The notes beneath the pieces were generated by a model. The model was not told the DNA's origin, did not search any database, and worked only from the letters and a program-made list of their open reading frames with translations. The position numbers and the translations under genes were made by a program. From contig CAKPZJ010000009.1 in the NCBI GenBank assembly GCA_934204655.1, positions 1 through 64,000 on the forward strand: a DNA stretch of 64,000 nt. Direction: 5' to 3'. This stretch comes from an uncultured Prevotella sp. (lineage in GTDB: Bacteria > Bacteroidota > Bacteroidia > Bacteroidales > Bacteroidaceae). Below are positions 1 to 64,000 of this stretch, in pieces. How positions within the stretch are numbered: the stretch's first letter is position 1; every line of letters starts with the position of its first letter.

Positions 1-287
1 TCTATCTTTATAGGGTAAAACAGTTGTTTGCATAAGAAATACAGATTGTTAAAAACACAACAATATTATATGGGCCGTTAGTTGATCTTCATGACTTGAT
101 TTGTTCGAGACAGCACACATATAAGACAGGAGTGTCCGTTTTGGCTCAACCAAAAGGATTGTAAGCCGACATTCATTCCGTTTGCAAAGGCAAGAAAGAG
201 GAAACTACGCGAAACTATTGGCAAAATTAAGTATGCACCAAACTAACTCCGCCAACGGGTATCTAAACTAATTTTGTTCACTTACTT
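1..287. other. Intergenic DNA, no gene recognised
   Basis: A/T-rich stretch at the window edge. I find no credible reading frame, tRNA-like fold or complete promoter here. It probably belongs to the long non-coding region in front of rpoD that also took up the transposase remnant that follows. Confidence 0.5.
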
Positions 288-578
288 TTAATTCGCAGGA
301 GTCAGCATGGAACAGTCATTGGCTGCGGCAGACGTGAACTTGATGTCAGATGCCCCCTCATTTGCTTGGATGTTAGTGTGCATTTTTATGCTTCCTTCTT
401 TCAGACTGCGGTGCATGTCCTCAAACTCAGTCTCAGGTCTGCGGGTGTTGGCATCCGACAAGGTACTGCGCCTTGACATCGTGCCAATGCCAAGTTGGGC
501 GAGTTTGGGCGCTTCGGGAAACATGGAGTCGGTAATCTCGCGCAATGAGTCGAACCTCTTGATGACTGCGTAGAGCAT
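288..578 (-). pseudogene. IS4-family DDE transposase remnant, internally deleted
   Basis: The first 60 codons resemble the N-terminal part of Bacteroidetes IS4-type transposases (AVIKRFDSLREI, LAQLGIGTM, RRSTLSDANTRRPE). The frame then jumps to a segment normally found after the first catalytic Asp (IKMHTNIQANEG, DIKFTSAAANDCSML). The block between them, which in intact relatives carries the IIDSTTI catalytic Asp, is missing, and the reading frame stops at about 97 codons. The usual N-terminus before the first Met is also not recognisable. It cannot be an active transposase. I saw no terminal inverted repeats around it. Family assignment is from memory of the motifs. Confidence 0.75.
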
Positions 579-723
579 GACCGCAAGTCAAATTGCTTCA
601 TCTAACGTTCTCCTTTACGATTATGACGGAATTTGAGAATTTACTTATTAATTTACTTTACTTATTAACGATTTTTACATATAAAATTATAGTCACGGAA
701 CCGCCAAATATCACTTTTTTTTG

Positions 724-731
724 TAACTTTG
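724..731 (+). promoter_or_regulatory. -7 box of the rpoD promoter
   Basis: TAACTTTG matches the Bacteroidetes primary-sigma -7 consensus TAnnTTTG exactly and lies 72 bases before the rpoD start. I could not find a TTTG -33 box at the usual 19-21 base spacing, so the promoter call rests on the -7 box alone. Confidence 0.5.
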
Positions 732-802
732 CATCGTTTTTCGTATAAGGTATATCGAATTGATTGAGCTGCAATCTTTTAGATATTTTTAGACAGGCAA
801 GA

Positions 803-1675
803 ATGAGACAATTAAAGATTTCAAAGAGTATTACCAACCGCTCCAGCGAAGCACTGGACAAGTATTTGGTAGAAATAGGTCGTGCCCCATTGATTACGAT
901 AGACGAGGAGATTGAACTCGCCCAGAAAATCAAAAAGGGAGGCCCCGAAGGCGAGCGCGCCAAAGACAAACTGGTTACGGCAAATCTCCGCTTTGTGGTA
1001 TCGGTGGCCAAGCAGTACCAGCACCAAGGCCTTACACTTACAGACCTTATCGATGAAGGAAATATAGGGCTCATAAAGGCTGCACAGAAATTCGATGAAA
1101 CTCGCGGATTTAAGTTTATCTCGTACGCAGTATGGTGGATTCGTCAGAGCATACTTCAGGCTATCGCCGAGCAAAGCCGTATAGTACGCCTGCCCCTCAA
1201 CCAGGTAGGGTCGCTCAACAAGATTAATCACGAGATTAACAAATTTGAGCAGGCTAACCAGCGCCACCCCTCGGTATCGGAGCTGGCAGATGCTACTAAT
1301 ATCGACGAAGAGAAAATAGGTCAAAGCCTCATGGCCGACGGCCATCATGTAAGTATAGACGCCCCTTTCCAGGACGGCGAAGACAACTGCATGCTTGACG
1401 TGATGCCTTCGGGCGATGACAGCCGTACCGACAAGACTGTAGACCACGAGAGTATGGCGCTGGAACTTAACCAGGTGCTGAGCAAAGTGCTCAAGGATCG
1501 CGAGATCAAGATTATCCGCTACTGTTTCGGTATCGGCTGTCACGAAAAGGGACTTGAGGAAATAGGCGATGAGCTGAAACTGACCCGTGAGCGTGTACGC
1601 CAAATACGCGAGAAGAGCATTACCAAGCTGCGCGACAGTGGTAATGCCAAGATACTGATGAAATACCTGGGCTAA
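803..1675 (+). CDS. rpoD: RNA polymerase primary sigma factor RpoD
   Basis: Housekeeping sigma factor that directs RNA polymerase to vegetative promoters. The 290-residue protein has the short Bacteroidetes architecture with no acidic region 1.1: region 1.2 near the N-terminus (LDKYLVEIGR), region 2 with the RFVVSVAKQY and GFKFISYAVWWIRQSI core/-10 motifs (about residues 75-130), region 3, and region 4 with the helix-turn-helix LTRERVRQIREKSITKLR near the C-terminus. I chose ATG 803 because MRQLKI is the family's usual start; a TTG at 764 would add 13 unsupported residues. It is transcribed alone: a strong terminator follows directly. Confidence 0.96.
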   Translation: MRQLKISKSITNRSSEALDKYLVEIGRAPLITIDEEIELAQKIKKGGPEGERAKDKLVTANLRFVVSVAKQYQHQGLTLTDLIDEGNIGLIKAAQKFDETRGFKFISYAVWWIRQSILQAIAEQSRIVRLPLNQVGSLNKINHEINKFEQANQRHPSVSELADATNIDEEKIGQSLMADGHHVSIDAPFQDGEDNCMLDVMPSGDDSRTDKTVDHESMALELNQVLSKVLKDREIKIIRYCFGIGCHEKGLEEIGDELKLTRERVRQIREKSITKLRDSGNAKILMKYLG

Positions 1676-1703
1676 GCATATAGCTACATTTCACGATATT
1701 ATC

Positions 1704-1735
1704 ATCCCCATCTCAAAAAAGATGGGGATTTTTTT
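1704..1735 (+). terminator. Intrinsic terminator of rpoD
   Basis: Perfect 10-bp stem ATCCCCATCT / AGATGGGGAT around a short A-rich loop, followed by a run of seven T. It lies 28 bases after the rpoD stop. Confidence 0.9.
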
Positions 1736-1783
1736 GTTACTTCGTGCCGAGGTTACGATTATTATGAGTAAGTTTGCAGTAAT

Positions 1784-3820
1784 ATGCGTATCGGCAGAAT
1801 TATCATGCTCGTCATCCTTATAGGGCAAGCCCTCACCATAAGTGGACAGCAGAATGTTAGGCACGACATTCTGCTGCTTGACCGGATTTGCCAATACAGG
1901 AACCAGATAGACACGAGCATGGCCCGGAGCACCCAGACGTATGCCTACCGAAAGTTCGGCCTCAACGTAATACGTCGCAACATCACGCTCTTCCCCATTC
2001 CCACCATGTACCGCATCGCCCACAGCAAGAATCGCCGTTATATAGAGGAGAGCTACGAATTATTCAGCCATAAAAGTACTTACGACTTTGACGCGACACG
2101 TATAGCCCACCTGTCGACCATACCACAGCACAAGCAGACCATGACACGACTGCAGAAATTCCTTGCTCCAAAGTTCTACGAGGAAACGATATTCGGCTCC
2201 AACGTGTTATCACCTTTCTGCAAGGTTAACCGGGTGTTCTACCGTTACCATTTCAAGTACCTATATAATAATAAGGTAGACATAACGTTCTGGCCCAAGG
2301 TAAAAAACACCCAGCTGGTGTATGGCAATGCCACCGTAGACGCTGGCACAGGCCGCATCATAAACGGCAAGATACGAGGCGAGTTCGACATGATAAAGTT
2401 TGCCTTGACATTCACCATGGGCGACAGTGGCATCTATTCCCTATTTCCTACACGGTGTACTCTTAATTCCAAGTTTGAGTTCCTCGGGAATATTATACAA
2501 GCCTCTAACGTAGCCGCTTATGGTCTGCCTAAAGTTCAGGCTGACTCGCTTGCCGCCAACCCTCAGGAGCAACAGATAGCAGCAGTAAGATGTGACAGCC
2601 TCACAGCTGATGAGCAGCAGCTATATGCTGCCTACTACCACAACGACCAGTCCGACAGCACCACGAACGCTCCCAAGAAGCGTGGTTGGGCTAAGCGGTT
2701 TTTCTGGGATGTCCTTGGCGACAACCTGCTCAACAAGATTACCTCCAGCTATGGTGCCGCCAATCAGGGGTATGTACGTATCAACCCCCTGTTTAATCCC
2801 CTGTACATGGGTTATAGCGGCCACAAGGGCTATTACTATAAGTTTGACATCCGCACTACCTATACATTTTCTAATAATAGCTACCTGTACACCCGGTTCA
2901 AAGCCGGCTACTCGTTCAAGCAGCGCCACCTATATTATACCATCCCCTTTGAATATCACTTTGACCGTCGGCGCAATGGATATATCGAGCTACGTTTCAG
3001 CAATGGCAACTGGGTACGTAACGGTGCCCTAAAAGACGAGCTATTAAGTCAGTTCCCCGATACAGCTACCTATAATGATGAACGCCTGAGCTATTTCAGG
3101 GACCTTAACCTCAGCCTGTTAGGCAGCTATGACCTCAATCCTCACATCACCTTACAGGCCGGGATTGTAGCCCACCGCCGTACAGCTGTCGAGCAGGGTG
3201 CCTACCATCAGGCAGGCCTACGCACCTCGTATTACTCTGTAGCCCCCAAGGCCGAGGTTATCTGGCGACCTATGGGCCGTCATGGTCCAGCCATCAATGC
3301 GGCCTACGAACGTAGCATACGCGGGCTGGCCAATGCCGACATAGCCTATGAGCGCTGGGAGTTTGACCTGCAACATATCATAGCCCTCAACCGGTTACGC
3401 TATCTCTCGCTACGGGCTGGCGGCGGTTTCTACACGCTACGCGATGGCAGCAAGTACTTTTTGGACTACACCAACTTCCGCGATAACAACATCCCTGATG
3501 GCTGGAATGATGAGTGGACAGGTGAGTTCAGCCTCTTAGGCAGCCAGTGGTACAACCTGTCGCGCTACTACGTACGTTCCAACATCACCTACGAGACTCC
3601 CCTACTCGCCCTAAGCCGCCTGCCATGGATAGGGCACTTCATTGAGAAAGAACGCATTTACAGCAACATACTGGTAGTTACTCACCTACATCCGTACATC
3701 GAGGTGGGCTATGGGCTGACAACGCGCTGGCTATCGGCAGGCCTGTTTGTAGCCAACCGCAATGGCCGTTATGACGGCATCGGAGTGAAAGTAGGATTAG
3801 AACTCTTTAGACAATGGTAA
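1784..3820 (+). CDS. DUF5686 family outer-membrane beta-barrel protein
   Basis: 678 residues with a Sec signal peptide (MRIGRIIMLVILIGQALTIS then GQQ). The first part carries DUF5686 features: a periplasmic domain with a TGRIINGKIRGEFDM-like strand (about residues 187-205) and MGDSG, followed from about residue 320 by alternating aromatic/polar strands typical of a beta-barrel ending in W. Relatives often have an N-terminal carboxypeptidase-regulatory-like domain; this one does not. Molecular function is unknown; family members are thought to be outer-membrane proteins. Its last 7 bases overlap the addA-like gene, so the two are probably co-translated. A TAAGTTTG -7-like box (1769-1776) lies only 7 bases before the ATG; an internal ATG at 1805 is an alternative start. 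Confidence 0.8.
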   Translation: MRIGRIIMLVILIGQALTISGQQNVRHDILLLDRICQYRNQIDTSMARSTQTYAYRKFGLNVIRRNITLFPIPTMYRIAHSKNRRYIEESYELFSHKSTYDFDATRIAHLSTIPQHKQTMTRLQKFLAPKFYEETIFGSNVLSPFCKVNRVFYRYHFKYLYNNKVDITFWPKVKNTQLVYGNATVDAGTGRIINGKIRGEFDMIKFALTFTMGDSGIYSLFPTRCTLNSKFEFLGNIIQASNVAAYGLPKVQADSLAANPQEQQIAAVRCDSLTADEQQLYAAYYHNDQSDSTTNAPKKRGWAKRFFWDVLGDNLLNKITSSYGAANQGYVRINPLFNPLYMGYSGHKGYYYKFDIRTTYTFSNNSYLYTRFKAGYSFKQRHLYYTIPFEYHFDRRRNGYIELRFSNGNWVRNGALKDELLSQFPDTATYNDERLSYFRDLNLSLLGSYDLNPHITLQAGIVAHRRTAVEQGAYHQAGLRTSYYSVAPKAEVIWRPMGRHGPAINAAYERSIRGLANADIAYERWEFDLQHIIALNRLRYLSLRAGGGFYTLRDGSKYFLDYTNFRDNNIPDGWNDEWTGEFSLLGSQWYNLSRYYVRSNITYETPLLALSRLPWIGHFIEKERIYSNILVVTHLHPYIEVGYGLTTRWLSAGLFVANRNGRYDGIGVKVGLELFRQW

Positions 3821-6800
3821 ACAAGACTATCCCCCTGACTGTGTACAAGGCCAGCGCCGGATCGGGCAAGACCTTTACGCTGGCCATAGAGTATATCAAA
3901 CTGGTCATCAAGAACCCTGCATGCTACAGGAATATCCTGGCCGTAACCTTTACCAACAAGGCGACCGAGGAGATGAAGACACGCATACTGACACAGCTCT
4001 ATGGGCTGTGGAAGCAGCTTCCCTCATCGCAAGTCTATATGGATCAGGTGACAGCAGCATTAGGATTTGCACCCGCCATGGTAGCGGCTCAGGCCGGAGA
4101 GGCCCTGAAACTGCTGTTACATAACTATAACTATTTCCGAGTAGAGACTATCGATACATTCTTCCAGAGTGTACTGCGCAACATGGCTCGCGAATTAGAC
4201 CTAACGGCCAACCTACGCATAGGGCTTAACGACTATCAGGTAGAGGAACAGGCTGTAGACGAGCTCATAGAGAACCTGAACGTACAGGACAAGGTTTTTG
4301 GCTGGATAATGCAGTATGTCAAGGAAAACATATCCGAGGACAAAGGCTGGAACGTAATAGGGCTCATCAAGCGGTTTGGCAAAAATATTTTCAGCAACAT
4401 ATACCGTGAAAATAGCAAGGCCATTAACCAGGTATTGAGCCAGCAGGGATTTTTCAGTCAATATACTCAGACGCTACAGTCTATCCGCACCAATGCCCTG
4501 AACAAACTGAACCACTACGTGGCGTTCTTCTTTGACACCCTGGAAGAAAACGGACTCGAGATAAGCGACTTCAGCCGCGGGCGAACGGGAGTTTGCGGCT
4601 ACTTTATCAAACTGAGGGATGGCAAGTACAGCGATAAGGACGTGCTGACCAAGACGGTGTTAGACGCGATGGAAGATGCCGGAAAATGGGTAAAGGCCGC
4701 AGACCGTAAAGCCGGCAATGTGGCCTACGAGCTGGTCAATGATGTACTGATGGCCCATCTGAATGAGACCGAGCGCGTTCGCCGTCAACAGGTGGGACTC
4801 TATCAAAGTGCGGAACTCACCCTGAAGCATCTAAATCAGCTTAGGCTACTGGAAAACATCGAGAAGACGGTACGCGAGATGAACGAGGACGCTAACCGTT
4901 TCCTCCTAAGCGACACTCAGCACCTGCTTAACGCCATTATCCAGGACAGCGACTCTCCCTTTGTATTCGAGAAGATAGGCGCTCACTTGAACCACATTAT
5001 GATAGATGAGTTCCAGGACACCAGCACTATCCAATGGAAAAATTTCAGGGTGCTGCTGCAAGAGTGCATGAGCCATGAAGACGACACCAACCTCATCGTA
5101 GGCGATGTAAAGCAGAGTATATACCGTTGGCGCTCGGGCGACTGGCGGCTGCTGAACAATATAGAGGGTGAGTTTGCCCATGCTACCGACATGGTACAGG
5201 TCAAGTCGCTGATAACCAACTACCGCTCATTGCGCAATGTCATCGAGTTCAATAACGCCTTTTTCACCCTGGCCACCAAGACCGAGTATGGCCAACTGGA
5301 GGATAACGAGGAGGCACAGCAACTGGTCAGGGCTTATGCCGATGTACGGCAGATCCCCGGAAAGCAGGCTATGGAAGGTCATATAGAGGTAGAGCTGATG
5401 CCCAAGCAAGACTATCAGGAGCAGATAATGACCCGCATAGCCGACACGATAGACTCACTGTTACAGAGAGGTTTTTCCGCCAACAGCATAGCCATCCTGT
5501 GCCGCAGCAAGTCTACCATCCAGGAGATAGCAGACTACTTTAGTGAGAACCGGACAGACTTGCCGCTTATATCTGACGAAGCCTTCCGGCTGGACTCCTC
5601 CGAGGCTGTTAATACCATCATCAGCAGTCTACGTTTCATAGCTAACCCGACCGACAAAATAGAGCGGGCTTTCTTAGAGAAGGTGGGAATGGCCGATGTC
5701 ATCGAACGCGACCGTGACAACCTACTCGGCATGCCACTTTACAACCTGGTGCAGCACATCTATGGCATACTCGACAAGAGCCATATACAGCATCAGAGTG
5801 CCTATCTGCTGGACTTTTTTGACCGTCTAAGCACCTTCTTAGCCGACAGCATGCCCGACATCAACGATTTCTTAGACGAATGGGACAATAATCTGCATGA
5901 GAAGACTATCCAGAGCAACGAGGCCGACGGCATCAGACTTATTACCATCCACAAGAGTAAGGGGTTAGAGTTTGACCACGTCATCCTGCCCGCCTGTGAC
6001 TGGGCTTTAGAAAAGACGGGGACTACCCTATGGTGTACACCCACGATAGAGCCATTCAACCAGATGCCCCTGGTGCCGATAGACTTTAGCAAGAACGCCA
6101 TGACGGGTACCATCTATGAAGCCGATTACCACCATGAGCATCTACAGAACGTGGTGGACAACCTGAACCTACTCTATGTGGCGTTTACCCGGGCCAAGAA
6201 GAGCCTATATATATATGGTAAAAGGGGCACGGCCCTGATGCGGTCCAAATTGATAGAGGATATCATGGAGCCACTGGCCAACCAGCTTGGGGGAACCTAC
6301 ACAGGAGATGCCGCCGACCGCAACAGCACTCTGTGCTTAGACTATGGCGAGCTGCCCATAGTTCATGAAGCTGGGCAGGCGACCAACCGGGAAACCGAGA
6401 ATGTATTCAGGCATACGGCAGAAGCCATCGGCATACAGGAACTAAGCATATCGGCGCCCAAAGCAACATTCAGACAAAGTAATAAGAGCCAGGAGTTCCT
6501 GGAGGACACCGAGGACGACGACAAGGCCAGATACATTAAGACCGGAAGCCTGTTACACAAAGTGTTCTCCATGATAAAGACCGCAGAGGACATAGAGGGT
6601 GCCCTGGCCGAACTGGAAGGCGAGGGGCTCATCTATGACAGCGAGCTGAAGAGAGACAAACTGATAGCCATGCTACGTAGCCGGTTAGAGAATGAGAAAG
6701 TCCGCGACTGGTTCTCTGACCGCTGGACAGTGTACAACGAACAGACCATCCTGCATATAGACCCCGTGACTAACAGCGTTGTCCAACTGCGTCCTGACCG

Positions 6801-6975
6801 TGTCATTACCGATGGCAATCAGTATATCGTCATTGATTTTAAGTTCGGCCGGTCGCGCCCAGAGTATCAGGCTCAGATCCGGGGCTACATAGACCAACTG
6901 CGCCAGATGGGACACACCCAGGTAAAGGGTTACCTGTGGTTTGTTTATAGTAACCAAATAGAGGAAGTAAGATGA
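3814..6975 (+). CDS. addA: AddA-like UvrD/Rep helicase-nuclease (exonuclease V beta-type subunit)
   Basis: ATP-dependent helicase and nuclease subunit of a double-strand-break processing complex. Visible motifs: Walker A ASAGSGKTF (about residue 13), Walker B MIDEFQDTS (about 395), GDVKQSIYRWR (about 430), motif V IHKSKGLEFDHV (about 709), motif VI YVAFTRAKKSL (about 786), and a C-terminal PD-(D/E)XK nuclease with RPDRV...VIDFKFGR...Q (about 990-1030). At 1053 residues it is close to Bacteroidetes RecB/AddA-like proteins. It overlaps the upstream barrel gene by 7 bases and the addB-like gene by 4 (ATGA), which points to translational coupling. The exact subgroup (AddA versus another RecB-like type) is inferred. 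Confidence 0.93.
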   Translation: MVNKTIPLTVYKASAGSGKTFTLAIEYIKLVIKNPACYRNILAVTFTNKATEEMKTRILTQLYGLWKQLPSSQVYMDQVTAALGFAPAMVAAQAGEALKLLLHNYNYFRVETIDTFFQSVLRNMARELDLTANLRIGLNDYQVEEQAVDELIENLNVQDKVFGWIMQYVKENISEDKGWNVIGLIKRFGKNIFSNIYRENSKAINQVLSQQGFFSQYTQTLQSIRTNALNKLNHYVAFFFDTLEENGLEISDFSRGRTGVCGYFIKLRDGKYSDKDVLTKTVLDAMEDAGKWVKAADRKAGNVAYELVNDVLMAHLNETERVRRQQVGLYQSAELTLKHLNQLRLLENIEKTVREMNEDANRFLLSDTQHLLNAIIQDSDSPFVFEKIGAHLNHIMIDEFQDTSTIQWKNFRVLLQECMSHEDDTNLIVGDVKQSIYRWRSGDWRLLNNIEGEFAHATDMVQVKSLITNYRSLRNVIEFNNAFFTLATKTEYGQLEDNEEAQQLVRAYADVRQIPGKQAMEGHIEVELMPKQDYQEQIMTRIADTIDSLLQRGFSANSIAILCRSKSTIQEIADYFSENRTDLPLISDEAFRLDSSEAVNTIISSLRFIANPTDKIERAFLEKVGMADVIERDRDNLLGMPLYNLVQHIYGILDKSHIQHQSAYLLDFFDRLSTFLADSMPDINDFLDEWDNNLHEKTIQSNEADGIRLITIHKSKGLEFDHVILPACDWALEKTGTTLWCTPTIEPFNQMPLVPIDFSKNAMTGTIYEADYHHEHLQNVVDNLNLLYVAFTRAKKSLYIYGKRGTALMRSKLIEDIMEPLANQLGGTYTGDAADRNSTLCLDYGELPIVHEAGQATNRETENVFRHTAEAIGIQELSISAPKATFRQSNKSQEFLEDTEDDDKARYIKTGSLLHKVFSMIKTAEDIEGALAELEGEGLIYDSELKRDKLIAMLRSRLENEKVRDWFSDRWTVYNEQTILHIDPVTNSVVQLRPDRVITDGNQYIVIDFKFGRSRPEYQAQIRGYIDQLRQMGHTQVKGYLWFVYSNQIEEVR

Positions 6976-9833
6976 AAAAGAATTTCTTAGAATACGTAGC
7001 TCACGACCTGATAGCCAAATACGGCTGTAACTTATCTCGCATAGCCGTGGTGTTCCCCAATAAGCGCGCCTCGCTCTTCATGAACGAATACCTGGCCCGC
7101 GAGGCCCGTCAGCCGATGTGGAGCCCAGCCTATATCACCATCAGCGAACTGTTCAGGGACAAGTCGGCCCTAACCGTGGCCGACCCCATCAAGCAGGTGT
7201 GCGACTTGTACCGCTCATTCACCACGATTACCGGGAGCACGGAGTCCTTGGACCACTTCTATGGATGGGGGCAACTACTGTTGGCCGACTTTGACGATAT
7301 AGACAAGAACATGGCCGATGCCCATCAGGTCTTTGCCAACCTGAAGGACATTCACGAGCTGGACAACGTGGACTATCTGAACCAAGACCAGCGCGATATT
7401 CTGAAAAATTTCTTCAGCAATTTCAGCGATGACCATACCTCGGAACTCAAGAAGCGCTTCCTGTCACTGTGGTGCCACTTTGAAGATATTTATCACGACT
7501 TCAACCAGCGGTTAGAGCAGCAGGGGCTGGCCTATGAGGGTGCCCTGTACCGCCGGGTGGCCGAAGATGACGAGGCCCAGTACACTTACGATGCCTATGT
7601 GTTCGTGGGGTTCAACGTACTACAACAGGTAGAGTGCCAGCTGTTTCGCCGGCTCCAGCAGATGGGCAAGGCGCACTTCTACTGGGACTTCGACAATTAT
7701 TATCTGTCGGGCAATGAGGCTGGGCACTACATCAATAAATATCTCTATGAGTTTGGCAACGAGTTAGACAATGACAACGCTGAGCTATATAACAACCTGA
7801 GCGCTGAGAAGGACATCACCTATATAGCATCGACCACCGAGAGTGCCCAGGCACATTACATTACCTCCTGGATCAAAGCCAACGGGCGCATAGCTGCCGG
7901 ACGCAAAACAGCCATTGTACTCTGTGACGAGTCGCTGCTACAGACTGTTATTCACTGTCTGCCTCCCGAGGTTACCAAGGTTAACATTACCACAGGCTAT
8001 CCGCTGGCCCAGTCGCCCGTAGCTTCTCTGGTACAACTGCTGTTAAGTCTGCAAAACTTTGGAAGGGTTCGCGGCACCGATAAATACCGTCTCCACGAAG
8101 TTAGTAAGGCTCTCCAGCATCCCTATATGCGCTTCTTGTCGGACCAGTGTACCGACCTGGTAAGCCGACTGCAACAGTACAAGTGCTACTACCCCACCCG
8201 CAGACAGCTAAGTGCTGACGATGGGCTGGCCCTGCTCTTCAGCGATATTGAAGAACGCTGCGAGGACTATAATCTGAGTACATCGCAATGGATACTGGAC
8301 CTGCTGAAACTGATAGGGCATAATGCGTTGGCCGAGAAAGATGCCTTACGCCAGGAGTCTATATTCAGAATGTACATGGTGATAAACCGCCTGTCATCGC
8401 TCATTGCCTCGGGCGACCTGACGGTAGACCGCATCACTTTCGAGCGACTTGTTACCCAACTCATACAGTCTACTACCATTCCCTTTCATGGCGAGCCGGC
8501 CGAGGGAATACAGATTATGGGTGTGCTGGAAACCCGTAACCTGGACTTTGACCACATCCTGGTTCTGTCGGCCTCAGAGGGCAATATGCCCAAAGGCACG
8601 AACGATGCCTCGTTTATCCCCTACTCGATACGCAAGGCTTACGGCCTGACTACGATAGACAACAAGGTGGCCATATATGCCTACTACTTTCACAGGCTCC
8701 TTCAGAGAGCTACCGACATAACCCTGACATACAACCATGCCACTGAGGAAGGGCACACGGGCGAGATGAGCCGGTTTATGATTCAGTTTATGGTAGAGAG
8801 TGCCCACACCATCAAGCATAAGACGCTGATGCCGGAGCAGACTTTCACCAGGCGGCACCCCGTAGCCATTGAGAAATCAGCCGAAGTGATAAGCCGGCTT
8901 GACAGTATTGACAGCCTGTCGCCTACAGCCATCAACCGCTATCTGTATTGTCCTCTCACATTTTATTATAATGTAATCCAGAAAATTAAAGAGCCTGATG
9001 AGAGCGATGAGGACTTGATAGATAACCGTGTCTTCGGCAATATCTTCCACCGCAGTGCCGAACTGATATATAGCCCATTTGTACAAAGTGGGCAGAAAGT
9101 ACTGGGCGAGGACATAGAGCAACTGCTAAAACATGGCGAACGGATAGAGATGATAGTAGATCAGGCTTTTCGCGAACTACTGTTCAAGGTTGATGAAAGC
9201 GGTTATATCCCTGAGTACAACGGTCTGCAGCTTATCAACCGTGGAGTCATCATCAGCTATCTACGCAAGTTGCTTGAGATAGACCACAAACTAACTCCGT
9301 TCCGCATATTGGGATTGGAAAAACGGGTAGAAACCACCATTCAGATAGATACGCCCACCGGTGTGCGTCCCCTCAACCTCTATGGGTTCATAGACCGGCT
9401 CGATGAGGTAACCGACAGTGCCGGCCAGCGTATCAGGGTGATAGACTACAAGACCGGGCGGCTGGCTACCAAGCGTGTGACCACTATAGGCGAGCTATTC
9501 ACTGGCGAGGACTATCAGGAGAAGCACACCAACTATTATCTGCAGGCCACCCTATATGCCCTGATAGTAAGCCATGAACAGACGATTAACGACTTGCGCC
9601 TCCCGGTAAGTCCGGCCCTGATATTCATCCAGCATACTTCCGCCAATGAATATGACCCTACCCTGCTGTTAGACCGGGATAAGATGGTAAGGGCTACCGA
9701 TTTCGAGCAAGAGTTTGACCAGGGACTTAAACGGGTGCTGCAACAGATATTCGACCCATCCCAGCCTTTCAGCCCTACTCCGCATAGGGAACGCTGCGCC
9801 AACTGTGTGTACCGCAATCTGTGCCACCAGTGA
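6972..9833 (+). CDS. addB: AddB-like PD-(D/E)XK nuclease, partner of AddA
   Basis: Second subunit of the recombination nuclease. The N-terminal half is a degenerate helicase-like fold (VVFPNKRASLFMNEYLA, residues 26-42). The C-terminal half carries the nuclease motif VIDYKTGR (about 824) with an upstream D in YGFIDRLDE and a downstream Q (NYYLQATLYA). One Cys before the nuclease (YCPLTFYY, about 660) and three at the very end (CANCVYRNLC) match the four ligands of the AddB-type 4Fe-4S cluster that clasps the nuclease domain. Start ATG overlaps the addA stop as ATGA. The 3' end runs into the attenuator region of the aromatic operon. Confidence 0.9.
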   Translation: MKKNFLEYVAHDLIAKYGCNLSRIAVVFPNKRASLFMNEYLAREARQPMWSPAYITISELFRDKSALTVADPIKQVCDLYRSFTTITGSTESLDHFYGWGQLLLADFDDIDKNMADAHQVFANLKDIHELDNVDYLNQDQRDILKNFFSNFSDDHTSELKKRFLSLWCHFEDIYHDFNQRLEQQGLAYEGALYRRVAEDDEAQYTYDAYVFVGFNVLQQVECQLFRRLQQMGKAHFYWDFDNYYLSGNEAGHYINKYLYEFGNELDNDNAELYNNLSAEKDITYIASTTESAQAHYITSWIKANGRIAAGRKTAIVLCDESLLQTVIHCLPPEVTKVNITTGYPLAQSPVASLVQLLLSLQNFGRVRGTDKYRLHEVSKALQHPYMRFLSDQCTDLVSRLQQYKCYYPTRRQLSADDGLALLFSDIEERCEDYNLSTSQWILDLLKLIGHNALAEKDALRQESIFRMYMVINRLSSLIASGDLTVDRITFERLVTQLIQSTTIPFHGEPAEGIQIMGVLETRNLDFDHILVLSASEGNMPKGTNDASFIPYSIRKAYGLTTIDNKVAIYAYYFHRLLQRATDITLTYNHATEEGHTGEMSRFMIQFMVESAHTIKHKTLMPEQTFTRRHPVAIEKSAEVISRLDSIDSLSPTAINRYLYCPLTFYYNVIQKIKEPDESDEDLIDNRVFGNIFHRSAELIYSPFVQSGQKVLGEDIEQLLKHGERIEMIVDQAFRELLFKVDESGYIPEYNGLQLINRGVIISYLRKLLEIDHKLTPFRILGLEKRVETTIQIDTPTGVRPLNLYGFIDRLDEVTDSAGQRIRVIDYKTGRLATKRVTTIGELFTGEDYQEKHTNYYLQATLYALIVSHEQTINDLRLPVSPALIFIQHTSANEYDPTLLLDRDKMVRATDFEQEFDQGLKRVLQQIFDPSQPFSPTPHRERCANCVYRNLCHQ

Positions 9834-9901
9834 CGAGATGGCCACCAGCCTGCAGGAGAACCTCTATAATAAGGTAAAGATTAAAAAAAACTGACGAAAT
9901 G

Positions 9902-9933
9902 TTTGCATAAGTCATCGGAAAGTTATACTTTTG
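9902..9933 (+). promoter_or_regulatory. Promoter of the aromatic amino acid operon
   Basis: TTTG (-33, 9902-9905), 20-base spacer, TACTTTTG (-7, 9926-9933): an exact match to the Bacteroidetes housekeeping promoter. The transcript would begin near 9940, about 20 bases before the leader peptide ATG. Confidence 0.85.
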
Positions 9934-9960
9934 CAACATAAACGAGCAATAAACAAGAAA

Positions 9961-10038
9961 ATGGTAGCAATGAACGCATACTTTTACGGCTTTTACTTTT
10001 ACTTTGCAAGCGATTGTGAAGCGGGAAGTTGCGTGTAA
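9961..10038 (+). CDS. Phe/Tyr-rich attenuator leader peptide
   Basis: A 25-codon open frame (in-frame ATGs at 9961 and 9970) that encodes NAYFYGFYFYF: eight of nine consecutive codons (9979-10005) are Phe or Tyr, four of each, all TTT or TAC. It ends in a TAA at 10036 that lies just past one arm of the antiterminator. It is positioned between the promoter and the terminator, directly ahead of the Phe/Tyr biosynthesis operon. Its role is inferred to be that of a sensing leader peptide like those of classic phe and trp attenuators; the peptide itself needs no further function. Confidence 0.88.
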   Translation: MVAMNAYFYGFYFYFASDCEAGSCV

Positions 10039-10104
10039 TTTCAACTTAGGATATAAACATTAATCGTAAATCCCGCTTCAATATATAATTGGAGCGGGAT
10101 TTTT
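10017..10104 (+). promoter_or_regulatory. Antiterminator/terminator switch of the Phe/Tyr attenuator
   Basis: Two exclusive 10-bp pairings share the arm at 10071-10077. Antiterminator: TGAAGCGGGA (10017-10026) with TCCCGCTTCA (10071-10080). Terminator: AAATCCCGCT (10068-10077) with AGCGGGATTT (10093-10102). A ribosome stalled on the Phe/Tyr codons (9979-10005) would leave 10017-10026 free to form the antiterminator; a ribosome reaching the stop codon would cover it and allow termination. Both pairings are seen directly; the mechanism is inferred from classic attenuators. Confidence 0.85.
10068..10104 (+). terminator. Conditional terminator of the attenuator
   Basis: Perfect 10-bp stem AAATCCCGCT / AGCGGGATTT with a 15-base loop, ending in five T. 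It sits 18 bases before pheA, so it must be conditional for the operon to be expressed. Confidence 0.88.
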
Positions 10105-10122
10105 ACTTAAACAGAGATATAC

Positions 10123-10953
10123 ATGAAAAGAGTAGCGATACAGGGCGTGATAGGGTCGTTCCACGATATAGCAGCGCATCAGTACTTTGCGGGTGAGCAG
10201 TTACAGGTTATCTGCTGTTCGACCTTTGAGCAGATTTTCGAGAATATCAAGAGCGACCCTACTGTCATAGGCTTCCTGGCCATAGAGAACACCATCGCTG
10301 GGTCGCTGCTACACAACTATGAGCTGCTACGCTCGTCGGGCACCACCATCGTTGGCGAGCATCGGCTACACATCCAGCACGCCATCTGCTGCCTGCCCGA
10401 CGATGACTGGAGTACCATCCACGAAGTGCAGTCTCATCCCGTGGCCCTCATGCAATGCCGCAACTTCTTAGCCAACCATCCCGAGCTCAAAGCTGTTGAA
10501 GGCGAAGACACGGCAGGAAGTGCCGAGTACATCAGCAGGCAGCAGTGCCATGGCTGGGCTGCCATCTGCCATGCTGACGCAGCCCGCATGTATGGCATGA
10601 AGGTACTCGAAGACCATATTGAGGACAACAAGCACAACTTTACACGCTTCCTGGTGGTATGCAATCCACACAAAGCCGATTTTCTGCGGCCTTTGGCCAA
10701 GGCCAACAAGTCGAGCCTGGTCTTCTCGCTGCCTCACGAGGAGGGAAGTCTGTCCAAGGTGCTTACCATCTTGTCCTTTTACGACATCAACCTGACCAAG
10801 ATACAGTCCCTGCCCGTCATTGGGCACGAATGGGAGTACCTGTTCTACGTAGATGTAACGTTCGACAGTATTACTCGTTATCGCCAGGCGATTGATGCCA
10901 TCATTCCACTTACCAAAGAACTTAAAATAATCGGAGAATATGAACAACATTAA
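10123..10953 (+). CDS. pheA: Prephenate dehydratase
   Basis: Converts prephenate to phenylpyruvate, the committed step to phenylalanine. 276 residues: catalytic domain with GVIGSFHDIAA at the start, the AIENTIAGS motif (residues 51-59) and the NFTRFLVV motif with the catalytic Thr (about 171), then a C-terminal ACT domain (GSLSKVLTILSFYDINLTKI, about 207-226) that in the family senses phenylalanine. The canonical ESRP of the ACT loop reads QSLP here. There is no chorismate mutase domain; that activity is supplied by the fusion protein two genes downstream. It overlaps the aminotransferase gene by 14 bases. First gene after the attenuator. Confidence 0.94.
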   Translation: MKRVAIQGVIGSFHDIAAHQYFAGEQLQVICCSTFEQIFENIKSDPTVIGFLAIENTIAGSLLHNYELLRSSGTTIVGEHRLHIQHAICCLPDDDWSTIHEVQSHPVALMQCRNFLANHPELKAVEGEDTAGSAEYISRQQCHGWAAICHADAARMYGMKVLEDHIEDNKHNFTRFLVVCNPHKADFLRPLAKANKSSLVFSLPHEEGSLSKVLTILSFYDINLTKIQSLPVIGHEWEYLFYVDVTFDSITRYRQAIDAIIPLTKELKIIGEYEQH

Positions 10954-12112
10954 ACCTGCAGACCGTATTGGCTCGGTACAGGAGTACTATTTCAGCCGCA
11001 AACTGAAGGAAGTAGCTCAGCTCAATGCCGAGGGAAAAGATATTATAAGCCTGGCCATAGGAAGCCCAGACCAGCCCCCATCGCCACAGACCATCGAGAA
11101 ACTATGCGCCGTGGCACATGAGGCCAGCGCCCATGGCTACCAGCCCACTATGGGCATACCCGAGCTACGCCAAGCCATGGCCCACTTCTACCACAAGTGG
11201 TATGGAGTGGATGTAGACCCAGCCAAAGAGATTCAGCCACTTATCGGCAGCAAGGAGGGTATCCTGCATATCACGCTGGCATTTGTCAACCCAGGTGACG
11301 AGGTGCTTGTCCCAGACCCAGGGTACCCTACCTACACTTCACTGAGCAAGATTTTGGGAGCCAAGATTGTCAACTACAATCTGTCGGCCGACAACGGATG
11401 GCAACCCGACTTTGACGAGCTGGAGGGACGCGACCTATCGAAAGTTAAACTCATGTGGACCAATTACCCCAACATGCCTACCGGTGGCGATGCACGTATG
11501 GAGACCTACCGACGCCTGGTCGATTTTGCCAAACGCCACCATATTGTCGTGGTTAATGACAACCCCTATTCCTTTATCCTCAACGAGCATCCCATCTCAC
11601 TGCTCCAGGTTGAGGGAGCTAAGGATTGTTGTATCGAACTCAACTCCATGTCCAAGGGCTTCAACATGCCCGGATGGCGCGTAGGCATGTGCGTGTCCAA
11701 TCCACAGTTTATCAGTTGGATACTCAAAATCAAGAGCAACATAGACAGCGGCACTTTCCGCGGATTGCAGTTGGCTGCCGCCGAGGCGCTTACCACCAAC
11801 GACGAGGAATGGCATCGCGAATATAATATTAATGTCTACCGCCGTCGCCGGGACATTGCCGAGAAAATTATGCAGACCTTAGGCTGTACCTACGACCCCA
11901 AGCAGGTTGGTATGTTCCTCTGGGCCAAAATTCCTGATAAATATACAGATGCCGAACAGCTTACAGAGCGTGTACTGCACGAGGCTCGGGTATTTATCAC
12001 CCCCGGTTTCATTTTCGGAAACAATGGCCGGCGGTATGTGCGCATCTCTCTCTGCGCCCAGGACGACAAGATGCGAGAGGCGCTGCATCGTATCGCAGCA
12101 TTAGAATGGTAA
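10940..12112 (+). CDS. PLP-dependent class I/II aminotransferase (probably aromatic)
   Basis: 390-residue fold-type I aminotransferase. Visible: GSPDQPP near the N-terminus, QPTMGIPELRQA (about 62-73), PDPGYPTY (122-129), NYPNMPTGG (175-183), PYSFI after the cofactor Asp-like region, and the PLP Lys in ELNSMSKGFNMPGWRVG (Lys about 239). Position between prephenate dehydratase and DAHP synthase suggests it makes Phe and Tyr from their 2-oxoacids, or transaminates prephenate; related enzymes are also annotated as LL-diaminopimelate or aspartate aminotransferases, so the substrate is inferred from context only. Starts 14 bases inside pheA. Confidence 0.85.
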   Translation: MNNIKPADRIGSVQEYYFSRKLKEVAQLNAEGKDIISLAIGSPDQPPSPQTIEKLCAVAHEASAHGYQPTMGIPELRQAMAHFYHKWYGVDVDPAKEIQPLIGSKEGILHITLAFVNPGDEVLVPDPGYPTYTSLSKILGAKIVNYNLSADNGWQPDFDELEGRDLSKVKLMWTNYPNMPTGGDARMETYRRLVDFAKRHHIVVVNDNPYSFILNEHPISLLQVEGAKDCCIELNSMSKGFNMPGWRVGMCVSNPQFISWILKIKSNIDSGTFRGLQLAAAEALTTNDEEWHREYNINVYRRRRDIAEKIMQTLGCTYDPKQVGMFLWAKIPDKYTDAEQLTERVLHEARVFITPGFIFGNNGRRYVRISLCAQDDKMREALHRIAALEW

Positions 12113-12153
12113 TCAGTAACATCAATATAGAAACAAATAAAAAACAATAGTAT

Positions 12154-13218
12154 ATGGAATTAGATCTTAGCCCATTAAACTTGCCCAGTGATAACGAACG
12201 TCCACTGGTTATAGCAGGCCCCTGCTCGGCCGAAACAGAAGAACAGGTAATGACAACAGCTCGCCAGTTGGCCGAAAAGGGATGCCATAACTTTAGGGCT
12301 GGTATATGGAAGCCCCGCACCAAACCAGGTGGTTTTGAGGGCAAGGGCGAAGAAGCGCTGCCATGGTTGCAGCGTGTGAAGAAAGAGACCGGCATGCTGG
12401 TATCTACCGAGGTGGCCAAACCAGAGCACGTAGAACTGTGCCTGAAGTACGGCATTGACATTCTGTGGATAGGCGCCCGCACCACAGCCAATCCCTTTGC
12501 CATGCAAGACCTGGCCGATGCCCTCAAGGGGACTGACATCCCCGTGTTTGTGAAGAACCCCGTAAATCCCGACCTCGAACTATGGATAGGAGCTATGGAG
12601 CGTATCAACCAGGCTGGCATCAAGCGCATGGCTGCCATACATCGCGGCTTCTCCAGTTTTGATAAAAAGATTTACCGCAACCTCCCCATGTGGCAAATTC
12701 CTATGGAACTACATCGCCGCATCCCCAACCTCCCCATTATCTGCGACCCCAGTCACATTGGCGGCCGTCGCGAGCTGATAGCTCCCCTGTGCCAGCAAGC
12801 TATGGATTTAGGTTTCGACGGCTTAATAGTAGAGAGCCACTGCTCGCCAGATGAAGCGTGGAGCGATGCCAAGCAACAGGTTACCCCCGAAGTGTTAGAC
12901 TATATTTTAAGTTTGCTTATTGTGAGAGACGAACATATTACTACCGAAGGCATCAATATGTTGCGCAAGCAGGTAGACGAATTGGATAACGAGTTGATGA
13001 ACCTTCTGTCTAAGCGCATGCGTGTATGCCGCGAGATAGGCCAGTACAAGAAAGAGCACAATATGACCGTGTTCCAGGCCAACCGCTACTCGGAAATTCT
13101 GGATAAGCGCGGAGCTCAGGGAAGCCTCTTGGGCATGTCGCCCGAGTTCATCGCCCAGGTTTTTGAGAGCGTACACGAGGAGAGCGTACGCCAGCAGGTG
13201 GAAATCATCAACCATTAA
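12154..13218 (+). CDS. aroG-aroQ fusion: Bifunctional DAHP synthase / chorismate mutase
   Basis: First enzyme of the shikimate pathway fused to the branch-point mutase. Residues about 1-250 are a KDSA-like class I-beta DAHP synthase (VIAGPCSAET at 20-29, RAGIWKPRTKPGGFEG at 50-65, GARTTANPFAMQ, CDPSHIGGRRE, VESHCSPDEAWSDAKQQ). Residues about 265-354 are an AroQ-type chorismate mutase (MLRKQVDELDNELMNLLSKR and the following VCREIGQYKK). The fusion is standard in Bacteroidetes, and elsewhere the mutase domain is known to make the synthase prephenate-sensitive. It lies 41 bases after the aminotransferase gene, within the same operon. Confidence 0.94.
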   Translation: MELDLSPLNLPSDNERPLVIAGPCSAETEEQVMTTARQLAEKGCHNFRAGIWKPRTKPGGFEGKGEEALPWLQRVKKETGMLVSTEVAKPEHVELCLKYGIDILWIGARTTANPFAMQDLADALKGTDIPVFVKNPVNPDLELWIGAMERINQAGIKRMAAIHRGFSSFDKKIYRNLPMWQIPMELHRRIPNLPIICDPSHIGGRRELIAPLCQQAMDLGFDGLIVESHCSPDEAWSDAKQQVTPEVLDYILSLLIVRDEHITTEGINMLRKQVDELDNELMNLLSKRMRVCREIGQYKKEHNMTVFQANRYSEILDKRGAQGSLLGMSPEFIAQVFESVHEESVRQQVEIINH

Positions 13219-13242
13219 CACTTTAACTATAGACCGTTATCT

Positions 13243-14019
13243 ATGAAGATATTGATCTTGGGAGCAGGTAAGATGGGGAGCTTCTTCATCGACCTGCTCA
13301 GTTTCGACCACGAGGTGGCTGTTTATGAGAAGGATGCACGCCGCATGCGATTTACGTACAACTGCCAACGATTTACGACCCTCGATGAAATCAAGGAATT
13401 TGCCCCCGAATTGCTCATCAATGCCGTCACGGTAAAATATACCATCCCCGCATTTTGCGAAGTGATGCCCTATCTGCCCAAGGACTGCATCCTGAGCGAC
13501 ATCAGTTCGGTAAAGACCGGGCTCAAGGAGTTTTACGAGAGTACACACCATCGCTACGTCTCCACACACCCCATGTTCGGCCCTACCTTTGCCAATCTCA
13601 ATCAGCTCTCCGAAGAGAACGCTATTATCATTAGCGAGGGCGACTACATGGGCCGCATCTTCTACAAGGATATCTACACCCAGCTGGGCCTGAACATCTA
13701 CGAATATACTTTCGAGGAACACGACAAGACGGTTGCTTACTCTCTCAGCATCCCATTCGTAAGCACCTTTGTCTTTGCAGCCGTGATGAAACACCAGGAT
13801 GCGCCCGGTACGACCTTCAAACGCCACATGCAGATAGCCAAAGGTGTGCTGAGTGAGGATGATTATCTCTTGCAGGAGATTCTCTTCAACCCTTACACCC
13901 ACGACCAGGTTGCCCAGATACGCAGCGAACTGAAAGAGCTGTTATCCATCATAGACAACCGCGACGCAGAGGGTATGAAGCGTTATCTTACCAAGATACG
14001 CAAGAATGTAAACGAATAA
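13243..14019 (+). CDS. tyrA: Prephenate dehydrogenase
   Basis: NAD-dependent oxidative decarboxylation of prephenate to 4-hydroxyphenylpyruvate for tyrosine. 258 residues: N-terminal Rossmann motif ILGAGKMGSFF (residues 4-14), DISSVK (about 87-92) and the THPMFGPTF substrate-site motif (about 106-114), then the helical dimer domain. Compared with stand-alone TyrA enzymes that carry a C-terminal ACT domain it is short, so feedback control probably acts through PheA, DAHP synthase and the attenuator. 24 bases separate it from the fusion gene. Confidence 0.92.
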   Translation: MKILILGAGKMGSFFIDLLSFDHEVAVYEKDARRMRFTYNCQRFTTLDEIKEFAPELLINAVTVKYTIPAFCEVMPYLPKDCILSDISSVKTGLKEFYESTHHRYVSTHPMFGPTFANLNQLSEENAIIISEGDYMGRIFYKDIYTQLGLNIYEYTFEEHDKTVAYSLSIPFVSTFVFAAVMKHQDAPGTTFKRHMQIAKGVLSEDDYLLQEILFNPYTHDQVAQIRSELKELLSIIDNRDAEGMKRYLTKIRKNVNE

Positions 14020-14034
14020 AATAACGCTACAGAG

Positions 14035-14988
14035 GTGAACACTTTGATAGCTATGTTGATGGGAATTTTCACAGTTGTAGAACTCAACTGTGAAAATCTC
14101 TTCGACTTTCGCCCTGACAGCCTGAACCCAAACAAGGAATGGCGCGCCGACAGCTACCGCCACTGGACCCCTTACCGCTATTGGACCAAGCTCACCCACA
14201 TCAGCCAAGAACTGATAGCCTGTGGCCGCTATGGCGAGCAGTATGCTATCCCTGACCTGATTGCCTTGGCCGAGGTAGAAAACGACAGCGTCCTCTTCGA
14301 CCTCACCCAGCGCTCCATACTACGCAAAGCGCGTTATGAATATGTCATGACAGCCTCGCCTGATACCAGGGGTATCAATGTCGCCTTGCTTTATTCACCT
14401 TTTTCATTCAAATTGCTAAATCATTACGGCATAAGGATACCACCGCTCAAAGGCATGAAGTCCACGCGCGACATATTGTATGTCAAGGGGCTCACCATAG
14501 ACTTAGATACGCTACATGTGTTTGTCGTACATGCCCCCAGCCGTTCTGGAGGCGAACAGGAGACACGTCCCCACCGCCGGCATGTAGCCGAACGGCTACT
14601 ACAATCTGTCGACTCCATACGGGCGCTGTCTCCCAATGCCCGTATCATCATCGCCGGCGATTTCAATGATACCGAACGTGACGCCTCTATACGCCTCATC
14701 GTGTCGCATGGCATACACGACCTAACCGCCAGGGCTAAGGGGACTAATGGAGCTAAGGGTACCTACCGCTATCATGGTCTTTGGCAGAATTTAGACCATA
14801 TACTTGGTACGCAATATCTACACGACCATTTGCGCGAAGCACGTATAGGCGATTTTGAGTTCGTCCTAACACCTGACGAAACCTATGGGGGCGTGCGCCC
14901 CAAGCGCAACTATATCGGGATGAAATATCAGAATGGGTTTAGCGACCATCTCCCACTTATCCTCCATTTTGACTGGCCCGACCCGTGA
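14035..14988 (+). CDS. Endonuclease/exonuclease/phosphatase family protein
   Basis: EEP-fold hydrolase of unknown substrate, last gene of the aromatic operon (15 bases after tyrA). Motifs: ELNCENLFD near the start (metal site), LAEVEND (about residue 80), VVHAPSRSGG (about 163), IIAGDFNDT (about 205, catalytic Asp and Asn) and FSDHLPL at the end (catalytic His). The GTG at 14035 gives 317 residues; ATG 14053 is an equally good start. No clear signal peptide. A perfect 13-bp inverted repeat lies across codons of the NCENLFD motif. Its placement with amino acid genes looks like simple operon hitch-hiking. Confidence 0.85.
   Translation: MNTLIAMLMGIFTVVELNCENLFDFRPDSLNPNKEWRADSYRHWTPYRYWTKLTHISQELIACGRYGEQYAIPDLIALAEVENDSVLFDLTQRSILRKARYEYVMTASPDTRGINVALLYSPFSFKLLNHYGIRIPPLKGMKSTRDILYVKGLTIDLDTLHVFVVHAPSRSGGEQETRPHRRHVAERLLQSVDSIRALSPNARIIIAGDFNDTERDASIRLIVSHGIHDLTARAKGTNGAKGTYRYHGLWQNLDHILGTQYLHDHLREARIGDFEFVLTPDETYGGVRPKRNYIGMKYQNGFSDHLPLILHFDWPDP
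14065..14097 (+). repeat. 13-bp perfect inverted repeat inside the start of the EEP gene
   Basis: ATTTTCACAGTTG (14065-14077) and CAACTGTGAAAAT (14085-14097), 7-base loop. The hairpin falls at codons 5-15 counted from ATG 14053. No T-run follows, so it is not a standard terminator; as mRNA it could slow translation or protect a 3' end of the upstream operon message. Confidence 0.8.
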
Positions 14989-15460
14989 AGTTATGGGGCA
15001 GCGGATACATCTATAGTTCGTGAGAGAAAGGGGCCATTGAAAACATGAATGGATTGATACGACAGTATATACCTAACAAAGAGACTTTTGCAAACTATAC
15101 ACATCATGATATTTATCTAATTCAAAACAAAATCAATGGAAGACCAAGAAAGACATGAGTATCACGAGAAATGGAAAGACCGGCCTTTAGCTTTCTAAAG
15201 ACGGCTCCCAGTGCGCTAAAGATGGCTTCTACGATTAAAAAGGTCAATCTCCACGATTTCTGCGACCGACATGGCGTATGTAGGGAGTATTTTGGCCCTA
15301 CAGGTAGTTTTACTAAGCGCGCCCATAGCCGACAGGGAGCCTATCGGTGACCTCTGTTAGGATAGTTGCGACCCGCGCTTCGACCATCCAAATCTATTAT
15401 TTTTTACCTTTAACAACCGTTGTATTCTTTCTGACCCTCACGTACTTATTACAATATACT
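14989..15460. other. Convergent intergenic region with a copy of a dispersed repeat
   Basis: 472 bases between the EEP gene and the terminator of the cupin gene. Apart from repeat copy A (15177-15260) I see no feature. A 59-codon frame (15171-15350, starting ATGGAAAGACCG) runs through the repeat; because the same frame recurs in the other copies of the repeat it is more likely a property of the repeat than a gene. Confidence 0.6.
15177..15260 (+). repeat. Dispersed intergenic repeat, copy A (core only)
   Basis: Shares CTTTAGcTTTCTAAAGAyGG, CTCCCA, GCTAAwGAyGGCT and ACGATT with copies at 32846, 40926 and 54891. The core holds a CTTTAG/CTAAAG hairpin and two near-identical 16-base units 21 bases apart, closed by (GA)CCTT and AAGG(TC). 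Flanks do not match the long copies. Confidence 0.8.
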
Positions 15461-15494
15461 AAAAAAGGCTGGAACGCGCTTTGGCGAACCAGCC
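15461..15494 (-). terminator. Intrinsic terminator of the decarboxylase/cupin gene
   Basis: Read on the minus strand: GGCTGG ... CCAGCC with an inner CGC/GCG pair, followed by TTTTTT (15466-15461). It lies 47 bases after the stop of the minus-strand gene. Confidence 0.8.
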
Positions 15495-15541
15495 CTAATG
15501 GCCAATAGAGTTACTCTAAGCCTTCCAATTATCGAAAAAAA

Positions 15542-16375
15542 CTACTGATGAGATGCTAACTTGTTGTATTCCTCGTCGCTCACAGGCTCCAACCAGTCGT
15601 TACTCAGGTCGCTACCGGGAACGGAGAATGCCAGGTGGGCAAACCAGCTATCGGCAGCGGCACCATGCCAGTGCTTAACATTGGCGGGAATATGGATAAC
15701 CGTGCCGGGCAGTATCTCTACTGCGGGCTTGCCCTCTTCCTGATACCAGCCACGGCCAGCCACACCGATGAGCATCTGTCCGCCGCCCTTGGAGGCGTGA
15801 TGGATGTGCCAGTTGTTGCGGCACCGGGGCTCAAAGGTAACATTAGACACCGCCACCTGCTCGGTAGAGATGGGGGCCAAGTAGCTGTTGCCCGTAAAGT
15901 ACTTGGCATAAGCCGTGTTGGGCTCGCCCACAGGGAAAATCATACTGCGCTGAAACTCAGCCTTGGCATCGGTACCCGTAGCATCATCGGCCCAAACCTC
16001 TTTGGCATACCTGAAAGCTGCCCAAGCCTTGGGCCAGCCGGCGTAAAAGGCCACATGGGTGATTATCTCTGATATTTCGGTACGGGTAATGCCGTTGGCC
16101 CGGGCCGTCTGAAGATGATAAGCGAGCGATGAGTCGGTAATGCCCTGGCTGATGAGGGCCGTAATGGTTACCAGGCTACGGTCGCGAAGGCTCAACTTGT
16201 CCGTGCGGCTCCAAACCTCGCCAAACAGGACATCATCGTTCAACTCTGCAAACTTGGGAGCAAAGGTGCCCAACTGGGTGCGCCCTGCTGTCTGTTTTAT
16301 TTTCTCTTGTGCCATAATAGATGTATAACTTAATAAGCACGCCATAAGCATGCACGAAATTCTTGTTATCTTCAT
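15542..16375 (-). CDS. Exported carboxymuconolactone decarboxylase/cupin protein
   Basis: 277 residues with signal peptide (MKITRISCMLMACLLSYTS, cleavage after IMA-Q). Residues about 40-125 form an AhpD/CMD-like helical domain (SLRDRSLVTITALISQG, and HVAFYAGWPKAWAAFRYAKEVW in place of the usual CxxC peroxidase motif). Residues about 170-260 are a cupin (HIHHASKGGGQMLIGVAGRGWYQ, then PGTVIHIPANVKHWHGA), whose His residues can bind a metal. The actual reaction is unknown. I start at ATG 16375; an upstream in-frame start at 16438 lacks support. Divergent from the AraC pair, its likely regulators; a TAATTTTG -7 box is at 16409-16402. Confidence 0.85.
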   Translation of the reverse strand: MKITRISCMLMACLLSYTSIMAQEKIKQTAGRTQLGTFAPKFAELNDDVLFGEVWSRTDKLSLRDRSLVTITALISQGITDSSLAYHLQTARANGITRTEISEIITHVAFYAGWPKAWAAFRYAKEVWADDATGTDAKAEFQRSMIFPVGEPNTAYAKYFTGNSYLAPISTEQVAVSNVTFEPRCRNNWHIHHASKGGGQMLIGVAGRGWYQEEGKPAVEILPGTVIHIPANVKHWHGAAADSWFAHLAFSVPGSDLSNDWLEPVSDEEYNKLASHQ

Positions 16376-16539
16376 TCTTGCCGGAGTTATGGTTCTGGAG
16401 GCAAAATTAGCTCCTTTACACACAGGAGGTAGTACCATTTTTTACGTATTTTGTAAACATATTACAGAAGTAGCTGCCAGAATGTTGATAATGACCAGAA
16501 AATGCGTAATTTTGCATCATAATCATAAGTAATACGGCT

Positions 16540-17439
16540 ATGGACAATATAATCAAGCTGAACACGATAGACGAGTACAACGAGCTATTCGGACTGGAGA
16601 CCATGAACCCCTTAGTGGCAGTGGTAGACATGACCAAGGCTACCCACATGCCCGAGCACTTTACCCTGAACTATGGCATCTACGCCCTCTTCCTGAAAGA
16701 TACCAAGTCGTGCGACATACGCTATGGTCGACAGCCTTACGACTACCAGCAGGGCACCATCACGAGTTTCGCTCCCGGCCAGGTTGTCGAGACCACCATC
16801 GTTCCCGGCAGTCGTCCGTCGGCCCGCGGCCTACTCTTTCACCCCGATCTGATTAAGGGCACACCTCTGGGACGCGAGATACACCACTACTCGTTCTTCT
16901 CATACAGCTCTAACGAAGCGCTGCACCTGTCAGACGAGGAACGTACCATCTTTACAGACTGCCTGCGCAAGATAGAGATGGAGCTGGACAATCCTATTGA
17001 CAAGTTTAGCAAGACGCTTATAGCCAACAATATCGAGCTGATACTCAACTACTGCATGCGGTTCTACTCGCGCCAGTTTGTCACCCGCACAGCCTCTAAC
17101 AAGGACGTGCTCAGCAAGTTTGAAGCCCTGCTCCACGACTACTTTAACAGCAACAAGCCCAAGGAACAGGGGCTGCCCAGCGTAAAATACTTTGCCGAGC
17201 AGGTATTTCTGTCGCCCAACTATTTCGGCGACTTGGTCAAGAAAGAGACCGGCATGACCGCCCAGGACTACATACAGGCCCACATCATAGACATGGCCAA
17301 GCAGATGCTCTTAGGAACCGACAAGACCGTCAACGAGATTTCCTACGAGCTGGGGTTCCAGTACTCGCAGCACTTCAACCGTATGTTTAAGAAGAATACC
17401 GGCGAAACTCCAGCCTCATATCGTAAATATACGGCCTAA
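16540..17439 (+). CDS. AraC family transcriptional regulator
   Basis: 299 residues. N-terminal part (about 1-150) is an AraC-type cupin/effector domain; the last 100 residues hold two helix-turn-helix motifs (VKYFAEQVFLSPNYFGDLVK and KTVNEISYELGFQYSQHFNRMF) followed by the family signature FKKNTGETPASYRK. It is divergent from the decarboxylase/cupin gene, with a 164-base shared upstream region, and its stop codon shares a base with the start of a second AraC-like gene. A TAATTTTG -7 box lies at 16507-16514, 26 bases before the ATG. Effector unknown; regulation of the divergent gene is inferred from layout. Confidence 0.9.
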   Translation: MDNIIKLNTIDEYNELFGLETMNPLVAVVDMTKATHMPEHFTLNYGIYALFLKDTKSCDIRYGRQPYDYQQGTITSFAPGQVVETTIVPGSRPSARGLLFHPDLIKGTPLGREIHHYSFFSYSSNEALHLSDEERTIFTDCLRKIEMELDNPIDKFSKTLIANNIELILNYCMRFYSRQFVTRTASNKDVLSKFEALLHDYFNSNKPKEQGLPSVKYFAEQVFLSPNYFGDLVKKETGMTAQDYIQAHIIDMAKQMLLGTDKTVNEISYELGFQYSQHFNRMFKKNTGETPASYRKYTA

Positions 17440-18278
17440 TGAATCGGTGTTGCTGTTATCCTCATGCCCACGTGGGCACGTTGGGAGGTTGCTCCATGGC
17501 CGACCTGACCGACCGCTACGTAGTGATAATCCAGGACCGCGACTGCCGCAACCATACGGGGCAGACCACCTGCGACTTCCAGGATGCCCACGTATCGTTC
17601 TTCAGACCGGGACACGACAGCCTGTCGCGCCGGAGCCAGATGGGCGACCAGAGCCTGGTTCTCGCCTTCGACAGCGACATCTTTGCCAACGATACCGATG
17701 GATTAGGGCTCTACACCTTTTTCTATTATCAGTATAGCGAGTCGCTCCACCTGTCTAACAGAGAGAAACTGAGGTTCAAGAAGTTGCTCCACGATATAGA
17801 GGAAGAGATAAACTACGCGCTGGATGAGCACACCAACACCCTGACGGCCTATAGAATAAAGATACTGTTGGACTATTGCCAGCGCTTCTACCATCGGCAG
17901 TTTCTCACCCGCGGTCTCATTATTGACAGCGCCTACCACAAGCTACAGCACCTTATCGACGACTATCAGCAGAGCGATCACTATTCGCCCTGTCTGCCTG
18001 CTACCCTGTTAGCGCAGTTTGCCCAGCATCTCGGCATGTCGGAAACCTATCTTGATGACCTGGTCAAGGCCAAGACCGGCAATAGCTTTAAGCAGTTTAT
18101 GAACCTGCACATCATTGAGTTGGCCGAACACTTGCTGGCCGATACCGACCTATCTGTCGAGGCCATAGCCCAGCGGCTCAACTACCCTACTCTCCAGTGT
18201 TTCTGTAGCCACTTTACCAGCATACGCCTGTGCTCGCCTTTAGCCTTCAGGGCCACACTGCGCCCGACCAAGGGCTGA
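17439..18278 (+). CDS. Second, divergent AraC-like regulator, coupled to the first
   Basis: 279 residues starting in a TAATG overlap with the preceding AraC gene. It is a diverged paralogue of its neighbour: compare FFYYQYSESLHLSNREKLRFKK with the neighbour's FFSYSSNEALHLSDEERTIF, and YCQRFYHRQFLTR with YCMRFYSRQFVTR. The N-terminal cupin-like part is about 30 residues shorter, and the second DNA-binding helix and signature are degraded (LNYPTLQCFCSHFTSIRLCSPLAFR; no GETP motif). The protein may dimerise with its neighbour or modulate it. The Cys-rich start (MNRCCCYPH) is unusual; ATG 17496 is an alternative start. Confidence 0.75.
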   Translation: MNRCCCYPHAHVGTLGGCSMADLTDRYVVIIQDRDCRNHTGQTTCDFQDAHVSFFRPGHDSLSRRSQMGDQSLVLAFDSDIFANDTDGLGLYTFFYYQYSESLHLSNREKLRFKKLLHDIEEEINYALDEHTNTLTAYRIKILLDYCQRFYHRQFLTRGLIIDSAYHKLQHLIDDYQQSDHYSPCLPATLLAQFAQHLGMSETYLDDLVKAKTGNSFKQFMNLHIIELAEHLLADTDLSVEAIAQRLNYPTLQCFCSHFTSIRLCSPLAFRATLRPTKG

Positions 18279-18403
18279 CGGGCCTCGCCGCAGCCCCTTT
18301 TTCTCCACCCGGGTATACCGCCCCACTGCCCGTATCCCCCTCCAGAACACAGCCGGCCCCACCCACTTTTTTATTCATCCCCACTAAAAAACTGGCGAAA
18401 TAG

Positions 18404-18434
18404 TTTGCAGAGTGTACCATTTACCGTAACTTTG
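18404..18434 (+). promoter_or_regulatory. Promoter of the (p)ppGpp synthetase gene
   Basis: TTTG (18404-18407), 19-base spacer, TAACTTTG (18427-18434): full match to the Bacteroidetes consensus, leaving a leader of about 90 bases before the ATG at 18532. Confidence 0.8.
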
Positions 18435-18531
18435 CAGTATGTGTCACTCGGTATGGGCCCACCATGGCGCCGCCATCAGCCACCATGGTTGCTATACCTT
18501 TATAATATAGATAAGGAGGCTATCAATATAT

Positions 18532-20742
18532 ATGAATGACTGGTTAAACTTCACCGCCGAGGAAAAAAGAGCGGCGGTACAGCTCTACACAACGATTAAG
18601 GATAACATAGCCGACTCGCTCGCACCTGGCGATGAGCAACTCATACGCCGCCACGTACTGCAGGCCATAGGTAGCCATAAGTTGCAGCGTGATATATTCG
18701 GTCTGAACCCCATCCTGATGGCCTTGCAGACAGCCAGTCTGGCCTCTACCGAGATAGGGCTCAAGCGCGATGGCGTGTTTGCCATCCTCCTGTATTCCAA
18801 CATCCTTTGCGGTTTTGAGACGGTCGACCAGATTAGCGACAGCTTTGGCGACAGCGTGGCTGCCATCCTGCGCGGCCTGTGCCGCATACACGACCTGTAT
18901 AAGAAAAACCCGGTCATTGAGAGCGAGAACTTCCGCAACCTGCTGCTAACCTTTGCCGAGGACATGCGCGTGATACTCATTATGATAGCCGATAGGGTGA
19001 ACCTGATGAGGCAGATACGCGACACCACCCACGAGGAAGCCAAGCGCGAGGTAAGCGAGGAGGCCAGCTATCTGTATGCCCCCCTGGCCCACAAGCTGGG
19101 CTTGTATAAGCTGAAGAGCGAGCTCGAAGACCTCAGCCTAAAGTACCTGGAGCACGATGCTTACTACATGATAAAAGAGCATCTCAATGCTACCAAGCGC
19201 TCGCGCGATGCTTACATAGAGCGCTTCATAGCCCCTATCGCTCAGAAACTAACCGACGCTGGACTCAAGTTTCACATGAAGGGCCGTACTAAGAGCATCC
19301 ACTCTATCTGGCAGAAGATGAAGAAGCAGAAGTGCGACTTCGAAGGCATCTACGACCTCTTCGCCATCCGTATCATCCTCGATTCGCCCCTTGATAAGGA
19401 AAAGATGCAATGCTGGCAGACATTCTCCATCGTAACCGACATGTATCAGCCCAACCCCAAACGACTCCGCGACTGGATCAGTGTGCCCAAGTCTAATGGC
19501 TATGAGTGTCTGCACATTACCGTATTGGGGCCCGAGAACAAGTGGGTAGAGGTTCAGATACGTACAGAGCGTATGGACGAGATAGCCGAGCATGGTCTGG
19601 CGGCCCACTGGCGGTACAAGGGGGTGAAGAGCGAGGGCGGACTGGACAACTGGTTGGCCAGCATACGGGCTGCCTTGGAGGCTGGCGACGACCTGCAGGT
19701 AATGGATCAGTTCAAGATGGACCTTACTGAGGACGAGGTGTACGTGTTTACGCCTAAGGGCGACCTGCTCAAATTTCCACAGGGTGCCACCGTGCTCGAC
19801 TTTGCCTACTACGTACATACCGTGGTAGGCAACAGTTGTATCGGAGCCCGGCTCAACGGCAAGATAGTGTCTATCCGCGAGACCCTCCACTCGGGCGATA
19901 CGGTAGAGATACTCACCCAGAGCAACCAGAAGCCTAAGGCCAACTGGCTCAACATCGTTAAGACGGCCAAGGCCAAGGCTAAAATCAAACTGTCTATCAA
20001 GGAGACTCAGGCCAAGGAGGGACTATTGGCCCGCGAGATGCTGGAGCGCCGCTTCAAGAACCGAAAGATAGAAGTAGACGAGACCACCATGAACCTGCTT
20101 ATCAAGAAGTTGGGATTCAAGGAGCGCTCCGACTTCTACAAACAGGTGGCCGAGGGCAAGCTCGACTTCAACAGCATCATTGAGAAGTATATAGAGGTAC
20201 GCGACCACCAGCTCAACATCAACAGCCAGCGTACCGTCCAGTCGGCTGAGGACTTCAGCTATGAGCGTCCAGCCTCTGACAAGACAGCCGACAACGACGA
20301 CGTGCTGGTCATAGACCGCAATCTTAAAGGCATAGACTACAGTCTGGCCAAATGTTGTCACCCCATCTATGGCGATGATGTCTTCGGGTTTGTAACCGTC
20401 TCCGGCGGCATCAAGATACACCGCAAAGACTGCCCCAATGCCCCCGAGCTTCTGCGACGTTTCGGTTATCGGATAGTCAAGGCCCGCTGGAGTGGCAAGG
20501 GAAACTCCAAGTACAGCATCACCCTGCGTATCATAGGCAATGACGACATCGGTATTGTGAGCAACATCACCAATATCATTTCTAAGGAAGAGAAAATCGT
20601 TATGCGTAGCATCAACATCGACAGCAACGACGGACTCTTCAGTGGCAACCTGGTCGTGATGATTGACGACACCTCCAAGATGGCCAGTCTTATCAAGAAG
20701 CTACAGACTGTCAAGGGTGTCAAGTCGGTAACCCGTCTCTAA
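18532..20742 (+). CDS. relA: RelA/SpoT family (p)ppGpp synthetase with inactive HD domain
   Basis: Stringent-response enzyme that makes (p)ppGpp. 736 residues: degenerate N-terminal HD region (about 20-180), synthetase domain (about 230-370; GRTKSIHSIWQKM, YDLFAIRII, PKSNGYECLH, EVQIRTERMDEIAEHGLAAHW), TGS domain (about 400-460; VYVFTPKGDLLKFPQGATVLDFAY), a zinc-finger-like CC segment (LAKCCHPIYGD, DCPNAPELL) and C-terminal ACT (about 660-736). In the HD region the hydrolase HD motif reads YS (AILLYSNIL) and the ADRLHN-type motif reads ADRVNL, so hydrolysis should be lost while synthesis is intact. Its last 4 bases overlap the end of the convergent TetR gene. Confidence 0.92.
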   Translation: MNDWLNFTAEEKRAAVQLYTTIKDNIADSLAPGDEQLIRRHVLQAIGSHKLQRDIFGLNPILMALQTASLASTEIGLKRDGVFAILLYSNILCGFETVDQISDSFGDSVAAILRGLCRIHDLYKKNPVIESENFRNLLLTFAEDMRVILIMIADRVNLMRQIRDTTHEEAKREVSEEASYLYAPLAHKLGLYKLKSELEDLSLKYLEHDAYYMIKEHLNATKRSRDAYIERFIAPIAQKLTDAGLKFHMKGRTKSIHSIWQKMKKQKCDFEGIYDLFAIRIILDSPLDKEKMQCWQTFSIVTDMYQPNPKRLRDWISVPKSNGYECLHITVLGPENKWVEVQIRTERMDEIAEHGLAAHWRYKGVKSEGGLDNWLASIRAALEAGDDLQVMDQFKMDLTEDEVYVFTPKGDLLKFPQGATVLDFAYYVHTVVGNSCIGARLNGKIVSIRETLHSGDTVEILTQSNQKPKANWLNIVKTAKAKAKIKLSIKETQAKEGLLAREMLERRFKNRKIEVDETTMNLLIKKLGFKERSDFYKQVAEGKLDFNSIIEKYIEVRDHQLNINSQRTVQSAEDFSYERPASDKTADNDDVLVIDRNLKGIDYSLAKCCHPIYGDDVFGFVTVSGGIKIHRKDCPNAPELLRRFGYRIVKARWSGKGNSKYSITLRIIGNDDIGIVSNITNIISKEEKIVMRSINIDSNDGLFSGNLVVMIDDTSKMASLIKKLQTVKGVKSVTRL

Positions 20743-21380
20743 CCCAATTTGGGGTCATGGCGGCCCGAGCGCAGGCTGGCATCTACAATACGGATGCCCT
20801 CCTCGGTACACATACCCCGTACCAGGACCAGGAACACGGTTTCAAACAGCGTCTCAAAGGTATAGTCGCGGTACATCTTGGTTTCCAGGATGTGCTTCAT
20901 CGTAAAGTGCCCTATCGAGGCGATAACCTCAAAATTGACATCACTTCTGAATAGGCCCTCCTCGATACCCTGCTTGAAGAAAGCCTTGGTCTCCCGGTCG
21001 CGTTCCTTGCGCCTGGCGGCCATCAGCTTTACCACCTTATCGTACTTGGGCATCTCCAGCAGGAACGCAGGGTTTATTTTGGTAAAGAAGCCAGCCTGTA
21101 TATAGTACGACTCCATCATCACCTCGACCACGTTGTGCTGGCCGGTCTCGGCGTACCTCTTCAGATAATTGTCTATATACTCCTCGGTCTCCTTGAGGCC
21201 CTCGTACAGCAGTTCTTCCTTATCCTGATAAATCTCGTACAGCGTACGTTTCGAGATGCCCAACTGCCGGGCTATGTCGTCCATCTTTACGCTTTTGATG
21301 CCCCTGAGCATGAATTGCTCCATGGCTGTTTTGAGGATTTTGCCTTTCAGTTCTTTCCTATAAAGGGTAATCATTGCCAT
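20739..21380 (-). CDS. TetR/AcrR family transcriptional regulator
   Basis: 213 residues. N-terminal TetR helix-turn-helix: ILKTAMEQFMLRGIKSVKMDDIARQLGISKRTLYEIYQDKEEL (given here in words: helices 1-3 at about residues 12-55, with the ISKRTLYEIY recognition helix). The remainder is a helical ligand/dimer domain without recognisable specificity. I start at ATG 21380 (MAMITLYRK); an upstream frame to 21431 adds an unlikely hydrophobic leader. TACTTTTG on the minus strand (21419-21412) is a plausible -7 box. Tail-to-tail with relA with a 4-base overlap, so neither gene has room for its own terminator between them. Confidence 0.85.
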   Translation of the reverse strand: MAMITLYRKELKGKILKTAMEQFMLRGIKSVKMDDIARQLGISKRTLYEIYQDKEELLYEGLKETEEYIDNYLKRYAETGQHNVVEVMMESYYIQAGFFTKINPAFLLEMPKYDKVVKLMAARRKERDRETKAFFKQGIEEGLFRSDVNFEVIASIGHFTMKHILETKMYRDYTFETLFETVFLVLVRGMCTEEGIRIVDASLRSGRHDPKLG

Positions 21381-21513
21381 AATAGATAACTTTGCTTTGA
21401 ATTTGAGTACAAAAGTATAAAAAAAAAGCAAAAAACTTAATTCTGTTTGATGGTTTTTTATTAATTTTGTGTCAGAAAAATTTCAGTTGGTAACAAACAA
21501 ACAACATAATATT

Positions 21514-23805
21514 ATGGTCAAGATTACTAAAGAGGCCGCCCTGGAATATCACGAGAACGGCCGCCCTGGAAAAATTGAGGTCAAACCCACTAAGCCCTTT
21601 CACACCCAGACTGACCTGAGCTTAGCTTATTCGCCTGGCGTGGCTTTCCCCTGCCTTGAAATTCAGAATAATCCGGATAATGCGTACAAGTATACTGACA
21701 AAGGTAACCTGGTAGCCGTTATCTCTAACGGTACCGCCGTGCTTGGCCTCGGCGACATCGGTGCCCTTAGCGGCAAGCCTGTCATGGAGGGCAAGGGACT
21801 GCTCTTCAAGATATACGGAGGCATCGATGTATTTGACATTGAGGTAGCCGAGAAAGACCCAGAGAAGTTCTGCGAGGCCGTAGAGCGCATAGCGCCGTCC
21901 TTTGGCGGTATCAACCTGGAGGATATCAAGGCCCCGGAGTGTTTCTATATAGAGGAGAGACTGAAGAAGAACCTGGACATACCCGTAATGCACGACGACC
22001 AGCACGGCACAGCCATCATCAGTGCCGCCGGACTGAAGAACGCTCTTGAGGTGGCTGGCAAGGACATCTCCAAGGTACGCATCGTGGTCAATGGTGCCGG
22101 TGCTGCCGCCATTAGCTGTACCAAGTTGTACGTGGCCCTGGGCGCACGTAAGGAGAATATCGTAATGCTCGACTCCAAGGGTGTCATTACCTCCGACCGT
22201 ACTAACCTGACCCCGCAGAAAGCTCTCTTTGCCACAGACCGCCGCGATGTACACACCCTGGAAGAGGCTATTAAGGGCGCCGATGTCTTTGTAGGTCTGT
22301 CTAAGGGAAATGTTCTGTCACAGGACATGATACGTTCTATGGCCGCCAGCCCTATCGTGTTTGCCCTGGCCAACCCCGTACCAGAGATAAGCTACGAGGA
22401 TGCCATGGCCAGCCGTCCTGACGTGCTGATGTCTACCGGCCGAAGCGACTACCCCAACCAGATAAACAACGTTATCGGTTTCCCCTACATCTTCAGGGGT
22501 GCGCTCGATGTACATGCGCGCGCCATCAATGAGGAGATGAAGATGGCCGCCGTAAAGGCTATAGCCGACCTGGCCAAACAGCCTGTACCAGATGTAGTTA
22601 ACGAGGTATATCATGTTAACGAACTCACATTCGGCCCCAGCTACTTTATACCGAAGCCTGTTGACCCCCGACTGATAACCGAGGTAAGTGCTGCCGTGGC
22701 TAAGGCAGCCATAGATAGTGGCGTGGCCCGCACCACCATTACCGACTGGAACGCATACAAGGACCGCCTGCGCCAACTGCTTGGCCAGGAGACCAAGCTC
22801 ACCCGCAACCTGCACGCCACAGCGGCCATGCACCCACAGCGTGTGGTATTTGCCGAGGGCGGACACCCCACGATGATGAAGGCTGCCGTCCAGGCATTTC
22901 AGGAGGGCATCTGCCAGCCCATCCTGTTAGGCAACCCCGACCGCCTGGCCCGTCTGGCCAACCGCCTGAAGCTCGACCTCACCCATATCGAGATTGTCGA
23001 CATGCGTGCCGACAAGGAGCAGGGCCGCCGCGCTACCTATGCCAAGCACTTAGCTGAGAAGCGTGCCCGCCAGGGCTACACCTTCGAGGAGGCTTACGAC
23101 AAGATGTACGAGCGCAACTACTTCGGCATGTCTATGGTGGAGCAGGGCGATGCTGACGCATTTATTACAGGTCTTTATACCAAGTATTCTAACACCATAA
23201 AGGTGGCCAAGGAGGTGGTGGGCATACAGCCTGAGTACAATACGTTTGCCACCATGCACATACTGAATACCAAGAAGGGTACCTACTTCATCGCGGATAC
23301 GCTCATTAACCGTCACCCGGATCAGAATGTACTCTACGATATAGCCCGACTCAGCTCCAAGGCTGTCAAGTTCTTCAATGTAGACCCCGTGATGGCCATG
23401 ATAAGTTATTCTAACTTCGGCACCGACGAGGTGGGTAGTCCGCAGAAGGTACATGCCGCCGTGGCTCAGCTGCAGCACGACTTCCCAGACATGGCAGTAG
23501 ACGGTGAGATGCAGGTGAACTTCGCCCTGAATAAGGAGCTACGCGATGACAAGTATCCATTTAACACCCTGAAGGGCAAGGACGTCAACACGCTGATATT
23601 CCCCAACATGAGCAGTGCCAACGGTAGCTACAAACTGTTGCAGGCCCTTGACCCAGACGCCGAGATTATCGGCCCCATCCAGATGGGTCTGAACAAGCCT
23701 ATACACTTCACCGATTTCGAGAGTTCGGTACGCGACATCGTTAATATCACCGCTGTGGCTGTGATAGATGCTTACGTAGAGAAGATAAAGAACAAGGAGG
23801 CCTAA
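21514..23805 (+). CDS. maeB: NADP-dependent malic enzyme with phosphotransacetylase-like C-terminus
   Basis: Decarboxylates malate to pyruvate, producing NADPH. 763 residues: malic enzyme N-terminal and NAD(P)-binding domains (about 1-420; [59 protein letters not shown]) and a phosphate acetyl/butyryltransferase-like domain (about 430-763; [50 protein letters not shown]), as in the MaeB family, where that domain is regulatory. ATG 21514 is chosen; the upstream GTG at 21469 overlaps the TAATTTTG -7 box (21462-21469) and so cannot be in the transcript. A hairpin terminator follows. Confidence 0.94.
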
Positions 23806-23843
23806 GCTGCTGACCTTCACGGTCATCAGGCCGACCACTTACC

Positions 23844-23885
23844 AAGTCCTGCCATCATGTCTATACGACACGGATGGCAGGACTT
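23844..23885 (+). terminator. Hairpin after maeB
   Basis: Perfect 13-bp stem AAGTCCTGCCATC / GATGGCAGGACTT with an additional inner TGTC/GACA pair, 38 bases after the stop. The following tract is T-poor (GCTGTTTA), so it may be a weak terminator or an RNA-stabilising hairpin. Confidence 0.65.
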
Positions 23886-23997
23886 GCTGTTTATGGGCAC
23901 CATGCCCGCTACAGGGCGGGGCTTCCGCGGTTCGACATAGACGCTTACAGGCTGAGGGCTAACACGCTCCTATCTATCCACAGCCACCCGCGGGTGC

Positions 23998-24056
23998 ATC
24001 CTAAGGTTTAGGATGTACGTCCGAAAGTTAGGGATGTACATTCTAAACCTTAGGAT
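23998..24056. repeat. 21-bp inverted repeat, 20/21 match
   Basis: ATCCTAAGGTTTAGGATGTAC (23998-24018; given as arm 1, with CCTAAGG and TTTAGGAT as key parts) mirrors the arm at 24036-24056 with one mismatch and a 17-base loop. Each arm also contains its own short palindrome (ATCCTAAggtTTAGGAT). It is followed directly by the 21-base coding-like repeats. Confidence 0.8.
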
Positions 24057-24099
24057 GGAACGGGCAACGGTGAGAATGGATTGGGCAGCGATGCGGATA

Positions 24100-24162
24100 G
24101 AAGTGCTGACGGCACGGGCAGAGTTGCTAACGATGCGCACGGAGCTGCTGACAGCACGGGCG
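24100..24162. repeat. Three tandem 21-bp units
   Basis: Units at 24100, 24121 and 24142 share the pattern GAgnTGCTnACrryrCGsrCr. In the plus frame they would encode three heptads (EVLTARA, ELLTMRT, ELLTARA). A 70-codon frame (24013-24225) covers the inverted repeat and these units, but I do not accept it as a gene: it is short, starts inside the hairpin, and the opposite strand is open as well. Confidence 0.65.
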
Positions 24163-24313
24163 GAGGAGGTAATCATCGGAGCACATCCGGTGAGCAACAA
24201 GGGAAGCTACAGGCACACAGAATAAAAAAATGGGAAGAAACAAGGGGCCTCGGTGAAACTTTCGGGGCATTTGAAACGTCTTATCTATAAAAACCTACTA
24301 TTAATATACTGAT

Positions 24314-24631
24314 ATGTTACTAAGTACAACACCGACCATAGAGGGTCATCCCATTAAGGAGTACAAGGGCGTGGTTTCGGGCAATGTCATCATCGGAGCC
24401 AATTTCGTGAAAGATTTTTTAGCCGGAATACGTGATGTGATAGGCGGACGCAGCGGCAGCTACGAGAAGGTGCTCCGCCAGGCCAAAGAGAAGGCCATCA
24501 ACGAAATGGTGGCCGATGCCGTAAGCGTGGGAGCCAATGCCATCGTGGGCATTGACTTTGACTACGAGACCATAGGGGCCAACGGTTCCATGATTATGGT
24601 CGCCGCCAGTGGCACGGCCGTAGAACTCTGA
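24314..24631 (+). CDS. YbjQ/UPF0145 family protein
   Basis: 105 residues, full length for the family. Shows [20 protein letters not shown] at the start, the conserved [17 protein letters not shown] helix and [17 protein letters not shown]. The family forms small pentameric domains sometimes listed as heavy-metal-binding; no biochemical function is established. Likely cytoplasmic. It stands alone, 185 bases before terC. Confidence 0.92.
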
Positions 24632-24815
24632 CCCGCAGAAACGACGCTACTGCATACAGGCCATGCCGCCATTTCCTCAGCTGATATGGGGGATGGGGCG
24701 TGGCCTTATACATTATTTAATATACGCGCGCACGATGATGTGGTACATTTAACGTTTTTCATAGTGCCCATGGCAAAAAAAAAGGTAATTTTGCATACGC
24801 AAAACGACAATAGCT

Positions 24816-25916
24816 ATGCACACATCAGAACTTATATTTTTTGCCAGTTTCATCGTATTCATCGTGGCCATTCTGCTGGTAGACATGCTGGTCATAGACC
24901 GCAAGGCCCATGTGGTGTCTATCCGCGAGGCGGGAACCTGGACAGCCGTATGGATAGTATTGGCCCTGCTATTCGGGGTGTTCCTGTGGTTTCACGGTGA
25001 CCTGATACATGGCATACACACCTACGAAGACCTGCAGGAAGTAACGCGGCGCTACGCATCGCATCTCAACCTGACGGGGCACAGCCTGGCCAGTGGTATA
25101 GAGATGTACCGGCACAACATGGCCACGGCCTACATCACGGGCTATCTTATCGAGAAGATGCTCTCGGTAGACAACCTGTTCGTGATGATGATGATTTTCA
25201 CCTCCTTTCAGGTTCGCAACACGGAGTATCAGCACGTGCTCAACTGGGGAATATTCGGCGCCATCATAATGCGCTTCATCTTTATCTTCGCAGGGGCTGC
25301 CATCATCAGCAAGTTTGAGTGGCTACTCATGGTGTTCGGCTTTTTCCTGCTATACAGTGCCGTGAGCATGTTTCTGAACCGCAATAAGAAAGAGACGGTC
25401 GACGTGACCCACCACCCCATCGTCCGCTTCCTGTCCAAGCACTTCAGGGTGTATCCCCAGTTTGCCGGCGACCACTTCCTGGTTAAGGCGGTGAAGACCG
25501 GCAACAGCTACCAGTTAGTGGAGCGCCACCAGCACGGGCTGTGGTACATCACCCCGCTGTTGATAACGGTAGTGGTCATCGAACTGAGCGACTTGTTATT
25601 TGCCTTTGACAGCATACCGGCCGTATTCTCGGTCTCGCTCGACCCCTATGTTGTCTTTTTCTCCAACATCTTCGCCATTTTAGGACTGCGTGCCATGTTT
25701 TTCCTGCTCGCAGCCATCGCCGACCGCTTCCGCTACCTCAAGACGGGCGTATGTCTGCTCTTGCTGTTTATCGGAGTCAAACTTATCATCGGTCAGTTTG
25801 CCCATATCGACAATGTGTGGTCACTGGCGTTCATCCTGGTAGTGTTAGTGGGCAGCATCGTGCTCTCAGTGCTGATACCGGCCAAAAAGCCTGCAGGCGA
25901 AGTTGCTGAAAAATAA
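24816..25916 (+). CDS. TerC family integral membrane protein (Alx-like)
   Basis: 366 residues with about nine hydrophobic segments. The TerC signature is clear: acidic residues in membrane segments (LLVDMLVIDR at about 21-30, EKMLSVDNLFVMMMIF at about 115-130, VIELSDLLFAFDSIPAVF at about 252-269). TerC/Alx proteins are linked to manganese export or tellurite/alkaline responses; which applies here is not visible. I looked for a yybP-ykoY riboswitch upstream and saw none. TAATTTTG (24786-24793) is a likely -7 box 22 bases before the ATG. The ABC gene follows after 12 bases and is probably cotranscribed. Confidence 0.92.
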   Translation: MHTSELIFFASFIVFIVAILLVDMLVIDRKAHVVSIREAGTWTAVWIVLALLFGVFLWFHGDLIHGIHTYEDLQEVTRRYASHLNLTGHSLASGIEMYRHNMATAYITGYLIEKMLSVDNLFVMMMIFTSFQVRNTEYQHVLNWGIFGAIIMRFIFIFAGAAIISKFEWLLMVFGFFLLYSAVSMFLNRNKKETVDVTHHPIVRFLSKHFRVYPQFAGDHFLVKAVKTGNSYQLVERHQHGLWYITPLLITVVVIELSDLLFAFDSIPAVFSVSLDPYVVFFSNIFAILGLRAMFFLLAAIADRFRYLKTGVCLLLLFIGVKLIIGQFAHIDNVWSLAFILVVLVGSIVLSVLIPAKKPAGEVAEK

Positions 25917-25928
25917 GTAGATAAGGAC

Positions 25929-27425
25929 ATGGAACAAACTACTAAACGCGCTGTCATCCGTATCGAGGACGGTGTATGTACCGGTAACCCGTGCGGGCTG
26001 CACAGCCCTTTCTCACTCAGCCTGTACGATGGCTGCCAGTATGCTATCGTGGGCCGCAACGGTGCCGGCAAGTCGCTGTTAGTAGATATTCTGCGTGGCC
26101 GCCGTAGCCTGCAGATCCCCCAGCCTTACTATGACTTCGGTCCCGATGCCAAGGAGTACGTGGCCGACAACATCCAGTACATCGCCTTCAGAGACTCGTA
26201 TGGCAGCGCCGACCGCACCTACTATATGGACCTGCGCTGGAACTCGCAGGAGATAGACCCTGACACCCCTACGGTGGGCGACCTGCTTGACCGGGCCTTT
26301 GCAGCCTCGGGCCAGCCTACTGAGGAACGTGTCCAACTGCGCAACCAGCTGTACGACCTGTTCCAGATACAACCGCTGTTAAACAAGTACGTTATACTGC
26401 TGTCCAGTGGCGAACTGCGTAAGTTTATATTAATCAAGGCCCTGTTCAAGCAGTCCAAGGTACTCATCATAGACAATCCCTTCATCGGGCTCGATGCCGG
26501 GAGCCGCCAGCTGCTGGCCACGCTCCTGCGTACCATGGTCAGCCAGACGGGGCTCATGCTGATATTAGTGCTGGCCAAGGCGGCCGATATACCCGACTTT
26601 ATCACCCATGTCGTAGAGGTGCGCGAGGGTACAGTAATACCCCCACAGACGCGAGCCGAGTACCTGTCGGCCCATACACCGGTAATCACCCCTGTGCTGA
26701 GTCCAGCCAAGCGCCAGGCCCTGATAGACCTGCCACCCCGCACCACCGACTACCATGCCTCCGAGGTGGTCAGGCTCAACCAGGTAAGCATACGCTATGG
26801 CACCCGAACCATTCTGAAAGACCTGTCGTGGGTGGTGCGCAACGGGGAGCGCTGGGCCCTGCGCGGCGAGAACGGTGCGGGCAAAAGTACACTGCTCTCC
26901 ATCGTGTATGCCGACAATCCCCAGAGCTATGCCTGCGACATAGCACTCTTTGGCAGACAGCGCGGTTCGGGCGAGAGTATCTGGGAAATCAAGAAACACA
27001 TCGGCTACGTGTCGCCCGAGATGCACCGTGCCTACCAGCGCGACATGGCCGCCATCCGCATTGTGGCCAGCGGTCTCAAAGACTCCATCGGGCTGTACAC
27101 AGCACCCAAGGAGAGCGAGTACGACCAGTGTCGGTGGTGGATGGAGCTGTTCGGGATAGGCTCGTTGGCCGAGCGGTCATTCATGTCGCTGTCAAGCGGA
27201 CAGCAGCGGTTGGTGCTGCTGGCACGGGCATTTGTCAAAGACCCTGAATTGCTGATATTAGATGAGCCGCTGCATGGACTGGACGAGCAGAACAGCCAGA
27301 TGGTAAAAGAAATTATCAACGCCTTCTGCCTACGCAGTAACAAGACGTTGATAATGGTTACTCACTATGATGACGAGTTACCCGCGTGTATCACAGACAC
27401 GCTGGTACTCAGACGTAATCGCTGA
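25929..27425 (+). CDS. ABC protein with two fused ATPase domains, ModF-like
   Basis: 498 residues, two nucleotide-binding domains and no membrane segments, as in E. coli ModF. NBD1: Walker A GRNGAGKS (about 42-49), signature LSSGELRK (about 158), Walker B LIIDNPF. NBD2: Walker A GENGAGKST (about 315), signature LSSGQQRL (about 420), Walker B LLILDEP, switch His in VTHYDDE. NBD1 has Asn where the catalytic Glu is expected, so ATP hydrolysis is probably asymmetric. Role unknown. Probably cotranscribed with terC. Its stop is 2 bases from the stop of the convergent hisC. Confidence 0.88.
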   Translation: MEQTTKRAVIRIEDGVCTGNPCGLHSPFSLSLYDGCQYAIVGRNGAGKSLLVDILRGRRSLQIPQPYYDFGPDAKEYVADNIQYIAFRDSYGSADRTYYMDLRWNSQEIDPDTPTVGDLLDRAFAASGQPTEERVQLRNQLYDLFQIQPLLNKYVILLSSGELRKFILIKALFKQSKVLIIDNPFIGLDAGSRQLLATLLRTMVSQTGLMLILVLAKAADIPDFITHVVEVREGTVIPPQTRAEYLSAHTPVITPVLSPAKRQALIDLPPRTTDYHASEVVRLNQVSIRYGTRTILKDLSWVVRNGERWALRGENGAGKSTLLSIVYADNPQSYACDIALFGRQRGSGESIWEIKKHIGYVSPEMHRAYQRDMAAIRIVASGLKDSIGLYTAPKESEYDQCRWWMELFGIGSLAERSFMSLSSGQQRLVLLARAFVKDPELLILDEPLHGLDEQNSQMVKEIINAFCLRSNKTLIMVTHYDDELPACITDTLVLRRNR

Positions 27426-27427
27426 CA

Positions 27428-28471
27428 CTACACTCCTGAGTACTTACGCAGGGCACCCAGCAGTTCATTGTTTTCATTCTTGGTGCCCACGGTGATGCGC
27501 AGGCAGTTGCCACACAGACTCACCTTGGTGCGGTTGCGCACGATGATGCCCTCGCGTACCAGGTAGTCGTAGATGGCCTGGGCATCGGTGACCTTAGCTA
27601 AGAAGAAGTTAGCATCAGTAGGATAGACACCAATACAGCAGGGCAACTCGCGAAAAGCATTGACCAGCTGGGTGCGCTCGGCCAGCAGGATGCGAACCCA
27701 CTGGTCTACGGCATAGCGGTCGGCCAGCATGTCAAGTGCCTTCTGCTGAGTCAGGTAGTTGATGTTATACGGATACTTGACCTTGTTAAACAGCCCGATG
27801 ATGTCCTTGCTGGCAAAGGCCATGCCCAGCCGGATGGCCGCGCAGCCCCATGCCTTGCTCATGGTATTCAGCACTATCAGGTTGGGGTACTTGGCTATCT
27901 CCGTGCGGAACGGCTTGGCCGCCGAGAAGTCACTATAAGCCTCGTCGACCACCACGATGCCCTCGAAACGCTGCAATACACGCTCTATCTCCTGACGGTT
28001 TATATCGTTGCCGGTAGGGTTGTTGGGACTGCAAATCCAGATAAGCTTGGTATGGTCATCACAGGCTGCAAGGAGCTTGTCGGCCGTAATCTGGAAGTGG
28101 CTGTCTAACAGCACCCGACGGTATTCTACATCGTTGATGTCAGCACAGACCTGATACATGCCGTAAGTAGGTTCGATGGCCACCACATTGTCTACCTGCG
28201 GATTACAGAAGATGCGGTAGCAGAGGTCGATGGCCTCGTCGGAGCCATTGCCCAGGAAGATATGGTCAGCGCCAACGCCCTTGATGGTAGCCAGGCGCGC
28301 CTTGACATCCTCCTGAAGAGGGTCGGGGTAACGATTAAGCGGCTGGTTGTATGGATTCTCGTTGGCGTCGAGGAAGACGTGGGCGGCATGACCGGAATAC
28401 TCGTTGCGCGCGCTGCTGTATGGCGCCAGGTTCCATATATTCTTACGTACTAATTGCTCCAGTGGTTTCAT
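27428..28471 (-). CDS. hisC: Histidinol-phosphate aminotransferase
   Basis: PLP enzyme making L-histidinol phosphate from imidazole acetol phosphate. 347 residues: NENPY near the N-terminus ([13 protein letters not shown]), [10 protein letters not shown] (about 77), [16 protein letters not shown] (about 155), VVDEAYSDF (about 180) and the PLP Lys in LNTMSKAWG (about 211). ATG 28471 gives the canonical [12 protein letters not shown] start and a 4-base overlap with the hisD stop; the longer frame to 28609 lies inside hisD. Last gene of the cluster; hisB, which often follows in Bacteroidetes, is absent here because the convergent ABC gene ends 2 bases away. Confidence 0.94.
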
Positions 28472-29775
28472 TTCTTCACGTTTTGCAGACGCACCCGCAT
28501 GGCATTGGCGTGTGCCTCTAATTGTTCGTTGGTCGCCATGGTAACCACGGCCTCGCCGATAGCGTCTATTCCCTCGGCTGTAAGGTGCTGGAAGGTTACC
28601 TTGCGACAATAGCTGTCCAGGTTAACGCCATTGTAGGCCATGGCATAGCCGTGGGTGGGCAGCGTGTGGTTAGTGCCACTCGCATAGTCGCCCGCACTCT
28701 CGCAGGCCAATGAACCCAAGAACACACTGCCGGCATTGACCACGCGCGCAGCTAACTGCTCGTAGTCCTCGGTAGCCAAAATCAGGTGCTCGGGAGCATA
28801 GGCATTGCTCAGGGCGATGGCCTCGGCTGTATCGTGTACCAGCACAAACTTGCTGTTGGCCAGTGCTGCCAAGGCTATCTCCTTACGGGGAAGTACAGCC
28901 ACCTGCTTAGTCAGTTCGGCGTTGACCTCGCGGAGCATGTCGGCCGATGTGGTGATGAGGATGACCTGCGAGTCGATGCCATGCTCGGCCTGCGACAACA
29001 GGTCGGCCGCCACAAAGACTGGGTTGCTGTGCGCGTCGGCTATGACGCATACCTCTGAAGGTCCGGCAGGCATGTCGATGGCCACATCGGTAAGCGACAC
29101 CTGCTGTTTGGCCGCCATGACATACTGGTTGCCCGGCCCGAAAATCTTATAGACCTTGGGCACACTCTCCGTGCCGTACGCCATGGCGCCTATGGCCTGC
29201 ACGCCGCCTATCTTGTATATCTGCGTAACACCCACGGTCTTGGCGGCCATCAGTATCACGGGGTTTACCTTTCCCTCGCGGTTGGGGGGCGTACAGAGTA
29301 CTATCTCCCTGCACCCCGCTATGACGGCTGGCGTGGCCAGCATGAGCACGGTAGAGAACAGGGGGGCTGTGCCACCCGGGATGTACAGTCCCACCTTGTC
29401 AATGGGTATGCTCTTCTGCCAGCAGGTTACCCCGGGACAGGTTTCTACCTGCTGCGAGGAAAATCGCTGTGCTGCATGAAAAGTATATATATTATGGTAA
29501 GCCAGACGGAGGGCCTTCTTCAGATTCTCGTCGACCATGACCTCGGCCTCGGCCATCTCCTGGTCTGATACGCGGAGGCTGTCTATCTGTGCGTGGTCAA
29601 ACTGTAGCTCGTAGTGGCGTACTGCCTCGTCGCCATGAGCCTTTACATCGTCTAAAACAGTGCTGACCGTATGGGCCAGCTGCATCGTGTCCAGATGCGG
29701 GCGTACCACTATCTTAGCCCAGTCGGCCTGGGCGGGATAGCTGTATAGCTCGCCAAAACTCATCGCATCACTCAT
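28468..29775 (-). CDS. hisD: Histidinol dehydrogenase
   Basis: Zn-dependent NAD enzyme that oxidises L-histidinol to histidine in two steps. 435 residues, usual length. Motifs: [20 protein letters not shown] (about 130-150), [38 protein letters not shown], the EHG zinc/catalytic site in [12 protein letters not shown] (about 260) and AGSVFLG...[11 protein letters not shown] near the C-terminus. It begins 24 bases after hisG and overlaps hisC by 4 bases. Confidence 0.96.
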
Positions 29776-29799
29776 TTATATATATGTTAATTCTATAAA

Positions 29800-30651
29800 T
29801 CACAAAATCATCTTCTCAATCGGGGTGACCAGGATGCCCTGTGCGCCCAGTTCCTTCAGCTTGCCGATAATCTCCCAGAAACGCTTCTGGTCCAGCACGG
29901 TGTGTACCGAGCACCAAGCCTGGTCGGCCAAGGGTATGATGGTGGGGCTCTTCAGACCCGGCAGCACACTGATGATGTCGTCCAGCCGCTCCTTGGGTAC
30001 ATTCATACGGACATACTTCTTGTCCTCGGCGTTCTTGACGGCCGCGAAACGGAAAAGCATCTCCTGCAGTATCTTGCGCTTATCGGCGTCCATGCCCTTG
30101 TTACCTATCAGCAGCGCCTCGCTCTTCATGACAACCTCCACTTCACGCAGGTTGTTGCTCACGAGAGTAGACCCACTGCTCACGATATCAAAGATGGCAT
30201 CGGCCAGACCTATTCCCGGCGAAATCTCGACACTGCCAGTAATAACGTGTATCTCGGCCTGTATATGGTTGTCGGCCAGGAACTTCTCTAATATGACTGG
30301 ATATGAGGTGGCTATCTTCTTGCCATTAAACCAGGTGAGCCCGGGATAGTCGATGTCCTTGGGGATGGCTAACGACAGCCGGCACTTGCTGAAACCTAAG
30401 CGGGAGATGATGTCGGCGCTCTCGCCGCGCTCTACAAACTCGTTCTCGCCCACTACGCCAAGGTCGGCTACACCGCTGGCCACGCTCTGCGGAATGTCAT
30501 CATCGCGCAGGTACAACACCTCGACGGGAAAATTGGACGCCTGAACCAACAGGGTACGCTTGGTAGCACTTATCTTGATGTCGGCCTCGGCCAATAGGAA
30601 CATAGTATCATCGTATAGACGACCTTTGGACTGAACTGCAATTCGTAACAT
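29800..30651 (-). CDS. hisG: ATP phosphoribosyltransferase, long form
   Basis: First enzyme of histidine synthesis, condensing ATP and PRPP. 283 residues, so the long self-sufficient HisG_L type. N-terminal MLRIAVQSKGRLYDDT, VASGVADLGVVGENE (about 57-71), GSVEISPGIGLADAIFDIVSSGSTL (about 140-165; PRPP loop), and a C-terminal histidine-sensing domain (about 210-283; MMNVPKE-like, PTIIPLADQAWCSVHTVL). First gene of a three-gene operon hisGDC. It has a full promoter with a short leader of about 35 bases, leaving no room for an attenuator. Confidence 0.95.
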   Translation of the reverse strand: MLRIAVQSKGRLYDDTMFLLAEADIKISATKRTLLVQASNFPVEVLYLRDDDIPQSVASGVADLGVVGENEFVERGESADIISRLGFSKCRLSLAIPKDIDYPGLTWFNGKKIATSYPVILEKFLADNHIQAEIHVITGSVEISPGIGLADAIFDIVSSGSTLVSNNLREVEVVMKSEALLIGNKGMDADKRKILQEMLFRFAAVKNAEDKKYVRMNVPKERLDDIISVLPGLKSPTIIPLADQAWCSVHTVLDQKRFWEIIGKLKELGAQGILVTPIEKMIL

Positions 30652-30692
30652 AAGTATAATGGTATATATTGATTATCATAAAAATTGTAATG

Positions 30693-30724
30693 CAAAAGTA
30701 TGAAAAATGTTCCATGTGTGCAAA
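30693..30724 (-). promoter_or_regulatory. Promoter of hisGDC
   Basis: On the minus strand: TTTG (30724-30721), 20-base spacer, TACTTTTG (30700-30693). Full match to consensus. It overlaps the divergent mltF promoter region. Confidence 0.8.
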
Positions 30725-30748
30725 TTATGTAGTAACTTTGTATCACTT

Positions 30749-31927
30749 ATGGGAGCATACAAATATTTATACTGTTTTCTTGCATGCGTTCTGGTTAGTT
30801 GTCAGGGCGAGAAGAAACAAGAGCTCACGCCATGGGGCAGCACGCTCCAGGCCAGCGCCGACTCTGTGTCGACCGACTATACATTCAACGACATCCTTAA
30901 TAATGGCGAAATCATCATGCTTACACTCTCCGGGCCACAGACTTACTACGAGTACCACGGCCGGGGCCTGGGTACGCAGTACCTCCTCTGTGAGAAATTT
31001 GCCCAATCAATCGGTGTCTCTCTCCGCGTTGAAGTCTGCCGCGACACAGCAGAACTCGTCAAGCGCCTTCGTAATGGCGAGGGCGACATAGCGGCCCTGC
31101 CGCTCCCCCACTCTACCCGTGGCGTAAAATTCTGTGGAGTGCGGTATCCGAAGGAACAGACCAGCTGGGCTGTAGAGGAGAGCAACACGGCCCTGGCCGA
31201 CACGCTGAACAAGTGGTTCAGGCCTGCGCTCATCACCCAGATAGCCAAGGAGCAAGAGTTTGTACTCTCTACCCGCAGTATCACCCGCCATGTGTATTCG
31301 CCCATGCTCGACAGTCGGGCCGGCATCATCTCTAAGTACGACCACCTGTTCCAGAAATACGCCCCAGTGGCTCGCGTAGACTGGCGGCTCATGGCGGCGC
31401 AATGCTATCAGGAGTCTACGTTTGACCCAAGGGCTCGCTCATGGGCAGGAGCCTGCGGCCTGATGCAGATAATGCCCGAGACGGCCGACCATATAGGTAT
31501 TCCGCGCGCGCAGCTGTACGAGCCGGAAGCCAACATAGCCGCGGCGGCCAAATACATAGACCAGCTGAACAGCCGGTTCCGCGACGTGCCCGACAAGATG
31601 GAGCGCATCAGTTTTGTACTGGCCAGCTACAACGGTGGTTACCATCACATACGCGATGCCATGGCCCTGGCACACAAGTATGGGCGCAACCAGCACAGCT
31701 GGCGCGATGTATCGGGCTACGTTCTGGGCTTGCGCGACCCGCGTTACTACACTGACCCCATCGTGAAGTATGGCTACATGCGTGGAGGCGAGACCGTAGA
31801 CTATGTAGAGCGCATCCACGCCCGCTGGGCCCAGTACCGCGGATCGGCCAGCGTGAGTACCTTTAAGGGAGCATACGGTTCGTTAGAGCCGCAACGGGCT
31901 ACCAAGAAGTACCGCTTCCACCTGTAG
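30749..31927 (+). CDS. mltF: MltF-like membrane-bound lytic transglycosylase, lipoprotein
   Basis: Cleaves peptidoglycan. 392 residues from ATG 30749: lipoprotein signal MGAYKYLYCFLACVLVSC with lipobox Cys at 18; a solute-binding-protein-like domain (about 45-220; YYEYHGRGLGTQYLLCEKFA, NGEGDIAALPL); and a C-terminal SLT goose-type lysozyme domain (about 240-380; CYQESTFDPRARSWAGACGL, MQIMPETA, catalytic Glu in QES, ASYNGGYHH). The start at 30707 is rejected because TAACTTTG at 30733-30740 is a good -7 box that would lie inside the gene; with it, the mRNA would begin almost at the ATG. Confidence 0.93.
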   Translation: MGAYKYLYCFLACVLVSCQGEKKQELTPWGSTLQASADSVSTDYTFNDILNNGEIIMLTLSGPQTYYEYHGRGLGTQYLLCEKFAQSIGVSLRVEVCRDTAELVKRLRNGEGDIAALPLPHSTRGVKFCGVRYPKEQTSWAVEESNTALADTLNKWFRPALITQIAKEQEFVLSTRSITRHVYSPMLDSRAGIISKYDHLFQKYAPVARVDWRLMAAQCYQESTFDPRARSWAGACGLMQIMPETADHIGIPRAQLYEPEANIAAAAKYIDQLNSRFRDVPDKMERISFVLASYNGGYHHIRDAMALAHKYGRNQHSWRDVSGYVLGLRDPRYYTDPIVKYGYMRGGETVDYVERIHARWAQYRGSASVSTFKGAYGSLEPQRATKKYRFHL

Positions 31928-32011
31928 GTGTGGGCGGTACGCGGAGTGGGGCGACAAGGTACGCGGGGAGGACAAAGGCCATCGGACAATAAAAAAATAC
32001 GCTCCGCGTTA

Positions 32012-32034
32012 AACCTAAGTCGGCTGGCTGCGTC
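32012..32034 (+). promoter_or_regulatory. Possible ECF-sigma promoter before the DUF4890 gene
   Basis: AAC (32012-32014), 16-base spacer, CGTC (32031-32034), about 53 bases before the ATG. The arrangement matches the general AAC-N16-CGTC form of several ECF sigma factors. There is no TAnnTTTG box in this intergenic region. Short motifs like this can occur by chance. Confidence 0.35.
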
Positions 32035-32086
32035 CTATAAGTAAACAGAACCCCAAATTTTTATAACCTTTTAAAGACAATAAAGT

Positions 32087-32623
32087 ATGAGAAAGTTATT
32101 GATGACACTCGCAGCCATGCTGCTGGTAGCCAATGCAGCCATGGCACAGGACACTAAGGTTAACAGACAGATGCCCTCTAAGGCAGACATGGCCAAGCAC
32201 CGTACCGAGATGATGGCCAAGAAATACAATCTGGATGACCAGCAGAAGGCTAAGTTGCTGGAGCTTAACACCAAGTATGCCGACCAGTTTGGCCCTATGC
32301 GCGGTCGTAAGCCAGGTGCTCAGCAGATGGATTGCTGCAAGCAGCAGAGTCAGGGCTGTGCCAACTGCGAGAAGGCTAAGGCCAACGAGGAGAAGGACTG
32401 CTGCAAGGCTCAGAAGGCCGACAACAAACAGGCCAAGGCTAAGAAGCGCCCCGAACTTACTGATGAGCAGAAGGCCGAAATGCAGAAGCGCCACCAGGAG
32501 ATGAAGGCTAAGCGCGAGGCTTATGTGAACGAGCTGAAGTCTATCCTGAACGAGGAGCAGCTGAAGCAGTTCAACGCTGACAGCCAAAAGATGCGGGGCC
32601 ACCAGCACGGCAACCAGAAATAA
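32087..32623 (+). CDS. DUF4890 periplasmic protein with a Cys cluster
   Basis: 178 residues with signal peptide (MRKLLMTLAAMLLVANAAMA-Q). The body is charged helix: two LTxxQ/Spy-like segments (YNLDDQQKAKLLELNTKYAD, about 45-65, and LTDEQKAEMQKRHQEMKAKR, about 125-145). Between them sits an insert with six Cys (DCCKQQ, GCANC, DCCKAQ; about 84-109) that could bind a metal. Function unknown; the fold resembles periplasmic stress chaperones or metal sensors of the Spy/CpxP/CnrR type. Monocistronic, with its own terminator. Confidence 0.82.
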   Translation: MRKLLMTLAAMLLVANAAMAQDTKVNRQMPSKADMAKHRTEMMAKKYNLDDQQKAKLLELNTKYADQFGPMRGRKPGAQQMDCCKQQSQGCANCEKAKANEEKDCCKAQKADNKQAKAKKRPELTDEQKAEMQKRHQEMKAKREAYVNELKSILNEEQLKQFNADSQKMRGHQHGNQK

Positions 32624-32690
32624 TACGGAGGTGACGCATGGCATGGCCCGGTTACAGCCGCCATCAGCCATCGCCGCTCCCACAGACACC

Positions 32691-32724
32691 AAGCCTCATG
32701 CCCACCTCGGGCATGGGGCTTTTT
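32691..32724 (+). terminator. Intrinsic terminator of the DUF4890 gene
   Basis: AAGCCTCATGCCC / GGGCATGGGGCTT (one T-G pair) with a 5-base loop and a five-T run (ends TTTTTCG). Confidence 0.88.
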
Positions 32725-32771
32725 CGTAGCTGGCCACTATCATGCGGGGTGTGGGAGCGGTCGCCCCGTTT

Positions 32772-33022
32772 AAAAGTACAAAAGTGAAATGGTAAAAGGG
32801 CAAAAAGCGCTGGAACGGAGAACCACTCAACGATAACTGGATTTATCACCCAGCTTGTAGAGACCGACCTTTTCAAGCGTGGGAGCCGTCTTTAGCACAA
32901 TGGGAGCCATCTTTAGAAGTCTAAAGGTCGTCTTTTTCGTTTTCTGCGATGGTTGCTGGCCTAACAAGAGTTGTTTTTGGACTGTGCTTTTTACCCTTTT
33001 ACCTTTCCACTTCTTTGCTTTT
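32772..33022. repeat. MITE-like element carrying dispersed repeat copy B
   Basis: 251-bp island with 37-base terminal inverted repeats (32772-32808 and 32986-33022), 31 of 37 positions matching; the best part is GGTAAAAGGGcAAAAAGC. Inside lies copy B of the dispersed core (32846-32936, minus orientation), with GACCTTTAG, CTAAAGATGGCTCCCA, CTAAAGACGGCTCCCA and AAAAGGTC. The segment 32937-33003 is similar to the matching part of the island at 40860-41064. No transposase inside. No clear target-site duplication. Confidence 0.75.
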
Positions 33023-33291
33023 CGATGCAAAGGTCGGTCTTTTTATTTCCCTCGTTTCCCATTAGCCCGAAGAAGCGAGGTCGCAAGCTGCGCTGTTTAC
33101 CTCTTTACTCTTTTATTTTTTTACTCGTAACGGCAGGAGCGGGTCTCCCCCAGCCCGCCCTCATGCGCAGGGCTCTCTGGCTGATGGCAATCCTCTTTTG
33201 CGTCACAATGACAAAAAAGACAGCGTATTATTTCAAAATGCCTCTGATTTTGCGTAACTTTGCAGTCATAAAACTATAATATATTAACATA
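33023..33291. other. Intergenic DNA with the META lipoprotein promoter
   Basis: Pyrimidine-rich low-complexity DNA (to about 33128), then unremarkable sequence. TAACTTTG at 33255-33262 is a -7 box with an imperfect -33 (TTTC, 33231-33234, 20-base spacer) 30 bases before the META gene. Confidence 0.6.
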
Positions 33292-33714
33292 ATGAAAACT
33301 ATCACATTTGCCACACTGGTTGCAGCCGCCATGTTAACAGGCTGCAGCTCAAGCAAGACTATAGCCCCTTTGACATCGCTTGCCGGTGAGTGGACTATCG
33401 AAAAAATTGACGGAAATGCCATTGACAAGAAAGCCGGCGACAATGTACCTTTCATGGGCTTCGACACCACTGCGAAGCGTATCTATGGCAACACCGGATG
33501 CAATAGCCTGACTGGCGAGTTAAAGGCTGACAATGGCAAGATCAACCTGGACAACATGGGCAGTACACGGATGATGTGCGCCGATATGACCAACGAGCGC
33601 AAGGTGCTCGAAGCGCTGGGCAAGGTTAAGGGCTATGAGATAGATGCCAAGGGCAATCTGCTGCTGACCAACGCGCAGGGCAAGGAAGTGATGTTACTGG
33701 TCAAGAAGAAATAA
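33292..33714 (+). CDS. META domain lipoprotein (HslJ-like)
   Basis: 140 residues: lipoprotein signal with lipobox LTGC (Cys 17), then one META domain (about 30-137; LAGEWTIEKIDGNAI, RIYGNTGCNSLTGELKAD, STRMMCADMTNERKVLEAL). The two Cys in NTGCN and MMCAD are conserved in META proteins. Family members are linked to envelope stress or novobiocin resistance in E. coli (HslJ), but the function is unsettled. HU follows after 12 bases, so the pair is probably cotranscribed. Confidence 0.9.
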   Translation: MKTITFATLVAAAMLTGCSSSKTIAPLTSLAGEWTIEKIDGNAIDKKAGDNVPFMGFDTTAKRIYGNTGCNSLTGELKADNGKINLDNMGSTRMMCADMTNERKVLEALGKVKGYEIDAKGNLLLTNAQGKEVMLLVKKK

Positions 33715-33726
33715 GGAGGGAGCGAA

Positions 33727-34017
33727 ATGAATAGAGCTCAACTTACAGCGCTGGTGGCCGAGAAGACCGGTGCCACCAAGGCCCAGGCCAGTGTGTACGT
33801 CAATGCCGTACTGGGAACCATAGCCGACAACATCTGTGATGGCGACGGCGAGGTGGCCATACCCGACTTCGGCCGGTTCTACGTTAAGAGTGTGCCAGCC
33901 CGCACGGGTGTCAACCCAGCCACTGGCGAAAAGATAGAGATAGAGGCCCACGACAAGGTGGTCTTTAAGTGCTCTGACAACATAGCTATCTACAGTCGCA
34001 AGCATCCGGCTGAGTAA
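33727..34017 (+). CDS. HU family DNA-binding protein
   Basis: 96-residue nucleoid protein of the HU/IHF family. Has the N-terminal dimerisation helices (LTALVAEKTGATKAQASVYVNAVL) and the GEVAIPDFGRFYVKSVPARTG turn into the DNA-binding arm (RTGVNPATGEKIEIEA, with the intercalating Pro in NPATG). Slightly atypical: it has a shorter basic arm content than canonical HU. Downstream of the META gene in a two-gene unit that ends at a strong bidirectional terminator. Confidence 0.93.
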   Translation: MNRAQLTALVAEKTGATKAQASVYVNAVLGTIADNICDGDGEVAIPDFGRFYVKSVPARTGVNPATGEKIEIEAHDKVVFKCSDNIAIYSRKHPAE

Positions 34018-34032
34018 CTGAAACATACTAAC

Positions 34033-34075
34033 AGAAAGCCGCTTCGATACCCTAACGGGCGAAGCGGCTTTCTTG
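34033..34075. terminator. Bidirectional terminator between HU and the DEAD-box gene
   Basis: Perfect 14-bp stem AGAAAGCCGCTTCG / CGAAGCGGCTTTCT with a 13-base loop. T-rich on the plus side (TTTCTTGTTTCC) and, on the minus strand, TTTCTGTTAG. Serves the convergent genes. Confidence 0.85.
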
Positions 34076-34085
34076 TTTCCTGTAT

Positions 34086-35750
34086 TTACTTCTTGCCTAT
34101 CGACTTGAGCCACTTGAGCGGCTTCTTGAGGATAGCCCCTATTCCGTTATTACCATTCTGGGGCTCCGGTTTCTTGCCCTCGCGCTTGGGAGCAGCCTGC
34201 GGAGTCTTCACCTTGGCAACTTCGCGCTTGCCATCGACACCACCCTCTGGGCGACGGCTGTGACGAGGCTTGTTGCGGTGCTTGGGCTTGCCCTCGCTGC
34301 CCTTACGTTCAGGTTGCTTGCCATCAGCGGACGGCTTGCTGCCCCTGCGTTCTGGCTGCTTGCCGTCTGTGGGCTGTTTGGGCGTATCGCCCTCCTGCCG
34401 TTCGGCTGGTTTGCGGCCACCACGCTGCCCCTGACGCTTGGATCTACGGGGCTTGTCGCCCTTATTGTCAGCCTGTGGCTGAGCGTTGTCATTAGTTTTT
34501 GCGGACTGATTATCGGCCGTCTCCTTGCGCGGCTTGCGGCGATGCGCATTGGTGTCGCGGTCCTTACGACGGATAGACTTGGCCTTGGGCCGCCCCACCT
34601 TGTACTCAGGGCCATCGGTCATGCCCTCGGGCATGGGGTTCTTAGGTATCTCCTTACCGAGGAATTTCTCTATATCCTTAAAGGCGGCTATATCCAGCTC
34701 GCTCACTAAGGTAACGGCCACACCATCGCGGTCGGCACGGGCGGTTCGGCCTATGCGGTGAACGTAGTCCTCGGAGTCGTGAGGTACATCGTAGTTGATA
34801 ACCATAGCTATGTCATCAATATCTATGCCTCGGGCCACTATGTCGGTAGCCACCAGCACATCTATCTGCCCGCTCTTAAACTTGAACATGATGTCATCGC
34901 GCTCGGCCTGAGACAGGTCAGAGTGCATTTCACCGACAGATACCTTAGCCTTGGCCAGCGCGCGGCTCACCTCCTTAACCTTGGTTTTCTTGCCGCAGAA
35001 GATGATGACGCGCTTGAGCTCATCCTTCTTGAACATGGCCTTGATTATGCCTAACTTCTGTGGCTCGTAGCACACGTAGGCACTCTGCTTAATCTTCTCG
35101 GCAGGCTTGCTGACAGCCAACTTGATGACCACGGGGTCCTTAAGGAGCGACTTGGCCAGGTCCTCTATCTTATTGGGCATGGTAGCCGAGAACATGACTA
35201 CCTGGCAGCTGGCCGGGAGCAGTTTGGCGATGGAGAGTATGTCCTCTGAGAAACCCATGTCGAGCATGCGGTCGGCCTCGTCAAGTACGAAGAACGACGT
35301 GCGGCTCAGGTCTACATTACCTATATTAATATGGCTTATGAAGCGGCCCGGAGTGGCTATCACCACGTCGGCACCCATACGCAGTCCCTTAGTCTCCTGG
35401 TCAAAGCGATTACCATCGTTGCCACCATAAACGGCCACGCTGCTTACTCCGTTGAGATAGTAGCCAAAGCCCTGAAATGCCTGATCAATCTGCTGGGCCA
35501 GTTCGCGTGTGGGCGACATGATAAGACAGTTAATAGAGTCCTCGGGATAACCTCCGTCATCGAGCTTGGAAAGAATAGGCAGCAGGTAAGCAGCAGTCTT
35601 ACCGGTTCCAGTCTGAGCCACGCCCAGCACGTCCTTCCCACTTAAAATTTCAGGGATACATTTTTCCTGAACAGGTGTACACTCTTCAAAATGCATATCG
35701 TAGAGTGCATCCAACACGTTGTTGTTTAAATCTAATTCGTCAAAATACAT
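34086..35750 (-). CDS. DEAD-box RNA helicase with long basic tail
   Basis: 554 residues. Helicase core about 1-375: Q motif (FEECTPVQEKCIPEIL), AQTGTGKTAA (about 46), PTRELAQQI, TPGRF, VLDEADRML (about 150), SATMP (about 183), ARGIDIDD and HRIGRTAR (about 335). Residues about 385-554 are a low-complexity tail with repeated KQPERRGSKPSADGK-like units, typical of RhlE/CsdA-type helicases, and probably bind RNA nonspecifically. Likely role: ribosome assembly or mRNA remodelling. Last gene of the minus-strand unit lon-tgt-lptF/G-helicase, 36 bases after the permease gene. Confidence 0.93.
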   Translation of the reverse strand: MYFDELDLNNNVLDALYDMHFEECTPVQEKCIPEILSGKDVLGVAQTGTGKTAAYLLPILSKLDDGGYPEDSINCLIMSPTRELAQQIDQAFQGFGYYLNGVSSVAVYGGNDGNRFDQETKGLRMGADVVIATPGRFISHINIGNVDLSRTSFFVLDEADRMLDMGFSEDILSIAKLLPASCQVVMFSATMPNKIEDLAKSLLKDPVVIKLAVSKPAEKIKQSAYVCYEPQKLGIIKAMFKKDELKRVIIFCGKKTKVKEVSRALAKAKVSVGEMHSDLSQAERDDIMFKFKSGQIDVLVATDIVARGIDIDDIAMVINYDVPHDSEDYVHRIGRTARADRDGVAVTLVSELDIAAFKDIEKFLGKEIPKNPMPEGMTDGPEYKVGRPKAKSIRRKDRDTNAHRRKPRKETADNQSAKTNDNAQPQADNKGDKPRRSKRQGQRGGRKPAERQEGDTPKQPTDGKQPERRGSKPSADGKQPERKGSEGKPKHRNKPRHSRRPEGGVDGKREVAKVKTPQAAPKREGKKPEPQNGNNGIGAILKKPLKWLKSIGKK

Positions 35751-35786
35751 AATTCTACACTTTTGGGCAGCGCCGCAGTCATCACT

Positions 35787-37061
35787 CTAATTGGGCGCCT
35801 GCCTGTAACAGAAATAAGCCACGAGGGCAAAAAGTATATTGGGTACCCATGCTGCCAGCATAGGTGGAAAGCCCGCATTGATAGCAAACGTCGACGAGAC
35901 TGTCTGCAGCATAATGTAGGTGAAACTGAGTGCCAGGCCGATACCGAGATACAGGCCCATGCCGCCCTTGCGCTTGCGCGAGGAGAGGGAGAAGCCGATA
36001 ATGGTAAGGATGAACGAGGCAAACGACGAGGCGATACGTTTGTGATACTCGACCTGGTACTGGACCACGTTGCTGCTACCACGGTTTATCTGCTTGGATA
36101 TATAGTCTTTGAGCTCAGGACTGGTGAAAGTCTCCTGCTGTCCGCGGGAGTACACCAGGTCAGTAGGCTCCATCTGGATGATGGTGTCGCACTTGACACC
36201 GCTCTCAATATGCTCACGGAGACCCTTCAGGCGACGTATCTTCCAGTTGCGCACAGTCCAGTGATACTTAGTATCCGAAATGGTGTCATACTGAATCTCC
36301 ATGGCGGTCATGTGGCTCACGAGCTTCTTGTTCTCAAACTTGTCAAGAGAGAAACCGTAACCCTTCTTCATATTATTATCGTAGTGCTGGATGTAGGCAA
36401 TGATACCCTTGCCCACTTGGAGCTGCACATTCTCAGCAGAGGTAATATTAGTCTTGTTCTTGTACTTGACCTCGAAGTTCTGGCGAATCACGGTGCCATG
36501 GGGAATGACATAGGCACTGAGGTAATAAGAGAGCATGGCTATCAGCACGCACGAGAACATGTATGGGCGGAGCAGCCGCTTGAACGATACACCCGCAGCC
36601 AGCATGGCCACTATCTCAGAGTTGCCCGCCAGCTTAGAGGTGAAGAAGATGACGGCAATAAAGACAAACAGCGGACTGAACAAGTTGGAGAAATAGGGCA
36701 CAAAGTTGGCATAGTAGTCAAAGACGATGGCCCGCAGCGGCGCGTGGTATTCGGCGAACTTGTTCAAGTTCTCGTTGACATCAAACACGATGGCCAGCGA
36801 GATGATAAGCATGATGGCGAAGACATACGTACCGATGAACTTGACAATAATGTAGCGGTCCAACCGTTTCAGATAGCGTGAGGGGGCCAATATACGTAGC
36901 CAGCCCAACCACCGGGCTACCCACCGGGCACCCTTACGCAGCCAGCCGGTATGCCGGTACAGCCAGGCTAACAGCACATGGAGCCATACCGGATGCCTAC
37001 TCAGCCACCGCGCTATCCGGTAACGCTGGTGGTGCTGCCGCAGTTGTCTATAATCCGCCAT
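35787..37061 (-). CDS. LptF/LptG family lipopolysaccharide export permease
   Basis: YjgP/YjgQ-type inner-membrane subunit of the LPS transporter. Core begins at LKRLDRYIIVKFIGTYVFAI (about 63-82) and has six membrane segments: three before and three after a large periplasmic beta-jellyroll domain (about 195-330). Ends with FILTIIGFSLSSRKRKGG and two more segments. Family members normally start a few residues before RLDRYII; here an unusual Trp/Arg-rich extension of about 62 residues precedes it, with no alternative Met near the core. 1 base separates it from tgt. Confidence 0.9.
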   Translation of the reverse strand: MADYRQLRQHHQRYRIARWLSRHPVWLHVLLAWLYRHTGWLRKGARWVARWLGWLRILAPSRYLKRLDRYIIVKFIGTYVFAIMLIISLAIVFDVNENLNKFAEYHAPLRAIVFDYYANFVPYFSNLFSPLFVFIAVIFFTSKLAGNSEIVAMLAAGVSFKRLLRPYMFSCVLIAMLSYYLSAYVIPHGTVIRQNFEVKYKNKTNITSAENVQLQVGKGIIAYIQHYDNNMKKGYGFSLDKFENKKLVSHMTAMEIQYDTISDTKYHWTVRNWKIRRLKGLREHIESGVKCDTIIQMEPTDLVYSRGQQETFTSPELKDYISKQINRGSSNVVQYQVEYHKRIASSFASFILTIIGFSLSSRKRKGGMGLYLGIGLALSFTYIMLQTVSSTFAINAGFPPMLAAWVPNILFALVAYFCYRQAPN

Positions 37062-37062
37062 A

Positions 37063-38190
37063 CTATATTCTCCTTCCTAATTGGTCGATAACGCTGTTCT
37101 TCCAATGGGTAAAGTCGCCCTGCTCGATGTGGGCGCGGGCATCGGAAACGAGGCGCAGGTAGAAGGCGAGGTTATGGATGCTGGCTATCTGCATGGCCAG
37201 CAGCTCCTGGGCCTTGAACAGGTGATGCAGGTAAGCCTTCGTATAGATGGTATCGACCTCGCACCCGTCTGGGTCGATGGGCGAGAAGTCCATCTCCCAC
37301 TTCTTGTTGCGCATATTCATAGTGCCCTGATAGGTAAAGAGCATGGCGTTGCGTCCATTGCGGGTCGGCATGACGCAGTCGAACATGTCTACCCCACGGG
37401 CGATGGCCTCCAGTATGTTCTCGGGGGTTCCCACGCCCATCAGGTAACGCGGCTTGTCCTTGGGAAGTATGTCGTTGACTACCTCAATCATCTCGTACAT
37501 CACCTCCTTGGGCTCGCCCACCGCCAGACCGCCAATGGCGTTGCCGTCGGCCCCCTTGTCGGCCACAAACTTAGCCGCCTCGGTACGCAAGTCCTTATAG
37601 GTACAGCCCTGGACTATCGGGAACAGGCTCTGCTCGTACCCGTACAGCGGCTCGGTTTCATTGAACCGCTTGATGCACCTGTCCAGCCACCGCTGGGTAA
37701 GCCCCAGACTCTTCTTGGCATAGGCGTAGTCGCTCTTTCCAGGTGGGCACTCGTCGAGAGCCATCATGATGTCGGCCCCGATGACACGCTCGGTATCCAT
37801 GACATTCTCGGGGGTGAAGAAGTGCTTAGAGCCATCTATGTGAGACCTGAACTCGCAGCCCTCTTCACGCAGCTTGCGGATACCGGTCAACGAGAAGACC
37901 TGAAAGCCCCCACTGTCAGTCAGAATGGGACGCTCCCAGCCGTTAAAGCCATGCAGCCCACCTGCCGCACGCAGCACCTCTAAGCCCGGACGCAGGTATA
38001 GATGATAGGTGTTACCCAGTATAATCTGGGCCTTGACCTGCTCGCGCAACTCGCTGAAGTGTACGCCCTTAACGGTACCACAGGTACCTACGGGCATGAA
38101 GATAGGCGTCTTAATCTGACCATGGGCGGTAGTGATGATACCCGTGCGGGCATCGCTTGCCGTGTCGGTATGTTGCAGTTGGAATGTCAT
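37063..38190 (-). CDS. tgt: Queuine/preQ1 tRNA-ribosyltransferase
   Basis: Exchanges guanine 34 of Asp, Asn, His and Tyr tRNAs for a queuine precursor. 375 residues: PIFMPVGTCGTVKG, LGNTYHLYLRPG, LTDSGGFQVFSL (catalytic Asp about 91), GGLAVGEPKEVMYEM, YLMGVGTPENILEAI, DCVMPTRNGRNA (nucleophile Asp about 265). The C-terminal zinc site is abnormal: where CxCxxC is expected before the AYLHHL motif the sequence reads DGCEVD, keeping one Cys only, although the later His (IHNLAFY) is present. 1 base after lon and 1 base before lptF/G. Confidence 0.93.
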   Translation of the reverse strand: MTFQLQHTDTASDARTGIITTAHGQIKTPIFMPVGTCGTVKGVHFSELREQVKAQIILGNTYHLYLRPGLEVLRAAGGLHGFNGWERPILTDSGGFQVFSLTGIRKLREEGCEFRSHIDGSKHFFTPENVMDTERVIGADIMMALDECPPGKSDYAYAKKSLGLTQRWLDRCIKRFNETEPLYGYEQSLFPIVQGCTYKDLRTEAAKFVADKGADGNAIGGLAVGEPKEVMYEMIEVVNDILPKDKPRYLMGVGTPENILEAIARGVDMFDCVMPTRNGRNAMLFTYQGTMNMRNKKWEMDFSPIDPDGCEVDTIYTKAYLHHLFKAQELLAMQIASIHNLAFYLRLVSDARAHIEQGDFTHWKNSVIDQLGRRI

Positions 38191-38191
38191 A

Positions 38192-40654
38192 TCAGCCGTT
38201 GTTCTTCGTATCTGTATCTATGTCAAACTTTACGGGATGGGCCACCAGCTCGTCAAGCAGGGCGAAGTCCCATACATCCTGGATGTTCTCTACGTAGTGG
38301 AAGGTGACACCCTCCAGGTACATAGCAGGTATCTCCTCGATGTCCTTGCGGTTCTCGGCACACATCACGATGTCCGTGATGCCGGCGCGCTTGGCTGCCA
38401 GGATTTTCTCCTTGATGCCGCCTACGGGAAGCACCTTTCCGCGCAGCGTAATCTCGCCCGTCATGGCCGTATTCTTACGCACCTTGCGCTGGGTGATGGC
38501 CGATGCTATCGAGGTGGCTATGGTAATGCCTGCCGAGGGGCCATCCTTGGGTACTGCCCCTTCTGGTACATGGATGTGGATGTTGTACTGGTCAAAGATG
38601 CGGTAGTCTATGTTGAGCCTGTCAGCATGAGCCTTGACGTACTCCAATGCAATAACGGCGCTCTCCTTCATTACGTCGCCAAGGTTGCCCGTGAGGGTAA
38701 GCTTGCCAGCACGGCCCTTGCTCAGCGAGGTCTCGATAAACAGTATCTCGCCGCCCACGCTGGTCCAAGCCAGGCCGGTAACCACACCGGCATAGTCGTT
38801 GCCCTGGTAGATGTCGCGATAGAAAGGCGGTTTGCCCAAGAGGCCCTCCAAATCCTTGGGCGCAATTTTCTTCAAGGGCAACTTGGCGTCCTTGGCCATC
38901 TGAAAGGCCATCTTGCGAAGCGCCTTGTTGATCTGTTTCTCCAACTGGCGGACGCCACTCTCGCGCGTGTACCTTTCTATAATAGTCTCCAGAGCCGCCT
39001 TGGTAAAGGTGGGTTTCTCGCCAACGGCCGTAAATCCGTTGTTCTCTAACTCGCGTGGCACCAGGTGGCGCTTGGCTATCTCAATCTTCTCCTCGGTGAT
39101 GTAGCCACTGACCTCTATAATCTCCATGCGGTCAAGCAGCGGCCTGGGAATGGTGTTGAGCTCGTTGGCAGTGGCTATGAACATGGCCTTGGACAAGTCG
39201 TAGTCCACGTCGAGGTAGTTGTCGTGGAAGGCGTTGTTCTGCTCGGGGTCGAGCACCTCAAGAAGCGCCGAGGAGGGGTCGCCGTTGAGCGTATTCTGTG
39301 TTATCTTGTCTATCTCGTCAAGGATAAACACGGGGTTAGAAGAGCCAGCTTTCTGGATGCCCTTGATGATACGGCCGGGCATAGCCCCGATGTAGGTACG
39401 ACGGTGACCGCGTATCTCGGACTCGTCATGAAGACCACCCAGTGACATGCGCACATACTTGCGACGTAGGGCGGCGGCGATACTCTTGCCCAGGCTGGTC
39501 TTGCCCACACCGGGAGGGCCGTAAAGACAGATGATGGGCGACTTGAGGTCGCCACGGAGCTTGAGAACGGATATGTATTCGAGGATGCGCTCCTTAACCT
39601 TCTCCATGCCGTAGTGGTCATGGTCCAGTATGCGGCGGGCGCGCTTCAGGTCCAAGTCGTCCTGGGTGTACTCGCCCCAAGGAAGCGACACGTAAGTCTG
39701 CAGGTAATTGAGCTGGACGCTATAGTCGGGACTCTGAGGGTTGAGCGTGTCGAGTTTCTCGAGTTCGCGGTCAAAAATCTTGGCCACCTCGGGTGTCCAC
39801 TTCTTCATGGCAGCTTTCTCGGCCAGTTCCTTCTTCTCGGGAGAGCCCTCGCCACGTCCCAGTTCCTCCTTTATATTCTTAATCTGCTGCTGCAGGAAAT
39901 ATTCGCGTTGCTGCTCGTCCAGCTCTTCACGCGTTTTCATCCTAATCTGCGTTCGCAGCTGCAAGAACTGCAGCTCGCGGTTGAGCAACCTTAACATGTT
40001 GAGTGCGCGGTCCATCACGTTGGTGTCCTGGAGCAGCGCCATCTTGTCCTTGACGGCAAAGGGAAGTGTGGTGCAAAGGAAATTGAGGTTGACGACCGGG
40101 TTCTTGATGTTGTCGACAGAGAACACCATCTCGTCGGCCAAGTCCTCGTTCTTATGGATAAACTCCTTGGAAGCAGCCACCAGGTCTACCATGGCCGTGT
40201 TGAACGCCTTGTCATTGGGAGCCGGCATTATCTCGGCCCGCTCAGACACCTGGCCGCAGAGATAGGGGCGGGTCTTGGCGAGGCTGTCCAGATGGCAGCG
40301 GCCGAGTATCTGGAAAATGGCCGTGCTGTTCTCACTGCCGGGCAGGTCGATACGACGTACCAGCTTGGCATAACAGCCATACTTGTGCAGGTCGGCCTCC
40401 TTGGGATGCTCTACCTCGGGCGACACCTGGGCGAAGATGGCTATCTGCTGCCCTGGGTGCTTCTCCAGATAGCTGAGCAGCTTGACACTCTGCTCGCGGC
40501 CCACCAGTATAGGCGTGATGACCGCGGGAAAGACCACCATGTTACGCGTGGCCAGAATGGGCACCTCGCCCTCGGGGCTGTTGCCGTATAGGGTGCTGAT
40601 GTCGCCATCGTACTCTGCTATCATCTGTATGGATGCTTTAGTTCTATCTTCCAT
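38192..40654 (-). CDS. lon: ATP-dependent Lon protease
   Basis: 820 residues from ATG 40654 (MEDRTKAS); the longer frame to 40681 is unsupported. N-terminal LON substrate domain (about 30-240; [21 protein letters not shown]), coiled middle ([19 protein letters not shown]), AAA+ ATPase with [15 protein letters not shown] (about 380) and FILDEIDK, and C-terminal protease with catalytic Ser in [10 protein letters not shown] (about 705) and Lys in [14 protein letters not shown] (about 748). Degrades misfolded and regulatory proteins. First gene of a four-gene unit. TACCTTTG on the minus strand (40750-40743) is a likely -7 box. Confidence 0.96.
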
Positions 40655-40859
40655 TATCTTTCTAATCGTTATAAGACACAAAAAATGGCCCCTCTCACGG
40701 CTGGGCGACTTGCCCTAACGGCCGAATGGGCGCAATCAGTTGCAAAGGTACTCATTTTTATTCAATTACCGGGGGCTCGCAGCCACTTATTTTATATAAA
40801 TAAGGTGAAAGCAGGGTGCTTGGAGCGCCTGGGAGCCATCTGAATGGTAAAAATGTAAA
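40655..40859. other. lon upstream region with half of a dispersed repeat core
   Basis: Holds the lon -7 box (40750-40743) and an isolated CTGGGAGCCATCT (40829-40841), which equals half of the dispersed core in the same orientation as copy B. This may be the remains of an older copy split by the insertion that follows. Confidence 0.5.
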
Positions 40860-41064
40860 AAGGTAAAAAAAAACAAAAAGCGCAGCCTGTGTGCTGGGGC
40901 AGGCTGTCGACATGGTAATGGCTGTCGCGAAAATCACGGAGGCCGTCATTAGCAAGCTGGGAGCTATCTTTAGAAGTCTAAAGGTCGGTCTTTTCGTTTC
41001 CAGCAATGATTATTGGCCTGGCAAGAGCAATACTTAGGCAACGCGTTTTACTTTTTTACTTTTC
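40860..41064. repeat. MITE-like element carrying dispersed repeat copy C
   Basis: 205-bp island in the divergent lon/trmN6 region. A-rich left arm (GGTAAAAAAAAACAAAAAGCG, about 40862-40882) and T-rich right arm (GCGTTTTACTTTTTTAC, from 41043) form an imperfect terminal inverted repeat like that of the 32772-33022 element. Core copy C is at 40926-40995, minus orientation; its second half is more decayed than in the others (GATTTTCGCGAC replaces the AAGGTC end). 41000-41060 resembles 32940-33003 (GGCCTrrCAAGAG). Confidence 0.65.
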
Positions 41065-41138
41065 AACATCGGTCCTTTCATCGGCCGCAGCCACTTTGGC
41101 CGTTGCTGGGACAATAAAACGGAGCATGGGAGCGTTAT

Positions 41139-41840
41139 ATGGATATGGAAAAAGACGGCTTTACATTTCGCGCGTTCAGCGTACGACAGGACAAGTGTGC
41201 CATGAAGGTGGGAACCGATGGCGTGCTGTTAGGGGCATGGGCTTCGGGTGGCGCGCGCATACTGGATATAGGAACGGGGACGGGACTGATAGCTCTCATC
41301 ATGGCTCAGCGTTTCGGCGAGAGCATGATAGACGCGATAGATATAGACGCTGATGCCTGCGAACAGGCCCGGCAGAACGTGGCCGACAGCCAGTTTGCCA
41401 GCCGCATACACGTATGGCAGAGCGACTTACAGCATTTCAGTTCCCCGAAGCCCTACGATGCCATTGTGTGTAATCCGCCATTTTTTGTCAACGCCCTCAG
41501 GTGCCCGGACAGCAAGCGCACCATGGCCCGCCACACCGACACGCTGTCGCCGCGCGACCTCTTCGCACATGCCTATCGGCTGCTTGCCGACGGGGGGGCG
41601 TTTGCCCTCATCATACCCACCGACCAGGCCGACAGGTTTGTGGCCGAGAGCATCATAGCGGGGTTCTTCGAGAAAGACAGGGTAAGGGTTAAGACCACCG
41701 AGCGCAAGGCGGCCAAACGATTGCTGCTCAGTTTTACCAAGAAGAGTAGTGCGGCACGAACCGATACCGAGCAAGTGCTCTTCTACGGACAGCAGAAGAG
41801 TGAGTGGTACCACACCCTCACGGCCGACCTGTACCTATAG
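41139..41840 (+). CDS. trmN6: tRNA1(Val) (adenine37-N6)-methyltransferase
   Basis: SAM-dependent methyltransferase of the YfiC type. 233 residues: FTFRAFSVRQDKCAMKVGTDGVLLG (8-32; substrate-specific start), SAM motif LDIGTGTGLIALIMAQR (about 42-58), ECA-like DAIDIDADA, and the N6-adenine catalytic motif NPPFF (about 110). Either the first Met or the one at codon 3 may be used. Convergent with the lipid kinase gene, 29 bases apart; divergent from lon. Confidence 0.92.
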   Translation: MDMEKDGFTFRAFSVRQDKCAMKVGTDGVLLGAWASGGARILDIGTGTGLIALIMAQRFGESMIDAIDIDADACEQARQNVADSQFASRIHVWQSDLQHFSSPKPYDAIVCNPPFFVNALRCPDSKRTMARHTDTLSPRDLFAHAYRLLADGGAFALIIPTDQADRFVAESIIAGFFEKDRVRVKTTERKAAKRLLLSFTKKSSAARTDTEQVLFYGQQKSEWYHTLTADLYL

Positions 41841-41869
41841 CCCCGCAGCGGCTGTCGCCACCGCGATGG

Positions 41870-42898
41870 TTACAGGTTCAGCTTGCGCTGCAGCACCTTG
41901 CTCAGTGCCAGCACATTACGTCCCTGCTTGGTAATATCCTCGCGCACGATACTAATCTCGTTAAAAAGTTCGGCGGCAGCACTCTGCAGCATGTTGGGCA
42001 TACGGCTGCGCTTGTCGGCATAAGGATTTACGATGATGCGTATGCCCTTTTCCATCAGCTTGACCTCTACGTCGGCATCCGTCATCACGGGGTCGCCGTC
42101 ATAGTGTATCACCCCAGGCTTGCTGCGGTGTATAAAGAGGCGCTTGGTACGGAATGTCTTTATCTTGGAACTCTTGTCGAGCGTCTTGTTAAACATGTCG
42201 ATGCTAATCTGCGGTGCCTCCAACAGGTCGAACGGCTCCATGATGATAACGTCCATCAGTCCGTCGCTCATAGATGCCTGGGGCGCTATATAGCAGTTGT
42301 TGCCATACTGCGAGGCATTGGCACACGACACTAAAAACGCCTTGTAGGTGGCCGTACCCTTGTCATCGCGCAGCTCGTAGGTCTCGGGCTGATACTTCAG
42401 GCCCTCTTCCAGCACCTTCTGTACGTAGGTAATGGGGCCGCGCTTGCCAGCCTCGGCAAATTTCTGGCTCACATAGGCATCGAAGCCCATGCCACAGGTA
42501 CAGAAGAACGGGTAACCGTTGATAACACCGTAGTCCAGGTCGTGTACCTCACAGATATTTATCAGTTCTATCGCCTTGCGCACATTGATGGGTATCATCA
42601 GGTGGCGGGCCAGTCCGTTGCCCGACCCACAGGGTATGATGCCCAGCGCGGTAGGCGTGTGTACGATGGCCCGGGCCACCTCGTTGACCGTGCCATCGCC
42701 TCCTACAGCCACGCATATATCCACCCCGTCGGCAGCCGCCTGACGGGCCATTTTCTCTGCATGGCCAGCATACTCCGTATGGCGGATTTCATAGCTGAAC
42801 TTGCCGGTGTCGATATATCTATCCACAAGCTCGGGCACAGCCTCTTTACTGGATGTGCCTGATATAGGGTTCATTATGAATAATATTCGCTTCTTCAT
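41870..42898 (-). CDS. Diacylglycerol/sphingosine kinase-like lipid kinase
   Basis: 342 residues of the DAGK catalytic family (YegS/DgkB type). Motifs: IMNPISGTSSK (7-17), VAVGGDGTVNEVA (about 65-77; nucleotide loop), GIIPCGSGNGLARHL (about 87-101), DYGVINGYPFFCTCGMGFDAYV (about 120-142), MSDGLMDV (about 210) and HYDGDP (about 275). Phosphorylates a lipid hydroxyl. It is divergent from serine palmitoyltransferase, which makes a sphingolipid-related substrate (ceramide or long-chain base) an attractive guess, but diacylglycerol is equally possible. TATTTTTG on the minus strand (42922-42915) is a -7 box. Confidence 0.88.
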   Translation of the reverse strand: MKKRILFIMNPISGTSSKEAVPELVDRYIDTGKFSYEIRHTEYAGHAEKMARQAAADGVDICVAVGGDGTVNEVARAIVHTPTALGIIPCGSGNGLARHLMIPINVRKAIELINICEVHDLDYGVINGYPFFCTCGMGFDAYVSQKFAEAGKRGPITYVQKVLEEGLKYQPETYELRDDKGTATYKAFLVSCANASQYGNNCYIAPQASMSDGLMDVIIMEPFDLLEAPQISIDMFNKTLDKSSKIKTFRTKRLFIHRSKPGVIHYDGDPVMTDADVEVKLMEKGIRIIVNPYADKRSRMPNMLQSAAAELFNEISIVREDITKQGRNVLALSKVLQRKLNL

Positions 42899-43056
42899 GC
42901 AATTAATCTTTGTGCAAAAATACGAAAAACCAATCCATTAGCCCCCGAATGGCCCAATTATTTTTGCCAAACACGTTATTTCTTATGAAGAAACGCCATT
43001 TTTAGAGTTTTTTTTGTACCTTTGCAGAAAATTTTGACTAAAACCAAGAGTTTAAA

Positions 43057-44244
43057 ATGGGACAATTACAAGAAAGGTATAAGAAATACCGCGAGCCGCA
43101 GAAATATATGGATGCAGGAGTGTACCCTTATTTCAGAGCGATAACCAGCAAACAGGGTCCTGAAGTTGAGATGGACGGTCACAAGGTGCTCATGTTCGGC
43201 TCTAATGCCTACACTGGCCTAACAGGCGATGAGAGAGTTATCGCTGCTGCACACAAGGCGCTGGATAAGTATGGCTCCGGATGTGCTGGAAGCCGTTTCC
43301 TCAATGGTACCCTTGACATCCACGTACAGTTAGAGAAAGAACTCGCAGAATTTGAACATAAAGACAATGCACTCTGCTTTGCAACAGGTTTCTCCGTTAA
43401 CGCTGGCGTTATCGCCATGGTGGTGGGCCGGGGCGACTATATTATCTGCGACGACCGCGACCACGCCAGTATCGTAGACGGCCGCCGTCTGTCGTTTGCC
43501 ACGCAGCTGCACTACAAGCACAATGATATGGAAGACCTGGAGCGGGTGCTCCAGAAACTGCCTCTGGAAGCCGTCAAGCTGATAGTAGTAGACGGTGTGT
43601 TCTCGATGGAGGGCGACTTGGCTAAGCTGCCGGAAATCGTGGAGCTGAAGCACAAGTACAACTGCTCTGTCATGGTAGACGAGGCTCACGGACTGGGTGT
43701 CTTTGGCAAACAGGGACGGGGCGTGTGCGACCACTTCGGGCTTACCGACGAGGTAGACCTTATCATGGGTACTTTCTCTAAGAGCCTGGCATCTATCGGT
43801 GGTTTTATCGCAGGCGACAAGGATACCATCAACTATCTGCGCCATACCTGCCGTACCTATATCTTCAGTGCGAGCGATACACCTGCCGCTACAGCTGCTG
43901 CCTTAGAGGCTCTGCACATCATACAGCAGGAGCCTGAGCGTCTGGAGCATCTGTGGAACATCACCCACTACGCCCTGAAGCGTTTCAAGGAAGAGGGCTT
44001 CGAGATAGGAGATACCGAGAGCCCCATCATACCGCTCTATGTACGCGATATAGAGAAGACTTTCCTCGTAACCAAGCTGGCTTTCGAGAACGGAGTATTC
44101 ATTAACCCCGTAATCCCCCCTGCCTGCGCCCCACAGGACACGCTGGTGCGGTTCGCCCTTATGGCTACCCACTCACAGGAGCAGGTGGAGCGTGGCGTGC
44201 AGATCCTGAAGAAGTCATTCCAGGAACTGGGCATTATCAAGTAA
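43057..44244 (+). CDS. spt: Serine palmitoyltransferase (sphingolipid synthesis)
   Basis: PLP enzyme of the alpha-oxoamine synthase family that condenses serine with an acyl-CoA to start sphingolipid synthesis in Bacteroidetes. 395 residues: YPYFRAITSKQGPEVEMDG (about 25-43), GSNAYTGLTGD, GSGCAGSRFLNGT (about 76-88), CFATGFSVNAGV, DHASIVDGRR (about 139), VDEAHGLGVFG (about 207-217) and the PLP Lys in GTFSKSLASIGGF (about 239). 2-Amino-3-oxobutyrate CoA ligase is a close relative and the alternative; the opening MGQLQERYKKYREPQKY segment and divergent lipid kinase favour serine palmitoyltransferase. TACCTTTG (43017-43024) is the -7 box. A strong terminator follows. Confidence 0.88.
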   Translation: MGQLQERYKKYREPQKYMDAGVYPYFRAITSKQGPEVEMDGHKVLMFGSNAYTGLTGDERVIAAAHKALDKYGSGCAGSRFLNGTLDIHVQLEKELAEFEHKDNALCFATGFSVNAGVIAMVVGRGDYIICDDRDHASIVDGRRLSFATQLHYKHNDMEDLERVLQKLPLEAVKLIVVDGVFSMEGDLAKLPEIVELKHKYNCSVMVDEAHGLGVFGKQGRGVCDHFGLTDEVDLIMGTFSKSLASIGGFIAGDKDTINYLRHTCRTYIFSASDTPAATAAALEALHIIQQEPERLEHLWNITHYALKRFKEEGFEIGDTESPIIPLYVRDIEKTFLVTKLAFENGVFINPVIPPACAPQDTLVRFALMATHSQEQVERGVQILKKSFQELGIIK

Positions 44245-44267
44245 GCTACTACGCTATTTATCACTAT

Positions 44268-44302
44268 AAAGCTGGCAGAGACAGGTTTCTGCCAGCTTTT
44301 TT
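44268..44302 (+). terminator. Intrinsic terminator of spt
   Basis: Perfect 12-bp stem AAAGCTGGCAGA / TCTGCCAGCTTT with an 8-base loop and a run of six T (TTTTTTAC). Confidence 0.92.
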
Positions 44303-44429
44303 ACTATCTGCCCTACCCGCCTGACTGGTATGGCAGCGATATTTTCGGGTACAACGGGCCTGTAAATGGAAAAAACTTCGTATTTTTGCAGCGCTTAATA
44401 CATATATAATAGGTAACTACTTAACAGAA

Positions 44430-45194
44430 ATGGACATAGAGTCGAACAACGAGCTTACCTTCTGGGAGCATCTTGACGTATTGCGAGGCAGCCTGATACG
44501 CATTGTACTGGTATCGGTCATCACGGCGCTGGTGGCTTTTTTCTTCAAGGATGAGCTGTTTAGCATAGTACTCGCCCCGCGTAACTCCAACTTCTTCATA
44601 TACAAGTTACTGGGTGGGGATCCGTTCGATATTAAGCTGGTGAATATCGGCCTGACCGAGCAGTTTATGATTCACATGAAGACGGCTTTCTGCTTCGGCA
44701 TCCTGGTGGCTTCGCCCTACATACTGTACCTCTTATACAAGTTTGTGTCGCCTGCGCTCTATCAGAACGAGCGCCGCTACGCCTTGCGCATCGTGGGGGG
44801 TGGCTACGTCATGTTCATAGTGGGTGTGCTGGTCAACTACTGCGTGATATTCCCGCTCACGGTACGCTTCTTAGGCAACTACCAGGTTAGCGAAAGCGTG
44901 GGCAACATGCTATCGCTCCAGTCGTACATGGACACGCTGATGACTATGACTTTTGTATTTGGCGTGGTGTTCGAGATACCTGTTATTAGTTGGCTACTGG
45001 CCATGTTCGGACTGCTAAAGGCTCAGTGGATGCGCCAGTATCGTAAAAATGCGTTTGTGGTGATACTCATTATAGCCGCGGTCATCACCCCCACTTCCGA
45101 TGCGTTTACCATGTCTATCGTGGCGCTCCCCATCTGGCTGCTCTACGAGGTAAGCATCATCATCGTGGCCCATACCAAACGTGTCATCAACTGA
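44430..45194 (+). CDS. tatC: Twin-arginine translocase subunit TatC
   Basis: Six-membrane-segment receptor of the Tat pathway for folded proteins. 254 residues: the cytoplasmic start LTFWEHLDVLRGSLIRI (7-23), which includes the signal-peptide binding residues; periplasmic loops; LVASPYILYLLYKFVSPALYQNERRYA (about 90-115; conserved FxxPxLxxxER); and FEIPVISWLLAMFGLL (about 185). No tatA/B adjacent. TATTTTTG (44381-44388) is a likely -7 box. The stop is 15 bases from the stop of the convergent trmO. Confidence 0.95.
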   Translation: MDIESNNELTFWEHLDVLRGSLIRIVLVSVITALVAFFFKDELFSIVLAPRNSNFFIYKLLGGDPFDIKLVNIGLTEQFMIHMKTAFCFGILVASPYILYLLYKFVSPALYQNERRYALRIVGGGYVMFIVGVLVNYCVIFPLTVRFLGNYQVSESVGNMLSLQSYMDTLMTMTFVFGVVFEIPVISWLLAMFGLLKAQWMRQYRKNAFVVILIIAAVITPTSDAFTMSIVALPIWLLYEVSIIIVAHTKRVIN

Positions 45195-45209
45195 TACAGC
45201 CGCTTACGG

Positions 45210-45890
45210 CTATGCTTCACGGGTAGCATCGGTTACCTCTACCCTCCCATTGGCTACGCGGAAATGTATATCGTAGCCTCCGTAGGGCATACCGTAGATC
45301 TTCTGATTGTCCTTGTGGTAGTGTGGGCGAGGGTCCAGTTCCAGTATTTTAGTAAGAGCCAACATTTGTTGGCCTGTAAACAGCCGACGCACCTTTGAGG
45401 GTATCTCCACGTTCAGCCGTTTCAGCACATGCGTATCGGTAAAACCGCCCCGGGCCTCGGGGTGGCTGTCGGCATAGGGCACGTAGGGCTTAATGTCATA
45501 AATGGGGGTACCATCCATCAGGTCGGCACCATGAACATGGATAACGGGACCACGGCTGTCGTCCCAAGCAATATGGCTGATACGTACAGACGATAGTCCC
45601 AATGGATTAGGGCGGAACGGCGAGCGCGTGGCAAATACGCCCATCTTCTCATTGCCTCCCAACAGAGGTGGGCGAACCACCAGGCTGTTAGCCGAGTGGC
45701 TATTGGCCGAAAATTCCCATATTAGCCAGAGATAATCAAACTCTTCCAGCCCACGCAGGGCATCTGCATTGCGATAGGTGGGTACAAATACTATCTCGCC
45801 CTCTAACTCGGCTACCAAGCCGCTCTGCTTGGGCACTCCAAACTTGGACTTAAAGGGTGAGCGGAATATGGCAATAGGTTCGATGGTCAT
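45210..45890 (-). CDS. trmO: tRNA (N6-threonylcarbamoyladenosine37-N6)-methyltransferase
   Basis: SAM-dependent methylase of the TsaA/YaeB beta-barrel family acting on t6A37 of tRNA-Thr. 226 residues from ATG 45890 (MTIEPIAIFRSPF); the frame upstream to 46055 has no supporting similarity and crosses the terminator of the uxu unit. Motifs: FRSPFKSKFGVPKQSGL (9-25), LEEFDYLWLIWEFS (about 49-62), FATRSPFRPNPLGLS (about 83-97), GADLMDGTPIYDIKPYVPYAD (about 116-136) and DPRPHYHK in the C-terminal domain. Confidence 0.92.
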   Translation of the reverse strand: MTIEPIAIFRSPFKSKFGVPKQSGLVAELEGEIVFVPTYRNADALRGLEEFDYLWLIWEFSANSHSANSLVVRPPLLGGNEKMGVFATRSPFRPNPLGLSSVRISHIAWDDSRGPVIHVHGADLMDGTPIYDIKPYVPYADSHPEARGGFTDTHVLKRLNVEIPSKVRRLFTGQQMLALTKILELDPRPHYHKDNQKIYGMPYGGYDIHFRVANGRVEVTDATREA

Positions 45891-45923
45891 CTCGGTTATG
45901 ACTGGTGCTATTCTGGAAAACAT

Positions 45924-45975
45924 AAAAAAAGCCATCCCCCTACAGCCGATAATCAGTAGCGGTGTAGGGGGATGG
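45924..45975 (-). terminator. Terminator of the uxuA-SDR unit
   Basis: 13-bp perfect stem CCATCCCCCTACA / TGTAGGGGGATGG (45932-45944 and 45963-45975), followed on the minus strand by a T-run (45930-45924). It separates the SDR gene from trmO. Confidence 0.88.
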
Positions 45976-45987
45976 TATGGAATTTTA

Positions 45988-46800
45988 TTACATTGCGTAG
46001 ATGTTGAAACCGCCATCAACCACAGCCACGGTGCCTGTAACAAAGTTGCTGGCATCGCTCATAAGGTAGTGGATGGTGCCACAAAGCTCCTCGGGCTTAC
46101 CCATACGGCCGAAGGGAGTCTGACGAACTACGTCCTTGCCGCGCTCAGTGTACGAGCCATCGGGATTAGTCAGCAGCGCACGGTTCTGGTCGGTAATGAA
46201 GAAACCGGGGGCTATGGCGTTGACACGGATGCCCTCGCCAAACTTCTTGGCACACTCGTGGGCCATATACTCTGTAAAGTTGGAGATACCGGCTTTGGCT
46301 GCAGCGTAACCACACACACGCGTCAGAGGACGGAAAGCGGCCATAGAGGAGAAGTTTATGATTGAGCCCTTGCCCTGCTTTACCATAGGCTTAAGAAATA
46401 CCTGCGTGGGGATAACCGTCCCAACCAGGTTCAGGTTAAGTACCTTCTGGAACTGCTCTGGGTCTAAGTCAAAGAAGTTCTGGTCAGGGCCAATGGTGGC
46501 TCCCTTCTGGTTGCCGCCGGCTGCGTTGAGCAGAGTGTCTACCTTGCCATACTTAGCCACGATGGCATCGCACGTGGCCTGTACCATGGCTTGGTCCATC
46601 ACATCACACTTCATAAACTCGGCCTCTCCACCAGCTTTCTTGATATCGGCCACCACAGCGGCACCCACATCCTCTTTTCTGCCAAGCAGAATAACCTTGG
46701 CACCGTTAAGCGCCAGATACTTGCCAATACACCGGCCAAGTACGCCAGTACCGCCGGTAATTACTACTACGTAGTTTTTAATATCAAATAAGTTCTTCAT
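45988..46800 (-). CDS. SDR family oxidoreductase, probable D-mannonate oxidoreductase
   Basis: 270 residues. Classic short-chain dehydrogenase: TGGTGVLGRCIGKYLA (Gly-rich NAD site, about 15-30), NAAGGNQ (about 91), catalytic Ser in SSMAAF and YAAAK (Tyr about 160, Lys 164), ending VVDGGFNIYAM. Directly after uxuA (1 base between stop and start), it most likely interconverts fructuronate and mannonate, replacing the unrelated long-chain UxuB. Substrate is inferred from the neighbour only. Start at 46800 (MKNLFDIKN); the Met at 46809 overlaps uxuA. Confidence 0.87.
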   Translation of the reverse strand: MKNLFDIKNYVVVITGGTGVLGRCIGKYLALNGAKVILLGRKEDVGAAVVADIKKAGGEAEFMKCDVMDQAMVQATCDAIVAKYGKVDTLLNAAGGNQKGATIGPDQNFFDLDPEQFQKVLNLNLVGTVIPTQVFLKPMVKQGKGSIINFSSMAAFRPLTRVCGYAAAKAGISNFTEYMAHECAKKFGEGIRVNAIAPGFFITDQNRALLTNPDGSYTERGKDVVRQTPFGRMGKPEELCGTIHYLMSDASNFVTGTVAVVDGGFNIYAM

Positions 46801-46801
46801 A

Positions 46802-48001
46802 TTAATCAAAGAAACCAGGTTGTTTGTACTCGATACCTAACTCGCGGTCAACAGTAGCTAAAATGCCCTGAACCTGTCCCATAGCAAACATACGGCCAAG
46901 GAAACTGTAACCGGCATTGTAGCCACGGTTCTCATCGCCCAACATAGTCATGCCGTGGTCAACGCGCATAGGCAGGTTGGGGTTAGCTTTCTCGAAAATA
47001 CGTGCTAACTCGATGATATCAGCACGGCCACCTAAGTGGCTGGCCTCCGTAAAGTCGCCGTTGGGGAAGACATGGCAAGAGCGCAGGTGAACAAACCATG
47101 TGCGATGGCAGAACTCGCGGGCCATGTCAACTACATTATTGTGAGCACCAGCAGAGAGACTGCCGGCACAGAAGGTAAGTCCGTTATGAGGGTCATCTAC
47201 AGCCTGAAGGAACCATTCTATGTCCTCGCGGTTAGTGACAATACGGGGCAAGCCAAGGATGGGGAATGGGGGGTCGTCGGGGTGTACGCACATGTACATG
47301 TCGCACTCGTTGCAGACAGGCATAATGGCGCTGAGGAAGTAACGCATGTTCTCGCGCAACTCTTCCTTGGTGATACCCTTGTACAAATCGAGCAAATCAC
47401 GGAAGAGCTCGACAGGGTGTTCATCGCCCTCGGAGATATTGCCAGAGACAAATCCCTGGGTCTTTACAATAATATTCTCGACGAGGTTATGGTTGTCCTC
47501 GGCGGTCATAGTCTTCTTCAGTTCATCAACTTGGGCGAGCACGTCCTGTGGGTAATCTTTCTCGGCACCATCGCGCTTCAAGATACAGATGTCGAAGTAA
47601 GCAAACTGAGCATGAGAAAAATACAGGTTGGTAGTGCCATTGGGATTGGGATGGCTCAGGTCGGTACGGGCCCAATCCAGGACAGGCATGAAGTTATAGC
47701 AAATGGTGTGGATTCCCTCAGCCGAGAGGTTGCGCAGGCTCACCTTGTAATTCTCGATAAGTTGGTCGCGGTCGGGACCAGCATATTTGATGCTTTCAGA
47801 GACAGGAAGACTCTCAACGACACTCCATCTCATACCATAGCTCTCGATATAAGATTTAAGGTCATGGATTTTCTCGCGTGTCCATACTTCACCGTTCGGG
47901 ACGTCGTGCAGGGCAGTAACGATGCCCTCGACACCTATCTGTTTTAACATGGCAAGAGTGATTTTGTCATTCTTACCAAACCATCTCCAAGTTCTTTCCA
48001 T
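46802..48001 (-). CDS. uxuA: Mannonate dehydratase
   Basis: Converts D-mannonate to 2-keto-3-deoxygluconate in glucuronate breakdown. 399 residues: TWRWFGKNDKITLAMLKQIG (4-23; catalytic start), GIVTALHDVPNGEVW (about 26-40), CYNFMPVLDWARTDL (about 100-114), MCVHPDDPPFPILGLPRIV (about 237-255; metal Cys/His ligands) and NGLTFCAGSLSAG, HLRSCH, DHGMTML (metal His). Operon with the SDR gene. TAACTTTG on the minus strand (48044-48037) is a -7 box 36 bases upstream. Indicates use of uronic acids from plant or host glycans. Confidence 0.96.
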   Translation of the reverse strand: MERTWRWFGKNDKITLAMLKQIGVEGIVTALHDVPNGEVWTREKIHDLKSYIESYGMRWSVVESLPVSESIKYAGPDRDQLIENYKVSLRNLSAEGIHTICYNFMPVLDWARTDLSHPNPNGTTNLYFSHAQFAYFDICILKRDGAEKDYPQDVLAQVDELKKTMTAEDNHNLVENIIVKTQGFVSGNISEGDEHPVELFRDLLDLYKGITKEELRENMRYFLSAIMPVCNECDMYMCVHPDDPPFPILGLPRIVTNREDIEWFLQAVDDPHNGLTFCAGSLSAGAHNNVVDMAREFCHRTWFVHLRSCHVFPNGDFTEASHLGGRADIIELARIFEKANPNLPMRVDHGMTMLGDENRGYNAGYSFLGRMFAMGQVQGILATVDRELGIEYKQPGFFD

Positions 48002-48084
48002 TTATTGACTTTAGTTTTTATTCTATTTGTTTTCTGCAAAGTTAGCGATAAAATCGCTCTTAATGTAGTGATTGGGGTTAAAAA

Positions 48085-48121
48085 AAGAAAAAAGGCAAGC
48101 TGCCTACGGGCAACCTGCCTT
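48085..48121 (-). terminator. Terminator of the oxoacid oxidoreductase operon
   Basis: Stem of 13 positions with two imperfect pairs (48092-48104 and 48109-48121; AAGGCA ... TGCCTT), 4-base loop, followed on the minus strand by TTTTTTCTTTTTTT region (48091 downwards). The plus side also has a short T-run, so it may act in both directions. Confidence 0.75.
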
Positions 48122-48152
48122 GTTTTTATAATCATTATTACTATTCAGCCCT

Positions 48153-48698
48153 TTATGACTGCTTCTGAATGATTTTCATACCTTCAGAAACGGCCTGCAT
48201 GTTCAGGGGGATGAGCTTGTGGTGACGCTCGGGCAAACTCTTATAGAGCGCCTTGTTAAGACCATCAGTGCTCACCACGGGACATACCTTGAGCAATCCG
48301 CCCAGTACTATCATGTTGAAAACCTTGGTGTTCTTCATCTCCGCAGCCTTGTCCATGGCATCAATGCGGTAGATTTGGATGTCATCGCGTACCGGGGGAT
48401 TAGCAATGCCAAACCCATCGTAAATCAAGATACCTCCGGGCTTCACCTTGGGTAAGAACTTGTCGAGCGAAGGCTGATTGAGTACGATAGCCACATCATA
48501 CTTGCTGAGAATGGGCGACGAGATACGCTCATCGCTCACGATTACGGTCACATTGGCCGTTCCGCCACGCTGCTCAGGGCCGTATGCCGGCATCCAGGTA
48601 ATCTCCTTGTCTTCCATCAAGCCCGAATAGGCCAGAATCTTGCCCATTGACAAGACACCCTGGCCTCCGAAACCACTTATTATTATCTCTGTCTTCAT
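48153..48698 (-). CDS. 2-Oxoacid:ferredoxin oxidoreductase, gamma subunit
   Basis: 181 residues of the POR/KOR gamma family: IISGFGGQGVLSMGKILA (5-22), MPAYGPEQRGGTANVTVIVSD (about 36-56), NQPSLDKF and NMIVLGGLLK (about 133-142). With the alpha, beta and ferredoxin subunits encoded upstream it forms an enzyme that oxidatively decarboxylates 2-oxoacids to acyl-CoA and reduces ferredoxin. Substrate (2-oxoglutarate or branched 2-oxoacids) cannot be decided from sequence by eye. Last gene of a long operon; terminator follows. Confidence 0.92.
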   Translation of the reverse strand: MKTEIIISGFGGQGVLSMGKILAYSGLMEDKEITWMPAYGPEQRGGTANVTVIVSDERISSPILSKYDVAIVLNQPSLDKFLPKVKPGGILIYDGFGIANPPVRDDIQIYRIDAMDKAAEMKNTKVFNMIVLGGLLKVCPVVSTDGLNKALYKSLPERHHKLIPLNMQAVSEGMKIIQKQS

Positions 48699-48719
48699 AG
48701 TTATGTCCTCCTTAATTCG

Positions 48720-49487
48720 CTAAAGGTTTGTCGTGTCCTTCAGATCGCCCTTAGGATAGTTGGCAAACATATTCTCCTTCATCCATTCATTGGCTTTGAC
48801 TGGCGAGAGTTTCCACCCGCTGTTGCAGGTAGACACTATCTCTACCAAAGATGAGCCCAGTCCCTTCATAGACGACTCGAAAGCCTTGCGGATAGCTGCC
48901 TTGGCCTTGCGGATTGACGCCACGCTCTCTACACTCTGACAGGTAACATAGCAGGTGCCTTTCAGATGAGAGGCCAGTTCAGCTATATTGAGCGGCCAGC
49001 CGTGTAACTGAGGGTCGCGACCGTAAGGACAGGTACTGGTCTTCTGCCCTATCAGTGTGGTAGGGGCCATCTGACCGCCCGTCATACCATAAATGGCGTT
49101 ATTGATAAATATAAGAGGTATATTCTCGCCTCGGTTCAACGCATGGATGGTCTCGCAGGTACCTATACATGCCAAATCGCCATCGCCCTGGTACGTGAAG
49201 ACCAGCCGGTCAGGCCACAGGCGCTTGATACCGGTAGCTACAGCGGGAGCGCGACCATGGGCAGCTTCCTGCCAGTCGATGTCGAGATAACGATAGGCAA
49301 ACACGGCACAGCCCACAGGGCACACGCCGACAGCCTTGTCAGCCATTCCCATCTCCTCTATCACCTCGGCTACCAACTTGTGTACCACGCCGTGCGAGCA
49401 GCCCGGACAATAGTGCATGGTGGTATCGTTCATCAAGCCCGGCTTCTTGTACACCAAGTTCTCGGGGGCTATTATATCATTACTCAT
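48720..49487 (-). CDS. 2-Oxoacid:ferredoxin oxidoreductase, beta subunit (TPP-binding)
   Basis: 255 residues. Cys ligands and TPP site: YCPGCSHG (about 27-34), GVCPVGCAVFAY (about 52-63), HGRAPAVATGIKRL (about 74-87), the TPP motif GDGDLACIGTCETIHALNRG (about 100-119) and NNAIYGMTGGQMAPTT (about 128-143). It overlaps the alpha gene by 4 bases and precedes the gamma gene by 21 bases. Confidence 0.93.
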   Translation of the reverse strand: MSNDIIAPENLVYKKPGLMNDTTMHYCPGCSHGVVHKLVAEVIEEMGMADKAVGVCPVGCAVFAYRYLDIDWQEAAHGRAPAVATGIKRLWPDRLVFTYQGDGDLACIGTCETIHALNRGENIPLIFINNAIYGMTGGQMAPTTLIGQKTSTCPYGRDPQLHGWPLNIAELASHLKGTCYVTCQSVESVASIRKAKAAIRKAFESSMKGLGSSLVEIVSTCNSGWKLSPVKANEWMKENMFANYPKGDLKDTTNL

Positions 49488-50566
49488 AGCATTTTCTCCT
49501 TTAAAGCGTTAACTATCTCCTCGGGGTCGGGAACCATACCACCGAGGCGACCGAAATGGGCCACCTTGGACTGGCCGTTGACAGCGAGGCGTACATCCTC
49601 TATCATCTGACCGGCATTGATTTCGGCCACCAGAAATCCCTTCTTTGTACGTGCGAGTTCGGCTATCTGCTTCTCGGGGAACGGCCACAGCGTGATGGGA
49701 CGGAACAGACCCACCTTGATACCTTCCTCGCGAGCCAACTCGACAGCCTTTTCCGAGATACGGGCTATGCTGCCAAAGGCCACTATCACATAGTCGGCAT
49801 CGTCCATCTGCTGCTCCTCATAGCGTACCTCGTTGGCCTTAATGTCGGCATATTTTTTCTGTAACTGCAGATTGCGCTGCTCCATCACTTCCGACTGCAG
49901 TTCCAACGAAGTCAGAATGTTGGGCGAACGGTCGATGGTACGGCCGATAGTTGCCCACGGGCACTCGCGCCTGATTTCCTCCTCAGTACGGCGAGGTTTC
50001 ATGGGCGGAAGCACCACCTTCTCCATCATCTGACCGATGACTCCGTCAGACAGAATCATAGCCGGGTTGCGGTACTTGAAAGCCAGTTCAAAGGCCAAGT
50101 CCATGAAGTCGGCCATCTCCTGTACCGAGTTGGGCGCCAAGACTATCACGTAGTAGTCACCGTTACCTCCGCCACGCGTAGCCTGAAAGTAGTCGCTCTG
50201 GCTGGGCTGAATGGTGCCCAGGCCGGGGCCTCCGCGCTGCACGTTGACTATCACGCCAGGTATCTCGGCACCTGCCATATAACTGATGCCCTCCTGCATG
50301 AGCGACACGCCGGGCGATGACGAAGTGGTAAACACGCGCTTGCCCGCGCCAGCACCACCATATACCATATTAATAGAGGCCACCTCGCTCTCGGCCTGAA
50401 GTACCACCATGCCAGTGGTCTCCCAAGGCTTCAGAAGCGACAGCGTCTCGATAATCTCCGTCTGGGGAGTTATGGGATAACCGAAGAAACCGTCGGCACC
50501 GCACCGTATGGCGGCGTGGGCGATGGCCTCGTTACCCTTCATCAGTTTTACTTCCTGTTCAGCCAT
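49484..50566 (-). CDS. 2-Oxoacid:ferredoxin oxidoreductase, alpha subunit (VorB/KorA-like)
   Basis: 360 residues, pyrimidine-binding subunit: KGNEAIAHAAIRCGADGFFGYPITPQTEI (10-38), QAESEVASINMVYGGAGAGKRVFTTSSSPGVSLMQEG (about 56-93), NVQRGGPGLGTIQPSQSDYFQATRGG (about 107-132) and a C-terminal domain starting about 245 (YVIVAFGSIARI, GLFRPITLWPFPE). Closest remembered names are VorB and KorA. Follows the small ferredoxin gene after 3 bases. Confidence 0.93.
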   Translation of the reverse strand: MAEQEVKLMKGNEAIAHAAIRCGADGFFGYPITPQTEIIETLSLLKPWETTGMVVLQAESEVASINMVYGGAGAGKRVFTTSSSPGVSLMQEGISYMAGAEIPGVIVNVQRGGPGLGTIQPSQSDYFQATRGGGNGDYYVIVLAPNSVQEMADFMDLAFELAFKYRNPAMILSDGVIGQMMEKVVLPPMKPRRTEEEIRRECPWATIGRTIDRSPNILTSLELQSEVMEQRNLQLQKKYADIKANEVRYEEQQMDDADYVIVAFGSIARISEKAVELAREEGIKVGLFRPITLWPFPEKQIAELARTKKGFLVAEINAGQMIEDVRLAVNGQSKVAHFGRLGGMVPDPEEIVNALKEKML

Positions 50567-50569
50567 TGT

Positions 50570-50803
50570 TTAATCCTCCATCTTTTTCTTATAGACAGTT
50601 ATACAACCATCAGGACAGACTATTCCACAACTTGCACACCCTATGCAGTCATCGGGGTGAATGGCCTCGACGTACGGATAGCCGTGTACGTTTACTTTTT
50701 TCCGAGCCAATGCAATAACGCTCTTCGGGCAAGCCACGATGCACAGCTGACATCCCTTGCACCGGTCTGTATTGACTACGATAGCACCTTTTATCTTGCT
50801 CAT
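50570..50803 (-). CDS. 2x[4Fe-4S] ferredoxin, delta subunit of the oxidoreductase
   Basis: 77 residues with two CxxCxxCxxxCP motifs: CKGCQLCIVACP (16-27) and CIGCASCGIVCP (53-64). The order delta-alpha-beta-gamma with tight spacing shows it is the dedicated electron-transfer subunit. It starts 18 bases after the small TPR gene. Confidence 0.94.
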   Translation of the reverse strand: MSKIKGAIVVNTDRCKGCQLCIVACPKSVIALARKKVNVHGYPYVEAIHPDDCIGCASCGIVCPDGCITVYKKKMED

Positions 50804-50821
50804 AGTAATAGTACTGATAAT

Positions 50822-51001
50822 TTATGGATTGTAAGCATCCTTATTATAAAAGTTCAATATATCCTCCAGCATCTTCCGGGCTTCCCGGGCAGGTGAGTCG
50901 GGGTCTATGGCCGTCGCCTCCATATAGCAATTTATGGCGTGTTGCCAGTCGCCCTGACGCCGGTACTCGTTGCCCTGCTGGTAATACTCCTCTGCGGTCA
51001 T
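50822..51001 (-). CDS. 59-residue single-TPR protein
   Basis: [20 protein letters not shown] followed by [17 protein letters not shown] is a textbook TPR unit (residues 4-40), then a short helix [16 protein letters not shown]. Start ATG overlaps the folD stop as ATGA, so it is translated by coupling; the ferredoxin gene follows after 18 bases. Shorter than most annotation cut-offs, but the TPR consensus, overlap with folD and tight operon position make it convincing. It might help assemble or anchor the oxidoreductase; that is a guess. Confidence 0.85.
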
Positions 51002-51882
51002 TGATAAAATTCCTTCTTACCGGCCGAGAGGGTATTCTTCATCAGGGAGCAGATGGTCATAGGGCCTACGCCGCCTGGCACGGGCGTAATGTACGAACAG
51101 CGGGGAGCCACCTCGGCAAACTTCACATCGCCGTTAAGCCTGAAGCCACTTTTGCGTGTGGCATCGGGTACGCGAGTGGTTCCCACGTCTATGACGACGG
51201 CCCCCTCCTTGACCATGTCGGCCGTGACAAAATCGGGGCGGCCTATGGCGGCTATAATGATGTCGGCCGCGCGGCACTCGTCCTTCAGGTTCTTAGAGTG
51301 AGAGTGACATACCGTCACCGTGCAGTCGCCGTACTGCTTCTGAAGCATCAGCTGGGCCATGGGCTTACCCACGATATTGCTGCGACCCAGCACCACGCAC
51401 TTTTTGCCCGACGTCTCAATGTGGTAATGGCGTAGCAGCGTGAGTATTCCTAACGGCGTGGCCGACACAAAGCACGGCAAGCCGATGGACATACGGCCCA
51501 CGTTGATGGGGTGGAAACCGTCGACATCCTTGCGGTAGTCGATGGCCATGATAATCTTCTGCTCGTCAATATGCCTGGGCAGCGGCAGCTGGACAATGAA
51601 GCCGTCTACGTCGTCATCGCGGTTGAGCCTGTCTACACAGGCTAACAGTTCCTCCTCGGTTACCGTGTCTTCAAACCGTATTAACGTCGACTTAAATCCA
51701 CATTGCTCACAAGCTATCACCTTGTTCTTTACATAAGTTTCAGAGCCACCATCATGGCCCACCAATACGGCTGCCAGGTGAGGCTGCTTGCCCCCTCTGG
51801 CCACTATATTGCTGACCTCGGCTGCTATTTCCTGCTTAATGGCAGCAGCCGTGGCCTTTCCGTCTATTAATTGATATTCCAT
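50998..51882 (-). CDS. folD: Methylenetetrahydrofolate dehydrogenase/cyclohydrolase
   Basis: Bifunctional one-carbon enzyme. 294 residues: [22 protein letters not shown] (about 42-63; catalytic Lys in YVKNK), [19 protein letters not shown] (about 97-115), [13 protein letters not shown] (about 121-133), [19 protein letters not shown] (about 160-178; NADP site) and [18 protein letters not shown] near the C-terminus. Lies 15 bases after ffh and overlaps the TPR gene. Confidence 0.96.
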
Positions 51883-51897
51883 AGTATTCTTATCTGT

Positions 51898-53241
51898 TTA
51901 GAGTTTGGGCATGCCAGGCATCCCGGCCATGCGACCCATCATTCCCTTCATGCCACCGCCGGTCACCAGCTTCATCATCTTACGAGTTTGGTCAAACTGC
52001 TTTATCAGCCGGTTTACCTCCTGTACCGTGGTGCCCGAGCCCTTGGCTATGCGCTGACGCCGGCTGCTGTTCAGCAGTCCCGGGTTATGCCGCTCATCTG
52101 GGGTCATACTGTATATGATAGCCTCGATGCCCTTAAAGGCATTGTCGTCTATGTCTATGTCACGGATAGCCTTGCCCACGCCCGGAATCATGCTGGCCAG
52201 GTCCTTCAGGTTACCCATTTTCTTAATCTGATGTATCTGATTAAGGAAGTCCTCGAAGTCAAACTGATTTTTCTGAATCTTCTTCTGCAGGCGCTTGGCC
52301 TCTTCCTCATCGTACTGCTGCTGGGCACGCTCTACCAGACTGACCACGTCGCCCATACCGAGTATTCGGTCGGCCATACGTTCGGGGTAGAACACGTCAA
52401 TGGCTTCCATCTTCTCGCCCGTACCTATAAACATAATAGGCTTGGTTACTACGGTACGTATGCTGAGGGCCGCACCACCGCGCGTGTCGCCATCCAACTT
52501 AGTGAGAACCACTCCGTTAAAGTCCAGTCGGTCATTAAACTCTTTAGCCGTATTTACGGCATCCTGACCAGTCATGGAGTCTACCACAAAGAGAGTTTCG
52601 TCAGGATTGATGGCCTGCTTCAGACGCGAAATTTCATCCATCATCTCCTCATCGACAGCCAGACGTCCGGCCGTATCGACGATGACCACATCATTGCCCT
52701 TGGCCTTGGCTTCCTGGATGGCATGCTGGGCTATCTGAACCACATCCTTGTTGCCCTCCTCGGTATATACAGGTACGCCCACCTGTGCGGCCACCACCTT
52801 GAGCTGCTCTATGGCTGCCGGACGGTACACGTCGCAGGCCACTAACAGCGGTTTCTTGCCGTTTTGGGTCTTGAGACGGTTGGCGAGCTTACCGGTAAAG
52901 GTCGTTTTACCCGAACCCTGCAAGCCCGACATTAATATAATAGCCGGTTTGCCGGTAAGGCTCAGCTCCACGGCATCGCCACCCATCAGGGCAGCCAGCT
53001 CGTCGTGTACTATCTTAACCATCAGCTGACCAGGCTTTACGGCTGTAAGCACGTTCATACCCAGGGCTTTCTGCTTAACGGTATCGGTAAACTGCTTAGC
53101 CACCTTGTAGTTAACATCGGCATCAAGCAGCGCACGGCGCACGTCCTTGAGAGTTTCCGCTACATTGATTTCGGTGATTTTTCCCTCACCTTTTAATATT
53201 TTAAATGAGCGTTCTAATCTGTCACTTAAGTTTTCAAACAT
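51898..53241 (-). CDS. ffh: Signal recognition particle protein Ffh
   Basis: GTPase that targets nascent membrane proteins. 447 residues: N-domain helices (1-90), G-domain with GLQGSGKTTFTGKLA (about 106-120), DVYRPAAIEQL, DTAGRLAVDEEMM (about 190), TKLDGDTRGGAALS (about 248-261) and GTGEKMEAIDVFYPERMADRILGMGD, then the Met-rich M-domain (about 300-447; TPDERHNPGLLNSSRRQRIAKGSG, GGGMKGMMGRMAGMPGMPKL). First gene of the operon that runs to the oxidoreductase. TATATTTG on the minus strand (53273-53266) is a -7 box. Confidence 0.97.
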   Translation of the reverse strand: MFENLSDRLERSFKILKGEGKITEINVAETLKDVRRALLDADVNYKVAKQFTDTVKQKALGMNVLTAVKPGQLMVKIVHDELAALMGGDAVELSLTGKPAIILMSGLQGSGKTTFTGKLANRLKTQNGKKPLLVACDVYRPAAIEQLKVVAAQVGVPVYTEEGNKDVVQIAQHAIQEAKAKGNDVVIVDTAGRLAVDEEMMDEISRLKQAINPDETLFVVDSMTGQDAVNTAKEFNDRLDFNGVVLTKLDGDTRGGAALSIRTVVTKPIMFIGTGEKMEAIDVFYPERMADRILGMGDVVSLVERAQQQYDEEEAKRLQKKIQKNQFDFEDFLNQIHQIKKMGNLKDLASMIPGVGKAIRDIDIDDNAFKGIEAIIYSMTPDERHNPGLLNSSRRQRIAKGSGTTVQEVNRLIKQFDQTRKMMKLVTGGGMKGMMGRMAGMPGMPKL

Positions 53242-53388
53242 CGTTTTGTATAAATTATTTTATTGCAAATATACTTAAATAATAGTGGAAACGTCACCAA
53301 GGGTCTAATGATTTAAAAAATTTTAAAACTAACGCCCCCCATAGATGCGCACATAGTTATGCAGTGTGCAATAAACACGAATAATCGC

Positions 53389-54090
53389 CTAATCCTTGAG
53401 TGAAAAAGTTATCGTGGTAACCACCCTAACCTTTTTTATCCACGGCGTGTTGGCATCGCGGTTCTCTATGCTAAACTGGCCTTGGTCGGCACTCACAATC
53501 TTATTCAGCGTAGAGTGGCTGGTGGCAGCAAACTGGCTGGCAGTCTTCTCGGCGTTCTGTATGGCCTCTTCCATCATCTTGGGCTTCATCGATGTAAACG
53601 ACACGTACTCATATACTATCGGGCTCTCGTACTCGTCGCCCACAATGGCTATCCCCTGGCGCAGCAACTCGCCCTGCTGATTGATAATGGAGCGCACCAG
53701 TCTCACATTGTGCGACGTTACGGTCATAATGGCCGTAATGTTGTACCGATAAGCCTTGTTAGTGGTAGAATACTGGTTGGCTGCCATGTCTACCACCTTC
53801 GAGGCGTTAATAGTCAGCTCATCGGCCTTTACCCCGTGCTTCAGCAGAAACGCCTTGATTTTGGCCTGCTTTACCTTGATATCGTCGTATAGTGTGGGCA
53901 GGTCGTTTCCCATCTCCTTAAACACAATGGGCCACGTAACCTTATCGGCCTCGACCTCCCTTTCGGCCAGTCCCTTGACCGTTACCTTTCGGTCCTTGTT
54001 GGCAAAGTCGTCTATACCCCACTTGATACACAGGCCAAGCAGCACGATGGCCACGGCTACCATGGCAGACTCATAGATGTAATTTTTCAT
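53389..54090 (-). CDS. SIMPL domain protein, membrane-anchored
   Basis: 233 residues. One N-terminal membrane anchor/signal (AMVAVAIVLLGLCIKWGI, 9-26), then a single SIMPL/DUF541 domain (about 38-233; RKVTVKGLAEREVEADKV, AFLLKHGVKADELT, YRYNITAIMTVTSHNVRLVRSI, MEEAIQNAEKTASQFA). Members are periplasmic or outer-membrane linked, of uncertain function (BP26-like). It stands alone with a complete promoter. Confidence 0.88.
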   Translation of the reverse strand: MKNYIYESAMVAVAIVLLGLCIKWGIDDFANKDRKVTVKGLAEREVEADKVTWPIVFKEMGNDLPTLYDDIKVKQAKIKAFLLKHGVKADELTINASKVVDMAANQYSTTNKAYRYNITAIMTVTSHNVRLVRSIINQQGELLRQGIAIVGDEYESPIVYEYVSFTSMKPKMMEEAIQNAEKTASQFAATSHSTLNKIVSADQGQFSIENRDANTPWIKKVRVVTTITFSLKD

Positions 54091-54118
54091 AATGGTAGGT
54101 TTTTATATGATAATGGTA

Positions 54119-54150
54119 CAAAAATAGCACATAAACTGATAGCTACCAAA
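54119..54150 (-). promoter_or_regulatory. Promoter of the SIMPL gene
   Basis: On the minus strand: TTTG (54150-54147), 20-base spacer, TATTTTTG (54126-54119), 28 bases before the ATG. Full consensus match. Confidence 0.8.
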
Positions 54151-54373
54151 AGATTGTGTTATTATTTTTCAGCGGAATTAGCAGCAGCATTATCCATTAC
54201 TTGCACGAACAACATGTAATGCTTTGAAAAACAAGCGATAATCAACAATAACAAAACGGATATAATGCCGTCTGAAAAAACCACAAGAAAAGTGCGGCCA
54301 ACCACTCCCCGATTGTCCCTAATACCAATGGTAACGCCACACAGTGGCCACCCTGAACCCTATAATACCTTAT

Positions 54374-54571
54374 TTATAAATAGAGATAAGCCACGAAGAG
54401 CACAATGGCTGTGGCCACGACGCTCAGCACGGCAAAGAGCACTCTGCCTATCAGCTTACGGCGGCGTGCAGCGTTCAGTGTACGTCGCTTAAAGATTTCC
54501 GCATCGTCCAGATGTTCCTTATGGTGATGATGGTGATGGCTATTAAGGCCTCGATTGATATTGTTGTACAT
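54374..54571 (-). CDS. Small membrane protein with native hexahistidine stretch
   Basis: 65 residues. MYNNINRGLNS then six consecutive His (12-17), a charged segment (KEHLDDAEIFKRRTLNAARR) and one C-terminal membrane segment (IGRVLFAVLSVVATAIVLFV, about 41-60), predicted tail-anchored with the His tract in the cytoplasm. TATCTTTG on the minus strand (54602-54595) is a correctly placed -7 box 24 bases upstream, which supports it as a real gene. I do not recognise a family. The His tract could bind a metal ion; it is not a cloning artefact as far as can be seen, since it lies inside an ordinary gene. Confidence 0.7.
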   Translation of the reverse strand: MYNNINRGLNSHHHHHHKEHLDDAEIFKRRTLNAARRRKLIGRVLFAVLSVVATAIVLFVAYLYL

Positions 54572-54602
54572 ATAGATAGTCTCTTATGGTCTTGCAAAGA
54601 TA

Positions 54603-55153
54603 GTACTTTAATAGGAAAAAAGCTAAACTTTTGGCTTTATTTTTGCGTTCGGGGGGGGTAAAATCTTACCTTTTGCTATATTATTGGCATACTCACAGGG
54701 ACGCGAGAGGCTCTCGCGCTGTCTATCTGTACCCAGAACTACCACAGCTAGCCCTGCTACACCTTATTAATATATACGCGCGCGCGAGGAGTATGCCACC
54801 AGTTCCTATATGGTACCCTATAGTCACCCCATGGGAGCTTCGGGTGTTGCCTATTGGGACATCCACGCAACGCCTGAAGTGTCGTTGGCGATGAAAAAAC
54901 CGACCTTTAGCTTTCTAAAGATGGCTCCCAACTCGCTAATGACGGCTCCCACGATTGAGAAGGTCAGTCGCCACGATTTCAAAAACGGTAGACGGAATTG
55001 CAGCAAGAAGATTGTTGGGGCGAGAAAGGGGCTATGTTGTTTTTATTTAGTAACTTTGCACACATGGGACGAGGCTCCGTGGCTGCTGGCGGCCACAAGC
55101 CACTACCCCATGGCTACAGACATTACTCACCAAACTATTAACAGCATACGAAT
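54603..55153. other. Intergenic region: poly-G tract, alternating CG tract, yitT upstream DNA
   Basis: Between the His-rich gene and yitT. Contains TATTTTTG (54638-54645, plus strand), an eight-G run (54651-54658), an alternating pyrimidine-purine tract (TATATACGCGCGCGCG, 54771-54786), repeat copy D, and TAACTTTG (55051-55058), a likely -7 box for yitT. An 88-codon frame from 54891 through the repeat ends inside yitT; I do not accept it as a gene. Confidence 0.6.
54891..54985 (+). repeat. Dispersed intergenic repeat, copy D (core only)
   Basis: Best preserved short copy: GACCTTTAGCTTTCTAAAG, ATGGCTCCCA, GCTAATGACGGCTCCCACG and AAGGTC close a structure of about 63 bases (GACCTT pairs with AAGGTC). 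No A/T-rich terminal repeats around it. Confidence 0.8.
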
Positions 55154-56047
55154 ATGAACTTTTCGACTACGCTCAATCCCCATCAGACCAACAAGTCACG
55201 GCAAATTAGGGATTTACTGTTCATCACCTTTGGTATATCGCTTTACGCCGTAGGTTTCACGGCCTTTGTGCTGCCCGAGCACGTGGTCATGGGCGGCGTG
55301 TCAGGTATCTCGGCCCTGCTCTTCTATGCCATCAAGGTGCCACCAGCCATCTCCATCTGGGTGCTCAACTTCATCCTGCTCATCATAGCCTTTCGCGCGC
55401 TGAACAAGCAGTTTACCATACGTACCATCGTGGGCGTAACCATCATGTCGGTACTCATAGGTACCATGCAGCCTTTCTTCGAGGCTCACCCCGTCATCAC
55501 CATAGGCGAGGACAAGTTCATGCACGTGCTCATAGGGGGCATGCTCAGCGGCGCAGGGCTCGGGCTGGTGTTCAGCCATAACGGCTCGACCGGCGGAACC
55601 GACATTATCGTGGTATGGCTTAACAAGCACTTCAGGCTGAGCTTCGGCCGCGCCATGCAGTTTGTCGATATTACCATCATCAGCTCTTCGTACCTGCTGT
55701 TTCATAGCACGGAGATTATCATTTACGGCATAGCCTTCACGCTGATAGCCAGTATTACCTGCGACTACGTCATTAACGGTACCAGGCAGACCGTGCAGTT
55801 TCTCATCATATCCAAGCACTACCAGAAGATAGCCGATACCATCAACCACGACGTGAACCGCGGCGTAACGCTTATCCAGGGCACCGGATGGTACTCCAAG
55901 CAAGACGTGCAGATACTGGTGGTGCTGGCGCGAAAGTACGAGTCGCAAGACGTGTTCAACTATATCAAGGAGATAGACCCCGATGCGCTCATATCGCAGA
56001 CCTTTTGCCACGGCGTGTTTGGCGAGGGGTTTGACAAGATTAAGTGA
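55154..56047 (+). CDS. YitT family membrane protein
   Basis: 297 residues: DUF161 membrane region with about five to six segments (about 20-205; LFITFGISLYAVGFTAFVLP, GGVSGISALLFY, GGMLSGAGLGLVFSHNGSTGGTDII) and a C-terminal soluble DUF2179 domain (about 215-297; VTLIQGTGWYSKQDVQILVVLARKYE). Function unknown; distantly transporter-like. Monocistronic, with a TAACTTTG -7 box about 95 bases upstream. It ends near an 8-bp stem hairpin (GACTCCGC / GCGGAGTC, 56074-56111) shared with the convergent DnaJ gene. Confidence 0.93.
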   Translation: MNFSTTLNPHQTNKSRQIRDLLFITFGISLYAVGFTAFVLPEHVVMGGVSGISALLFYAIKVPPAISIWVLNFILLIIAFRALNKQFTIRTIVGVTIMSVLIGTMQPFFEAHPVITIGEDKFMHVLIGGMLSGAGLGLVFSHNGSTGGTDIIVVWLNKHFRLSFGRAMQFVDITIISSSYLLFHSTEIIIYGIAFTLIASITCDYVINGTRQTVQFLIISKHYQKIADTINHDVNRGVTLIQGTGWYSKQDVQILVVLARKYESQDVFNYIKEIDPDALISQTFCHGVFGEGFDKIK

Positions 56048-56146
56048 TACGCCGCCCGGGGCTACAAACAACAGACTCCGCCCAGCCTGCCAGAGGCAAG
56101 TTGAGCGGAGTCAGTGTGTATAGTAGCAGCCCGGGCTGATGCGGGG

Positions 56147-56818
56147 TTAGCCTTGCTGCATCTGCCGGAGCAGGTCTTTCTGCCGGTCGCTGAGGTGGGT
56201 AGGCAGCTGCACGTCGTAAGTGATGATAAGGTCGCTGCGCTGACCGTTGCCCAGGTCGTGGCCCTTGCCACGCAGTCTTACCTTGGTACCATTCTGCGTC
56301 TCGGGTTTTACCTTGAGCTTGATGCGCGAGCCATCGCCCAGCTGTATCATCACCTCGCCGCCCAGCAGAGCCGTGTACATGTCTATGCCCACGCGGGCCT
56401 CCATGTCGGGCACCGGGCGCTGCCGCTGCGCGGTACGCCGTGTGCCGTGCATACCACCGCCAAAGAGATCCTGGAAGAAGCTGGAGAACCCACCGCCACC
56501 CGAGAAGCCGCTGAAGTCGAACCCCTCGAAAGGCGAGCCGCCGCCCTGGCCGCCCCAGCTGCCCTGGGCCTGTGCTCCGCCAAAATTGCCAGCCTCCTGC
56601 CAGTGCTCGCCGTACTGATCGTACTTCTGGCGCTTCTCGGGGTCGCTGATAACCTGGTAAGCCTCGTTCAGGGCTTGAAACTTAGCCTTGGCCTTGGGGT
56701 CATTAGGATGCAGGTCAGGGTGAAACTGCTTAACACGCTTACGGTAAGCAGCCTGAACCTCGCTCTGCGGTATATTCTTGTCTACTCCTAAAATCTTATA
56801 GTAATCTATAAATGCCAT
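56147..56818 (-). CDS. DnaJ/CbpA-like J-domain protein
   Basis: 223 residues: J domain (1-70; DYYKILGVDKNIPQSEVQAAY, HPD motif at 33-35), Gly/Phe-rich linker (about 80-125; GFDFSGFSGGGGFSSFFQDLFGG) and a single C-terminal substrate-binding-like barrel (about 135-215; YTALLGGEVMIQLGDGSRIKLKV, NGTKVRLRGKGHDLG). No zinc-finger Cys repeats, so CbpA type, but at 223 residues it is about 80 shorter than E. coli CbpA and has only one barrel domain. Co-chaperone for DnaK. Confidence 0.9.
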   Translation of the reverse strand: MAFIDYYKILGVDKNIPQSEVQAAYRKRVKQFHPDLHPNDPKAKAKFQALNEAYQVISDPEKRQKYDQYGEHWQEAGNFGGAQAQGSWGGQGGGSPFEGFDFSGFSGGGGFSSFFQDLFGGGMHGTRRTAQRQRPVPDMEARVGIDMYTALLGGEVMIQLGDGSRIKLKVKPETQNGTKVRLRGKGHDLGNGQRSDLIITYDVQLPTHLSDRQKDLLRQMQQG

Positions 56819-56922
56819 ATCTGTTATTCCTCCTATTTCTTTTTACAAACTTTCCTACAAAAACCGTGCCTTACTCGTGATTATTTTGTACTTTTGTACA
56901 GAAATAGACAATTCCTGATTTT

Positions 56923-58671
56923 ATGAAGCAAATCATCGCGGCAATAGTCTTGTCGCTGGGTTTCGGATTGACAGCGATGGGACAGACTAAGACAGTTACT
57001 CTGAAGATAGTTGAAACAAGTGACGTACACGGAAGTTTCTTTCCCTACGACTTCATCAGCCGCAAACCTGTGGCCGGCTCCATGGCCCGCGTAAGCAGTT
57101 ACGTACGGCAGCTGCGGAGCGAGTATGGCGACCACGTCATACTGGTAGACAACGGCGATATACTGCAGGGACAGCCCACCTCTTATTATTATAACTACAT
57201 AGTGCCTCAGGAGGAGAACATAGCAGCCTCGGTCATCAACTACATGGGCTACGATGCCCAGACTATGGGCAACCACGATGTGGAGACGGGCCATGCGGTG
57301 TACGATAAGTGGATACGCGAGGTGAAATGTCCCATGCTGGGTGCCAATATCATAGACACTAAGAGCGGCAAGCCTTACCTGAAGCCCTACACCATCGTCA
57401 GTCGCGGCGGGGTGCGCGTGGCCATCTTAGGCATGATAACCCCGGCCATCCCCAACTGGCTGCCCCACAACATCTGGAGCGGTCTGACGTTTACCGAGAT
57501 GGTCTCTACCGCCCGCAAGTGGATGGCCTACATCCGCAAGCATGAGAAGCCCGACGTGGTGATAGGCTTGTTTCACAGCGGACGCGATGGGGGCATCAAG
57601 ACAGCCACCTACGAGGAAGACGCATCCATCCGCGTGGCCCGCGAAGTACCTGGCTTCGATGCCGTGTTCTTCGGCCACGACCACACACCTTACTCGGGCG
57701 TGGTGACTAACAGCGAGGGGCGCGCCGTGGTATGCCTGGACCCGGCCAATGCGGCACGGCGCGTGGCCGAAGCCACCATTACCGTAACCCGGACTAAGGG
57801 CCATACCGACGTGGCAGCCACGGGCACCCTGGTAGATGTGCGCAACCTGGAGGTAGACCCCGACTACATGGCCCACTTCAAGGGCGTGTATGCCCAGGTC
57901 GACAGTTTTGTCAGCAAGAAGATTGGCACCTTCGCTCACGACATCTCCACGCGCGACTGCTACTTCGGTTCGAGCGCCTTCAACGACCTTGTGCTCAACC
58001 TGGAGCTACAGATAACAGGGGCCGACATAGCCTTTAACGCTCCCCTCATGTTCGATGCCAAGATAAACAAGGGCGATGTGTATGTAAGTGACATGTTTAA
58101 GCTCTACAAGTACGAGAACCTGCTCTACACCATGCGCCTTACAGGCGAGGAGATACGCGGGGCGCTCGAAATGAGCTACGACCTGTGGGTAAACACCATG
58201 AAATCGCCCCAAGACCACCTGCTCCTGCTCAACGAGTCGACGCAGAACGACCAGCAGCGACTGGGCTTCAAGAATTTCTCGTTCAACTTTGACAGTGCGG
58301 CGGGCATCGACTACGAGGTAGACGTAACCAAGCCCAACGGGCAGAAGGTGCGCATACTGCGCATGACCAACGGGCAGCCCTTCGAGCCCACCCGCTGGTA
58401 CACGGTGGCCGTTAACAGCTACCGGGGCAACGGCGGCGGCGAGCTGCTCACACGTGGCGCCGGCATAGACCGCGACAGCTTAGAGAGCCGCATCGTGTGG
58501 CGCAGTGCCAAAGACCAGCGCTACTATCTTATGCGCGAGATAGAGAAGCAGGGCGTACTTGACCCTAAGCCCAATAACAACTGGCGCTTTGTCCCTGACA
58601 GCTACGTAGTCCCTGCTGCCAAGCGCGACTACGACCTCTTATTCCGTAAACGTAATGATGATGAAAAATAA
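56923..58671 (+). CDS. Exported bifunctional 5'-nucleotidase/2',3'-cyclic phosphodiesterase
   Basis: 582 residues with signal peptide (MKQIIAAIVLSLGFGLTAMG-Q). N-terminal metallophosphatase domain (about 25-300): ETSDVHGSFFPYD (metal Asp/His, about 33), VDNGDILQG (about 75), MGNHDVETG (about 116), FHSGRDGG and FFGHDHTPY (about 245). C-terminal 5'-nucleotidase domain (about 320-560; GADIAFNAP, YVSDMFKLYKYENLLYTMRLTGEE, AVNSYRGNGGGELLTRGAGI). Salvages nucleotides in the periplasm. TACTTTTG (56890-56897) is the -7 box. nudC starts within its last codons. Confidence 0.93.
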   Translation: MKQIIAAIVLSLGFGLTAMGQTKTVTLKIVETSDVHGSFFPYDFISRKPVAGSMARVSSYVRQLRSEYGDHVILVDNGDILQGQPTSYYYNYIVPQEENIAASVINYMGYDAQTMGNHDVETGHAVYDKWIREVKCPMLGANIIDTKSGKPYLKPYTIVSRGGVRVAILGMITPAIPNWLPHNIWSGLTFTEMVSTARKWMAYIRKHEKPDVVIGLFHSGRDGGIKTATYEEDASIRVAREVPGFDAVFFGHDHTPYSGVVTNSEGRAVVCLDPANAARRVAEATITVTRTKGHTDVAATGTLVDVRNLEVDPDYMAHFKGVYAQVDSFVSKKIGTFAHDISTRDCYFGSSAFNDLVLNLELQITGADIAFNAPLMFDAKINKGDVYVSDMFKLYKYENLLYTMRLTGEEIRGALEMSYDLWVNTMKSPQDHLLLLNESTQNDQQRLGFKNFSFNFDSAAGIDYEVDVTKPNGQKVRILRMTNGQPFEPTRWYTVAVNSYRGNGGGELLTRGAGIDRDSLESRIVWRSAKDQRYYLMREIEKQGVLDPKPNNNWRFVPDSYVVPAAKRDYDLLFRKRNDDEK

Positions 58672-59458
58672 GTATTGGTTCATATTCTATAACGACAGCC
58701 TGATGCTGGAGCGCCACCCCGATGGTACTTACGGCATACCCCTGGCCGCCGAGAGCCCTGTACAGATGCAGGAGTGGACCCACGTGCTCAACATCGCCCC
58801 CTTTGACGATGGTGCCGAGGTCAAGGCTTACTACATAGACCAGTCCATCGCCGATGCCGACGGACGCTACGAGATGTGCGGCCTGCGCAAGTCGTACTAC
58901 AAGCTGCCGATGGAGTTCTACCTCAAAGCCGGCAAGTGCCACGAGCTGCTCTACTGGGACAAAAACACCCGCTACTGTGGCTGCTGCGGTTCGCCCATGG
59001 TCATGCACACCGACATCTCTAAGCGCTGCACTCAGTGTGGCAAAGAAGTGTGGCCCCAGTTGGCCACTGCCATCATCGTACTGATACACCGGGGCGACGA
59101 GGTGCTGCTGGTACACGCCAAAAACTTCAAGATCGATTTCTACGGACTGGTGGCTGGCTTTGTCGAGACCGGCGAGACGCTGGAGGAGGCCGTCTACCGC
59201 GAGGTGATGGAGGAGACCGGGCTGCGCATACGCAACCTCAGCTACTGGGCTTCGCAGCCCTGGCCCTACCCCTGCGGCCTTATGGTGGGTTTCTATGCTG
59301 AGTACGAGTCGGGCGAGCTCAAACTCCAGTTCTCTGAGCTCAGCAAGGGGGCCTGGTTCCGCTACGACCAGTTGCCCACTATCCCCGAGAGACTCTCCCT
59401 GGCCCGCCAGCTCATAGACAACTGGTTAAAAACCAAGCCGCACACCACAGGGCGCTAA
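58655..59458 (+). CDS. nudC: NAD(+) diphosphatase / RNA deNADding enzyme NudC
   Basis: 267 residues (three Met codons at the start; 58661 is equally likely). Zinc ribbon CGCCGS...CTQCGK (four Cys, about 108-130), Nudix box [23 protein letters not shown] (about 168-190, with the REVMEE catalytic core) and the NudC signature SQPWPYP (about 200). Cleaves NAD(H) and NAD-capped RNA to NMN products in the family. It overlaps the 5'-nucleotidase gene by 17 bases, a pairing consistent with nucleotide salvage. Confidence 0.94.
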
Positions 59459-59517
59459 CCCTGACCACCTATAGTCAAACCCGAGACCACACGGCCTCTG
59501 TATATAAACCACACACA

Positions 59518-60087
59518 ATGAAGGCTCTAATAGACAGAATTAAGAAAGACGGGAAGTGTTTTCCAGGAGGTATCTTGAAAGTAGACAAGTTTATCAACCA
59601 TCAGATGGACCCTAACTTGATGAAGCAGATAGCGGTCGAGCTGATTAGGCGGTACGCCTCGACAGAGATAAACAAGATCATTACCATCGAGGCGTCGGGC
59701 ATAGCGCCAGCCATTATGATGGGCTTTCTCCTCGACCTGCCCGTGGTGTTTGCCAAGAAGAAGAAACCAGCCACCATGGAGGGCTTGCTGTCAACCACGG
59801 TATTCTCGTTCACCAAGAAGCGCGAGTACAATGTCATTATCTCTGACGAGTACCTTACCCCCAAGGACAAGGTGCTGTTCATCGATGACTTCCTGGCCAA
59901 CGGCAACGCTGCTAAGGGCATTATCGACCTGTGCCAGCAGGCTGGCTGCGAACTCGTGGGTATGGGCTTTATCATTGAGAAAGCCTTCCAGCACGGGCGC
60001 GATGTTATCGAGGCTGCCGGCATACGCTGCGAGAGTCTCGCCATCATCGAGTCGCTCGACAACTGCGAGATTAAGATACGCGAGTAA
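59518..60087 (+). CDS. xpt: Xanthine phosphoribosyltransferase
   Basis: 189 residues, usual Xpt length: [18 protein letters not shown] (about 15-32), [15 protein letters not shown] (about 56-70), FAKKKKP, and the PRPP site [16 protein letters not shown] (about 118-133). Converts xanthine and PRPP to XMP. 59 bases after nudC, so possibly part of the same nucleotide-salvage transcript. I checked the upstream gap for a purine riboswitch: 59 bases is too short and no such fold is visible. Confidence 0.93.
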
Positions 60088-60108
60088 GCGACTCACGGTT
60101 CCCCTACA

Positions 60109-60158
60109 TACAGCAATGGCTCTGCTGTCAACCACGTTGATGCAGAGCCATTGCTGTA
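60109..60158. terminator. Large hairpin between convergent xpt and TPR genes
   Basis: Perfect 17-bp stem TACAGCAATGGCTCTGC / GCAGAGCCATTGCTGTA (60109-60125 and 60142-60158), 16-base loop. No T-run on either strand, so it could end transcripts only weakly or serve to stabilise both 3' ends. Its right arm ends 2 bases from the TPR stop. Confidence 0.6.
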
Positions 60159-60160
60159 TA

Positions 60161-60868
60161 TCACTTAATACGTTGATAGAGGTCGGATAGCGAGCTACGG
60201 GGCACTCCGCGCCTTACCAGCAGGTCCAGTTCCTCACGTGCCGACTTGAACCGCCGGAGCAGGATGTACAGCTCTATCCGGTTAAGCCGGTAGTCCATGT
60301 TGCCGTCATCACGGCGGATAGCCTCGCTGTAGTCGTAGGCCGCCAGCTCGTACATCTTGCGTTCTTTCTCCATACCCCCACGGGCCGCGTAAGCTATGGC
60401 GCTGTCAGGGTACTGGCTGATAAGCCGGTTTATCTGGTCGAGAGCCTGCGTGTAGCGGTTATCCTTCTGGTTGAGGAGTGCCAGGCCAAGCTGGGCCTCG
60501 AAGTTTCCGGGGATAATGGTCAACAGGTTCTCGTAGTCCAGCCTCGCGAAGCTGTAGCGGCTCATCCTCTCGTTGACGTAAGCCCTGTAGTAGAGTCCCG
60601 CCACATTCTTGGGCGACAGGGCGAGTACCTTGTCGTACGTATCCTTGGCATAGCTCCACTCGCCGAGCTCTACGTTCCACGCCGCCTTTTTCAGCAGCAG
60701 GTCCACGGAGTCTGGGTGAAAGGCCAAGTCCTGCATGGCAGCTTTCAGGCTGTCGCGCAGCGCGTTGCCCTTCTGCGCCACGGCCGGGGCGCTGGCCAGC
60801 AGCACCAGGGCCACCATCAGCACTCTTCGCGCAGCCCTTACGCCTGCTTGATATAGTTGACTATCCAT
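60161..60868 (-). CDS. Exported tetratricopeptide repeat protein
   Basis: 235 residues. Signal peptide ([20 protein letters not shown], about 13-32), then about five TPR-like units ([123 protein letters not shown], each named by its centre). Probably a periplasmic scaffold; partner unknown. ATG 60868 overlaps the end of leuB by 31 bases; ATG 60817 would leave a truncated signal. Distal to the leucine operon, perhaps by read-through. Confidence 0.8.
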
Positions 60869-61896
60869 TCACCGACTTCCTTAGTACCATATTGGCCGCC
60901 CTCAACCTGTATCTCGGGCGTACGTATATTGGCCTCCAGGCTTGCATTAACCGCCTGGCGGATAAGGGCACCCTCGTCCTTGAGGTCAAAGTACTCGAGC
61001 AGCATTGCTACAGACAGTATCTGAGCGATGGGGTTGGCCAGGTTCTGGCCCGCAGCCTGCGGCCAGCTACCATGGACGGGCTCGAAGACAGGAGTATGCT
61101 CGCCGGTAGAAGCAGAGGGCAACAGGCCCATTGAACCGCTGATGCAGCTGCCCTCATCGGTAAGTATATCACCAAAGGTATTTTCGGTAACCATGACATC
61201 AAAGAAGCGGGGGTCTGCTATCATGCGCATGGCGGCATTATCTACAAACATGTAATCGACCGTTACATCCGGATACTGTGGCTCCATCTCCTTGGCTATC
61301 TGTCGCCAGAGACGCGAAGAAGCCAGTACGTTGGCCTTGTCGACCACTGTGAGATGGTGGTGACGCTTGCGGGCATATTCGAAGCCCACTTTGAGGATGC
61401 GCTCTATCTCTGGACGGGTATAGATATTGGTATCGTAAGCCTTGTCGTTGTCCTGGTACTTCTCGCCGAAGTACATACCGCCGGTAAGCTCACGGATACA
61501 TACGAAGTCGGCCCCTTTAATCAACTCCTCTTTGAGAGGAGACTTGTGGAGCAGGCAACTGAAAGTCTGCACGGGACGGATATTGGCATAGAGACCCAAC
61601 TTCTTGCGCATGGCCAGCAGTCCCTGCTCAGGGCGAACCTTGGCCGTGGGGTCATTGTCGTACTTGGGGTCGCCCACGGCGGCAAAGAGCACAGCATCGG
61701 CATCCATACACGTCTTAAAGGTGGCTTCGGGGAACGGGTCGCCCACAGCGTCGATGGCGTGAGCCCCACACAGCGCCTCATGGTATTCTACCTGATGGCC
61801 AAACTTGGCGGCTATGGCATCCATGACCGCTACTCCCTGTTTCATGATTTCCGGACCGATTCCATCGCCGGCCAGGACTGCAATATTCATTTTCAT
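60838..61896 (-). CDS. leuB: 3-Isopropylmalate dehydrogenase
   Basis: NAD-dependent oxidative decarboxylation in leucine synthesis. 352 residues: [19 protein letters not shown] (4-22), [25 protein letters not shown] (about 88-112), [11 protein letters not shown] (about 135-145), [22 protein letters not shown] (about 222), [23 protein letters not shown] and [24 protein letters not shown] (about 265-295). Starts 6 bases after the LeuA/CimA-like gene. Confidence 0.95.
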
Positions 61897-61902
61897 ACTA
61901 CT

Positions 61903-63456
61903 CTATTCTATTATGTTTAACATTTTAATGGTTGCTTTGATGGCCGCCTCGGTCTGGTCGGCGTCCAGGCCCTTGGTCTTGAAGTCGCGGTCATCGCTAT
62001 GCCACGTCACCACGGTCTGCACCAGGGCGTCGGTGCGGCCTCCGGGCGGAATGGTTACCGTATAGTTGGCCAGTATAGGGAACGTCCGGTTCAGTTTTTC
62101 ACGGTAAATCTTGCGCATAGCCTTGACAAAGGCATCGTACTGACCATCGCCCGTACTGTCGGCCTCGTATTGCCGACCGTTAATCTCGACCTTGATACTG
62201 GCCAAGGGCTTCAGCCCATAGCTGGTGCATACCATATAGCTCAGCAACTTGACCTTGTCCTCCGCAACGCTATGCTTCAGCACATCGCTCACTATGTAGG
62301 GCAGGTCATCCTGGGTCACCAGCTCTTTCTTGTCGCCCAACTCAGTGATGCGACGGGTCACTATGCGCGTCTGTTCTGGCGTTAGCTCCAAGCCCAGTTC
62401 CTCCAGGTTCTTGGCGATATTCGCCTTACCGCTGTTCTTCCCCAACGCGTATTCCCGTTTCCGGCCAAAACGCTCCGGGGCAAGCTCATTACAGTACAGG
62501 TTGTTCTTATTATCACCGTCGGCGTGTACTCCGGCCACCTGGGTAAACACGTTTTCACCCACGATAGGCTGGTTAGAGGCGATGGCGATGCCACTATAGC
62601 CCTCGACCAGACGGCTCACCTCGTTGAGCTGACTCTCATTAATGTGGGTACGGGCGTGGAAATGGTCCTTCAGGATGGCCTGGACACTGGCAAGAGGAGC
62701 ATTGCCGCAGCGCTCGCCCAGTCCGTTGACCGTAACGTGCAAGCCACGACAGCCGCAGAGAACCGCAGCCAACGAGTTGGACACAGCCAGGTCGTAGTCG
62801 TTGTGGGCATGAAAGTCGAAATGAGCATTAGGGAAGTGGCGCAGCATCTTGCGCATGTACTCCACGCACTGCAGAGGATTAAGGATGCCCAGGGTATCGG
62901 GCAGCATGTAACGGCGGATGGGGGTGTCACTCAGGCGGCTCATCAGTTGGTAAACGTACTGCGGGCTGTCCTTCATACCGTTGCTCCAGTCCTCTAAGTA
63001 GAGATTAACCTGCATGCCACGCCTGTCGGCATAGTCTACCACCCGCAGGATGTCATCGACGTGCTCCTGCAGAGGCTTGCCAAGCTGCTGCTCACAATGA
63101 CGGCGCGAGCCCTTGGCCAACAGGTTGATGACCTTGCCGCCACAGTCGCTAATCCAGTCGACCGACTGGCAGCCATCGACAAACCCTAACACCTCTATGT
63201 GGTCCAGCAGTCCGCTGCGCTCGGCAAAGTTGCAAATCATCCTTACCGCGTCGCGCTCACCGTCTGACACCCGGGCCGAGGCCACCTCTACCCTATCTAC
63301 CCTGACATCCATCAGCAGCTTGCGGGCTATCATCAGCTTCTCATGGGGAAGAAACGACACACCGCTGGTCTGCTCGCCATCACGCAGGGTGCTGTCCATA
63401 ATCTCTATGGCAGGCGCTATGTGTCGGTAGGCGGTCAGCTGTTCTTTTTCTCCCAT
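61903..63456 (-). CDS. LeuA-like 2-isopropylmalate/citramalate synthase
   Basis: 517 residues from ATG 63456 (MGEKEQLTAYRH); the frame to 63519 lies inside leuD. TIM barrel: IEIMDSTLRDGEQTSGVSF (about 18-36), VDRVEVASARVSDGERD, metal site FDFHAHNDYDLAVSNSLAAV (about 216-235), NGLGERCGNAPLASVQ; the C-terminal regulatory LeuA dimer domain (about 385-517; SIKVEINGRQYEADSTGDGQYDA) binds leucine or isoleucine. The DGEQTSGVSF form and its place between leuD and leuB, where another leuA is expected upstream outside the window, suggest a second synthase, possibly citramalate synthase for isoleucine. Overlaps leuD by 22 bases. Confidence 0.88.
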   Translation of the reverse strand: MGEKEQLTAYRHIAPAIEIMDSTLRDGEQTSGVSFLPHEKLMIARKLLMDVRVDRVEVASARVSDGERDAVRMICNFAERSGLLDHIEVLGFVDGCQSVDWISDCGGKVINLLAKGSRRHCEQQLGKPLQEHVDDILRVVDYADRRGMQVNLYLEDWSNGMKDSPQYVYQLMSRLSDTPIRRYMLPDTLGILNPLQCVEYMRKMLRHFPNAHFDFHAHNDYDLAVSNSLAAVLCGCRGLHVTVNGLGERCGNAPLASVQAILKDHFHARTHINESQLNEVSRLVEGYSGIAIASNQPIVGENVFTQVAGVHADGDNKNNLYCNELAPERFGRKREYALGKNSGKANIAKNLEELGLELTPEQTRIVTRRITELGDKKELVTQDDLPYIVSDVLKHSVAEDKVKLLSYMVCTSYGLKPLASIKVEINGRQYEADSTGDGQYDAFVKAMRKIYREKLNRTFPILANYTVTIPPGGRTDALVQTVVTWHSDDRDFKTKGLDADQTEAAIKATIKMLNIIE

Positions 63457-64000
63457 TGTTCTATCAGGTGCTGGTTCTGAACCAGGAAGTCGATGTCGTC
63501 CAGGCCCTCCATCAGACAATGTTTCTTGTAGCCGTTGATGTCAAAGTGCTCGCTCTCGCCGGTCTTCAGGTTGGTAATGGTCTGCCTGGGCAAATCAACC
63601 TTGACCTGGGTCTGGTGGTCGGTACTGATGCTGCCGAACAAGTGCTGCAGGAACTGCTCAGAGACCACCACGGGCAGCACAAAGTTGTTCAGTTCATTGT
63701 TCTTGTGTATATCGGCAAAGAACGAGCTTATCACTACCCTGAAGCCGTAGCCCGCTATGGCCCAGGCGGCATGCTCCCGACTGGAGCCAGAGCCAAAGTT
63801 CTTGCCGGCGACCAGTATGCAGCCCGAATACGACGAGTCGTTCAGCACGAAGTCCTTGACAGGGGTACCGTCCTTGTGGTAACGCCAGTCGCGGAAGAGG
63901 TTGTCGCCAAAGCCCTCCTTGTCAGTAGCCTTCAGGAAGCGGGCCGGTATAATCTGGTCGGTATCTACATTCTCCAGGGGGAGGGGTACGCATGTACTTA
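63435..64000 (-). CDS. leuD: 3-Isopropylmalate dehydratase small subunit, 5' end outside window
   Basis: The frame is open to the window edge (first visible residues STCVPLPLENVDTDQIIPAR), so only the very N-terminus is missing. Other motifs: the loop GCILVAGKNFGSGSSREHAAWAI and VVISSFFADIHKNNELNNFVLP, matching the LeuD swivel domain. With LeuC (expected just outside) it isomerises isopropylmalate via a 4Fe-4S cluster held by LeuC. An apparent start at 63848 is only an internal Met. Overlaps the downstream synthase by 22 bases. Confidence 0.94.
   Translation of the reverse strand, partial: STCVPLPLENVDTDQIIPARFLKATDKEGFGDNLFRDWRYHKDGTPVKDFVLNDSSYSGCILVAGKNFGSGSSREHAAWAIAGYGFRVVISSFFADIHKNNELNNFVLPVVVSEQFLQHLFGSISTDHQTQVKVDLPRQTITNLKTGESEHFDINGYKKHCLMEGLDDIDFLVQNQHLIEQWEKKNS

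Follow-up and report, generated by a model that had tools for sequence, protein, structure and literature searches.

The arrangement upstream of pheA in an uncultured Prevotella sp. is best read, by far, as a ribosome-mediated attenuator that would read charged tRNA-Phe and charged tRNA-Tyr together and thereby set the expression of a pheA-aminotransferase-DAHP synthase/chorismate mutase-tyrA operon, a reading to which we assign a probability of roughly 0.88 because of the anatomy of the site and its conservation in relatives. The site lies within a stretch of 64,000 nucleotides, the whole of which is referred to here as the window. If the reading holds, a single switch would link the supply of Phe and Tyr to an entire branch of the aromatic pathway in gut bacteria, and the comparison of relatives suggests that such ribosome-sensing, coupled control of Phe/Tyr operons is widespread among bacteria that are not known to initiate translation at Shine-Dalgarno sites. 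The leader also bears on how tightly transcription is tied to translation in Bacteroidales, and on whether the coupling suffices for control of this type. The elements of the site are the following.

9902..9933, + strand: promoter, with TTTG at 9902-9905 and TATACTTTTG at 9924-9933
9961..10038, + strand: leader ORF of 25 codons plus TAA, peptide MVAMNAYFYGFYFYFASDCEAGSCV
9979..10005, + strand: control codons YFYGFYFYF, leader codons 7-15, eight of nine Phe/Tyr
10017..10026, + strand: arm A, 5' strand of the antiterminator, within the leader ORF, tgaagcggga
10071..10080, + strand: arm B, tcccgcttca, shared as partner of A (antiterminator) or of C (terminator)
10068..10102, + strand: terminator hairpin of 15 pairs (10068-10082 with 10088-10102; RNAfold), T run at 10100-10104

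What the leader encodes, the arm common to both stems, its distance from the aromatic codons, the promoter and the adjacent genes are supported by the DNA sequence and by comparison with relatives, and the promoter, the 25-codon leader, its eight Phe/Tyr codons in nine and the shared central arm, as given in a preliminary description of this DNA, were borne out base by base. Arms A and B are perfectly complementary over 10 bases, and aaatcccgct (10068-10077) is complementary to agcgggattt (10093-10102) on the arm C side. RNAfold gives -21.2 kcal/mol for the terminator and -18.8 for the antiterminator duplex; measured against 200 dinucleotide shuffles, one of which folded equally well, the 182 nt of 9941-10122 have a folding z of -3.78, and their minimum-energy fold includes the terminator. 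Among ORFs of up to 60 codons that start with ATG on either strand of the 64-kb window, the leader (with two nested starts) is the sole one with at least 7/9 Phe/Tyr. A mechanical terminator scan left the hairpin at 10068-10102 off its list because it needs 5 T in the 8 positions past the stem and most of the T run is here paired. As to the promoter, which had been called full-consensus, the site at 9902-9933 fits what we take to be the Bacteroidetes-type -33/-7 pattern, TTTG and TATACTTTTG being the elements assigned to it, whereas against the sigma-70 consensus it scored just 9/12 in a mechanical scan; sigma-70-like sites around the leader are near chance (11 versus 7.8 expected).

From this layout, leader translation, ribosome stalling, termination and a response to Phe and Tyr may be predicted. 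RNA polymerase would start some 20 nt 5' of the leader, judging by the promoter, with a ribosome trailing behind it. Were Phe or Tyr scarce, the ribosome would stall in the aromatic run with its front edge just short of arm A; A would then pair with newly made B, B:C would be blocked and transcription would continue. Were both plentiful, the ribosome would reach the stop codon and cover A, allowing B:C to form and transcription to end near 10104.

The genes that would come under this control run in one direction.

10123..10953, + strand: pheA, prephenate dehydratase (PF00800, E 1e-52; ACT part below the Pfam cut-off)
10940..12112, + strand: class I/II aminotransferase, best against LL-diaminopimelate aminotransferase models, below their cut-offs
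12154..13218, + strand: DAHP synthase fused to chorismate mutase (PF00793, PF01817)
13243..14019, + strand: tyrA-like prephenate dehydrogenase (PF02153)

Ahead of these genes stands a short ORF with an excess of codons for the end products of the operon. The aminotransferase (10940-12112) likely has an aromatic role, judged by gene position only. The neighbourhood is largely retained: of the Prevotellaceae-type loci, some of them truncated, all 80 have the aminotransferase, 74 have the DAHP synthase and 70 have tyrA. Directly 3' of tyrA lies a gene of the endonuclease/exonuclease/phosphatase family (PF19580, 14035-14988, listed with a GTG start), which may belong to the same operon. On the upstream side, 3814-9833 holds two large genes, a UvrD/AddA-type helicase frame (recognised by eye) and an AddB-like PD-(D/E)XK nuclease.

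The check that had been proposed for the attenuator, namely conservation in relatives, was run and mainly passed: the leader ORF, its Phe and Tyr codons, the arm common to both stems and the geometry are encountered again in Bacteroidales at large and in part outside the order. The Prevotellaceae-type set comprises 80 pheA loci retained out of 481 relatives, taken from species-representative genomes of Prevotella, Prevotellaceae, Hallella, Hoylesella, Leyella or Bacteroidales. An ATG leader with at least 6/9 Phe/Tyr lies within 320 nt in 77/80 of these loci, and when Trp is also counted and 500 nt upstream are scanned a leader precedes pheA in 78/80; the two misses are L050, cut by a contig end with the leader's final part kept, and L037, which has none. 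A second set was drawn from 198 genomes of the same order as that of L001, 80 of which had a pheA match, 79 once L001's own was excluded. There, 65/79 loci have a leader ORF rich in Phe/Tyr(Trp) ahead of pheA and 14/79 have none, three of the latter (L112, L145, L156) being contig-cut at or inside pheA. Dinucleotide-shuffled upstream regions reach 6/9 Phe/Tyr in 0.7% of cases, compared with 64/78 observed loci, a comparison that excludes L112, with its 15 nt of upstream sequence, and retains L145 and L156, whose upstream regions are lost at a contig end. Beyond the order, a leader stands in 22 of 39 further Bacteroidota loci, in forms that include FYFSNSFYFFF, and not in the other 17; these are distinct loci hand-picked among the matches listed (215 genomes with a match), mostly frames of about 280 aa, so that 22/39 is not a random-sample rate. 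None of the 30 best PF00800 matches of a phylum sample, mostly GC-rich, has a leader, and these presumably belong to other classes. Between leader and first gene, a terminator was recognised for 175 of 181 leaders and for six it was not.

These counts bear on a trivial account of the site, in which the hairpin would do no more than end transcription of the addB-like gene upstream, the ORF being a chance frame. The hairpin does lie just 235 nt past the stop of that gene. Against this, the Bacteroidetes-type promoter pattern occurs 5' of 65/78 leaders, that of the window among them, versus 0.5% in mononucleotide shuffles; chance frames of this kind arise in the 0.7% of shuffles just mentioned; and the arms match their leaders genome by genome. 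We therefore reject the stray terminator as extremely improbable.

The codons bear on whether the amino acids, or just T-rich DNA, are under selection. Among 175 complete units, 172 carry both Phe and Tyr codons, three have Phe without Tyr, and 32 contain Trp; Prevotellaceae-type units average 4.7 Tyr versus 3.7 Phe. Codon -3 encodes Tyr in 76 of the 79 Prevotellaceae-type leaders, by TAC in 39 and by TAT in 37; Phe or Tyr, now one and now the other, predominates at codons -4 and -7; and the amino acids of the control run are kept despite synonymous change at several upstream codons. The final two control codons are fixed at the nucleotide level, being TAC TTT in 79/79 leaders (10000-10008 in the window, including the next codon), and that next codon, GCA, does not vary among the 63 rows of the alignment described below; synonymous forms occur further up. 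One might suppose that Phe only, or mainly, is read, the Tyr codons serving as spacing or sharing the U-richness, in which case Tyr starvation would be without effect. The three units that lack Tyr, eight Flavobacteriaceae-like units with one Tyr versus four Phe, and the Phe-only pheA leaders of enterobacteria would agree with this; the co-occurrence of both codons in 172/175 units, the excess of Tyr in Prevotellaceae-type leaders, Tyr at codon -3 in 76/79 through two different codons and at codon -1 in 79/79, and the presence of tyrA in the operon all speak against it, and we regard it as improbable, though less so than any other alternative considered here.

Prevotellaceae-type leader peptides are moreover very similar to each other (FYFYFA.NCEAGSCV), a likeness that would suit nascent-peptide arrest, in which one particular peptide would block the exit tunnel and its aromatic residues would act as sensor. 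Outside the family, however, aromatic richness is retained while order and C-terminal part vary, and within it the conserved C-terminal codons overlap arm A and the small hairpin P1 (see below) and have in part disappeared from some relatives. On these points arrest was rejected, and we deem it very improbable.

The pairing of the arms was followed in a wide set of 100 units, 99 of them from L082-L229 together with the window. Own A:B duplexes average -13.1 kcal/mol, versus -8.3 with arms swapped between genomes and -4.5 for arm B against a control of 45 nt 5' of the leader; in 95/100 units the own duplex is stronger than the average over 20 swaps, and an ungapped Watson-Crick stem of at least 6 is formed by 73/100 own pairs versus 16.6% of swapped ones, p-values for such comparisons being inflated because the genomes are related. 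The cores amount to 53 distinct strings, many of them shifted or trimmed variants of each other, and the eight Flavobacteriaceae-like units have weak A:B pairing (-5.5 to -9.4). Within Prevotellaceae, arm A is almost invariant. Alignment A1 comprises 63 of the 79 Prevotellaceae-type leaders, the window included, and leaves out 13 leaders without an intact R2 (a segment considered below), L022 and L057, for which no terminator was recognised, and, arbitrarily, L069. In its 62 distinct rows, two-sided change occurs in five at one A:B pair, in three at one P1 pair and in five at one terminator pair, that is, at 1/10 A:B pairs and 1/8 terminator pairs. Pairing cells reach 95.3% in both structures, versus at most 53.1% with one side slid. 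The count of cells with two-sided change exceeds that of shuffles (0/500 reach it), and the count of pairs with such change does not, 44/500 (P1 counted too) and 343/500 shuffles reaching it. The expectation of compensatory change thus stood in part: in the wide set an antiterminator that shares the terminator's arm and co-varies with it is seen, its arms matched genome by genome, whereas change inside Prevotellaceae is slight.

The position of arm A relative to the aromatic run is equally constrained. Counted from the first base of the final aromatic codon, arm A begins 8-16 nt further on in 91/100 units of the wide set (median 13, sd 2.9; median 12 in the Prevotellaceae-type set), versus 22% with this spacing and an sd of 11.8 in mononucleotide-shuffled regions; the stop codon lies anywhere from 5' of A to well 3' of it. 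A ribosome covers 18 nt behind its A-site codon. Ahead of that codon the footprint is 12 nt (PMC4833913), and the spacing of arm A, which agrees with this edge, would be about one ribosome edge. With an 18/12-nt footprint, mean coverage of arm A would rise from 9-13% with the ribosome on the last aromatic codon to 77-80% with it on the stop, and units in which the arm is at most 20% covered by the stalled ribosome and at least 50% covered at the stop number 68/76 in the Prevotellaceae-type set and 64/100 in the wide set, the window being in both; arm A would be more than half free at the stop in 19/100 wide units. That stalling should free A and finishing the leader cover it, as had been claimed from the window alone, fits the geometry of most units in these sets.

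Two further elements overlap the leader.

9973..10035, + strand: candidate protector pairing R1:R2, AACGCA 9973-9978 with TGCGTG 10030-10035, weakly supported
10026..10047, + strand: small hairpin P1 with the stop codon in its loop, AAGTTG 10026-10031 with CAACTT 10042-10047

In Prevotellaceae, 93.6% of R1:R2 cells pair and none shows compensatory change; the base 5' of the GCN codon is C in 53/65 leaders with an intact R2 and in 5/13 without. P1 is nearly invariant in Prevotellaceae, with compensated changes in two lineages, and was not found in 11 loci. The leader end GSCV is lost in L043, L054, L061, L065, L066, L068, L070, L071, L074 and L076; all ten keep the aromatic run, 9/10 a recognised terminator, and in nine of the ten (L071 aside) P1 was not found. 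A second, variable hairpin between P1 and arm B, P2, was dropped, since its mean z against shuffles was -0.54 over 53 loci and nothing of it was seen in the window.

The leader of the E. coli trp operon has a separate 1:2 protector, or anti-antiterminator. No conserved counterpart was found in the wide set, where arm A pairs with the 5' part of the leader at -6.1 kcal/mol versus -5.7 when shuffled and more strongly than shuffled in 45/100 units. With three arms, the ribosome alone would counter the antiterminator, and an untranslated leader would read through by default, the opposite of E. coli trp, where an untranslated leader gives superattenuation.

A structured leader (z -3.78) might also suggest a metabolite riboswitch or a T-box governing the operon, with the ORF incidental. 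In the window and 12 relatives, however, no Rfam family is found at gathering score, leader, T-box and riboswitch models included, and by eye the wide set shares no sequence or fold past the three arms, for which reasons both were rejected as exceedingly unlikely. When E values up to 10 are admitted, a single leader family is listed for 9880-10140, Trp_leader, at 13.7 of 41 bits. The Bacteroid-trp motif RF01692, a putative cis-regulatory leader likewise from Bacteroidetes (PMC2864571), gives no match there at that threshold and stays below gathering score in the window and the 12 relatives.

The putative Phe/Tyr attenuator is a variant, in its reading of Phe and Tyr, its tandem occurrence (described below) and its three-arm form, of a kind of system that is already known. 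The pheA (pheL) and trp leaders of enterobacteria are the classic cases of ribosome-mediated attenuation, and share with the Bacteroidota unit a small ORF crowded with codons for the amino acid under control, an arm common to antiterminator and terminator, and a biosynthetic operon downstream; they differ from it in that pheL is Phe-only, in that the Bacteroidota unit would take Phe and Tyr together, sets arm A at the ribosome edge, is tandem in some lineages and belongs to a phylum not known to use Shine-Dalgarno sites, and in that no conserved separate protector arm was found in the wide set. Joint reading was said to be unlike the enterobacterial leaders, which is so for Phe-only leaders, and yet reading two amino acids in one leader has precedent. 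The E. coli thr and ilv leaders each read more than one amino acid, though other ones and in another phylum. To judge from its name, the Leu/phe leader of Lactococcus (RF01743) also does so, again with different amino acids and in a different phylum. Ribosome-mediated attenuation has been described in general terms for pheA of Shewanella and others (PMC2659441); a survey of Actinobacteria reports Phe or Tyr operons there to be without a conserved element (PMC1262725), and a 2010 survey of premature terminators, which held leader peptides to be unshown outside Proteobacteria and Actinobacteria and added Firmicutes, has no word starting with "bacteroid" in its main text (PMC2965389).

Attenuation had further been called little described in Bacteroidetes, and the record is indeed sparse without being blank. 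Besides RF01692, a map of B. thetaiotaomicron notes sORFs reminiscent of leader peptides (PMC7366714), and a Flavobacterium psychrophilum transcriptome reports leader-peptide clues 5' of amino-acid operons together with a conserved 5' element before pheA (PMC9723704). The latter resembles the present case in gene, phylum, leader-peptide clues and its reported occurrence in other Flavobacteriaceae genera; it differs in that, supplements aside, it gives no leader sequence, Tyr content, order-wide conservation or tandem form (PMC9723704). In the open-licence literature, supplements aside, we found no description of a Phe/Tyr leader at pheA in Bacteroidales.

In some lineages the unit occurs twice. 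Two complete units precede pheA in 15/79 Bacteroidales loci (L082, L086, L090, L092, L094, L095, L132, L133, L134, L140, L143, L150, L151, L153 and L155), 0/80 Prevotellaceae-type loci and 0/39 further loci, as counted over a span of about 500 nt that longer arrays could escape. The second leader starts 5-53 nt past the first terminator, and none of the 15 has a full promoter pattern anywhere from the first aromatic run to the start codon of the second leader, so that read-through of the first unit is the simplest route to the second. Each arm B pairs preferentially within its own unit, at -13.0 kcal/mol with its own region versus -7.9 with that of the other unit, the own pairing being stronger in 29/30 comparisons, with one unit of L155 as the single exception; a variant in which arm A was pre-cut for optimal pairing with its own B (own -13.0, cross -7.2, 28/30) is biased, and the whole regions are preferred. 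On a PheA tree of 85 rows, built by a quick method, the tandem state needs nine changes, at least five of them forced by well-supported branches, and has therefore been gained or lost repeatedly. Tandem attenuators that respond to signals other than the present ones precede the Salmonella mgtCBR operon. That case likewise has two short leader ORFs before one operon, the operon being a different one (PMC3641672). As two units stand in series, polymerase must pass both, and the arrangement would be expected to sharpen or deepen repression. We advance as a tentative proposal, held with somewhat less than even confidence, that Bacteroidia use a three-arm attenuator in which the ribosome alone opposes the antiterminator, and that several lineages have placed two Phe/Tyr units, with arms that match each other poorly, in series for a multiplicative, steeper response.

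The natural tandem forms, the arm losses and the diversity of arm sequences offer ready-made comparisons. Among the leaders without a recognised terminator are L071, which by eye has no right-hand arm, and L022 and L057, whose hairpins, again by eye, are not followed by a good T run, and these three are natural candidates for relaxed control.
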